From assembly GCA_022072245.1 (NCBI GenBank), contig JAJVIA010000055.1:28521-62676 (forward strand): a DNA stretch of 34,156 bases. Reading direction: 5' to 3'. This DNA comes from Anaerolineae bacterium. Lineage in GTDB: Bacteria > Chloroflexota > Anaerolineae > UBA4142 > SHND01. Both the position numbers and the translations under genes were made by a program. The notes under the pieces were generated by a model. It saw nothing but the letters and a program-made list of their open reading frames with translations. It was not told the DNA's origin and did no database searches. The stretch's first letter is position 1; each line of letters opens with the position of its first letter. Below, in pieces: positions 1-34,156 of this stretch.

Positions 1-594
1 CGCGCGTTGTATAGGCGTGACGGGAATCGTGACGCGCGCGCTTTCGTCAATGCCGATTTGTTCGAGCGCGATACCGCTATAGTAATGCCGCAGGATGAAA
101 TCATACGCGGCGTTCGCCCGCGCCATCGCCACCATGCCGCGCAGACACATGCCCAAGCCGTGTCCTTTGAGCGCGGCGAAACCGCACGGACACGCGACGC
201 TTTTTAAATACGCGGGCGCGTTGACCAAGATGCCTTGCGCGCCGCGCGTCTTGCCGTCGCAGTGTTCAAAATAAAACGCCTCGATGAATTGGTCTTGGTA
301 CGTGCCGACAATGCCGCGCGTTTCCATCGTCGCGCGCGCGGCGCGCGGATTGGCGCGCGCGTGCCACGCTTGACAATGACGCAGCGTGCATAAATCCGCG
401 CCCTGTTCCAAATGGCGATGCGTATGCGCGGCAAAAGTGCGCGCCGCGACCGCCAACGCTTTTTGCGCTTCGAGCGGCGCGTCGGCGTCCAATGCCGCGG
501 CGACGACGCCGCGCAAATAATCTTCGAGCAGGATATTTTTCACCGCGCCATCGGGCAACAGCAAACGAATGGCGGCGGGTAACGCTAGAGACAT
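1..594 (-). CDS. SpoIID/LytB-domain protein, C-terminus cut by window edge
   Basis: The frame is open from the ATG at 594 to the window edge (198 codons, no stop), so the C-terminus is missing. The translation carries SpoIID hallmarks in order: LEDYLRGVVAA near residue 24, the alanine-rich ALAVAARTFA, a DLC..RHCQ segment, and GHGLGMC followed by ILRHYYSG. SpoIID-family proteins are lytic transglycosylases or amidase enhancers acting on denuded peptidoglycan. Many members have a catalytic Glu just after VVAA; here the residue is Ala, so activity is doubtful and a binding role is possible. No signal peptide is visible at the chosen start. It lies 7 nt downstream of the TPR-like gene and is probably co-transcribed with it. 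The family call is firm; the function is inference. Confidence 0.8.
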   Translation of the reverse strand, partial: MSLALPAAIRLLLPDGAVKNILLEDYLRGVVAAALDADAPLEAQKALAVAARTFAAHTHRHLEQGADLCTLRHCQAWHARANPRAARATMETRGIVGTYQDQFIEAFYFEHCDGKTRGAQGILVNAPAYLKSVACPCGFAALKGHGLGMCLRGMVAMARANAAYDFILRHYYSGIALEQIGIDESARVTIPVTPIQRA

Positions 595-601
595 GTGTGA
601 T

Positions 602-1030
602 TCAGGTTTTGGTCAGCCCGCGCAAACGCTGCGCTTCGCCTTCCAATAATTCAATCGCGCGCGCGACGGCTGCGGGGTCTTGGACTTGGGGGTCGCGCCG
701 CGTCGCTTCGGCGCCCGCTTCAAAGCCCCATGGGTCGCGCGGAAAACGCACGCGATATTTGCCCAACGCTTGTTTAGCCGCTTTCCATTCCGCTTGCGCC
801 GCGAGCGCATTGACCAACAGCGCGGTCAGCGCATAGTATTGAAAGATTGCCGAACCCGCTTCCGCCGTTTGCGGCGTTTGCAGATTGCGCGCCGGAAATT
901 GTTTTTCCAGCGCGTCGAGTTGCGCGTGACACGCCGCAATCGTTTCGTCATATTTGCCCGCGTCAAATAATTTTGCCGCGTCAGATGCGGGCGGAACGAG
1001 CGCGGCGGGCAGAGGAAATAATGGTTTCAT
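602..1030 (-). CDS. Small TPR-like hypothetical protein
   Basis: This 142-residue protein is Ala/Glu-rich and predicted helical. Its segments AAKLFDAGKYDETIAAC and ALAAQAEWKAAKQALGKY resemble tetratricopeptide helices, so a protein-protein adaptor role is plausible, but no specific family is recognised. There is no signal peptide or membrane segment, so it is probably cytoplasmic. It sits 34 nt after the radical-SAM gene and 7 nt before the SpoIID-like gene on the same strand, which suggests one transcript. The start ATG at 1030 is the only good candidate. Confidence 0.6.
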   Translation of the reverse strand: MKPLFPLPAALVPPASDAAKLFDAGKYDETIAACHAQLDALEKQFPARNLQTPQTAEAGSAIFQYYALTALLVNALAAQAEWKAAKQALGKYRVRFPRDPWGFEAGAEATRRDPQVQDPAAVARAIELLEGEAQRLRGLTKT

Positions 1031-1064
1031 GGGCAGGTTATTGCGGCGTCATTCAAAATTTATT

Positions 1065-2258
1065 TCAAAATAACGCGAGTTGACGCATGGGCGCCCGGCC
1101 ATTCAATAAAATAAATGGCGCCGCCCGTTCGGCGTCGGCGCCGAGACGTTTCAGCTCTTGCATTGTAGTAAAGGTGTGGGCGCGGCGCAAATGCAAGAGC
1201 CGTTCCACGCTTTTGGGTCCCAGCCCCGGCACGCGCAATAAAGCATGACGTTCCGCGTGTTGCAGGTCGAGCGGAAATTTTTCGGGATGCGCGCGCGCCC
1301 AGGCGGTTTTGGGGTCCGTATCGAGGGGCAAATTATCTTGCGCGTCAAACGTCAGTTCGTCGAACGTAAAACCGTACTGGCGCAAGAGAAAATCGGTTTG
1401 ATACAAACGCAGTTCGCGCAGCGGATTGGTCGGCGCGTGATTTTCGAGCGGCGTATCGCGCACGGGACGGAACGCGCTGTAATAAATGCGCGCGAGCGCG
1501 AGCTCGCGGTACAAACGCGTCGCGGCGGCAATAATTTCGCGGTCGCTTTCTTCCGCCGCGCCGACGACAAATTGCGTTACGATGGACGTGTGCGCCAGCT
1601 CGGGCCGTTCGCGCATCAAGGCGCGCGCCGCGCGCAGCGGCGCCAACAATTCTTGCGTGAACTGTTTGGTCCCCGAAAGTTTTTGCAGGCGCGCGGTGTT
1701 GGGCGCTTCGAGATTCACCGAGACGCGGTCGGCGAGTTGGATGGCGCGTTCGATGGCGGCGCGTTCCGCGCCCGGCATGAGTTTCAAATGCACATAGCCG
1801 CGAAATTCATAACGTCGCCGAATAATTTCTACGGCGGCGATTGTTTTTTCCATCGTGCGCGTGCCGCCGCCAATGACGCCCGACGACAAAAATAGACCTT
1901 CCGCCAAACCGCGCTTTTGAATCAGATTGAATCCCGCCGCAAGTTCTTCGGGCTTGAACGTTTCGCGGCGCGTTGAATTTCTGCCGCGCCGCGTCGCGCA
2001 ATAATAACAATCTTTTTCGCACGCGCTCGTCATCAGAGTTTTGACGATGGGAATTTTTTTGCCGTCGGAACGAGTCGAGGTCGCCAGCCACGGCTGCAAA
2101 TCGCGCGGGCGGACAGAGATGTCGTTCGCATCAAGCGGTTGGTTGGCGCGATGCGTGACGACGGAAGCATGAGGATTTGCCGCGCAGGTTCCGCACGCGA
2201 CGTCGGCGCTCGCTTCGCCGCCGAGCAGATTTAATTTCGCGGAAAAATCCAAACTCAT
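1065..2258 (-). CDS. Radical SAM protein with C-terminal helix-hairpin-helix (putative DNA modification/repair)
   Basis: The protein has 397 residues. Cys80, Cys84 and Cys87 form the CxxxCxxC motif that binds the SAM-cleaving 4Fe-4S cluster, within a TIM-barrel core. The C-terminal quarter has LLRVPGLGPKSVERLL, a helix-hairpin-helix of the DNA-binding type. This arrangement matches the family annotated as putative DNA modification/repair radical SAM protein (TIGR03916-like); the actual reaction is unknown. In other genomes it often has a partner DNA-metabolism protein, which is not seen here. The promoter has TATAAT (2265-2270) only 6 nt from the ATG, and a GAAC-N4-GTTC dyad in the spacer, so SOS control and a leaderless mRNA are inferred. 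Confidence 0.85.
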   Translation of the reverse strand: MSLDFSAKLNLLGGEASADVACGTCAANPHASVVTHRANQPLDANDISVRPRDLQPWLATSTRSDGKKIPIVKTLMTSACEKDCYYCATRRGRNSTRRETFKPEELAAGFNLIQKRGLAEGLFLSSGVIGGGTRTMEKTIAAVEIIRRRYEFRGYVHLKLMPGAERAAIERAIQLADRVSVNLEAPNTARLQKLSGTKQFTQELLAPLRAARALMRERPELAHTSIVTQFVVGAAEESDREIIAAATRLYRELALARIYYSAFRPVRDTPLENHAPTNPLRELRLYQTDFLLRQYGFTFDELTFDAQDNLPLDTDPKTAWARAHPEKFPLDLQHAERHALLRVPGLGPKSVERLLHLRRAHTFTTMQELKRLGADAERAAPFILLNGRAPMRQLALF

Positions 2259-2264
2259 AACCGC

Positions 2265-2292
2265 ATTATATCAGAACTTTTGTTCTGTGTGG
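2265..2292 (-). promoter_or_regulatory. Promoter of the radical SAM gene, leaderless type
   Basis: Reading the minus strand, TTCCAC is followed by an 18-nt spacer and TATAAT (2270-2265). The ATG begins 6 nt after the -10 box, so transcription should start at or next to the start codon and leave no room for a Shine-Dalgarno sequence. The -35 match is weak, which would suit a regulated promoter. Confidence 0.65.
2273..2286. promoter_or_regulatory. LexA/SOS-box-like dyad AGAAC-N4-GTTCT
   Basis: The 14-nt sequence AGAACTTTTGTTCT is a perfect 5-bp dyad with a 4-nt centre and matches the GAAC-N4-GTTC core used by Bacillus-type LexA. It lies between the putative -35 and -10 of the radical SAM gene, where a bound repressor would block RNA polymerase. 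Whether LexA of this organism uses this core is not known from the window. Confidence 0.6.
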
Positions 2293-2350
2293 AAATTGGC
2301 TTTGATTTGGGTTAGTTTGTCTTGGGGCAAGCGGCGAGGTCGTATGTCCC

Positions 2351-2389
2351 GAAAAACTTCCGAGTTCTCGAAGAATTCGGAAGTTTTTC
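2351..2389 (-). terminator. Long near-perfect hairpin after the OsmC-like gene
   Basis: A 13-bp perfect inverted repeat (GAAAAACTTCCGA at 2351-2363, TCGGAAGTTTTTC at 2377-2389) continues through a G-U pair and 4 more pairs to a CGA loop. It is located 54 nt past the OsmC-like stop on the same strand and ends in TTTTTC, so it may terminate that transcript. It could instead be one copy of a dispersed palindromic repeat. Confidence 0.6.
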
Positions 2390-2442
2390 AACTTTACAAA
2401 TGTCGCGCCTCAATGGGTGCGGCGCAGAAAATGGGGCGCGTC

Positions 2443-2853
2443 CTATGCGGATGCAAGCTCCAAGACGCTGGTCGTGATGGCAAAGGTCGGCGGATGTTCC
2501 AACGCCTTTTTCACTTTGCACGTTTCCGCCGCGCGCATGACCGCCGCTTTATAGCGTTCGGGAAAATCGGGCGGCAGTTGAATGTCAAAGGCGACCTGTG
2601 TCAGCATGTGCGTCGTCGGGTCGAATTCATGTTTTTGGACAAGCCGGATATTGTCGGTAGGAATTCCGCGCGAACGACAAAAGCCCGCGACATAAAAACC
2701 GGCGCAGGCGCCGAGCGAGGCGAGAAAATAATCAAACGGCGTCGGCGCGGAATCGCTGCCGCCGCCCGCGACGGGTTGGTCGGTCTGGACGGTGAATCCT
2801 TTGAAATGCGCGTCCACGCGCGCGCCGCCGGGAAAATCAATCAACATTTCCAT
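2443..2853 (-). CDS. OsmC/Ohr-family protein
   Basis: The 136-residue protein has the family pattern: PTPFDYFLASLGACAGFYV around residues 37-55 with the first Cys, and ETCKVKKALEHPP near 110-122 with the second Cys. OsmC/Ohr proteins use this Cys pair to reduce organic hydroperoxides in the cytoplasm; the length fits the family (about 135-145). It is a stand-alone gene divergent from mnmA, with an AAAGGAAA ribosome site about 8 nt before the ATG. It is closer to the generic OsmC subgroup than to classical Ohr, so the substrate is uncertain. Confidence 0.85.
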   Translation of the reverse strand: MEMLIDFPGGARVDAHFKGFTVQTDQPVAGGGSDSAPTPFDYFLASLGACAGFYVAGFCRSRGIPTDNIRLVQKHEFDPTTHMLTQVAFDIQLPPDFPERYKAAVMRAAETCKVKKALEHPPTFAITTSVLELASA

Positions 2854-2957
2854 ATACAGTTTCCTTTAACGTTATATTGCTGCGCGTTCTGCGCACAGCC
2901 GGATTGCTGGCTTGGATGCAAACGTAGGCAAAAGGTTACAGCGCGCGCGAAAATCTT

Positions 2958-2985
2958 TTGACAGAATCGGCAGTGTGCGTACACT
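2958..2985 (+). promoter_or_regulatory. mnmA promoter TTGACA-16-TACACT
   Basis: A perfect -35 TTGACA (2958-2963) is separated by 16 nt from TACACT (2980-2985). The mnmA ATG at 2993 is 7 nt beyond the -10 box, so the mRNA should be leaderless or nearly so. This supports the start at 2993 rather than an in-frame ATG at 2912. Confidence 0.7.
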
Positions 2986-2992
2986 GTTTGCC

Positions 2993-4090
2993 ATGACGGA
3001 CCAACTACGGGTGGCGGTGGCAATGAGCGGCGGCGTGGACAGTTCAACCGCTGCCGCCTTGCTGCATGAACGCGGCTACGAGGTCATCGGTTTGATGCTG
3101 CGAATGTGGGCGGAAGAAGGCGACGGTTATTTGCCCAACAAATGTTGTTCGCCCGAATCGGTCGCCGACGCGCGGCGCGTGTGCCAAACGCTGGGCATCC
3201 CCTTTTATTTGTTGAACGTTGAAGATGAATTCAAAACGCGCATCGTAGATTTTTTCATCGAAGGGTACGCGCGGGGCGTCACGCCGAATCCGTGTGTGCA
3301 GTGCAACCGCTGGATTCGTTTTGGCACGCTGTTGAACAAGGCGCGCGCGTTGGGCGCCGAATTTTTGGCGACGGGACATTATGCGCGGATTCGCAAAATG
3401 CCGCGCCCGGATCAAAGCGTCGCGTATGAATTGTGGCAAGGCGTGGACGCGCGCAAAGACCAGGCGTACGCGCTGCACCTTTTGACCCAAGACCAACTCG
3501 CGCACGCCATGTTTCCGCTCGGCGCTTTGACCAAAACGGAAACGCGCGCGCTGGCGGCGCAATTTAATTTGCGCGTCGCGGAAAAACACGATTCGCAAGA
3601 TTTGTGTTTTATCGCCGACGGCGACTATCGCAATTTTATGCGCCGCAATCGTTCCGCCGCGCTCGTGCCGGGACCCATTTTGGATACGCAGGGCAATGTG
3701 CTGGGGCAGCACACCGGCTTGGCGGATTACACCATCGGTCAGCGCAAAGGTTTGGGACTTGCCGCAGGCGAACCGTTGTACGTGACCGCGTTGGACGGCG
3801 CGCGCAACGCGGTGATTGTGGGCCGCCAAGCGGAATTGGGGCAGCGCGTCTTGACCGCGCGCGCGGTCAATTGGATTCCGCCGGAAACGGCGGCGCAATT
3901 GCCGCTGCGCGCTACGGTAAAAATTCGCTACCGTTCGCCCCAAGTCCCCGCGCTGCTTTCTGCGGTCAACGCGCAGGATGTGCGCGTGGAATTTGACGAA
4001 CCGCTGCGCGACATTACGCCGGGTCAGGCGGCGGTCTTTTATGACGGCGAACGCTGTCTCGGCGGCGGAATTATTTCGAGCGCCAAGTGA
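2993..4090 (+). CDS. mnmA: tRNA-specific 2-thiouridylase MnmA
   Basis: MnmA adenylates and thiolates C2 of wobble uridine 34 in tRNAs for Lys, Glu and Gln, taking sulfur from a persulfide relay. In this 365-residue protein the ATP-binding PP-loop is SGGVDSS (residues 12-18). The catalytic cysteines are Cys101 in NPCVQCN and Cys205 in DSQDLCFI, and the C-terminal beta-barrel region ends in PGQAAVFYDGE, as in the family. Length is normal. The frame is open upstream to an ATG at 2912, but homology starts at MTDQLRVAVAMSGG and the promoter lies between the two starts. It is followed by a small membrane-protein gene 36 nt downstream. Confidence 0.96.
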   Translation: MTDQLRVAVAMSGGVDSSTAAALLHERGYEVIGLMLRMWAEEGDGYLPNKCCSPESVADARRVCQTLGIPFYLLNVEDEFKTRIVDFFIEGYARGVTPNPCVQCNRWIRFGTLLNKARALGAEFLATGHYARIRKMPRPDQSVAYELWQGVDARKDQAYALHLLTQDQLAHAMFPLGALTKTETRALAAQFNLRVAEKHDSQDLCFIADGDYRNFMRRNRSAALVPGPILDTQGNVLGQHTGLADYTIGQRKGLGLAAGEPLYVTALDGARNAVIVGRQAELGQRVLTARAVNWIPPETAAQLPLRATVKIRYRSPQVPALLSAVNAQDVRVEFDEPLRDITPGQAAVFYDGERCLGGGIISSAK

Positions 4091-4126
4091 AACGCTAAAA
4101 CCCAAGAACTTGGAGCGTTAATTTTC

Positions 4127-4393
4127 TTGTTCACTCTGCCCACCCTTGCGCTCGCCCTCGTGATTGCGTCCATCATCGGGCTGGCGTTTTACCTCGTATT
4201 TGGACACGGTTGGCTGCGGCTGGTCGTCTACTGGCTGGTCGCGGTTTTCGGTTTTTTCGTCGGTCAGATTCTTGGCGCGCTGTTCCAGTTCTCGCTCCTG
4301 CCCATCGGTTCCGTGAATCTGCTCGAAGGCACGATTGCCTGTTTGATTGCATTGTTTGTGACGCGCGCGGTGTGGAAAAATCCCGCCGCCTGA
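4127..4393 (+). CDS. Small three-segment membrane protein
   Basis: The frame has 88 codons and starts at TTG 4127, with a GGAG ribosome site 11 nt upstream and no better start. Three hydrophobic stretches, roughly residues 4-25, 29-55 and 65-82, indicate an inner-membrane protein with almost no soluble part; glycines are frequent in the second helix. No family is recognised. It follows mnmA by 36 nt and may be read through from it. Confidence 0.6.
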   Translation: MFTLPTLALALVIASIIGLAFYLVFGHGWLRLVVYWLVAVFGFFVGQILGALFQFSLLPIGSVNLLEGTIACLIALFVTRAVWKNPAA

Positions 4394-4447
4394 ATTGTTG
4401 CGCGCGGGCGTCAGGGATTCAAAATCGTAACGCGTTCTCTTTTGTGC

Positions 4448-4453
4448 TATAAT
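4448..4453 (+). promoter_or_regulatory. Extended -10 promoter before the 4484 gene
   Basis: TGC immediately precedes a perfect TATAAT (4448-4453), an extended -10 element that does not need a strong -35; none is seen. The ATG at 4484 lies 30 nt downstream, and an in-frame ATG at 4442 falls before the promoter and is therefore rejected as the start. Confidence 0.6.
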
Positions 4454-4483
4454 TCAGTGCAAGTTTGTCTGCGAAAAAATGCC

Positions 4484-4771
4484 ATGAGCGCTGTTGAAAC
4501 CGTCCGCGATTTTTCCATCATCTTTTTGGCGCTGTCAACCATTGTGACGCAAATCATTTTGGTGCTGCTCTTGTTGGAAATTCGCTCGCTGTCCAAGATG
4601 TTGCGCGAAAACGTCTTTCCGATTTTGCAATCGGCGGATGAAACGGTGCGGACGGTGCGCGGCACGAGCGTCTTTGTCAGCGACAATGTGGTGACGCCGG
4701 TCGTGCGCGTTTCGAGCATGGCGGCGGGCATTCAACAGGCGCTGCGCGTTTTGGCGCGGCGCGGACGCTAA
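4484..4771 (+). CDS. DUF948-like single-pass membrane protein
   Basis: The 95-residue protein has one N-terminal membrane segment (about residues 9-33, IIFLALSTIVTQIILVLLLLEI) followed by a helical, probably coiled-coil, tail with repeated heptad hydrophobics (SLSKMLRENVFPILQSADETVRTVRG). This is the layout of DUF948/YtxG-like envelope-stress proteins. The next gene encodes a YtxH-like protein, a pairing also seen for ytxG-ytxH in Bacillus, which supports the reading. The function is unknown. Confidence 0.65.
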   Translation: MSAVETVRDFSIIFLALSTIVTQIILVLLLLEIRSLSKMLRENVFPILQSADETVRTVRGTSVFVSDNVVTPVVRVSSMAAGIQQALRVLARRGR

Positions 4772-4850
4772 CCGCATGCGGCTTTATGCGTAAGCATAAG
4801 CGAATGGCGCGGCGTACATTCAATTCGTAAATAACAGTAGGTTCGATTCG

Positions 4851-4872
4851 TGCGCTCAAACGATTGAGCGCA
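4851..4872 (+). other. Hairpin in the leader of the YtxH-like gene
   Basis: TGCGCTCAA (4851-4859) and TTGAGCGCA (4864-4872) form a perfect 9-bp stem with loop ACGA. The AAAGGAG ribosome site (4877-4883) starts 4 nt after the stem, so the hairpin could affect translation or mRNA stability. It has no T-tract, so it is not a typical terminator. Confidence 0.55.
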
Positions 4873-4892
4873 AACGAAAGGAGAAAGGTCCA

Positions 4893-5267
4893 ATGAATAA
4901 TTCTCGTGGCTTTGAATTTTTGGCGGGGCTGCTTTTGGGCGGCATCATGGGCGCGGCGATTGCGCTGCTGCTCGCGCCGCAATCCGGCGAAGAGACGCGC
5001 GAGCAGATTCGTGAACAAGCGATTGAACTGCGGACGCGCGGCCAAGAGTTTTCCGAAGACGCGGTGCAGCGCGCCAAACTGATGGCGGATGAGGGTCAAA
5101 AGCGCGCAGCCGAGATGCAGGAACGCAGTCGCCTCGCGCTCGAAGAACAAAAAGCGCGTTTGCAAGAAGCGATTGACGCCGGCAAACAAGCCGCCGCCCA
5201 GCGCCGTTCCGACATGATGGGCGCGTTCGACGCGAACAAAGCGCCGAAACCTTCCATCGAAGGTTAA
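4893..5267 (+). CDS. YtxH-domain protein
   Basis: The 124-residue protein begins with a glycine-rich membrane helix, FEFLAGLLLGGIMGAAIALLLAPQSGEETR, which is the YtxH-domain signature. It continues as a long charged helix (residues 37-110) rich in Glu, Arg, Ala and Gln. YtxH proteins are small envelope or stress-associated proteins of unknown biochemistry. An excellent AAAGGAG site lies 9 nt before the ATG. The gene ends at a strong intrinsic terminator. It is probably functionally linked to the DUF948-like gene upstream. Confidence 0.85.
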   Translation: MNNSRGFEFLAGLLLGGIMGAAIALLLAPQSGEETREQIREQAIELRTRGQEFSEDAVQRAKLMADEGQKRAAEMQERSRLALEEQKARLQEAIDAGKQAAAQRRSDMMGAFDANKAPKPSIEG

Positions 5268-5273
5268 GCCGAA

Positions 5274-5309
5274 TAAAAAAAATTGGCAGCCCCGCTGCCA
5301 ATTTTTTTT
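5274..5309. terminator. Intrinsic terminator after the YtxH-like gene
   Basis: AATTGGCAGC (5281-5290) pairs perfectly with GCTGCCAATT (5294-5303) around a CCC loop. An A-tract on the left and a T-tract on the right let it act on either strand; here the plus-strand gene uses it. Confidence 0.9.
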
Positions 5310-5324
5310 ATCTCTGCTTGGCGC

Positions 5325-5330
5325 TATAAT
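5325..5330 (+). promoter_or_regulatory. -10 box close to the start codon at 5341
   Basis: A perfect TATAAT lies 10 nt before the ATG, directly after the terminator of the preceding gene. The start point would be about 3 nt from the ATG, so a leaderless transcript is expected. No convincing -35 is present. Confidence 0.5.
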
Positions 5331-5340
5331 CGTTCGCATC

Positions 5341-6060
5341 ATGAGCGCCGCGCCGCCTGTTTCGCCGATGTATCGCCCGCCCGGGCGTCCCGTTGACGTT
5401 CGCAAAATTTTACGGCGGCATCGTCCGTTTCTAGGCGTCGCCGCGTTGGCGCTCGCCGGTCTGGTTGCCATCGAAGCGTGGGGCGTCGCGCAATTTTTTC
5501 CGGCGGCGCAAAACGCGTGGCTCGGCGCGTTGGCAATTTTGATTGCGCTGCTTGGCAACGGCGCGGCGTTTTTATTGCCGCCGCGCTGGGTGATCCCCGA
5601 AAAATTTCCGCGCCCCGTCGGCGCGTTCGCGCAAGCCACCGCGTACGGCGCGGTCATTTCGCTCGCGTCGTTCGCGCTAATTTTTTTCGTGTTGTGGCTG
5701 CAAGCCGGCTGGACGCTGGACGCGGCGACGCTGCTCCTCAAAGATTTATATTTTTACGCGCTCGTCACGGTAGTTCTGTTTCACGGCTTGGTCTATTACG
5801 TGCGGCAGATGCATTGGCTGTATGAAGAATTTGGCGGCGCGGATTCGCCGCTAAAACCGATTGCGGCGAGCGGCGGCATCGGGCTGATGATTTTTGTCGT
5901 CACGATTGTATTCTTGCCGCTCGATTTACAAACGATTACAAACGCGCCGCCCGACCTGCGCGGCGTGGTCGGCTTGTTCACGTATGGCCGCGATTTGTAT
6001 TTGCTCACGCTCGCGCTCGGCGCGTACGCGTGGCATTTTCGCTGGGTCGCGGACCATTGA
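5341..6060 (+). CDS. Polytopic membrane protein of unknown function
   Basis: The 239-residue protein has a basic, proline-rich N-terminus (about 28 residues) and then about six hydrophobic segments near residues 30-50, 60-80, 95-120, 130-155, 175-195 and 215-235. No catalytic motif is evident and no family is recognised. It begins a new transcription unit after a terminator and may extend into tpiA, 79 nt downstream, although a block of heptamer repeats separates them. A bioenergetic or transport function cannot be assigned. Confidence 0.75.
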   Translation: MSAAPPVSPMYRPPGRPVDVRKILRRHRPFLGVAALALAGLVAIEAWGVAQFFPAAQNAWLGALAILIALLGNGAAFLLPPRWVIPEKFPRPVGAFAQATAYGAVISLASFALIFFVLWLQAGWTLDAATLLLKDLYFYALVTVVLFHGLVYYVRQMHWLYEEFGGADSPLKPIAASGGIGLMIFVVTIVFLPLDLQTITNAPPDLRGVVGLFTYGRDLYLLTLALGAYAWHFRWVADH

Positions 6061-6135
6061 GATTGCAGATTGCAGATTGCAGATTGCAGATTTATCTGTG
6101 ACTCAATCTGAAATTTGAAATCTGAAATTTGAAAT
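6061..6135 (+). repeat. Two runs of heptanucleotide tandem repeats before tpiA
   Basis: Four exact copies of GATTGCA occupy 6061-6088. A second run alternates TCTGAAA and TTTGAAA (about 6107-6134). Both runs have a 7-nt period and reach to within a few bases of the tpiA ATG at 6140, so they form its leader. They resemble the heptamer short tandem repeats (STRR) known from cyanobacteria. Confidence 0.85.
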
Positions 6136-6139
6136 CAAT

Positions 6140-6904
6140 ATGCGAACTCCCATTATTGCGGCAAACTGGAAAATGAATACAAATCTCGCGGCGGCGACGG
6201 CTTTGGTCAACGCGCTGAAAAATGATTTGGCGGCGCTGACCCAAGTCCAAGTCGTATTGTGTCCGCCGTTCGTCTATCTGCCGCGCGTGGCGGAATTGGT
6301 TCAAGGGACCGCCATTGGCGTCGGCGCGCAAAATATGTATTTTGAAACCAAAGGCGCGTTCACCGGCGAAATCGCGCCCGCGATGGTCGCCGATTTCGCG
6401 CAATACGTTATTCTTGGTCATTCCGAACGCCGCCAATATTTTCACGAGACGGATGAAAGCGTCAATAAAAAAATTCATGCCGCGTTGGCGCAAGGTTTGA
6501 AACCGCTGGTGTGCGTCGGCGAAGCGCTCGAAACGTACGAGATGGGCGAAACGGATGTGTGGGTGCGGGGCCAGATTCACGGCGCGCTCAAAGGTTTGAC
6601 GGCGGAACAGGCGCGCGGTTTGGTGATTGCCTACGAACCGATTTGGGCGATTGGCACCGGCAAAGCGGCGACGGGCGCGGGCGCTAACGCCGTCGTCGGC
6701 ATTTCGATTCGCGGCGCCATCGCGGATTTGTACGGCGAAGCGGTGGCGCAAGCCGTGCGCGTCCAGTACGGCGGCAGCGTCACGGCAAAAAACATTGACG
6801 AATTTATGGTTCAGCCCGAGATTGACGGCGCGCTCGTCGGCGGCGCAAGTTTGAAAGCGGATGAATTTATCGTGATTTGTCGCGCGGGGTTAAACCAAAG
6901 CTAA
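6140..6904 (+). CDS. tpiA: Triosephosphate isomerase
   Basis: TpiA interconverts dihydroxyacetone phosphate and glyceraldehyde 3-phosphate in glycolysis and gluconeogenesis. The 254-residue product has every active-site element: Lys11 in AANWKMN, His94 in ILGHSERR, Glu166 in AYEPIWAIGTG, and the phosphate-binding loop VQYGGSV near residues 210-216. Length is standard. The start is fixed by the conserved N-terminus. No clear Shine-Dalgarno is visible because the leader consists of heptamer repeats. It is followed by the protease-like gene after 19 nt. Confidence 0.97.
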   Translation: MRTPIIAANWKMNTNLAAATALVNALKNDLAALTQVQVVLCPPFVYLPRVAELVQGTAIGVGAQNMYFETKGAFTGEIAPAMVADFAQYVILGHSERRQYFHETDESVNKKIHAALAQGLKPLVCVGEALETYEMGETDVWVRGQIHGALKGLTAEQARGLVIAYEPIWAIGTGKAATGAGANAVVGISIRGAIADLYGEAVAQAVRVQYGGSVTAKNIDEFMVQPEIDGALVGGASLKADEFIVICRAGLNQS

Positions 6905-6923
6905 CGCGCGTTCTTTCCGATGC

Positions 6924-7655
6924 ATGGAGATTCTTGGATTCCTCTTGCTCTTGGGCGCGATGCTGTTTCTCCAGCATTGGCTTCAGCAGCATATTCAAGG
7001 CGCGACGTTTGCCGTGACCGGCAATGCGGGCTGCGCCGTGCGCGCTTTGTTTTTAATTTTGCTGCCGGGCGTGCTGCTGCACGAATTTAGTCATTGGCTC
7101 GTGGCGAATCTGTTGGGCGTGCGTACGGGCAAAGTCAGCATCGGTTTGGGCAAAGTGCGCGGCAACAAATATTTTTCGCTCGGTTCGGTCACGATTGAAC
7201 GCACCGACCCGCTGCGCGAATCGCTCATTGGCGTCGCGCCCTTTGTGTTTGGCATTCTGGCGATTTGGCTGTTGATGGGCTTTGGTTTTGATTTGTGGGC
7301 GCCGAACGACCCGCGCCTGGTGGCGGAAACGGTGTGGGCAGCTATCGGCGACCCGTTGACGTGGCTCGCGTTGTATCTGGTTTTTGCGGTTTCGACTTCG
7401 ATGATTCCGAGCGCGTCGGACCGCGAACCGTGGGGCGTCATCATTGGAGTTTTTCTGGGCGTCGGCGCGCTGGCGCTCATCCTCGGTTGGGCGCCGCGTT
7501 TTTCGCCCGAAGCGATTGCGTTTGGGCAAACGGTTTTATACACGCTCATTTTTGTCTTTGGCGTGATTGTGACGGTCAACGGCGCGCTCGCGCTCGTGAT
7601 TTTTATTTTTGAATGGGTGTTTGGCGCCATGACGCAGCGCCGCGTGCGTTACTGA
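6924..7655 (+). CDS. Membrane metalloprotease-like protein (HExxH, M50-like)
   Basis: The 243-residue, strongly hydrophobic protein has HEFSH at residues 53-57 inside a membrane segment, the zinc-binding HExxH motif typical of site-2-protease-like M50 families. About five or six membrane segments follow. A candidate third ligand is the Asp in the SASDREPW loop (near residue 160), although a classical NPxDG motif is missing. It may be an intramembrane protease or an inactive relative. It follows tpiA by 19 nt, and its last 7 nt overlap convergently with the sugar-phosphate transferase gene. Confidence 0.7.
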   Translation: MEILGFLLLLGAMLFLQHWLQQHIQGATFAVTGNAGCAVRALFLILLPGVLLHEFSHWLVANLLGVRTGKVSIGLGKVRGNKYFSLGSVTIERTDPLRESLIGVAPFVFGILAIWLLMGFGFDLWAPNDPRLVAETVWAAIGDPLTWLALYLVFAVSTSMIPSASDREPWGVIIGVFLGVGALALILGWAPRFSPEAIAFGQTVLYTLIFVFGVIVTVNGALALVIFIFEWVFGAMTQRRVRY

Positions 7656-8665
7656 TGGCGCAGCCGCGCCAACACCGCCACCGCGCCGCCCCCGATAATG
7701 ACCAGCGCAATCAATTTGTACGCCGGACTCGGCAGCCACAACGCCAACGCGCCAAAGAGCGCGGTCAAGCCGTAATAGAGCAAAACAATTTTGCGCGGCG
7801 ACAAACGCATGTCGTACAAACGATGATGCAAATGACCCCGGTCGGCGGCAAACGGCGATTTGCCCGCGCGCACGCGCTGAAAAATTTGCCACGCGACATC
7901 GAGAATCGGAATAGCCAAGACGAGCAGCGCCGTCGCAACCTTTGCGCCGCCGATGATGGACAGAACCGCGAGCGCCAAACCCAACACGTACGCGCCCGAA
8001 CCGAGAAAAATTTTTGCGGGCGGAAAATTAAATACCAGAACGCCGAGCGTCGCGCCCATCAACGCCAGCGGCAGCAGCGCGATGCTGTACTGTTCCAATT
8101 TGTACGTGTGCAAAAATAATACCGCGCCCGCAATCAACGCCACGCCGCCCACCAAACCGTCCAAGCCGTCCAAAAAATTGACCGTGTTCATCATGCCCAC
8201 AATCCAAAAGATGGTGAACGCGATGCCCAGCCATTCCGGCAAAAAGATTGCCGCGCCGCCGAACGGATTGGGGATTTCCAAAATGCGGACGCCGGACACG
8301 ATGGCGATGATGGCGACGCCGAATTGCATCGCAAACAACGGCAGCGGTTTCAATTCGCGCACGTCGTCGAAAAAACCCACGACCGCGACGATGGCGACGC
8401 CGAGCATCAAACCGACGACGCGCGCCAATTCTTTATCGTCCGTGCGCGGCAGCGCAAGCGTGAGCGCGAGCGCGAGCAAAAACGCGAACGCGAGCGGGAC
8501 GCCGCCGAGACGCGGCGTGGGCTGGGTATGCGTGCGGCGCGGCGACGGTTGGTCGAGCCAATGCAAACGGCGGGCGAGGCGAATCGTAAGCGGCGTGAGG
8601 ATGAGCGAAGCGCCGAGCGCAACGGCAAAAATGAAACCAAAATACGCAGCCATGAACAAGCGCAT
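7649..8665 (-). CDS. Undecaprenyl-phosphate sugar-1-phosphate transferase (WecA/MraY/TagO-like, GT4)
   Basis: This family transfers a HexNAc-1-phosphate from a UDP-sugar to undecaprenyl phosphate at the membrane, starting O-antigen, teichoic-acid-type or other surface glycans. The 338-residue polytopic protein shows FFDDVREL (about residue 97), NTVNFLDGLDGL (about 159), FNFPPAKIFLGSGAY and the cytosolic DRGHLHHRL loop, all diagnostic. The last motif places it with the WecA/TagO group rather than MraY. A TACAAT -10-like box overlaps the first ATG, so initiation at the in-frame ATG at 8653 is a real alternative. A 19-nt perfect palindrome (8681-8699) lies just upstream. Confidence 0.93.
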   Translation of the reverse strand: MRLFMAAYFGFIFAVALGASLILTPLTIRLARRLHWLDQPSPRRTHTQPTPRLGGVPLAFAFLLALALTLALPRTDDKELARVVGLMLGVAIVAVVGFFDDVRELKPLPLFAMQFGVAIIAIVSGVRILEIPNPFGGAAIFLPEWLGIAFTIFWIVGMMNTVNFLDGLDGLVGGVALIAGAVLFLHTYKLEQYSIALLPLALMGATLGVLVFNFPPAKIFLGSGAYVLGLALAVLSIIGGAKVATALLVLAIPILDVAWQIFQRVRAGKSPFAADRGHLHHRLYDMRLSPRKIVLLYYGLTALFGALALWLPSPAYKLIALVIIGGGAVAVLARLRHQ

Positions 8666-8680
8666 TGTAATGCAGAGTTT

Positions 8681-8699
8681 CGGCGATTTGAAATCGCCG
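8681..8699. promoter_or_regulatory. Perfect 9-bp palindrome upstream of the sugar-phosphate transferase gene
   Basis: CGGCGATTT and AAATCGCCG flank one central base. On the minus strand this overlaps a candidate -35 (TTCAAA, 17 nt from TACAAT). It is positioned between two divergent genes and could be an operator or a short dispersed palindrome. Confidence 0.45.
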
Positions 8700-8765
8700 T
8701 TCCATTCCGCCCGCGCGCGGCGTTTGGGCTAAATTGATTCGCGCTAGATTTGGATTGCGCTGAAT

Positions 8766-9755
8766 GTGCTAAACAAAATCGCGTTACTGCAAAAATATGC
8801 GTGGTTGGCGCCGAGCCGCGACGCGTTGAATCTCGTCATTGGCGATGATTTGGATGCGGCGCTCAGCGCCGCGCTGTATTTGCACGCGCATCCGAACGCC
8901 AAACTCATCGGCGTCTATGCCAAATACACGACGGTGTATTATTCCGCCGCGCACACATGGGACGACGTATTGAATGCGGTGTGGCTCGATTTGGATATTT
9001 ATCATCCGCAATGCAAATCGCTCGGCCATCATATTGTGCGCGTGCAGCCGCGCCAAGTTTTGCCCGGTTTCGACAATTCATTGAACTTGAATGATTTGTT
9101 TGGGAAATCGTTGCAGCGCAAATTCGACGAAAAATATCCGCTCGGCACGATTCATTTTTTGATGTGGTTGTACGGGCGGGAAATTCCAGCGCGCGCGGAC
9201 GCCGATTTGTTGTTATGGCTCGCGGATTCGGCGTACATTAACGCGCAAGCGCGCGCGTACCGCAAGCGTTGGCGCGACGGCAAAGCGGAATGGGAAGCGC
9301 GCGCCGGATTCAAGTGGAACGTCAAGAGTTGGCTGCACGGCGCGATTCAGATTCCGTCGTTGCAGCGCACGTTTGAACTTGTGGATACGCGCGCGTTTGA
9401 AGAACGGATGCGCGCGTTTCAACTCGAAATGGCGGCGCACGGTTTCCCGCAAGGCGACGGCCAAGTCGCGTCGTCGCTGCTCAAATTGTTTGGGTACCAA
9501 TGTCAGCTGTCCGACGACGTGCGCGCGGATTTATTGCGTTTGTTGGAATTTGCGGCGACGCGCACCGGTTGGACGTTCGCGCCCGCCCAAGTCGCCGCGT
9601 TACAAGATTTGCGCCGCAAAACGGGCGAACGCGCGCGCGAAAAACTGGAGCATATTGCGCCAAACGATTTTGTAGAATTTCTAGAAGCGCGCCGCGTATT
9701 TTCCTACGTCTTTACGCATTTCGATACTATCAATTACACCGCCGCGTTGGCGTAA
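8766..9755 (+). CDS. Uncharacterised protein, possibly DHH-phosphoesterase-like
   Basis: The 329-residue soluble protein starts at GTG 8766. No family is recognised with confidence. Near the N-terminus NLVIGDDLDAALSAALYL, then VWLDLDI, then CKSLGHHI occur in the order and spacing of DHH phosphoesterase motifs I to III (Asp-rich loop, single Asp, DHH), with GHH in place of DHH. The remaining two thirds are helical and basic (RAYRKRWRDGKAEWEARAGFKW), which would suit nucleic-acid contact. It is a single gene between divergent and convergent neighbours. The fold suggestion is inference from motif order only. Confidence 0.6.
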   Translation: MLNKIALLQKYAWLAPSRDALNLVIGDDLDAALSAALYLHAHPNAKLIGVYAKYTTVYYSAAHTWDDVLNAVWLDLDIYHPQCKSLGHHIVRVQPRQVLPGFDNSLNLNDLFGKSLQRKFDEKYPLGTIHFLMWLYGREIPARADADLLLWLADSAYINAQARAYRKRWRDGKAEWEARAGFKWNVKSWLHGAIQIPSLQRTFELVDTRAFEERMRAFQLEMAAHGFPQGDGQVASSLLKLFGYQCQLSDDVRADLLRLLEFAATRTGWTFAPAQVAALQDLRRKTGERAREKLEHIAPNDFVEFLEARRVFSYVFTHFDTINYTAALA

Positions 9756-9762
9756 AGCCGCG

Positions 9763-11220
9763 TTACGGCTGCGGTACGGCGAAAAAGTATTCGAGCATCT
9801 CGTCGGTCAAACCGCCCCACGTGCCCCAATTGTGTCCTTCGGGCGTCGTAAAAATTTCCACCGTATCGCCGCGCGCGCGCAGCGCTTGCGCGCGCGGATT
9901 CAAATCGCCCACATCCCAACCGGGGATTCCCGAACTGTAAAAAATTTTTTGCGGCGCTGTCGGACACGGCACAGCGCTCGCGCCGCAGTTGTATGCGCGC
10001 GTGATGAAATCGTTCATGCGCTGCGCGCCCGTCGTCGCGCCGCCGCCCGCGCTGTTGGGATTATCAATGACCCAATACGCGGGCGAAAACGCGGCGAGAT
10101 TGCCAAAGACCTCTGGATAGCGCAGCGCGGCGTACGTGCCAAATACGCCGCCAAAACTCGCGCCGACCAATACGCGCGCGCGCGGCGTCGCGGCGGTGTG
10201 ATATTGCGCGTCAATCGTCGGGACCAATTCTTGCGTAATGAATTGCGCGAATTTTTCGGGCGTCGTCAAAAAATCTTGGACGCGGCGATTGTTTTGCGGC
10301 GCGCGCGGGTCGCGTTCGTCAATATAAACCGCCATGACCGGCTCGATGCGTCCCGCCGCAATCAAATTGTCCAAGACCGCGCTCATTGCGCCGATATTGT
10401 CCGGCGCAAAGCGTTCGCCGTCGGTGACGTACAACGTCGGCAATTTTTCCAACGCGTCATAGCGCGGCGGCGTGTACACGCGATAATTGACCGGATAGCC
10501 CAAGACTTGACTGTCCAACGGCATCCAAGCGCTGACGGTTCCGGTCAGAATGTTGGACCGCCGTTTCGTTTCATCGGTGTTTTGAAATTGCGGCATCGTC
10601 AAGATATTGTTGACATCTAAACCATCGTTGCGGCGGCGCGGATTCGCGGGGTCGAGAATTTCTTGCGTGTCATTCAACACGATTTGATAATCGGTGCGGC
10701 TGTTTTGCGGAAATTTTGCCGTGCCGTACCACAAATCGGTCTGGGGGACGCGGCGACCCTCAACCGCGCCTTGCTTGCCCCAAAATGAAAAATCGCCGTG
10801 CCAATACACGCTCGCCGCGTCGCCGCGATACAAAAACACGACGCCGTTTTGCGTCGTCAATGGAATACGCTGCGCGCGCGTTAATTGTTCCCACAACGCG
10901 TTCACTTGGGCTTGCGCGTCGGCGCTGGCGGCGATTTCGTCTATCGTTTGCTGCCACGCTTCCAACGTTTGCGGAAAATTGTCGGGCGTGGGCGACGCTT
11001 TGGGGATGCGCGTCGCGGTGGGCGTGCGCGTCGGCGGCGGCGTGCGCGTTGCGGTGGGCGTAATCGTTGGCGCGGCGGTGCGGGTTGGCGTGGCGGTGCG
11101 CGGCGCGCGCGTCAAAGTGGGTTGGACGGCAACGCGCGTCGGCGTGGGCGCGACGGGCGCGGCGGCGCAGGCGGTGAAAAAAAGCGCGCTGCAAACGTAC
11201 AACAAAATCAAATAACGCAA
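9763..11220 (-). CDS. Exported lipoprotein esterase, enterochelin-esterase/esterase-D type
   Basis: The 485-residue protein begins with a hydrophobic signal ending in FFTAC, a near-lipobox with Cys18 as the likely lipidation site. A Thr/Pro/Arg-rich linker follows (residues 24-80). An N-terminal Fes-like immunoglobulin fold (VYWHGDFSFWGKQG near 139-151) precedes an alpha/beta hydrolase with nucleophile Ser355 in GASFGG, His463 in EGHNWGTW, and a probable Asp near 436. Such enzymes hydrolyse esters such as ferric siderophores, but no siderophore genes are nearby, so the substrate is open. It ends 7 nt from the convergent gene at 9755. Confidence 0.85.
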   Translation of the reverse strand: MRYLILLYVCSALFFTACAAAPVAPTPTRVAVQPTLTRAPRTATPTRTAAPTITPTATRTPPPTRTPTATRIPKASPTPDNFPQTLEAWQQTIDEIAASADAQAQVNALWEQLTRAQRIPLTTQNGVVFLYRGDAASVYWHGDFSFWGKQGAVEGRRVPQTDLWYGTAKFPQNSRTDYQIVLNDTQEILDPANPRRRNDGLDVNNILTMPQFQNTDETKRRSNILTGTVSAWMPLDSQVLGYPVNYRVYTPPRYDALEKLPTLYVTDGERFAPDNIGAMSAVLDNLIAAGRIEPVMAVYIDERDPRAPQNNRRVQDFLTTPEKFAQFITQELVPTIDAQYHTAATPRARVLVGASFGGVFGTYAALRYPEVFGNLAAFSPAYWVIDNPNSAGGGATTGAQRMNDFITRAYNCGASAVPCPTAPQKIFYSSGIPGWDVGDLNPRAQALRARGDTVEIFTTPEGHNWGTWGGLTDEMLEYFFAVPQP

Positions 11221-11296
11221 GACATTTCCTCTGCCGACATTGCGGAGCGTTGCGATTCTACCATATTGTGCGGCAGACCCATTTTTTACCTTTCAC

Positions 11297-11326
11297 TTGC
11301 GTAATCGTTCCAACAGCTGTTATACT
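11297..11326 (+). promoter_or_regulatory. mutS promoter TTGCGT-18-TATACT
   Basis: TTGCGT (11297-11302), an 18-nt spacer and TATACT (11321-11326) form a reasonable housekeeping promoter in the divergent gap between the esterase and mutS. The leader would be about 46 nt. Confidence 0.55.
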
Positions 11327-11379
11327 TTTTTTTATAGCGCAGCGGTCAAGCAAAATGACCGTTGTTCTTTTTCCCCGCC

Positions 11380-14265
11380 ATGAGCGACGATAAAAAAATG
11401 ACTCCGATGCTCGCGCAATATCGCAGCTTGAAAGCGCGTTTTCCCGACGCGCTGCTTTTATTTCGGCTCGGCGATTTTTATGAAACGTTCGAGGACGACG
11501 CGAAAACGTGCGCGCGCGAATTGGAATTGGTCTTGACGCATCGTTCATTCGCCAAAGGCGTGCGCTTGCCGATGGCGGGCGTGCCGCATCATCACGTGCA
11601 GGCGTACATCGCTAAATTGATTGACAAAGGTTTCCAAGTCGCGCTCGTCGAACAGCTCGAGGACCCGAAAAAAGTAAAACGTCTCGTCAAACGCGATGTG
11701 GTGCGCGTGATTACGCCGGGCACGGTCGTCGAAGACGCGCTGCTCAAAAGCAAGAGTCAAAATTATCTTGCCGCGATTGCGGTGGCAAATAACGAACGCC
11801 GAACGACCAAGAGCCAAGCGCGCTCGAACTCTGTATCGCATCCCGCAGCTCCCAGCTTTGGTCTCGCCTTTATTGATTTGTCCACCGGCGAATTTGCGAC
11901 GACGCAGATTGACGGCGCGGACGCGCAAGCGAAATTGTTTGACGAATTGGAGCGCGTGCAGGCGAGCGAAATTTTATTGCCGCCCTCATTGCGGGCGGAT
12001 GAAGCGTTTGGCGCGCGCTTGAACGCAATTCGCGCCGCGCGCATCGCGGTTTTGGAAGCGCGCGCGTTCGAGCCCGATTCTGCGCGCGAATTATTGCGCC
12101 AACATTTTCGCGTCCAGACGTTGCACTCGTTCGGCTGCGAGGAATTGCCGCTGGCGATTGCGGCGGCGGGCGCGGCGCTGCATTATTTGAAACAGAATCA
12201 ACTTTACGCGGACACGCCCGGCGCGCCGCTGCCGCATCTCAATCAATTGTGGACGTATGCGCTCGACGAATACATGACGCTCGACGCGGCGACGCGGCGC
12301 AATCTCGAACTCACAGCTCCGCTCTCTCCCCTCCCCTTGGGGGAGGGGTTGGGGGCGAGGGCTAGTACAACGCGTTCGCTTTTCGGCGTCCTCGACCAAA
12401 CCGAAACGGCGATGGGCGCGCGGACGCTGCGGAAATGGATTCAGCAGCCGTTATTGGATTTGGAAAAAATCCGCGAGCGTCAAGACGCGGTGGCGGAATT
12501 GCACCGCGACGCGTTTTTGCGCGCGGACATTCGCAAATTGCTCGATGGATTGTACGACGTCGAACGTTTGGTGGGGCGCATCGGTTTCGGCACGGCGAAC
12601 GCGCGCGATTTGATTGGGCTGAAACGCGCGCTGCTGCGAATTCCAAAAATCAAAGCGCGTTTGCACGACGCGCAATCCAAACATTTACGCGCGTTGAACG
12701 ACGCCTTGGACGAGTTGGACGACGTGCGGCAAATGATTGACCGCGCGCTGGTGGATGACCCGCCGCTGTTGATTAAAGCGGGCGGCCTCATCAAGGAAAA
12801 TTTTGACCCCGCCCTCGACGCGTTGCGCGATGGCGCCGCCGAGAGCCAAGCGTGGCTCGCGGCGTACGAAGACCAAGAACGTCAACGCACCGGCATTAAA
12901 AATTTGCGCGTGCGTTACAATGAAGTTTTTGGTTTTTTCATTGAAGCGCCGCGCCGCGATGCGAAATTGATTCCGCCCGAATACGAACGGCGCGCGACGA
13001 TTTCGCACGCCGAGCGCTATGTGACCGCCGAATTAAAGGCGCGCGAAGAAAAGATTGTCGCCACCCAAGACCGCGCCCAAGATTTGGAATACGAGTTGTT
13101 TGTGAATGTGCGCCGCGCGACCGCATCGCACGCCGCGCGCTTGCAAACTGCCGCGCACATTCTCGCGCAGCTCGACGCGTTGGGTTCGCTGGCTGAAATC
13201 GCCGCGCGTTACAATTATGTTCAGCCGCTGGTGGACGACGGCGACGCGATTGAAATAAGCAAAGGGCGGCATCCGATTGTCGAACGCTTTTTGCGCGACG
13301 ACGAATATTTTGTGCCAAATGACGCGCGGCTCGACCATGCCGCGCAGCGCGTGGTGATTCTCACGGGACCCAACATGTCGGGCAAAAGCGTTTTCATTCG
13401 TCAGGTCGCGTTGATTGTGTTGATGGCGCAAATCGGTTCGTTCGTCCCCGCGAGTTTTGCGCGCATCGGTTTGACCGACCGCATCTTTACGCGCGTCGGC
13501 GCGAGCGACGACATCGCGCAGGGCCGCTCGACGTTTCTGGTCGAGATGAGCGAGACGAGTCATATTTTGCATCACGCCACGCCGCGCAGTTTGATTGTGT
13601 TGGATGAAGTGGGGCGCGGCACGTCAACGTATGACGGCATTTCGCTGGCGTGGGCGATTGCGGAAGAATTGCACAATCGCGTCGGCGCGAAAACATTGTT
13701 CGCCACGCATTATCACGAGCTGACGCAGTTGGCGGTTTCGCCAACCATATCAAGCCATGGCGGCGCGGTGAAAAATTTTACGATGGCGGTGCAAGAAAGC
13801 GACAACCGCGTCATTTTTTTGCGTCAAGTGATTCAAGGCGGCGCGGCAAAAAGTTTCGGCATCCACGTCGCGCAATTGGCGGGATTGCCGCCGCGCGTCA
13901 TTGACCGCGCGAATGAGGTATTGCGAAATTTAGAGCTCGAACGCGACGGAACGGTAGAGAATGTTCGCCGTAACGTTCTCCCCGCCGATAACATTCTCCC
14001 CGCCGATAACATTCTCCCCGCCGATATCGTTCTCCCCGCCGGCAACGTTCGGGCTGACGATGGGCAATCCGCGATACGCGATGGGGCATACGCGATTACG
14101 CGCAAAGAAAAAAGTTTGTACGACGCGCGCGTTGAGGCATGGCGCGATGTTTTGCGCGAATTGTCAGAGGCAGACATTGCGAACATGACGCCGGTGCAGG
14201 CGTTGGTGTTGTTGAATGAGATGCAAGCGCGGATCAAAGAGTTGAATGGTCGGATAGTTGGATAG
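11380..14265 (+). CDS. mutS: DNA mismatch repair protein MutS, with in-frame repeat insertions
   Basis: MutS recognises mismatches and recruits MutL. The 961-residue protein has the N-terminal MTPMLAQY..LKARFPDALLLFRLGDFYETF mismatch-binding domain (Phe-x-Glu in the DFYE context), connector, lever and clamp, then the ATPase with Walker A GPNMSGKS (about 663-670), the LDEVGRGTSTYDG Walker B/signature region, and FATHYHEL. It is about 90 residues longer than typical MutS. The extra residues lie in surface positions: about 137-159, 313-330 (from a CCCCTCCCC/GGGGAGGGG palindrome) and 863-907 (four 18-nt repeats). The start at 11380 is chosen by homology over a TTG at 11362. mutL follows after 53 nt. 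Confidence 0.96.
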   Translation: MSDDKKMTPMLAQYRSLKARFPDALLLFRLGDFYETFEDDAKTCARELELVLTHRSFAKGVRLPMAGVPHHHVQAYIAKLIDKGFQVALVEQLEDPKKVKRLVKRDVVRVITPGTVVEDALLKSKSQNYLAAIAVANNERRTTKSQARSNSVSHPAAPSFGLAFIDLSTGEFATTQIDGADAQAKLFDELERVQASEILLPPSLRADEAFGARLNAIRAARIAVLEARAFEPDSARELLRQHFRVQTLHSFGCEELPLAIAAAGAALHYLKQNQLYADTPGAPLPHLNQLWTYALDEYMTLDAATRRNLELTAPLSPLPLGEGLGARASTTRSLFGVLDQTETAMGARTLRKWIQQPLLDLEKIRERQDAVAELHRDAFLRADIRKLLDGLYDVERLVGRIGFGTANARDLIGLKRALLRIPKIKARLHDAQSKHLRALNDALDELDDVRQMIDRALVDDPPLLIKAGGLIKENFDPALDALRDGAAESQAWLAAYEDQERQRTGIKNLRVRYNEVFGFFIEAPRRDAKLIPPEYERRATISHAERYVTAELKAREEKIVATQDRAQDLEYELFVNVRRATASHAARLQTAAHILAQLDALGSLAEIAARYNYVQPLVDDGDAIEISKGRHPIVERFLRDDEYFVPNDARLDHAAQRVVILTGPNMSGKSVFIRQVALIVLMAQIGSFVPASFARIGLTDRIFTRVGASDDIAQGRSTFLVEMSETSHILHHATPRSLIVLDEVGRGTSTYDGISLAWAIAEELHNRVGAKTLFATHYHELTQLAVSPTISSHGGAVKNFTMAVQESDNRVIFLRQVIQGGAAKSFGIHVAQLAGLPPRVIDRANEVLRNLELERDGTVENVRRNVLPADNILPADNILPADIVLPAGNVRADDGQSAIRDGAYAITRKEKSLYDARVEAWRDVLRELSEADIANMTPVQALVLLNEMQARIKELNGRIVG
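12321..12361 (+). repeat. GC-rich palindromic element inside mutS
   Basis: A perfect 9-bp stem (CCCCTCCCC, loop TTG, GGGGAGGGG) with flanking C/G-rich sequence is translated in frame as SPLPLGEGLGAR, between the conserved RRNLELT and SLFGVLDQT motifs of MutS. Peptides of this PLPLGEG type usually come from dispersed palindromic repeats and not from ancestral protein sequence. Confidence 0.75.
13976..14047 (+). repeat. Four tandem 18-nt repeats inside mutS
   Basis: Four copies of TTCTCCCCGCCGATAACA (13976-13993, 13994-14011, 14012-14029, 14030-14047; the last two diverged) encode LPADNI-type hexapeptides. They lie after the MutS ATPase domain and before its C-terminal helical region, in a segment where length is usually variable. 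Confidence 0.85.
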
Positions 14266-14276
14266 TCTGTTGGGCA

Positions 14277-14318
14277 ATCGAAAATCGAAATTCAAAAATC
14301 AAAAATCAAAAATCAAAA
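14277..14318 (+). repeat. Heptanucleotide repeat tract directly before mutL
   Basis: AATCGAA occurs twice, then ATTCAAA, then AATCAAA three times, running into the AATG that contains the mutL start codon. The 7-nt period is strict over about 42 nt. No Shine-Dalgarno sequence is present in this leader. Confidence 0.85.
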
Positions 14319-16034
14319 ATGTCAAACATCCACATCCTCCCCAAAATCGTCTCGGACCGCATCGCCGCGGGTGAAGTGGTGGAGCGGCCCGCGTCCATCG
14401 TCAAAGAGTTGCTCGAAAACGCGATTGATGCGGGGGCGACGGCGATTTCGGTAGAGCTGCGCGAGGGCGGACTGCAATTGATTCGCGTGGGCGATAACGG
14501 CAGCGGCATGACGCGCGCGGATGCGGAATTGTCCGTCGAACGTTTTGCGACGAGCAAAATTTCGAGCGAACGCGATTTGCAAACGGTGCGGACGCTCGGT
14601 TTTCGCGGCGAGGCGCTGCCCTCGATTGCGGCGGTATCGCAATTCGAGATGTTGACGCGCGACAAGGATGAAATACAGGGTACGCGCATTCGCATCGTGG
14701 ATGAGCAAAAGGCAATCGAGGTCGCGGGCGCGCCGATTGGGACGCTCGTCTCTGCGCGCGAACTTTATTACAATGTGCCGGCGCGGAAAAAATTTCTCAA
14801 GGCGCCGCTGCGCGAAACGGAACTCGTCACAAAAGTCGTCACGCAATACGCGCTTGCGTATCCGCACATTGCTTTTCGGCTCGCGGTGGATGGCAAAGAG
14901 TCGCTTGTGGCGCCGCCTTCTTTTGCGCTCGAACGCATCGGCGCGGTGTGGGGGCGCGAAGCCGCGAACGAAATGCTGGCGGTGGAATACGAGAGCGTTG
15001 ATTTGAAAATACGCGGTTTTATTTCTAAACCATCGTTCGCGCGCGCGTCGCGCGAGTGGCAAAATTTTTTTGTGAATGGGCGCCCGATTCGTTCAGGGCT
15101 TTTGGCGGTGATGTTGGAACGTCCATACGCGGGACGTTTGCCCATGAACAGGCATCCGCTCGCGGCGATTCGCATTGAACTCGACCCGCAATATGTTGAC
15201 GTGAATGTGCATCCGCGCAAAGCCGAAGTGCGTTTTTTTCAAGAGCGTGCGATTTACGGCGCGGTGCAGCAGGCGGTGGAACGCGCGCTGCGCGATTTTC
15301 CGTTCTTGGAGTGGAACGCGATGGGGAACGCGGCGGGATACGCGGCGGGGAACGCGGCGGCGGGGGACGCTGCGGTGAGCGTTCCGTACGAATGGCCCTT
15401 TGCGAATGTGCCGGAGAGCGCGTTTGGCGCGTTGCGTGAGGCGCAAGCGGAATATCGCGCGGGGACGTGGCGCGCGTTGGGACAAATTCACAATACGTAT
15501 TTGCTCGCGCAAACGCCCGATGGCTTTGTGATTGTGGATCAGCACGCGGCGCAAGAGCAGATTTTTTTTGAACGGCTGACCGCGCGCACAGCGCAAGATG
15601 TGACGGACGAAAATTCCACGTCCCAGCCGTCAACCCCCATTACGCTCATGCCGAACGAAGCGGCGCGCGTGAACGCGCATGTAAAAGAATATCGCGCGTT
15701 GGGCGTGGACATCGAGCCGTTTGGCGCGAATACGTTTCGGGTGAACGCGCTGCCCGAATTTGTGAAATTGTCGGCGCGCGAGGCGTTGGATGTTTTGGCG
15801 CTTGAACACGCTGCCTATCGCGCGTTGGAAGGCGACGCGCTGCGCGATAAATTGGCGTCGAAACTCGCGTGCGTGAGCGCGTTGAAAGCGGGCGACGCGT
15901 TGACGTTGGAACAGCAGCAGAATTTGTTGAATGAGCTGTTGCAAATTTATTCGCCCGCGACGTGTCCGCATGGCCGCCCGACGTTTGTGTCTGTGACGTT
16001 GGCGGAATTGGAGCAGAGATTTTTGCGGAGGTAG
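14319..16034 (+). CDS. mutL: DNA mismatch repair endonuclease MutL
   Basis: MutL links mismatch recognition by MutS to strand incision. The 571-residue protein has the GHKL ATPase motifs KELLENAIDAGA, DNGSGM, FATSKI and TLGFRGEALPSIA at the N-terminus. The C-terminal domain keeps the nuclease metal motif DQHA(x)2E(x)4E (DQHAAQEQIFFE), an ACVSALKAGD segment and CPHGRPT, so it should be a nicking MutL as in bacteria without MutH. The inter-domain linker holds an Ala/Gly repeat (about residues 333-357) derived from a palindromic repeat. It is next to mutS and preceded by a heptamer tract. Confidence 0.96.
   Translation: MSNIHILPKIVSDRIAAGEVVERPASIVKELLENAIDAGATAISVELREGGLQLIRVGDNGSGMTRADAELSVERFATSKISSERDLQTVRTLGFRGEALPSIAAVSQFEMLTRDKDEIQGTRIRIVDEQKAIEVAGAPIGTLVSARELYYNVPARKKFLKAPLRETELVTKVVTQYALAYPHIAFRLAVDGKESLVAPPSFALERIGAVWGREAANEMLAVEYESVDLKIRGFISKPSFARASREWQNFFVNGRPIRSGLLAVMLERPYAGRLPMNRHPLAAIRIELDPQYVDVNVHPRKAEVRFFQERAIYGAVQQAVERALRDFPFLEWNAMGNAAGYAAGNAAAGDAAVSVPYEWPFANVPESAFGALREAQAEYRAGTWRALGQIHNTYLLAQTPDGFVIVDQHAAQEQIFFERLTARTAQDVTDENSTSQPSTPITLMPNEAARVNAHVKEYRALGVDIEPFGANTFRVNALPEFVKLSAREALDVLALEHAAYRALEGDALRDKLASKLACVSALKAGDALTLEQQQNLLNELLQIYSPATCPHGRPTFVSVTLAELEQRFLRR
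15316..15393 (+). repeat. GC-rich repeat with palindromic end inside the mutL linker
   Basis: Repeated GGGGAACGCGGCGG-like units are followed by GGGACGCT-GCGGTG-AGCGTTCC, an 8-bp inverted repeat with one mismatch. The stem, the loop and the flanking GTAC closely match the element inside parA (32425-32446). It is translated in frame as GNAAGYAAGNAAAGDAA. Confidence 0.75.
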
Positions 16035-16074
16035 CGTTAGGGGGCGGAGCGTGATTGGGCGCGCCGCGCAATTT

Positions 16075-17850
16075 TTATGGCGCGGGCGTTTGTTGAGTAG
16101 GTTTTTCTTGCGGACGCGCGAGTTTGGAAAATGGCGTCGGCGTCAAGGTCGGCGTCGGGGTCGGCCGTTCGGTCAGCGCGTGGGCATTGGTGGGGCGATT
16201 GGATTTGCCGCGCGAATCGTTGACGGATGTATCGTAATCGTGCAGACAATTCCAACTATTGTTCGGGCCGAAATACGCCGTCGAGCCGCCAATCCAAAAG
16301 GGATAATCGCACTGGTCGCCGAATTCATTATCGGCTTCGGCTTTATTGTAATCAAATTCGTGACCGAGACCGTAGGTCGCTTCAAAGCAATTATTTTTCG
16401 CGCCCGCGCAATAATTGTTGTAAAACTTGATATAGCTGCTGCCGTAACCGCCATCGCCGTTGGCGTAATAACAATTGCTGACGCGGCGACAAGTATTGTC
16501 ATGCACCAAAACATTGTTCACGTGCGTCATGGCGAGCGCGGAACTTTCGCAGCCGTTGGAATGATACACTTGGTCGAGACCGTTGCAGCTGCGATTGATG
16601 CGCGCAAAATGATTGCCGACGATGTAATCGTTGCGCGTTTGCATCAGCATCACGCCCCAGCCGTTGTGGTCGCTAAACGTATTGTCGAAAATTTTATTGC
16701 TAAAACCGCGATACACGTACACGCCCGTTGTGCCGCCAAAAAAATCGGAATTGAGGACCGCCGCGTTCGACGTATTTTTCAAAAGGATGCCGCCGCCGTA
16801 ACCGCGCGCGCCGCCGATTTCGGGCGTGTACGGACAGCGCGGATACAAGCACAGCCATTGATTCAAATCGTTGTCGCTCGTTTTGCCTTCGACGCGCACG
16901 CCGTCAATGACGATGTTGCTGCCGTTCACCGTGAGCGCATATTGACGCGGCGCGCCTTGAATCAACGCGGTCTTGGCGGCGTCGCCGTACAAGGTTAGAT
17001 TGTTGCCTTCAATCTCAAATGGCGCATAGGTTTCGTTGGGACACAATAGCGTCGTGCGCGAAATCACTTGCGGCATCTGGTTGGCGTGGGTGCAAATTTT
17101 GGGGCGCGCGGTGAGCCGAATTTCGGCGGACGGAAAATTGACGTACGGCGGCAGGTCGAGCGAAATTTTTTGCGAGACAAATTTTATCGGAATCGGCACA
17201 ATCACGGCGGGGCGTTCATCTTCGGTTTCGATAATGGGCGTTGGCGTCCAGGTCGGCGGGCGCGGCGTATAGGTCATGGTCGGCGTATGCGTTTCCGTCG
17301 GCGTGTTGGTGATGACGACGTAATTGGGAACGAGCGTGTGGGTCGGCTGCGGCGTGCGGGTTGGAACCGTTGGCGACGGGGTGCGCGTGTTGGTGGGGGT
17401 GGGCGTAAAGGTTGGCGTAAAAGTTGGCGCGACGAGCGTGGCGGCGAGAGCGACGAGCGTTTTGTCTTTGGAACCCGCCGCGACCGCGAGCAGCGCCAAA
17501 CGCTGCGCGATGTAATCTTGCTGCGGCGCGTATTCTTGCGCCAACGCGATGATGCGCTGCGTCGTTTGCGGGTCGTTCAAACGGGCGAGGCGCTGCTGCG
17601 CGAGCGGAACGTCGTGGTCAACGGCGTACGCTTCGGCGACCATGATGATATAGTCGTTCTGTTCGGCGGGCGAGAGTTGGACAATTTGCGGCGCGGGCGG
17701 CACGAGCCAATACTGCGCCAAAATAAAACTCCACGCCAGACCGGCGACGAGCAATACAAGCGCCAAGATCCCAACGCGGCGGCGCCGCGCTTTATTTTTT
17801 GCGACGTCCGGGTCCGCTTGCTGAAATTGGTCGAGCGGTAAGTGTGACAC
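16075..17850 (-). CDS. Membrane-anchored surface protein with TPT linker and parallel beta-helix
   Basis: The 591-residue protein starts at GTG 17850, set by the promoter just upstream. A short basic cytoplasmic end is followed by one membrane helix (about residues 24-47) and a helical region. A Thr/Pro-rich linker (about 145-225) follows, then a right-handed beta-helix of the NosD/pectate-lyase-like type (about 270-545) with stacked motifs such as GGILLKNTSNAAVLNSDFFGG and GVMLMQTRNDYIVGNHF. Many Cys residues in the helix suggest disulfides outside the cell. A second TPT-rich tail ends the protein. It probably binds or modifies a polysaccharide; no catalytic residues could be assigned. Confidence 0.8.
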   Translation of the reverse strand: MSHLPLDQFQQADPDVAKNKARRRRVGILALVLLVAGLAWSFILAQYWLVPPAPQIVQLSPAEQNDYIIMVAEAYAVDHDVPLAQQRLARLNDPQTTQRIIALAQEYAPQQDYIAQRLALLAVAAGSKDKTLVALAATLVAPTFTPTFTPTPTNTRTPSPTVPTRTPQPTHTLVPNYVVITNTPTETHTPTMTYTPRPPTWTPTPIIETEDERPAVIVPIPIKFVSQKISLDLPPYVNFPSAEIRLTARPKICTHANQMPQVISRTTLLCPNETYAPFEIEGNNLTLYGDAAKTALIQGAPRQYALTVNGSNIVIDGVRVEGKTSDNDLNQWLCLYPRCPYTPEIGGARGYGGGILLKNTSNAAVLNSDFFGGTTGVYVYRGFSNKIFDNTFSDHNGWGVMLMQTRNDYIVGNHFARINRSCNGLDQVYHSNGCESSALAMTHVNNVLVHDNTCRRVSNCYYANGDGGYGSSYIKFYNNYCAGAKNNCFEATYGLGHEFDYNKAEADNEFGDQCDYPFWIGGSTAYFGPNNSWNCLHDYDTSVNDSRGKSNRPTNAHALTERPTPTPTLTPTPFSKLARPQEKPTQQTPAP

Positions 17851-17857
17851 TGTGCGG

Positions 17858-17886
17858 ATTTTACAACGCCGCGCGCGCGCGGTCAA
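17858..17886 (-). promoter_or_regulatory. Promoter TTGACC-17-TAAAAT, leaderless type
   Basis: On the minus strand, TTGACC (17886-17881), a 17-nt GC-rich spacer and TAAAAT (17863-17858) form a near-consensus promoter. The GTG start is 7 nt after the -10 box, which predicts a leaderless transcript and excludes an upstream start within the promoter. Confidence 0.7.
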
Positions 17887-17887
17887 T

Positions 17888-18110
17888 TATGCCAATGGTC
17901 ATGGTCAAACCCGCGCTTGCTTGTTGTCGTGGCGACAACGACCCGCTTGGAACGCGGTTATCAACCAAACCGCGGCATCCGTTAACGGAAACCCGCGATG
18001 GACAGGGGCATTTGGTCGAGGCGCATTTGAAACATTGTTGCCAAAAACTGGGCGCGCCGTCGCAAAGCGAGGCAGTCGCTCAAGCGCGCGCGTGGGAGCT
18101 TTTGGAATAG
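17888..18110 (+). pseudogene. Remnant of a LuxR-type HTH regulator
   Basis: The end of this short frame reads VEAHLKHCCQKLGAPSQSEAVAQARAWELL before TAG at 18108. This matches the C-terminal half of a LuxR/MalT helix-turn-helix (pattern VKTHLKNIYxKLGVxxRxxAVARARELGLL). The upstream part does not resemble the first HTH helix, and no regulator body is present. It fills much of the 363-nt gap between the beta-helix gene and the exonuclease gene and is most likely decayed. Confidence 0.5.
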
Positions 18111-18213
18111 GAATTGCTAGGCGGGTGCGCTGTACTTGATTGTGCCTGTACTGCGAGTCTATGTTAGAATCCCGCCCGCGTCGAAATAATCTCCAGTCTC
18201 GATTCTCTAATCT

Positions 18214-18768
18214 ATGAATCACGAAATTTATTTTTCCGTTGATGTGGAAACGTCGGGCCCGATTCCCGGCGAATACAATTTGCTTTCCATCGGCGCGTGC
18301 GTCGTCGGCGCTAACGCGCAACGTTTTTATGTGGAACTCGCCCCCGTGACCGACAATTTTACGACTGAAGCGATGGCATTGTCCGCCGTGACGTTGGCGG
18401 AATTACGCGAACGCGGCGCGCCGCCGCGCGACGCGATGGCTCAATTTGCGGCGTGGACGCGCGCGCAGGCGCACGACGCGCGCGCGGTCTTTGTCGGTTT
18501 CAACGCGGCGTTCGATTGGAGTTTTGTCAATTATTATTTTGTAAAATTTCTCGGCGTTGATGCAAATCCCTTTGGCTATATGGCGCTCGACATTAAATCG
18601 TATGCGATGGGCGTGTACAATACGACTTTTGGCGCTACGAGCATGCGGCATTTGCCGCCCGAAATTCATCCGCCCAACACGCCCCTGTCGCACAACGCGC
18701 TGGACGATGCGATTCAGCAAGCCGAAATTTTTGAACGGCTGTTAAAGCGCGCAAGCCGCCGCAAATGA
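18214..18768 (+). CDS. DEDDh-family 3'-5' exonuclease
   Basis: The 184-residue protein has the DEDD exonuclease motifs: Exo I SVDVETSG (Asp and Glu, about residues 9-14), Exo II VGFNAAFDWSF (Asp near 100), and Exo III HNALDDA with the H-x4-D spacing of the DEDDh subfamily. Two metal ions bound by these residues hydrolyse 3' nucleotides of DNA or RNA. Length suits a stand-alone proofreading-like or RNase T/oligoribonuclease-like enzyme. It is 28 nt upstream of mutY, which suggests a shared role in DNA repair. Confidence 0.85.
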   Translation: MNHEIYFSVDVETSGPIPGEYNLLSIGACVVGANAQRFYVELAPVTDNFTTEAMALSAVTLAELRERGAPPRDAMAQFAAWTRAQAHDARAVFVGFNAAFDWSFVNYYFVKFLGVDANPFGYMALDIKSYAMGVYNTTFGATSMRHLPPEIHPPNTPLSHNALDDAIQQAEIFERLLKRASRRK

Positions 18769-18796
18769 GGCGTGGCTTGCGCGTTCCTATGCTCTC

Positions 18797-20029
18797 ATGT
18801 CCGCTTTCGCGCAGCGTCTTTTGAAATGGTACGCCAAGCATAAACGCGCGCTGCCGTGGCGCGCGACGCGCGACCCGTACCGCATCTGGCTTGCCGAAAT
18901 TTTGTTGCAGCAAACGCGCGTCGAAGCGGTCATCCCCTATTACGAAAAATTTAGCGCGCGTTATCCCGACGTGTTTGCTTTGGCGCGCGCGTCGCGCGAC
19001 GACGTATTGAAAACATGGGAAGGCGCGGGCTATTATGCGCGGGCGCGCAATCTGCATCGCGCCGCGCAAATTGTGGCGAACGAACGCGGCGGAAAATTTC
19101 CACAGACAGTTGAAGGATTGATGCAGCTGCCGGGCATCGGACGTTACACGGCGGGCGCGGTGGCGAGCATTGCGTTTGATGCGCGCGCGCCGGTTGTGGA
19201 TGGCAATGTCGTGCGCGTGTTGTGCCGCTATTTTGGCATTCGTGACGACCCGCAAGCGAGCGCGACGCAAACGCGTTTGTGGGATACGGCGGAAAAATTA
19301 TTGCCGAAAAAACGCGCGGGCGATTTCAATCAGGCGTTGATGGAATTGGGCGCGACGATTTGTATCCCCAAAAATCCGCGCTGTTTGTTATGTCCGCTGT
19401 ACAAGGATTGTTTTGCGCGCGCGGATGGCTTGCAAAACGCGCTGCCCGTGAAACGCGCGAAACCGGAACTGCCGCACAAAATTATCGCGGCGGGCGTAAT
19501 TTACCGACGCGGTAAAATTTTGATTCAGCAGCGTTTGAATGAGGGCTTGCTCGGCGGACTGTGGGAATTTCCCGGCGGTAAAGTGGAAGCGGGCGAAAGT
19601 TTGGCGGATTGTGTCGCGCGCGAATGTCGCGAAGAATTGGGCATTGCCGTACGCGTGGGCAAAAAAATTATTTCGGTGGACCACGCCTTTTCGCATTTTT
19701 CGATTACGCTGCACGCGTTTCACTGCGAATATGTCGCGGGGCGCGTAAAAATTTCGAGCGCGCAAAAATACAAGTGGGTCAGACCCGAAGAATTGGAACA
19801 ATACGCGTTTCCGGCGGCGAACAAAAAAATTATTGCGGCGCTGCTTGCTCCTCCAACTGCGCCTGACGCCATTGCTCCGCCTCGCGGCGCGTATACAAAA
19901 ACAAATACACCGCGACCTGCGCGAAAAAATTCGCGAGGAGAATCACGCACAGCCACGCCACTGAAAACACAAACGCGGACGCCAACGGTTCGCCGCACGC
20001 GAGACCATCGGCGGGTTCGCACGCCATGA
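18797..20029 (+). CDS. mutY: A/G-specific adenine glycosylase MutY with MutT-like Nudix domain
   Basis: MutY removes adenine mispaired with 8-oxoguanine. Residues 1-225 hold the HhH-GPD glycosylase: catalytic Glu in LQQTRVEAVIPYY, LPGIGRYTAGAVASIAF, VDGNVVRV, and the C-x6-C-x2-C-x5-C 4Fe-4S loop (CIPKNPRCLLCPLYKDC). Residues about 230-350 form a Nudix domain whose box G-x5-E-x7-REUxEExGU is intact (GKVEAGE...RECREELGI), unlike usual MutY C-terminal domains. The last 55-60 residues are basic and low in complexity. They are encoded antisense to the convergent gene (overlap 19830-20029) and look like read-through. Confidence 0.93.
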   Translation: MSAFAQRLLKWYAKHKRALPWRATRDPYRIWLAEILLQQTRVEAVIPYYEKFSARYPDVFALARASRDDVLKTWEGAGYYARARNLHRAAQIVANERGGKFPQTVEGLMQLPGIGRYTAGAVASIAFDARAPVVDGNVVRVLCRYFGIRDDPQASATQTRLWDTAEKLLPKKRAGDFNQALMELGATICIPKNPRCLLCPLYKDCFARADGLQNALPVKRAKPELPHKIIAAGVIYRRGKILIQQRLNEGLLGGLWEFPGGKVEAGESLADCVARECREELGIAVRVGKKIISVDHAFSHFSITLHAFHCEYVAGRVKISSAQKYKWVRPEELEQYAFPAANKKIIAALLAPPTAPDAIAPPRGAYTKTNTPRPARKNSRGESRTATPLKTQTRTPTVRRTRDHRRVRTP

Positions 20030-20207
20030 GCCGCAGCGCGACATCATAGAGCGCATACGCGCCGCTGACGAGAATCACCGGCGTCGCCCACCCCACCGCG
20101 TACGCCCACAAACCCAGCCATTTTTCAGTCAATAATGTGATGCCCGCGCCCAACAGCGGCGGCGTGAAAATGAGACATACGCAGAGGAGCGAAACAAAAA
20201 CTATCAT
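19830..20207 (-). CDS. Small membrane protein of unknown function
   Basis: The 125-residue protein has three hydrophobic stretches (about residues 2-25, 32-55 and 78-102) and a charged C-terminal tail (YTRREAEQWRQAQLEEQ). Its sensible membrane topology shows that this strand is the coding one in the overlap with the mutY tail. No family is recognised. The gene stands between mutY and the aminotransferase, with a terminator directly upstream of it. Confidence 0.6.
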   Translation of the reverse strand: MIVFVSLLCVCLIFTPPLLGAGITLLTEKWLGLWAYAVGWATPVILVSGAYALYDVALRLMACEPADGLACGEPLASAFVFSVAWLCVILLANFFAQVAVYLFLYTRREAEQWRQAQLEEQAAPQ

Positions 20208-20223
20208 AACTCTCTGCCTTTCG

Positions 20224-20255
20224 GAAAAAAGAAACGCGGGGCGCGCGCCCCGCGT
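20224..20255 (-). terminator. Intrinsic terminator of the aminotransferase operon
   Basis: A 22-nt perfect palindrome (20234-20255, arms ACGCGGGGCGC and GCGCCCCGCGT) is followed on the minus strand by a TTTCTTTTTT tract. It lies 3 nt past the aminotransferase stop. Confidence 0.88.
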
Positions 20256-20257
20256 GT

Positions 20258-21442
20258 TTATTTTCTCAGCGCCCGAATCGCGGCGGTCAATTGCATAATA
20301 TCCGCTTCGGTGTTGAAAAAACCTGTCGAGACGCGATTCAGCGCCGGTTCCGGCACGTGCCGAATCAGAATCTTTTGTTCAAATAATTTTGTCGTGAGGT
20401 CTGCGGGCGCGATGCCGTCAACGGTGAAATGAAGCAGCCCCGCGATTTGGTCGCGCGGCAGGTACAAATTCACGCCGTCAATTTGCGCCAACGCGTCATA
20501 CGCATATTGCCCCAATTCATGCGTGCGGCGATAAATCCATTCCCAACCAATTTCATCGCGCAGCCATTTCAACGTTTCGGCAAAACCTTGTACCGACGGA
20601 AAGTAATGCGCCGCATACTGGTAACGCGTCGCCGTATCCGCGAATTCAATCGGCGTCGCGGCGTGCGTGACGCGCTGCTTTAAACTGAAATAGCCCGAAA
20701 AAGTATTTTGGATTTTGGGCAGCAGCGCGCGGCGAATAAATAACGCGCCCGTGCCGTCGGGACTGCACAACCATTTTTGTCCCGAAAGCGCGTATACGTC
20801 CACGCCCAAGTCGTACACGTTGGACGGAATCATGCCGCACGCTTGCGCGGCGTCGCAAATCACCAGCGCGCCGACGCGATGCGCAAGCTCGCACAATTCG
20901 CGCAACGGCAAAATCGCGCCGGTGGACCACGAGGCGTGCGAAAGCACGACCGCTTTGGCGCGCGGCGAAAGCGCGCCGCGCAGCGCCTCCAGCGGGTCGC
21001 AGTGACGCAAACCGATGTCGGTATAAATGACGCGCGCGCCGTAACGCGCTTTTAATACGGCGGCGGGATTCAAGCCGCCCTCGTGTTCGCTGCTTGCCGT
21101 AATCAATTCATCGCCCTCGCGCCAATCGAGACCGAGCAGCGCAATGTTCATGCCTTCGGTCGTGTTGTGCGTGAGCGCGATTTCTTCTAGCGCGCAGCCG
21201 AGCAATTCGGCGACGAGCGCGCGCGTTTCCGTCAACAGATTCATAAAACGGTCGAACACGGGTTGGCCGATGCGCCCCTCTTCAAACTCGCTGCGCGCAA
21301 AAGCCAAAAGCGCGTCATAGGCGCGGCGCGGCAGCGGGCCGTTCGTGCCGGTGTTGAGATAGACCGCGCGGGTGACGGCGGGCATCGCCGCGCGCAGCAT
21401 GGCAATTTTTTGGGTATCGGCAGAGGTTGAAACAGAATACAT
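20258..21442 (-). CDS. PLP-dependent class V aminotransferase (cysteine desulfurase / IPN epimerase-like)
   Basis: The 394-residue protein has the class V fold type I pattern: AVYLNTGTNGPLP at the N-terminus, LTHNTTEGMNIAL, SSEHEGGLNP, and VLSHASWSTGAILPL. The PLP-binding Asp is in VICDAAQACG, and the Schiff-base Lys is in ALSGQKWL. The family includes cysteine desulfurases, kynureninase-like and isopenicillin-N-epimerase-like enzymes. The desulfurase active-site Cys loop is not evident, which favours the epimerase-like group. The ATG at 21442 is 7 nt after the LOG stop, so the two are co-transcribed and possibly translationally coupled. Confidence 0.88.
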   Translation of the reverse strand: MYSVSTSADTQKIAMLRAAMPAVTRAVYLNTGTNGPLPRRAYDALLAFARSEFEEGRIGQPVFDRFMNLLTETRALVAELLGCALEEIALTHNTTEGMNIALLGLDWREGDELITASSEHEGGLNPAAVLKARYGARVIYTDIGLRHCDPLEALRGALSPRAKAVVLSHASWSTGAILPLRELCELAHRVGALVICDAAQACGMIPSNVYDLGVDVYALSGQKWLCSPDGTGALFIRRALLPKIQNTFSGYFSLKQRVTHAATPIEFADTATRYQYAAHYFPSVQGFAETLKWLRDEIGWEWIYRRTHELGQYAYDALAQIDGVNLYLPRDQIAGLLHFTVDGIAPADLTTKLFEQKILIRHVPEPALNRVSTGFFNTEADIMQLTAAIRALRK

Positions 21443-21449
21443 AGCGGGT

Positions 21450-22031
21450 TCACAAATCCTCGCGCGCAAGCCATTTGCTCACGGTTGCGGCGCGATAATT
21501 TTCCATACGGTCGAGTAAATCGGAAATGTCCGGCGAAAGAATCAACATGTCGCGATGCGCGTCGCGCAAAAAACCTTCTTGCCGCGCGTGGTCAAACATC
21601 GCAATCATGGCGTCGTAATAACCGACGACGTTCAGCATCGCGCACGGTTTTTGATGCAAACCCAATTGCGCCCACGTCACGACTTCGCAAAATTCGTCGT
21701 AGGTGCCAAAGCCGCCGGGCAGCGCGATAAAACCATCGGCGAGATCCGCCATCAACGCTTTGCGTTCGTGCATGGTATTGACGACATGCAATTCGGTCAG
21801 ATGATCGTGCGCGAGTTCTTTGTTGACGAGATGAAAAGGAATGACGCCAATCGCTTCGCCGCCGGCTTGCAAGATCGCGTCCGCCACAATGCCCATCAAA
21901 CCGACATTGCTGCCGCCGTACACCAAACCGATATTGCGCCGCGCCAATTCCTCACCCACCGCGCGCGCCGCGTCGCGATAGAGCGCGCGCGTACCCATAT
22001 TCGAACCGCAAAACACACAGAGTCGTTTCAT
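21450..22031 (-). CDS. LOG-family protein (TIGR00730)
   Basis: The 193-residue Rossmann-fold protein starts CVFCGSNMG and contains GLVYGGSNVGLMG and the diagnostic PGGFGTYDE (about residues 105-113), with Glu and Arg residues placed as in LOG phosphoribohydrolases. These release the base from nucleoside 5'-monophosphates and are called cytokinin-activating in plants; in most bacteria the physiological substrate is unknown. It is the first gene of a two-gene unit with the aminotransferase. Confidence 0.92.
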   Translation of the reverse strand: MKRLCVFCGSNMGTRALYRDAARAVGEELARRNIGLVYGGSNVGLMGIVADAILQAGGEAIGVIPFHLVNKELAHDHLTELHVVNTMHERKALMADLADGFIALPGGFGTYDEFCEVVTWAQLGLHQKPCAMLNVVGYYDAMIAMFDHARQEGFLRDAHRDMLILSPDISDLLDRMENYRAATVSKWLAREDL

Positions 22032-22058
22032 TCAAGAATTTATTTTACGCCCCGGTAC

Positions 22059-22118
22059 GGCAAATTTGTAATTTGCCAACGGGACACATTGAAAATTTGT
22101 CGAACGGGACGCATTGAA
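22059..22118. repeat. Short hairpin and 16-nt direct repeat in the LOG upstream region
   Basis: GGCAAAT (22059-22065) and ATTTGCC (22071-22077) form a 7-bp hairpin with a 5-nt loop. AACGGGAC-R-CATTGAA then occurs twice, at 22078-22093 and 22103-22118. The 104-nt gap between the glycoside hydrolase gene and the LOG gene holds little else. The flanking GTAC recurs in the repeats within parA and mutL. Confidence 0.6.
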
Positions 22119-22135
22119 TTTCTCGCCGCGCGTAT

Positions 22136-24079
22136 TTATTGGAACAATCCTTGCGGATACACGCCGAGATTATTCCAAAACAAATATCCCGCGCTGTTGG
22201 CGTCGTCGGAACCTTGCGCTTGCGCGCGCATGGATTGTAAATCCATTTGATACGCTTGCAACCAGGGCCGCACCAGCGTCCATTGATTTAGCGTGCGCTC
22301 TTGCGCTTTAAGAGTCCCGTAGCGCATAATATCGTACGGACACGCGTACGCGTCGCCGCAATTTTTGATGCCAAAGGCGGCGCCCCATAAATCAACCGCA
22401 TAACGCCAGGTGGAAGGATACATCATGGGCGAAATATAATCGAAATGCGGCGCAATCTCTTCCCACACCTGGCCGATGCCCTGCTCGTCCGTCGTCGCGG
22501 TGGTCAAACCAAAAACATCGCCGGAAAAAAATGCGTTCGTCGGCGCGAGCGCCTCATTCGCGCGCTGCAAAAAATTCGCAATCGTATTGACGCGATAATC
22601 GCGGTCGCCGAATTCATTGACGTTCACATTGCGCGTGCCGGGATAACGAATGTAATCGAATTGGATTTCGTCAAAGCCCATCGCCGCGAGTTCTTGCGCC
22701 AGCCCGATGTGATAATCCTGCACCTCGCTTTCGCCGGGGTCGGTCCAATACGCGGCGTTCTCGTACAATAGATTGCCGTTCGCGTCATGCAGCGCGAGGT
22801 CGGGGCGATTTTTGGCGAGCAGCACGTCTTTGAATACAGTGACGCGCGCGATGCAGTACAGTTTGTACGCGCGGCACATTTCCACTTCGTCCTGCGCGCC
22901 AAAGTCGCGCGGCGTGTACGCGCCGATTTGTTGGGCGAGCGCGGTTTGCGAATCCCACAAAATATAGCCGGGGTCTTCTTTGACATCAAAGACGACGGCG
23001 TTCATTTCCGTATTTTGAAATTGAGCGAGGATGCGTTCCGCGTCGGCGCGCTGGATGCCGTAATAGAGATGAATGCCTTTGGCTTGGAACGGCGTGAGCG
23101 CGAAATCTTGTGCGCCGCCCTGTTTCAAATCGAACGCGCCGAGCGCGTAACCGGGTTTTTTGACGATTAACCGTTGAACCTTGCTAAAATCGTCGAGATG
23201 AAAATTGCCCTGCGCGTCGGTTTGCGCCAGCGCGCCGTTGAGAATGAGCCGCGCGGCGGCGATGGGCTGCTGCGTCGCGCCGTCAAGCAGGCGTCCGTCC
23301 AAATTCGTCGGCTGCATTTTCAGCGTCAAATTCGTTTCGCTGCCCACTTGCGCGGCGGCGACGGCATAGCCCGGCGCTTGCGCGCTTAACGTCGCGCCCT
23401 CAAGCAAGCCCAGCAGTACGGCATTGCCGTTGGCGTCGGTGTTGACCAATGCGCCCTGCGCGCTGACGCGCACGCCCGGCAATGGTTTGTTGTTTGTCGC
23501 GTCAAGCACGGTCACGCGCAATTCGGATGGCGCGAGCGGAATGGCGACGATTTGTTTGCCGTCGCCGCTGGCTTGGACGGTGACGGTGACGGCGCGATAG
23601 CCGGGCGCGCGAATGTGGAGGGCGGTTCCGTTTTGGAGCTTGCGCGCGGTGAATTCGCCTTGCGCGTCGGTCTGCAAAGTTTCGTCGGCGAACTGGACGG
23701 TGGCGTTGGCGATAGGTTTATTGGCTGCGTCCACCACGCGCCCGCGAAATTGTTTCGGTTCGAGCGCGAGGCGCGCGGAAAAATTTTGCGCGAAAAAATC
23801 GTCGGCGTTGATAGCTTGCGCCGCGTCTTGATAACCGTCCGCGAACGCGCGCAATTCATGCACGCCGCGCGGAAATTGAATTTCAAAATAACCGTGTTCG
23901 TCCGAAAAGGTCGAGCGGCCCGCAATCGTCACCGCCGCCTGTTGAAGCGGCGCGCCCGCGTCGTTTAGCACGGCGCCTTGAATAGTTTTTGTTTCAAAAT
24001 ACGCGACGGTGAGACCGAGCGCGCCCAGCGCGACCGCGCCGCTGAGCAGCGCAATGATGAGGAGGGAAAGTTTTTGCAT
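22136..24079 (-). CDS. Exported putative glycoside hydrolase (DUF4015-like) with carboxypeptidase-regulatory-like repeats
   Basis: The 647-residue protein starts with a membrane or signal segment (about residues 3-27). Residues 33-325 contain about four CarboxypepD_reg-like beta-sandwiches, with repeated patterns such as GAPLQQAAVTIAGRSTFSDEHGYF and KPIANATVQFADETLQTDAQGEF. The C-terminal 310 residues form a TIM-barrel-like domain with NAVVFDVKEDPGYILWDS and GFDEIQFDYIRYPG, typical of the DUF4015 putative glycoside hydrolases. Acidic residues there are candidate catalysts. The beta-sandwiches probably act as spacers on the cell surface. The start at ATG 24079 is chosen over an in-frame TTG at 24091. 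The substrate is unknown. Confidence 0.87.
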   Translation of the reverse strand: MQKLSLLIIALLSGAVALGALGLTVAYFETKTIQGAVLNDAGAPLQQAAVTIAGRSTFSDEHGYFEIQFPRGVHELRAFADGYQDAAQAINADDFFAQNFSARLALEPKQFRGRVVDAANKPIANATVQFADETLQTDAQGEFTARKLQNGTALHIRAPGYRAVTVTVQASGDGKQIVAIPLAPSELRVTVLDATNNKPLPGVRVSAQGALVNTDANGNAVLLGLLEGATLSAQAPGYAVAAAQVGSETNLTLKMQPTNLDGRLLDGATQQPIAAARLILNGALAQTDAQGNFHLDDFSKVQRLIVKKPGYALGAFDLKQGGAQDFALTPFQAKGIHLYYGIQRADAERILAQFQNTEMNAVVFDVKEDPGYILWDSQTALAQQIGAYTPRDFGAQDEVEMCRAYKLYCIARVTVFKDVLLAKNRPDLALHDANGNLLYENAAYWTDPGESEVQDYHIGLAQELAAMGFDEIQFDYIRYPGTRNVNVNEFGDRDYRVNTIANFLQRANEALAPTNAFFSGDVFGLTTATTDEQGIGQVWEEIAPHFDYISPMMYPSTWRYAVDLWGAAFGIKNCGDAYACPYDIMRYGTLKAQERTLNQWTLVRPWLQAYQMDLQSMRAQAQGSDDANSAGYLFWNNLGVYPQGLFQ

Positions 24080-24594
24080 AGAGCGAGCCAAACAATAAAG
24101 CGTGGATTTTGGATTTTTGCTTGCGCAACGTTTATCCGCGATTCATTGGCGCAATTATATCATCTGCCGCGCGGGAGCGAAAAAAAACCGCGCGCGCAGG
24201 GCGATTTTTTTTCGGAATGTGGATGCGATGGGGATGGCGCGCGGGTTGTCCACATTTTCTCGCGGGGTATCCACAGTTTAGCGCGAGTTTTCCACACCGC
24301 CAACCTTGACTTGTGCGTGTGCGCCTGTGAATATCCTATAATTAGTGGACGCGATTTTTTTTCCACACGCGCGGGGGCATTTATCCACAAGTCGTAAGCG
24401 TTGACGCCCAACTTAAAGAATTTGCGCGCGCGTGCATCTTTTAAGGTACAACTATTGCGCGCGGCGTGCGCTTTTGCTAAGATAGCGCACGCGTCGCAAT
24501 ACCTTAGCGGCAGCCATTGTTTCTTTGTGGGAGAGAAACAGCGGCTCACGCATTGCGACGTGTATTTTTCGCAATTTTTTTTCAAGGAACTCGT
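24080..24594. other. Candidate chromosomal replication origin (oriC) upstream of dnaA
   Basis: This 515-nt gene-free region contains five DnaA-box-like 9-mers, all on the plus strand: TTGTCCACA (24246), GTATCCACA (24267), TTTTCCACA (24288 and 24359) and the perfect TTATCCACA (24381-24389). An AT-rich segment with TATAATTA and a run of T (24331-24361) lies within the cluster and could be the unwinding element. Its position directly before dnaA and the nearby parAB agree with a bacterial origin. Confidence 0.75.
24455..24483 (+). promoter_or_regulatory. dnaA promoter TTGCGC-17-TAAGAT
   Basis: TTGCGC (24455-24460), a 17-nt spacer and TAAGAT (24478-24483) would start a leader of about 105 nt. 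The upstream DnaA boxes would allow autoregulation. Another TATAAT at 24337-24342 lacks a well-spaced -35. Confidence 0.5.
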
Positions 24595-26112
24595 ATGCTT
24601 TCCACTCAACCGCTTCACCCGGTCCGCGCGTTCGACGGCGCGCGCAAACCGCTCGCGCCCAATGCCGCGCACATTTGGCAAGCTGCGCTGGGCGAGCTGC
24701 AATTGCAAATGACCAAAGCGACGTTTGATACGTGGGTGAAACCGACTTTTGCGCTCGCGTTGGATGCGGAAAAAAATATCCTCGTCGTCGGCGTGCGTAA
24801 TGCGTACGCTAAACAATGGCTTGAAAATCGCTTGTATGGTATGATTGAACGGACGCTCAATCATGTGCTTGGGCAGCCGGCGGAAATCCGTTTTGTTTTG
24901 AAAACGGAACAGGACGCGGAAGACGAAACCGCCGCCGAAGCGTACGATTTCACGTCGCCAAGCGCGCGCGAGACGCCTGCCGCCGTCGCCGAACCGAGCG
25001 TATCGTCGCGTTCGCCTATGAATGACGAGAATCGTTCCCCGCGCCGCGAGAGCGCGGACAGCAATTCATCGGCCTATACGCCGTCGCGCGGGCAAGGTTC
25101 GACGCTGAATCCGAAATATACGTTTGACATGTATATCGTCGGCAATTCAAATCGCCTCGCGCACGCGGCGTGCATGGCGGTGGCGGAACGGCCCGCCGAG
25201 GCGTACAACCCGCTTTTCATTTACGGCGGCACCGGCTTGGGCAAAACGCATCTCTTGCACGCGCTCGGCTGGATTCCGCAATTGCGCGGCAAACAGGTGG
25301 TGTATGTTTCGTCGGAAACGTTCACCAACGAGCTCATCAATTCGATTCGCACCCAAACCGCCGAAGAATTTCGCCGCGCCTATCGCGAAGTGGATGTTTT
25401 GCTGATTGACGACATTCAATTTATCGCGGGCAAAGAAACCACGCAAGAAGAATTTTTCCACACTTTTAATTCGCTGCACGGACTGAATAAACAAATCGTC
25501 ATTTCGGCGGACCGACATCCGCGCGCGATTTCGACGCTGGAAGAGCGCTTGCGTTCGCGTTTTGAAGGCGGCTTGATTGCGGACATTCAACCGCCCGATT
25601 TTGAAACGCGCGCGGCGATTTTGCGTTTCAAAGCCGAAGCCCAGCCGATGGCGGTGCCGTCGGACGTGATTGATTTTCTCTCGCGCAAAATTCAATCCAA
25701 TATCCGCGAATTGAATGGCGCTTTGACGCGCGTCGTCGCGTACGCCCAATTGATGCAGCTGCCGCTGTCGGTGGATTTGGCGCAAACGGTTTTGCAAGAT
25801 GTTTTGCAGCAAACGCCGCTCAGCATGGATCAGGTTTTGACGGCGGTGTGCGAATATTACCGCGTCAGCGTCGAAGAAATCAAAGGACGCGGCCGCAATA
25901 AAGAAGTGGTGACGCCGCGTCAAATGGCAATGTATCTTTTGCGCGAAGCCACCGGCGCGTCGCTTCCGCAAATCGGCGAAACGCTCGGCGGGCGTGACCA
26001 TACGACGGTGATGTATTCGGTGGACAAGATTGCGGAAGAAATCGAACAGGACGACCAGCGCCGCCGCGAAATGCTCGCCATCAAAGAACGGCTATACAAC
26101 GGCAATCGGTAG
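24595..26112 (+). CDS. dnaA: Chromosomal replication initiator DnaA
   Basis: DnaA binds 9-mer boxes and melts the origin. The 505-residue protein has domain I (IWQAALGELQLQMTKATFDTWVKPT, residues 21-45), a variable Ser/Glu-rich linker (about 105-165), and the AAA+ domain from LNPKYTFDMYIVGNSN. Walker A is GGTGLGKT (211-218) and Walker B is VLLIDDIQFIAGKE. The C-terminal HTH contains GRDHTTVMYSVDKI, the box-recognition signature. The ATG at 24595 is preceded by AAGGAAC; an in-frame ATG at 24517 is rejected because homology starts later. Confidence 0.97.
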   Translation: MLSTQPLHPVRAFDGARKPLAPNAAHIWQAALGELQLQMTKATFDTWVKPTFALALDAEKNILVVGVRNAYAKQWLENRLYGMIERTLNHVLGQPAEIRFVLKTEQDAEDETAAEAYDFTSPSARETPAAVAEPSVSSRSPMNDENRSPRRESADSNSSAYTPSRGQGSTLNPKYTFDMYIVGNSNRLAHAACMAVAERPAEAYNPLFIYGGTGLGKTHLLHALGWIPQLRGKQVVYVSSETFTNELINSIRTQTAEEFRRAYREVDVLLIDDIQFIAGKETTQEEFFHTFNSLHGLNKQIVISADRHPRAISTLEERLRSRFEGGLIADIQPPDFETRAAILRFKAEAQPMAVPSDVIDFLSRKIQSNIRELNGALTRVVAYAQLMQLPLSVDLAQTVLQDVLQQTPLSMDQVLTAVCEYYRVSVEEIKGRGRNKEVVTPRQMAMYLLREATGASLPQIGETLGGRDHTTVMYSVDKIAEEIEQDDQRRREMLAIKERLYNGNR

Positions 26113-26159
26113 TGAGGTTTGCAAGAGAATTCAATTTAGCGTTTCTGATCATGAACGTC

Positions 26160-26195
26160 AAGCCCTCAAGCGTTTTCAAAAACGCTTGAGGGCTT
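26160..26195. terminator. Hairpin between dnaA and the convergent methyltransferase gene
   Basis: Two perfect 17-nt arms (AAGCCCTCAAGCGTTTT, 26160-26176; complement 26179-26195) surround a 2-nt centre. The stem is very stable and lies between converging genes, so it probably stops transcription from both; the T-tract on the plus strand is weak (GTGATTTT). Confidence 0.75.
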
Positions 26196-26227
26196 GTGAT
26201 TTTCAAACGGTGGATAACCGCCGCTTG

Positions 26228-27115
26228 TCAAGCGCGTTTTTTCATTTCCCAAATCCCATCCGTTTGAAAAAATTCCGCGCGGCATGTTTCGCAGCGCAGC
26301 GTTAGCCCCTCCGCCGCGATGGTTTCCGCCTGACAGTTCACACAGCGCCACAAATTTTTATTCGCGCGCGCATCGCCGGGCTTGAGATTTTCCGCGCGAT
26401 ATAAAATGCTCGGCGCGATGGCAAGCCGCGCGGTAGGGCGCTGTAACGCGGCATCCCACGCCACGAGCCAATTCGTCGGCACCGCGCGTTTGAGCGCGCC
26501 GATACGAAAGGTCGAGACGGCGCGCGCGGTTTGAATTTGAAAACCGACCTTTTCTAAATTTTTCCTTATGTAACTTGGGTGATAATCAAAATTGAGTTTT
26601 ACAAATTCGTACGGCGCATCCGAAAAGGGGTTCATGCCGTCCGCGCGGCCGAGATAGTATTTCACAATCGCTTTGAGATGTTTCTTGTTGGCAAAGTCTG
26701 TGAGATAGACGCCGCGCGGCCGCACCGCGCGCGCGATTTGGGCGAACGCTTGCGGTACGTCGGCGACGTGATGCAGCACGCGAATCGTCAACGCCGTGTC
26801 GAGCGCATTGTCCGCGAACGGTAAATTGTACAAATCGGCTGCGACGAAAATAAAACGCGGGTCGTTGCCCAAACGCGCGCGCGCGTCTTGCAGCATCGAG
26901 CGCGCGTAATCCAATAAAATCACTTGGTCGTAGCCGCGATACAAATCGGCGAGCCGCCCAAAGCCCGCGCCGATTTCGACGAGCCGCGCGCCGCGCGCGG
27001 GCAAGACTTGGGCCAAGGCGATGCGTTCGACGGCGTCTTCGTACGCGCGCTCGCGCCAAAACTCTTGGCGCCAGCGCGAACCTTCGTAATCCATGATGGG
27101 CGGAGATGGCATCAT
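26228..27115 (-). CDS. SAM-dependent methyltransferase with C-terminal zinc ribbon
   Basis: The protein has about 295 residues. The N-terminal half is a class I methyltransferase: motif I LVEIGAGFGRLADLY, acidic LLDYARSM, AADLYNLPFADNALDTALTIRVLHHV and RAVRPRGVYLTDF, as in Methyltransf_11/UbiE types. The C-terminus has two Cys pairs, RCVNCQAE and RCETCRAEFF, forming a zinc ribbon of the type found in Trm112-like or rRNA-modification proteins. The substrate is unknown; the ribbon suggests a macromolecular target. The start could be either of two adjacent ATGs (27115, 27112). It is convergent with dnaA. Confidence 0.85.
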   Translation of the reverse strand: MMPSPPIMDYEGSRWRQEFWRERAYEDAVERIALAQVLPARGARLVEIGAGFGRLADLYRGYDQVILLDYARSMLQDARARLGNDPRFIFVAADLYNLPFADNALDTALTIRVLHHVADVPQAFAQIARAVRPRGVYLTDFANKKHLKAIVKYYLGRADGMNPFSDAPYEFVKLNFDYHPSYIRKNLEKVGFQIQTARAVSTFRIGALKRAVPTNWLVAWDAALQRPTARLAIAPSILYRAENLKPGDARANKNLWRCVNCQAETIAAEGLTLRCETCRAEFFQTDGIWEMKKRA

Positions 27116-27234
27116 AAGAAACAGCAAAAAATGGTAATACGGGAAGAGATGGAAATTAAATTATTATCGAATAAAAAGATGAAAAATAATAGTATTAAAT
27201 TGCAATACAGAGTAATTCATCTATTACGGCGTAT

Positions 27235-27412
27235 TATAACTCACGTTACGCAGTCCATCACAATTCAGTTTTTGGGACACGGATTACACAGAAAAAGAAA
27301 TGCAATGCCCGATAATGAAAAATCTGTGGTGTCTGTGGCATCTGTGTCAAAAATGCATCCGTAAATCCTGACCGGATACTTTTTGTCGGCAAGGCGCGTA
27401 ACACGAGTTATA
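27235..27412. mobile_element. MITE-like element 1 (about 178 bp)
   Basis: The left end is TATAACTCACGTTACGC (27235) and the right end is GCGTAACACGAGTTATA (27396-27412). These are 17-bp imperfect inverted repeats (two mismatches) bounded by TA, as in IS630/Tc1-type elements. The interior has no coding capacity. Confidence 0.6.
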
Positions 27413-27577
27413 ACTCACGTTACGCAGAATAGTTGAAATATGCGAGTCAATGGATGAAAACGCGAACCTTGCGCATCCGAACGAATTCCCACAAACTTTT
27501 TCGCGCAGATTCGTTGAAATTCGCGCAGATTCGCGTTTCTGATCCGGTAGCGGAAATGCAGCGTAACACGAGTTATA
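27409..27577. mobile_element. MITE-like element 2 (about 169 bp), abutting element 1
   Basis: It starts with the same left end as element 1 (27409-27425) and ends with the same right end (27561-27577). It shares the central TATA with element 1, so the junction forms a 30-nt near-palindrome (27396-27425). Its interior differs from element 1 and contains two copies of TTCGCGCAGATTCG (about 27508 and 27524), of a kind also seen near 30787. Confidence 0.6.
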
Positions 27578-27605
27578 AATAATCTTGGTTTAGAACATCT
27601 GTTGC

Positions 27606-27621
27606 AGTGTCACGTGAAACA
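27606..27621. other. parS-like site
   Basis: AGTGTCACGTGAAACA matches 14 of 16 positions of the bacterial consensus TGTTTCACGTGAAACA, including the central TCACGTGA. ParB binds such sites and spreads to organise origin segregation. The site is 1.5 kb from dnaA and 3.3 kb from parB, in the expected neighbourhood. Confidence 0.75.
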
Positions 27622-27642
27622 TTAAACAGGACTGAGGTAAAA

Positions 27643-27679
27643 GGGCTGAGGACTGAGCGCTAAACTCAGTCCTCAGCCC
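27643..27679 (-). terminator. Heptamer-built hairpin after the chelatase operon
   Basis: A perfect 15-bp stem (GGGCTGAGGACTGAG and its complement) has a 7-nt loop. The whole sequence is made of variants of CTCAGTC/CTCAGCC with a 7-nt period. It lies 18 nt past the ChlD-like stop, so it could act as a terminator, although no T-tract follows. Confidence 0.6.
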
Positions 27680-27696
27680 TCAGTCCTCAGCGCTCA

Positions 27697-28647
27697 TCAC
27701 TTCAAGTTCTCTCTCACCCGCGCATACAATTCTTCCGCGCGCAATTGTTTCAGCGTGTACACGTTTCCGCCCAATTTTTCTGCCAGCGTCGCGGCGAGAC
27801 CCCGGTCGAACGCTTCGTGTTCGGTGTTGATGACGACGGTGCGAATGTCGTTCTTTTTGAACATGGCGGCGATGCGGTGCGCTTCTTCTTGCGGCGGCAA
27901 ATCGGTCATGGACACATTGCCCGCGCCGTCGGTGACGATGATGGCGAGCGGCATGATTTCGGGGTCGCGGATTTTTTCGCGCACGAGGATTTGATGCGCC
28001 AAGAGCAAGCCCGCGCTGAGCGGCGTCTTGCCGCCGACGGGAACGTCTTTGAGCGCCTTTTGCGCGAGGTCAACCGATGAGGTGGGCGGCAGAACAGTGC
28101 GCGCCTCTTCTTTTTGAAAAACGACGAGCCCCACGCGGTCGCGCTTTTGATACGCGTCCACGAGCAGCGACATGATCGCGCCTTTGGTCGCAATCATGCG
28201 CTCGGCGGCAGCCATGCTCCACGACGCATCCACGACGAACAAGATGCAATTCGCCGCGCGGCGCACGCGCACCTTTTTTCGTAAATCCTGTTTTTCAATC
28301 GCCAGCGCGAGTTCGCTGCCCTCCGCTTTGCGGCGCAGTTGATGCGGCGCGGCGGAGCGAAAGGTCGCGTCGAATGCGACATCATTTATCTCGCCGCGCA
28401 TTTCGCGCGAACGAATGTATCTGCCGCGTTTGCGTTCGGTGCGCGTCCGCGAGCGTTTGCCCGCGGACTTGCGCGCCATTTTATCAATCGGAGTTTGAAG
28501 TTTGCGGGGGGCGAACGCGTCGCCGATATTGACCGGACGGTCGGCGGGATTGGGCGATTGCTTTGAAGGGTCGTGTCCCTGTCCCTGCACCGATTGGTCG
28601 CTCGGCGACGGCGTGTGTTCGGAAGATTGGTCAGAGTTTAGGGACGC
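27697..28647 (-). CDS. chlD: ChlD/BchD-like VWA half, probably made as a ChlI-ChlD fusion by -1 frameshifting
   Basis: This frame has a linker ([16 protein letters not shown]..), a basic [17 protein letters not shown] region and a von Willebrand A domain with MIDAS DASWS, the Thr in GKTPLS and TDGAGN. This is the C-terminal half of a chelatase D subunit, needed for Mg- or Co-chelatase assembly. It has no good start of its own: the GTG at 28590 lacks a ribosome site. The frame is continuous with chlI through a slippery A_AAA_AAG at 28653-28647. A -1 slip would give a fusion of about 676 residues, the usual ChlD length. Confidence 0.8.
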
Positions 28648-29726
28648 TTTTTTTTTACTTCTTGCTTTTGGTCGCCTTTGGGTTGGCCCTCGCTTTGAAC
28701 GCCTTCGCGCGCGCGTTCGAGCTGTTTTTCCAATTGCTCAAAACGCACTTCGACATCCTGGAACGGTTTCCGTTTCAAGCGATGCGGCAGCGCGAGTTCG
28801 GCGGCGAGCAAAATATCTTGCTCATCAATGTTTGTGCGTCCCGCGAGCGCGGCGTGTGCGCGCGCCGCTTTCAAGATGACGAGGTCGGCGCGGTGACCGT
28901 CCACTTCCAAACCCGAAGTCAATTCCGCAATCGCGTAAATGTCCGCGTGAGAATGTTTCACTTCCGGCAAATGTTCGCGCGCATTCTCGATTTCTTTGGA
29001 CAATTTCTTTTCCGCCGTTTGCCATTCTTGATTGAACGCTTCCGGGTCTTGTTCAAAGGCGAGCCGGCGCTCGATGATTTCGACGCGCTGCTCGGCGTCG
29101 GGAATGCCGCGAATGTCCACCGAGAGCCCAAAGCGGTCCAAAAGTTGCGGGCGCAGTTCGCCCTCTTCGGGATTCATCGTGCCGACCAAAACAAATTGCG
29201 CGGGATGTTGAAACGAAATGCCCTCGCGTTCCACATTGTTCACGCCCATCGCGGCGGAATCGAGTAACAAGTCAACGACGTGGTCATCCAAAAGATTCAC
29301 TTCGTCTACATACAAAATGCCGCGATTCGCGTTCGCCAAAACGCCCGGCTCGAATTTTTTCTCGCCGCGTTTGATGGCGGTCTCGATGTCTAAGGTGCCG
29401 ACGACGCGGTCTTCGGTCGCGCTGACGGGCAAATCTACCAGACGGACTTTTCGTCTAGCAATCGGCAGCACTTCGCCGCGCGCTTCGCGCTCCATACACT
29501 CGTCGCACAAATGCGAATCGTGGGGATTGCAGCCAAAGCGGCAGTCGGCGACGATTTCAATTTCGGGCAGCAGCGCGGCAAGGGCGCGCACGGCGGTAGA
29601 TTTTGCCGTGCCGCGTTCGCCGCGAATGAGGACGCCGCCAATCAATGGGTTAATCGCGTTGAGCACCAACGCGCGCTTCATACGGTCTTGACCAACTATG
29701 GCGGTAAAAGGAAAAATCGCGGGCAT
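28638..29726 (-). CDS. chlI: Magnesium/cobalt chelatase ATPase subunit ChlI/BchI-like
   Basis: The 362-residue AAA+ ATPase has Walker [10 protein letters not shown] (residues 36-44), a Cys-rich insertion [34 protein letters not shown], Walker [13 protein letters not shown], and [23 protein letters not shown]. Such subunits power metal insertion into porphyrin or corrin rings together with a large CobN/ChlH subunit, not present here. Without photosynthesis genes in the window a cobalt role is more likely. The zero-frame product ends 3 codons after a run of nine A. A good promoter and an AAGGTG ribosome site precede the ATG. Confidence 0.92.
28647..28653 (-). promoter_or_regulatory. Slippery heptamer A_AAA_AAG in chlI (-1 frameshift site)
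   Basis: The heptamer is in the correct zero-frame register (A|AAA|AAG). A -1 slip continues as GCG TCC CTA AAC into the VWA frame without any stop, while the zero frame ends at TAA 28640-28638. Downstream, GTCCCT (28645-28640) is complementary to two copies of AGGGAC (28586-28581 and 28580-28575), and a small GTCGC/GCGAC hairpin lies at 28597-28609; either could stimulate slippage. Confidence 0.75.
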
Positions 29727-29766
29727 CTATTCACCTTGAGAAATATGAGAAATTCAAACGCATAGA

Positions 29767-29794
29767 ATTATACCACGCTTGAGACGTGGGGCAA
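29767..29794 (-). promoter_or_regulatory. Promoter of chlI-chlD, TTGCCC-16-TATAAT
   Basis: On the minus strand, TTGCCC (29794-29789), a 16-nt spacer and a perfect TATAAT (29772-29767) precede a leader of about 34 nt. Confidence 0.65.
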
Positions 29795-29807
29795 TAAAAT
29801 TTTGCAT

Positions 29808-29841
29808 AAAAAAATTGCCGCGGCTTAATCGCCGCGGCAAT
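29808..29841 (-). terminator. Intrinsic terminator of the TIGR00027-like methyltransferase gene
   Basis: The 11-bp stem ATTGCCGCGGC/GCCGCGGCAAT (29814-29824, 29831-29841) is followed on the minus strand by seven T. It is 8 nt past the stop. Confidence 0.9.
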
Positions 29842-29848
29842 CTGAAAT

Positions 29849-30763
29849 TTATTTGACGCGGGCGCGCGCAAAATAAAGATGCTCGCATGCCGAGTAACCA
29901 TCGGCGCGTCCGCGAAAATAGCTTGCTTGAATGTCGGCGGGACTCGAATTTTCTTGCAACGCAAAACCGAGCGCGTCCAGTTCCGCGCCAAGCGTTGCGG
30001 GGTCGAAACCTGTTTGCATGGGTTCGCCGCTTTGGCGCGTCGCCGCTTGCATTTTCGCCACGCGCGGCGCAGTGCGTTCAGGAATAAACGCGTCCGCGTC
30101 GAAATAATCAAAAATGAGTATGCTGTCCGCGCATGCGCGCGCCGCAATCTCGCGCAAGGTCGCGTCAATGACCGCGCGCGGTAAATAGTACGTGACGCCC
30201 AACCAACTGAACAATGTTCGCGCGCGGGAATCGTACCCGATTGATTCTAACGCGGACATCAAATTTCCCTGTGCGAAATCGAGCGCAACCCAATGCAGCT
30301 GCGGCGGCGCTTGCCATCCGAGTTCTTGTATGCGCGCGCGTTTGTAATTTTGCGTCGCAGGGTGGTCCACTTCAAACAATTTCAAACGCGGCATCAAATC
30401 GGAACGCCGAAACGCGAACGTATCCAGTCCCGCGCCGAGAATCACATATTGCGTTACGCCCTTTTCGATTTCGCGCGTCAAAATCTCTTCGACATAGCGC
30501 GCGCGACTCAGCGTAATCGGCAGACTTGAATTTTGCATAAATCTCGCCAGCGCTTCTTCTGGCGTCGTTACGTCTGCCGCGCCTTCGGGGTCGAAAAATG
30601 CGAACGCGCGCGCCAAGTTTTCTGCAAAGAACGCGCGCTGCTCGTCCGTAAAGAGTTTGTCTGCGAGATAATCGTCAAAGATTTTTTCCTGTGCGTGTGT
30701 GGCATGATACGCGCGTCCATAAGCCGAAATCAATGCCGTTGCGCTGGGTTGGCTTGAAGCCAT
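29849..30763 (-). CDS. Class I SAM-dependent methyltransferase, TIGR00027/leucine carboxymethyltransferase-like
   Basis: The 304-residue protein shows the family pattern: SRARYVEEIL, VTQYVILGAGLDTFAFR (SAM-binding motif), KLFEVDHPATQNYKRAR, LFSWLGVTYYLPRAVIDATL and ILIFDYFDAD. Members methylate O-groups of small molecules or peptides in actinobacteria and others, but the substrate is unknown. The start at ATG 30763 has GGAGG 5 nt upstream and is preferred to an in-frame start at 30838, which is upstream of the promoter. The gene is a single unit between terminators, with a consensus promoter and an overlapping dyad suggesting strong repressible expression. Confidence 0.9.
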   Translation of the reverse strand: MASSQPSATALISAYGRAYHATHAQEKIFDDYLADKLFTDEQRAFFAENLARAFAFFDPEGAADVTTPEEALARFMQNSSLPITLSRARYVEEILTREIEKGVTQYVILGAGLDTFAFRRSDLMPRLKLFEVDHPATQNYKRARIQELGWQAPPQLHWVALDFAQGNLMSALESIGYDSRARTLFSWLGVTYYLPRAVIDATLREIAARACADSILIFDYFDADAFIPERTAPRVAKMQAATRQSGEPMQTGFDPATLGAELDALGFALQENSSPADIQASYFRGRADGYSACEHLYFARARVK

Positions 30764-30809
30764 AAGTCCTCCGTTACTTGTGGATTTCGCGAAATTCGCG
30801 CAACCTCCT

Positions 30810-30838
30810 ATTATACTACAGATTTGACATAATGTCAA
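30810..30838 (-). promoter_or_regulatory. Full-consensus promoter TTGACA-17-TATAAT
   Basis: On the minus strand, TTGACA (30838-30833), exactly 17 nt, and TATAAT (30815-30810) match the sigma-70 consensus at every position. It is the strongest promoter seen in the window and drives the methyltransferase gene. Confidence 0.85.
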
Positions 30839-30839
30839 A
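30823..30839. promoter_or_regulatory. Operator-like palindrome over the -35 box
   Basis: TTTGACAT, one central base, and ATGTCAAA form a perfect 8-bp dyad that includes the -35 hexamer. A repressor bound here would block the promoter. The regulator is not identified in the window. Confidence 0.6.
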
Positions 30840-30873
30840 AAAGCGCGCGACTCGAAAACTTGAAAAAATAGTT

Positions 30874-30909
30874 AAAAAAAGAGGACTGACAAACGTCAGC
30901 CCTCTTTTT
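30874..30909 (-). terminator. Intrinsic terminator of parAB
   Basis: AAAAAGAGG-A-CTGAC and GTCAG-C-CCTCTTTTT form a 14-bp stem with one mismatch and an AAAC loop, followed on the minus strand by a T-run. It is located 23 nt past the parB stop. Confidence 0.9.
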
Positions 30910-30931
30910 GGGGTTCGCTGGAGAACAATTT

Positions 30932-31834
30932 TTAATGCACCAATTTATCGTAAATCGTCTCGAGCTCTTCGTCCGAATAAAACTCGATGATAATTTTTCC
31001 GCCGCGCTGCGAGCGAAACAATTCCACTTTGGTGCCCAACGCGCGCCGTAAAGCTTCTTCAATCGAATGTGTGTCGGGCGACGTATGACGGGTTGGCGTC
31101 TCGCGTTTTTCGTTCGCGCTAGTCTTGGGCCGATGACTAATTGTCATGGCTAGGGTGCGCCGCACGAGCTCTTCGGTTTGACGCACGGATAAATTTTCGT
31201 CCGCAACATGCGCGAGCAATTTTTCTTGTTTCGCCGCATCGGGAATTTGCATCAACGCGCGCGCGTGCCCTTCGCTAATGGATTCGTTCAACACGGCATC
31301 TTTGAGCGCGTCGGGCATTTTCAAAAGCCGCAGCGCGTTGGAAACGGTCGTGCGATCCTTGCCTACTTTTTGCGCGACCTGTTCTTGCGTCAATTCAAAT
31401 TCTTGAATGAGTTGGCGATACGCTTCCGCTTCTTCGAGCGCGTTCAAATCCGCGCGCTGCACATTTTCGACGAGCGCGAGTTCGAGCATTTGCTGCGGCG
31501 TCGCGCCTTTGACAATTGCCGGGACAGAGTGCAAGCCCGCGCGCTGCGCCGCGCGCCACCGCCGTTCGCCCGCAATCAATTGATAACGCGAACCATACGG
31601 CGTTGTGATTTCTCTAAGCACAAGCGGTTGAATCAAGCCGTGTTCGCGGATGGACGCGGCGAGTTCTTCTAGCGCGTCATTCGTGAACCGTTTGCGCGGC
31701 TGATGCGGATTCGGTTCAATCTGCGCGATTTGAATTTGGCGCACGCCGCTGGCGCTCTCATTTTCGGAAATGGTTCGTTGCGGAATCAACGCGCCGAGGC
31801 CGCGTCCGAGTCCGTGTTTGGCGGTTGTCGTCAT
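30932..31834 (-). CDS. parB: Chromosome partitioning protein ParB
   Basis: ParB binds parS and, as a CTP-dependent clamp, loads condensin at the origin. The 300-residue protein starts GLGRGLGALIP. It continues with the N-terminal domain PNPHQPRKRF...IREHGLIQPL, the CTP-binding GERRWRA and ENVQR motifs, the HTH region (LTQEQVAQKVGKDRTTVSNALRLLKMP) and a C-terminal dimerisation segment. The ATG at 31834 overlaps the parA stop (ATGA) and has GGAG 5 nt before it, so the genes are translationally coupled. Confidence 0.96.
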   Translation of the reverse strand: MTTTAKHGLGRGLGALIPQRTISENESASGVRQIQIAQIEPNPHQPRKRFTNDALEELAASIREHGLIQPLVLREITTPYGSRYQLIAGERRWRAAQRAGLHSVPAIVKGATPQQMLELALVENVQRADLNALEEAEAYRQLIQEFELTQEQVAQKVGKDRTTVSNALRLLKMPDALKDAVLNESISEGHARALMQIPDAAKQEKLLAHVADENLSVRQTEELVRRTLAMTISHRPKTSANEKRETPTRHTSPDTHSIEEALRRALGTKVELFRSQRGGKIIIEFYSDEELETIYDKLVH

Positions 31835-32808
31835 AGTTTCTCCAAAGAGTAGCAAGTAGTAGGCGGCAGGGAATTTGCCTCAGTCTGTAGAGTTTCAGTT
31901 CCCTGATACGTGCTACCTGCTACGAATCTTGCTTCCCGCATCAAAAATTCATTTGTCAATTTTTCGTACGCCTCCGCGCCGCGCGAGTGAATGTCGAATT
32001 TTACCAAGGGTTCGCCAAAGCTGGGCGCTTCGGCGACGCGCACATTGCGCGGGATGTAGGTTTCAAAAACTTGGTCCGGGAAATGCGTTCGCACTTCTTG
32101 CATCACTTGGGCGCCGAGACGCGCGCGCGGGTCAAACATGGTCATTACCAAGCCAAACAATTCCAAACGCGGATTTAAATTTTCGCGCACGAGCGCGATA
32201 GTTTGCATCAACTGCGCGAGCCCTTCGAGCGCGAGATATTCGCACTGCACCGGTACGACGACGTAATCGGCAGCGCACAACGCGTTGACCGTGAGAATTC
32301 CGAGCGACGGCGGACAGTCAATCAGGATGTGGTCAAATGCGGAACGAAGCGACGGAAAGGAATGTGACGTGGAACGCTGCGGCGAATCGGAACGCTGCGG
32401 CGAATCGGAACGCTGCGGCGAATCGGAACGCTGCGGCGAGCGTTCCGTACTGTAGCCCTCGCTCGCCGCAGCGAGGGCATCGCGCAGGATGAATTCGCGA
32501 TGGGGCGCGTTCGCCAATTCGATTTCGGCGCCCGCGAGCATGGACGTCGCAGGCGCAACGCAGAGACGCTCAATCGTGGTCGCGGTGAAAATTTCACGCA
32601 GCGCGATGCCGCCGACGAAAACGTCATACACGGACGCGGACAGCGCAAAGCGGTCAATGCCGAGACTCGCCGTCGCGTTGCCTTGCGGGTCGAGGTCAAT
32701 CAACAGCACGCGCCGACCTTGCCACGCGAGGAATGCGCCGATATTGACGGCGGTGGTAGTTTTTCCGACGCCGCCTTTTTGATTGGCAAACGTATATATT
32801 GTGCCCAT
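31831..32808 (-). CDS. parA: Chromosome partitioning ATPase ParA (Soj) with in-frame repeat insertion and extended C-terminus
   Basis: ParA is the Walker ATPase that moves ParB-parS complexes. The 325-residue protein has the deviant Walker A KGGVGKTTT (residues 11-19), LIDLDPQGNAT and DHILIDCPPSLG (159-170). It is about 70 residues longer than usual. Residues about 113-158 are translated from tandem 18-nt repeats and two palindromes, giving SPQRSD repeats between LRDAL and DHILIDC. Residues about 296-325 come from an imperfect 25-bp inverted repeat (31849-31923). Both regions would be surface loops or tails if the ATPase is active. Promoter at 32849-32877. Confidence 0.94.
   Translation of the reverse strand: MGTIYTFANQKGGVGKTTTAVNIGAFLAWQGRRVLLIDLDPQGNATASLGIDRFALSASVYDVFVGGIALREIFTATTIERLCVAPATSMLAGAEIELANAPHREFILRDALAAASEGYSTERSPQRSDSPQRSDSPQRSDSPQRSTSHSFPSLRSAFDHILIDCPPSLGILTVNALCAADYVVVPVQCEYLALEGLAQLMQTIALVRENLNPRLELFGLVMTMFDPRARLGAQVMQEVRTHFPDQVFETYIPRNVRVAEAPSFGEPLVKFDIHSRGAEAYEKLTNEFLMREARFVAGSTYQGTETLQTEANSLPPTTCYSLEKL
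31849..31923. repeat. Imperfect inverted repeat encoding the ParA C-terminus
   Basis: The arms at 31849-31873 and 31899-31923 match at 19 of 25 positions (outer ends GTAGCA, inner ends CAGGGAA). The element lies over the end of parA and the ribosome site of parB, so it adds about 30 residues to ParA while supplying the GGAG of parB. Confidence 0.65.
32371..32478. repeat. Tandem and palindromic repeat inside parA
   Basis: GGAACGCTGCGGCGAATC is repeated at 32371, 32389 and 32407 and begins again at 32425. The last copy turns into a palindrome (GGAACGCT-GCGGCG-AGCGTTCC, 32425-32446). A second palindrome, GCCCTCGCT-CGCCGC-AGCGAGGGC (32455-32478), follows. All are in frame with parA. Confidence 0.88.
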
Positions 32809-32848
32809 CGCGTAATTCTACTACTATAAATTGTGGTTAGCGAAATAT

Positions 32849-32877
32849 ATTATATAACAGCGCGCGTATCCGCGCAA
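32849..32877 (-). promoter_or_regulatory. parAB promoter TTGCGC-17-TATAAT
   Basis: On the minus strand, TTGCGC (32877-32872), 17 nt, and TATAAT (32854-32849) would give a leader of about 35 nt. The same TTGCGC -35 occurs in the dnaA promoter candidate. Confidence 0.65.
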
Positions 32878-32993
32878 TATCGAGTACAAGCGTGTAATAT
32901 CGCGCAAACAAGAGCAAATCTTGGGTTACATAATAAAACGGGAAGGATTGGGGAAGCGTCTTTTGTCGCGCGCCGCGTCGCATGGCGCGCGCT

Positions 32994-33845
32994 TTAGGCG
33001 TCGGCGTTCAATCGCGCTTGGACCTGCGCGCGTGTCGGCATATTTTCCGCGCCAACGCTGCTGATGGCGAGCGATGCCGCAGCGTTCGCAAAACGCGCGG
33101 CTTGGACCAGGTCGTGGGTTTCGTGATAACGGATGAGGAATGCGGTGGCGAACGTATCGCCCGCGCCGGTGGGGTCAATGATTTGCGTCGGAAAAGCCGG
33201 AATGTCCAATGGGCGTTCGCGTTGGCGATAAATGGCGCTGCCGTGTTCGCCGCGCGTCAAAACGACCAGCGGCGCGAGCGCAATGTACGAAGAGAGCCGT
33301 TCGGTATAGCCGCCCAAATCTTCTTCGCTCAAAATCAAAACTTGGACGCGCGGCAATATAGTTTGCGCCGCTTGCCACGCCTGCGCGCGCACGCGGCCCA
33401 GCTCGTCCCACCGACGCATCCAGCCCTGCGGCGAAACCGCCAGCAGCGTATCGCTCGCAAAAATATCGAGCATCGTATGATCCATTTCGCCGACGAGCGG
33501 CCCAAGCAAAACAATTTTCGCGCGGCGCCATGCCAAAGGCACCGCGTCCGGCGTCAGGGGCGCGGCAATGTCACGCACGTATTGCGTGCGATGACCGGCT
33601 TGGTACAAATTGCGAAAAGTCGTCGTTGTGGAAGAGGGGACGCGCACGATTTCGATATCGTGCAGCAATTGCGGTTCGGGAAAATCGTCCGCCGCAGCGG
33701 TGACGATGCCGACGCGATAGCCCAGATTGCGCGCCGCGATGGAAGCGAACGTCGCCGCGCCGCCAAGCGTGTAACGCCCGTCGGGGTGTTCGTCGCGGGT
33801 AAGATGTCCAATGACGATAAAGTCGGGGACCAAGGAAAGGGTCAA
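32994..33845 (-). CDS. PfkB-family carbohydrate/nucleoside kinase
   Basis: The protein (283 residues if started at TTG 33845; a TTG at 33833 is also possible) has the ribokinase-like pattern: DFIVIGHLTRDEHPDGRYTLGGAATFASIAARNLG at the N-terminus and the C-terminal anion-hole/base motif IDPTGAGDTFATAF with the catalytic Asp. VLTRGEHGSAIY is also typical. It phosphorylates a sugar or nucleoside; the substrate cannot be told from sequence. It lies between jag and parA on the same strand, but an inverted repeat separates it from jag. Confidence 0.88.
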   Translation of the reverse strand: MTLSLVPDFIVIGHLTRDEHPDGRYTLGGAATFASIAARNLGYRVGIVTAAADDFPEPQLLHDIEIVRVPSSTTTTFRNLYQAGHRTQYVRDIAAPLTPDAVPLAWRRAKIVLLGPLVGEMDHTMLDIFASDTLLAVSPQGWMRRWDELGRVRAQAWQAAQTILPRVQVLILSEEDLGGYTERLSSYIALAPLVVLTRGEHGSAIYRQRERPLDIPAFPTQIIDPTGAGDTFATAFLIRYHETHDLVQAARFANAAASLAISSVGAENMPTRAQVQARLNADA

Positions 33846-33850
33846 GCGTC

Positions 33851-33900
33851 AAGTTAAAAGCTAAAATACATGCCGCGCGCGAATTTTTAGCTTTTAACTT
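33851..33900. terminator. 16-bp inverted repeat after jag
   Basis: AAGTTAAAAGCTAAAA (33851-33866) pairs perfectly with its complement at 33885-33900 around an 18-nt GC-rich loop. The left arm is built from heptamers (GTTAAAA, GCTAAAA, after GTCAAGC and GTCAAGT). It sits 6 nt after the jag stop and may end that transcript. Confidence 0.6.
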
Positions 33901-33906
33901 TTGGAC

Positions 33907-34156
33907 TTATTTGGGAAGGATCATGACCCGCCGTCTATCGCCTTCGCCGATGCTTTGCGTTTTGACGGTGGGATGTTCTTTGAGCGTAACATGAATAATG
34001 CGGCGTTCATTCGGCGGCATCGCTTCGAGCGTAATCGGTTGACGATTTTGTTTTACGCGGTCCGCCATGCGTTTCGCCAGCGCGCGCAAAGTGAGTTCGC
34101 GGCGCATGCGGTACCCTTCCACGTCCACCATAAAGCGCTCGTTGCTGTGCGTTTTT
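33907..34156 (-). CDS. jag: Jag/KhpB RNA-binding protein (R3H domain), N-terminus outside window
   Basis: The frame is open through the right edge. The visible 82 residues, SNERFMVDVEGYRMRREL to RRRVMILPK, are the C-terminal R3H domain of Jag, including MPPNERRIIH and the ending SIGEGDRRRVMI. Jag/KhpB is an RNA-binding protein linked to cell elongation and usually lies in the rpmH-rnpA-yidC-jag cluster near the origin, so those genes are expected beyond the right edge. An internal ATG at 34131 is not the true start because conserved residues continue upstream of it. Confidence 0.93.
   Translation of the reverse strand, partial: KTHSNERFMVDVEGYRMRRELTLRALAKRMADRVKQNRQPITLEAMPPNERRIIHVTLKEHPTVKTQSIGEGDRRRVMILPK

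What the first reader, a model, noticed from the sequence alone, without database searches (positions are those of the whole stretch)
27697..29726. Probable programmed -1 frameshift fusing ChlI to a ChlD-like VWA domain
Zero-frame translation makes a complete ChlI ATPase ending 3 codons after nine consecutive A. An in-register A_AAA_AAG (28653-28647) allows a -1 slip into a stop-free frame that runs through a proline-rich linker into the VWA domain. The product would be about 676 residues, the normal ChlD length. The VWA frame has no convincing start of its own. One gene would thus supply both the small and the medium chelatase subunit. Frameshifting in chlD-type genes has been reported for cobalt chelatases, so this may be a further case with its own stimulators (GTCCCT/AGGGAC pairing).
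Basis: partly seen in the sequence, partly recalled or inferred. Interest (0 to 1): 0.8.

Follow-up and report, generated by a model that had tools for sequence, protein, structure and literature searches.

The report
Two-protein chelatase-like gene, conserved slip
One bacterial gene carries a conserved run of nine A's where the reading frame can slip, so that it can make both a short ATPase and a longer version with an added domain; such genes are already known, but many related genes that look unbroken keep the same slip site, which suggests that the trick is more widespread than gene annotation shows.

Summary
Confirmed. In an Anaerolineae (Chloroflexota) genome a ChlI-type ATPase frame (362 aa) ends just after nine A's, and the -1 frame runs on into a VWA domain (fusion 676 aa). 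It is not a sequencing error: 18 of 18 loci of the order that span the junction have exactly GT-A9-GC and a zero-frame stop 7 nt later. It is a frameshifted chlD gene, a kind already described, also in Chloroflexi.

The GTCCCT/AGGGAC helix is not a conserved stimulator (fold z -0.16), and "chelatase" is doubtful: 0 of 20 order genomes have a large subunit or CbiC.

New here: in 151 class loci the A-run persists whether the VWA domain lies in -1 (115; 114 with A>=7) or in the same frame (34; 27 with A>=7). In those 27 the -1 frame stops within 9 codons in 26 (17.8% at background positions). Eight of eight fused genes of one family outside the class agree. Such unbroken genes probably make the short ATPase by slipping, as dnaX does. 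A9 occurs in all three codon phases and the window's order lacks a stimulator, so RNA-polymerase slippage is at least as likely here as ribosomal frameshifting. Nothing was tested at RNA or protein level.

The parts
28638..29726 (-). zero-frame ORF: ChlI-type AAA+ ATPase, 362 aa, ends E-V-K-K-K-R-P-stop; Walker A (GERGTAKST) and Walker B (ILYVDE) intact by eye
28648..28656 (-). run of nine A's, the slip site; exactly nine in 18 of 18 order loci
28650..28656 (-). in-register heptamer A_AAA_AAA
28647..28653 (-). in-register heptamer A_AAA_AAG
28638..28640 (-). zero-frame stop TAA, 7 nt after the run
27697..28647 (-). -1 frame from the slip: proline-rich linker and VWA domain (MIDAS DASWS by eye), 316 codons plus stop
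28640..28645 (-).
28581..28586 (-). AGGGAC, 3' arm of the same proposed helix
29767..29794 (-). promoter-like TTGCCC-16-TATAAT in front of the gene (consensus match only)
29812..29843 (-). terminator-like hairpin upstream, so the gene may have its own transcript (consensus match only; terminator-like sites in the region are no more frequent than in shuffles)

Best explanation
A frameshifted chlD gene (chlID) decoded in two ways at a selected run of A's. Unslipped decoding gives the AAA+ subunit I (362 aa); a net -1 slip gives the fusion ID (676 aa), I plus linker plus VWA domain. I and ID share their ATPase part and presumably assemble into one ring-type complex (inference). The conserved element is the A-run; the frame in which the VWA domain lies changes among relatives, and many same-frame relatives keep the run and should make I by slipping, like E. 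coli and Thermus dnaX. In the window's order the slip step is at least as likely to be RNA-polymerase slippage on A9 as ribosomal -1 frameshifting (my odds: mainly polymerase 0.45, mainly ribosome 0.35, both 0.2). Since the order shows no large chelatase subunit, the pair more likely works as an ATPase/VWA remodelling machine of unknown substrate than as a metal chelatase (inference, about 0.7).
For: Slip site and frames. Conservation: 18 of 18 order loci; in 151 class loci (the 150 best-matching rows listed, of 269 genomes with a match, plus L013) 115 are -1, 34 fused, 2 '+1'; A>=7 at the junction in 114, 27 and 2 of them. Fused loci: -1 stop within 9 codons in 26 of 27 against 17.8% of 1160 background positions; 8 of 8 listed genomes of family f70 outside the class are fused, with A9 and a -1 stop one codon after the run. 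Tree of 150 rows: frame class changes at least 15 times, run presence 4. For polymerase slippage: A9 in phases 1/2/3 in 17/27/42 of the -1 loci, at least 13 phase changes on the tree; the ninth A is a GTA valine codon in 18 of 18 while GTA is 34 of 961 valine codons elsewhere in these genes; order mean fold z -0.14, control -0.42; +1 frame also closed within 10 codons in 98% of 42 phase-3 A9 loci, background 25%; a same-genus genome has tRNA-Lys UUU and CUU, the condition noted for Thermus in PMC5009743 (passages). Precedent: reporter cassettes of chelatase genes gave 63, 40 and 10% with 11, 9 and 7 A's in E. coli, read at protein level (PMC3711429 section 24).
Against: No RNA or protein data. 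One -1 locus (L163) has no run (it also has an in-frame TAA in the I match); L333, a class member outside the 151, is '+1' without a run. 7 of 34 fused class loci lack a run of A>=7 (six have none of 6 or more, L142 has A6), and their genomes show no second strong I match, so a separate I may be dispensable there. 20 of the 29 fused loci fetched outside the class have no A-run and one has only a G7 run. Class-wide there is somewhat more downstream structure than at control positions (mean z -0.98 against -0.25 in 114 -1 loci), which favours ribosomal frameshifting in part of the class.
Confidence: 0.85

Rival explanations
1. Purely ribosomal -1 frameshifting at A_AAA_AAA or A_AAA_AAG, as the first reader and the chlD literature hold; the extra A's only raise efficiency.
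For: Both heptamers are in register. A7 runs occur only in the phase that makes A_AAA_AAA: 20 of 20 in -1 and 9 of 9 in fused class loci, 6 of 6 in family f80 outside the class; A7 is short for polymerase slippage. A7 -1 loci have strong downstream folds (mean z -2.67, control -0.24, n 20). PMC5009743 (passages) treats magnesium chelatase genes as ribosomal.
Against: In the window's order no stimulator shows and A9 is held beyond the heptamer; A9 is held in every phase; no -1 class locus of the 115 uses the minimal six-A form. The A7-structure link is confounded with descent: only 3 supported independent pairs, going the same way 0.7 and the other way 0.7 on average.
Confidence: 0.35
2. Two separate genes with translational coupling or internal initiation of a VWA protein.
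For: GTG at +57/60 in 10 of 18 order loci, ATG at +246/249 in 17 of 18; the ORF listing gives a 297-aa ORF from GTG.
Against: No start shared by all 18 before the block conserved in the -1 frame; this would not explain A9 kept in 18 of 18, nor 34 fused class loci.
Confidence: 0.03
3. Sequencing or assembly error, or a decaying pseudogene.
For: A homopolymer is the usual place for such errors; all genomes compared here are draft or metagenome-type assemblies of unknown read quality, and a lone A10 fused or '+1' locus (for example L040, L188) may be an error.
Against: Identical GT-A9-GC and stop distance in 18 of 18 order loci from different assemblies; 114 of 115 -1 loci with A>=7; both halves conserved.
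Confidence: 0.02
4. The pair is a working cobalt or magnesium chelatase whose large subunit was missed.
For: 34 of 298 class genomes do have a PF02514 large subunit.
Against: 0 of 20 order genomes, 10 of them at least 90% complete and at most 5% contaminated, have PF02514 or CbiC; positive controls rang in 5 and 7 of 14 genomes; the window genome itself is 79.75% complete.
Confidence: 0.1

Closest known systems
fs-chlD genes (Antonov 2013, PMC3711429; Kuznetsov 2022, PMC9227772; Antonov 2020, not held, recalled)
   Same: ChlI-type frame ending after an A-run, VWA part in -1; reported in Pseudomonas, Burkholderia, Delftia, Herpetosiphon, Methanocaldococcus, Methanococcus and, without B12/chlorophyll pathways or large subunit, in the Chloroflexi Brevefilum fermentans ('stage 1'). 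Anaerolinea thermophila and relatives also have fs-chlD but with a separate chlI.
   Different: The window's order shows no conserved downstream stimulator and holds A9 exactly; in the texts read, unbroken chlD genes are treated as lacking the signal, whereas here 27 of 34 fused class genes and 8 of 8 in family f70 keep it.
Thermus thermophilus dnaX (RNA-polymerase slippage; PMC1088944 and PMC5009743)
   Same: Nine A's, nearby stops in the off frames, long and short form from one gene; two lysine tRNAs in a same-genus genome.
   Different: In Thermus the long product is encoded in one frame; in the window the short one is. Heterogeneous mRNA is shown for Thermus, not here.
E. coli dnaX (ribosomal -1 frameshifting)
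   Same: A_AAA_AAG and, in the fused relatives, a -1 stop within a few codons.
   Different: E. coli dnaX has stem-loop and Shine-Dalgarno stimulators (PMC5009743, passages); the window shows no conserved equivalent.
MoxR/RavA-type AAA+ with VWA partner proteins (recalled, not tested)
   Same: AAA+ ATPase plus VWA protein without a chelatase large subunit.
   Different: The window protein matches chelatase models (TIGR02442), not MoxR.

Membership tests
fs-chlD (frameshifted chlD) | I half and VWA half of one chlD-type protein in two overlapping frames | tested here: met
   TIGR02442 1-351 and 381-640 of 641; frames
fs-chlD (frameshifted chlD) | slippery A-rich heptamer conserved at the overlap | tested here: met
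   18 of 18 order loci; 114 of 115 -1 class loci with A>=7
fs-chlD (frameshifted chlD) | no separate small-subunit gene needed | tested here: met
   one match at E<=1e-60 in each of the 18 order genomes with a match listed; further own-genome matches are weak (31% identity or less)
fs-chlD (frameshifted chlD) | downstream stimulatory RNA structure ('usually', PMC9227772) | tested here: not met
   window z -0.16; order mean z -0.14 against control -0.42, 3 of 18 below -1.5; the feature is usual, not required
fs-chlD (frameshifted chlD) | both products made | not testable with these tools
   needs protein or RNA data
cobalt or magnesium chelatase small and medium subunits | large subunit CobN/ChlH in the genome | tested here: not met
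   PF02514 0 of 20 order genomes; 34 of 298 in the class at E<=1e-20
cobalt or magnesium chelatase small and medium subunits | corrin-ring pathway (CbiC/CobH as marker) | tested here: not met
   PF02570 0 of 20 order genomes; one marker only
transcriptional slippage of the Thermus dnaX type | run of nine A's conserved in length | tested here: met
   exactly nine in 18 of 18 order loci; 86 of 115 -1 class loci
transcriptional slippage of the Thermus dnaX type | early stop in the frame that gives neither product | tested here: met
   +1 stop within 10 codons in 98% of 42 phase-3 A9 -1 loci, background 25%; A7 -1 loci also 70%, so the feature is not specific
transcriptional slippage of the Thermus dnaX type | mRNA heterogeneous in A number | not testable with these tools
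   no RNA data

The most novel reading that the evidence does not exclude
In Chloroflexota the chlID gene holds a length-selected A-run through repeated flips of the genomic frame: sometimes the short subunit, sometimes the long one is encoded directly and the other made by slipping, so that genes annotated as intact are recoded too. In A9 lineages the slip is made by RNA polymerase, in A7 lineages by the ribosome with an RNA hairpin, and in most of the class the pair serves a large-subunit-free ATPase/VWA machine instead of a chelatase.
Probability: 0.35. Interest if true: 0.7.

Novelty: new member of a known kind. Interest (0 to 1): 0.5.

Why it matters
The gene itself is one more fs-chlD. 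What would matter is the class-wide pattern: a slip site kept while the frame it serves keeps changing, with hidden recoding in apparently intact genes that no frameshift scan would flag, and a natural series (A7, A8, A9, A10; -1, 0, +1) in one gene for asking when polymerase slippage replaces ribosomal frameshifting. It also sharpens an open question of PMC9227772: what I and ID do without a chelatase large subunit, since the gene is in 269 of 298 class genomes and a large subunit in 34 of 298.

Tried and rejected
Stimulatory helix GTCCCT/AGGGAC: rejected as conserved. RNAalifold over the junction found only three pairs, without compensatory changes. Shine-Dalgarno-like stimulator: weak at best (match of 4 or more in 52% of 86 A9 -1 loci against 36% of background windows; 89% of the 9 fused A7 loci, which are mostly one genus). 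Link of A7 to structured RNA: strong in raw means, not supported by independent pairs on the tree. Operon clues: flanking ORFs of 80 loci, window included, were clustered; no cluster was in more than 9 loci, so no functional partner was found. A DNA pattern for tRNA-Lys gave matches that do not look like tRNAs, with as many or more for the reversed control; replaced by Rfam plus ARAGORN on one same-genus genome. Internal initiation of a VWA protein: no fully shared start. The tree is a quick one with 43 of 146 inner branches open, so its counts of changes are approximate. No structure prediction was run. Claims that fused chlD genes with a kept slip site are not in print rest on searches and on the texts read; Antonov 2020 was not held and may cover part of it.

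Full report
What is there. On the minus strand of the window (G000:C10, a genome of 79.75% completeness) an ORF from ATG 29726 to TAA 28638 encodes a 362-aa ChlI-type AAA+ ATPase. Its last codons are GTA AAA AAA AAG CGT CCC TAA. The -1 frame is open from the end of the A-run to 27697 and encodes a proline-rich linker and a VWA domain, 316 codons. Both halves belong to one protein model, TIGR02442, putative cobaltochelatase; each half alone is below that model's curated cut-off.

Is it real. In the order, 20 genomes were searched: 19 match, 18 loci span the junction, one is cut before it. All 18 have exactly GT-A9-GC and a zero-frame stop 7 nt after the run, although flanking sequence varies and I proteins range from 79 to 97% identity to the window. 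GTA is 34 of 961 valine codons elsewhere in these genes, yet GTA is used here in 18 of 18, so the ninth A is held although the heptamers do not need it. Error and pseudogene readings are excluded for practical purposes.

Wider sample. In one search, 269 of 298 class genomes had a match at E<=1e-60; the 150 best rows were listed. I analysed these 150 plus L013, so the sample leans to the nearer relatives. Of 151 loci 115 have the VWA part in -1, 34 in the same frame, 2 in +1. A>=7 at the junction: 114, 27 and 2 of these. Run lengths in -1: A7 20, A8 5, A9 86, A10 2, A12 1, none 1. Run lengths in fused: A7 9, A8 1, A9 13, A10 4, A6 1, none 6. The 80 named loci (Anaerolineae and other Chloroflexota records, partly the same genomes; one titled Halieaceae, L092) gave the same picture. 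A set-aside fact: L333, a class member fetched later and not among the 151, is '+1' without a run.

Fused genes keep the slip site. Of the 27 fused class loci with A>=7, 26 have a -1 stop within 9 codons; at 1160 background positions of the same genes 17.8% do (recount). Four genomes of one family (f25) are fused, with A9 followed at once by a TGA in the -1 frame (L034, L036, L038, L127). Outside the class 37 loci were fetched (plus 3 class members): 8 of 8 listed genomes of family f70 are fused, with A9 and a -1 stop one codon on; 6 of 6 of family f80 are -1 with A7; 2 more are -1 with A9 and A10; 20 fused loci have no A-run and one only G7. Several of those families show a second strong I match close by, as expected if a separate small-subunit gene makes slipping needless; but the 7 fused class loci without A>=7 show only one match per genome, against that simple rule. 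On a quick tree of 150 I-part rows the frame class changes at least 15 times and run presence 4 times; many forks are weakly supported.

How the slip works. Two mechanisms fit and would give the same fusion protein. For the ribosome: in-register heptamers; A7 runs only in the heptamer phase (29 of 29 class loci); strong downstream folds in A7 -1 loci (mean z -2.67, n 20) and more structure than control over all 114 -1 loci (-0.98 against -0.25). For polymerase: A9 in all three codon phases (17, 27, 42), at least 13 phase changes; no fold signal in phase-3 A9 loci (-0.23 against -0.26, n 42) or in the order (-0.14 against -0.42); early stops in the frame that serves neither product. The +1 closure is also seen in 70% of A7 -1 loci, so it discriminates little. 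A same-genus genome (98% complete) has tRNA-Lys with UUU and with CUU, which PMC5009743 offers as a reason for polymerase slippage in Thermus. PMC1088944 (Discussion) states that a run of nine A's of conserved length among homologues very likely serves transcriptional slippage. PMC3711429 reports 63, 40 and 10% shifting for chelatase cassettes with 11, 9 and 7 A's in E. coli; from the method described the assay reads protein, so it would not separate the two mechanisms. The A7-structure contrast did not hold up on independent pairs. I therefore give polymerase 0.45, ribosome 0.35, both 0.2 for the window.

What the products do. No PF02514 large subunit and no CbiC in 20 of 20 order genomes; in the class 34 of 298 have a large subunit while 269 of 298 have the gene. 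No conserved neighbour was found. Promoter- and terminator-like sequences suggest a transcript of its own, as consensus matches only. The Walker and MIDAS motifs look intact (by eye, motifs recalled). The likeliest role is an ATPase ring with a VWA adaptor acting on an unknown substrate; this is inference.

Comparison. The gene is an fs-chlD. PMC9227772 describes the same kind, without B12 or chlorophyll pathway, in the Chloroflexi Brevefilum fermentans, and calls its function unknown. The frame reversal is known for dnaX (PMC5009743, passages). For chlD I found no report of a kept slip site in unbroken genes, or of polymerase slippage, in the texts I read; Antonov 2020 was not available. Hence: new member of a known kind, with a class-wide pattern that may be a new variant.

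Noticed in passing
L034, L036, L038, L127; L297-L303, L305: Unbroken chlID genes with A9 and a -1 stop within a few codons: probable hidden recoding that makes the short subunit.
   Followed up: yes
L040 against L044 and L155 (same genus): A10 instead of A9 at the same place puts the VWA part in frame: a one-base change in the run flips which product is encoded directly (or is an assembly error).
   Followed up: partly
L188 (A11), L207 (A10): VWA part in the +1 frame behind a longer run.
   Followed up: partly
L333: Class member with the VWA part in +1 and no homopolymer run at the junction; unexplained.
   Followed up: no
L163: -1 locus without a slip run and with an in-frame TAA in the I match: pseudogene or assembly error.
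   Followed up: no
L332: Fused gene with G7 in place of an A-run in the linker.
   Followed up: no
window 24517-26112 (+), 30932-32808 (-): dnaA and a parA/parB pair flank the gene within a few kb, so the window may lie near the replication origin.
   Followed up: no
L092: A record titled Halieaceae (Gammaproteobacteria) carries an Anaerolineae-like chlID: transfer or a mis-binned contig.
   Followed up: no
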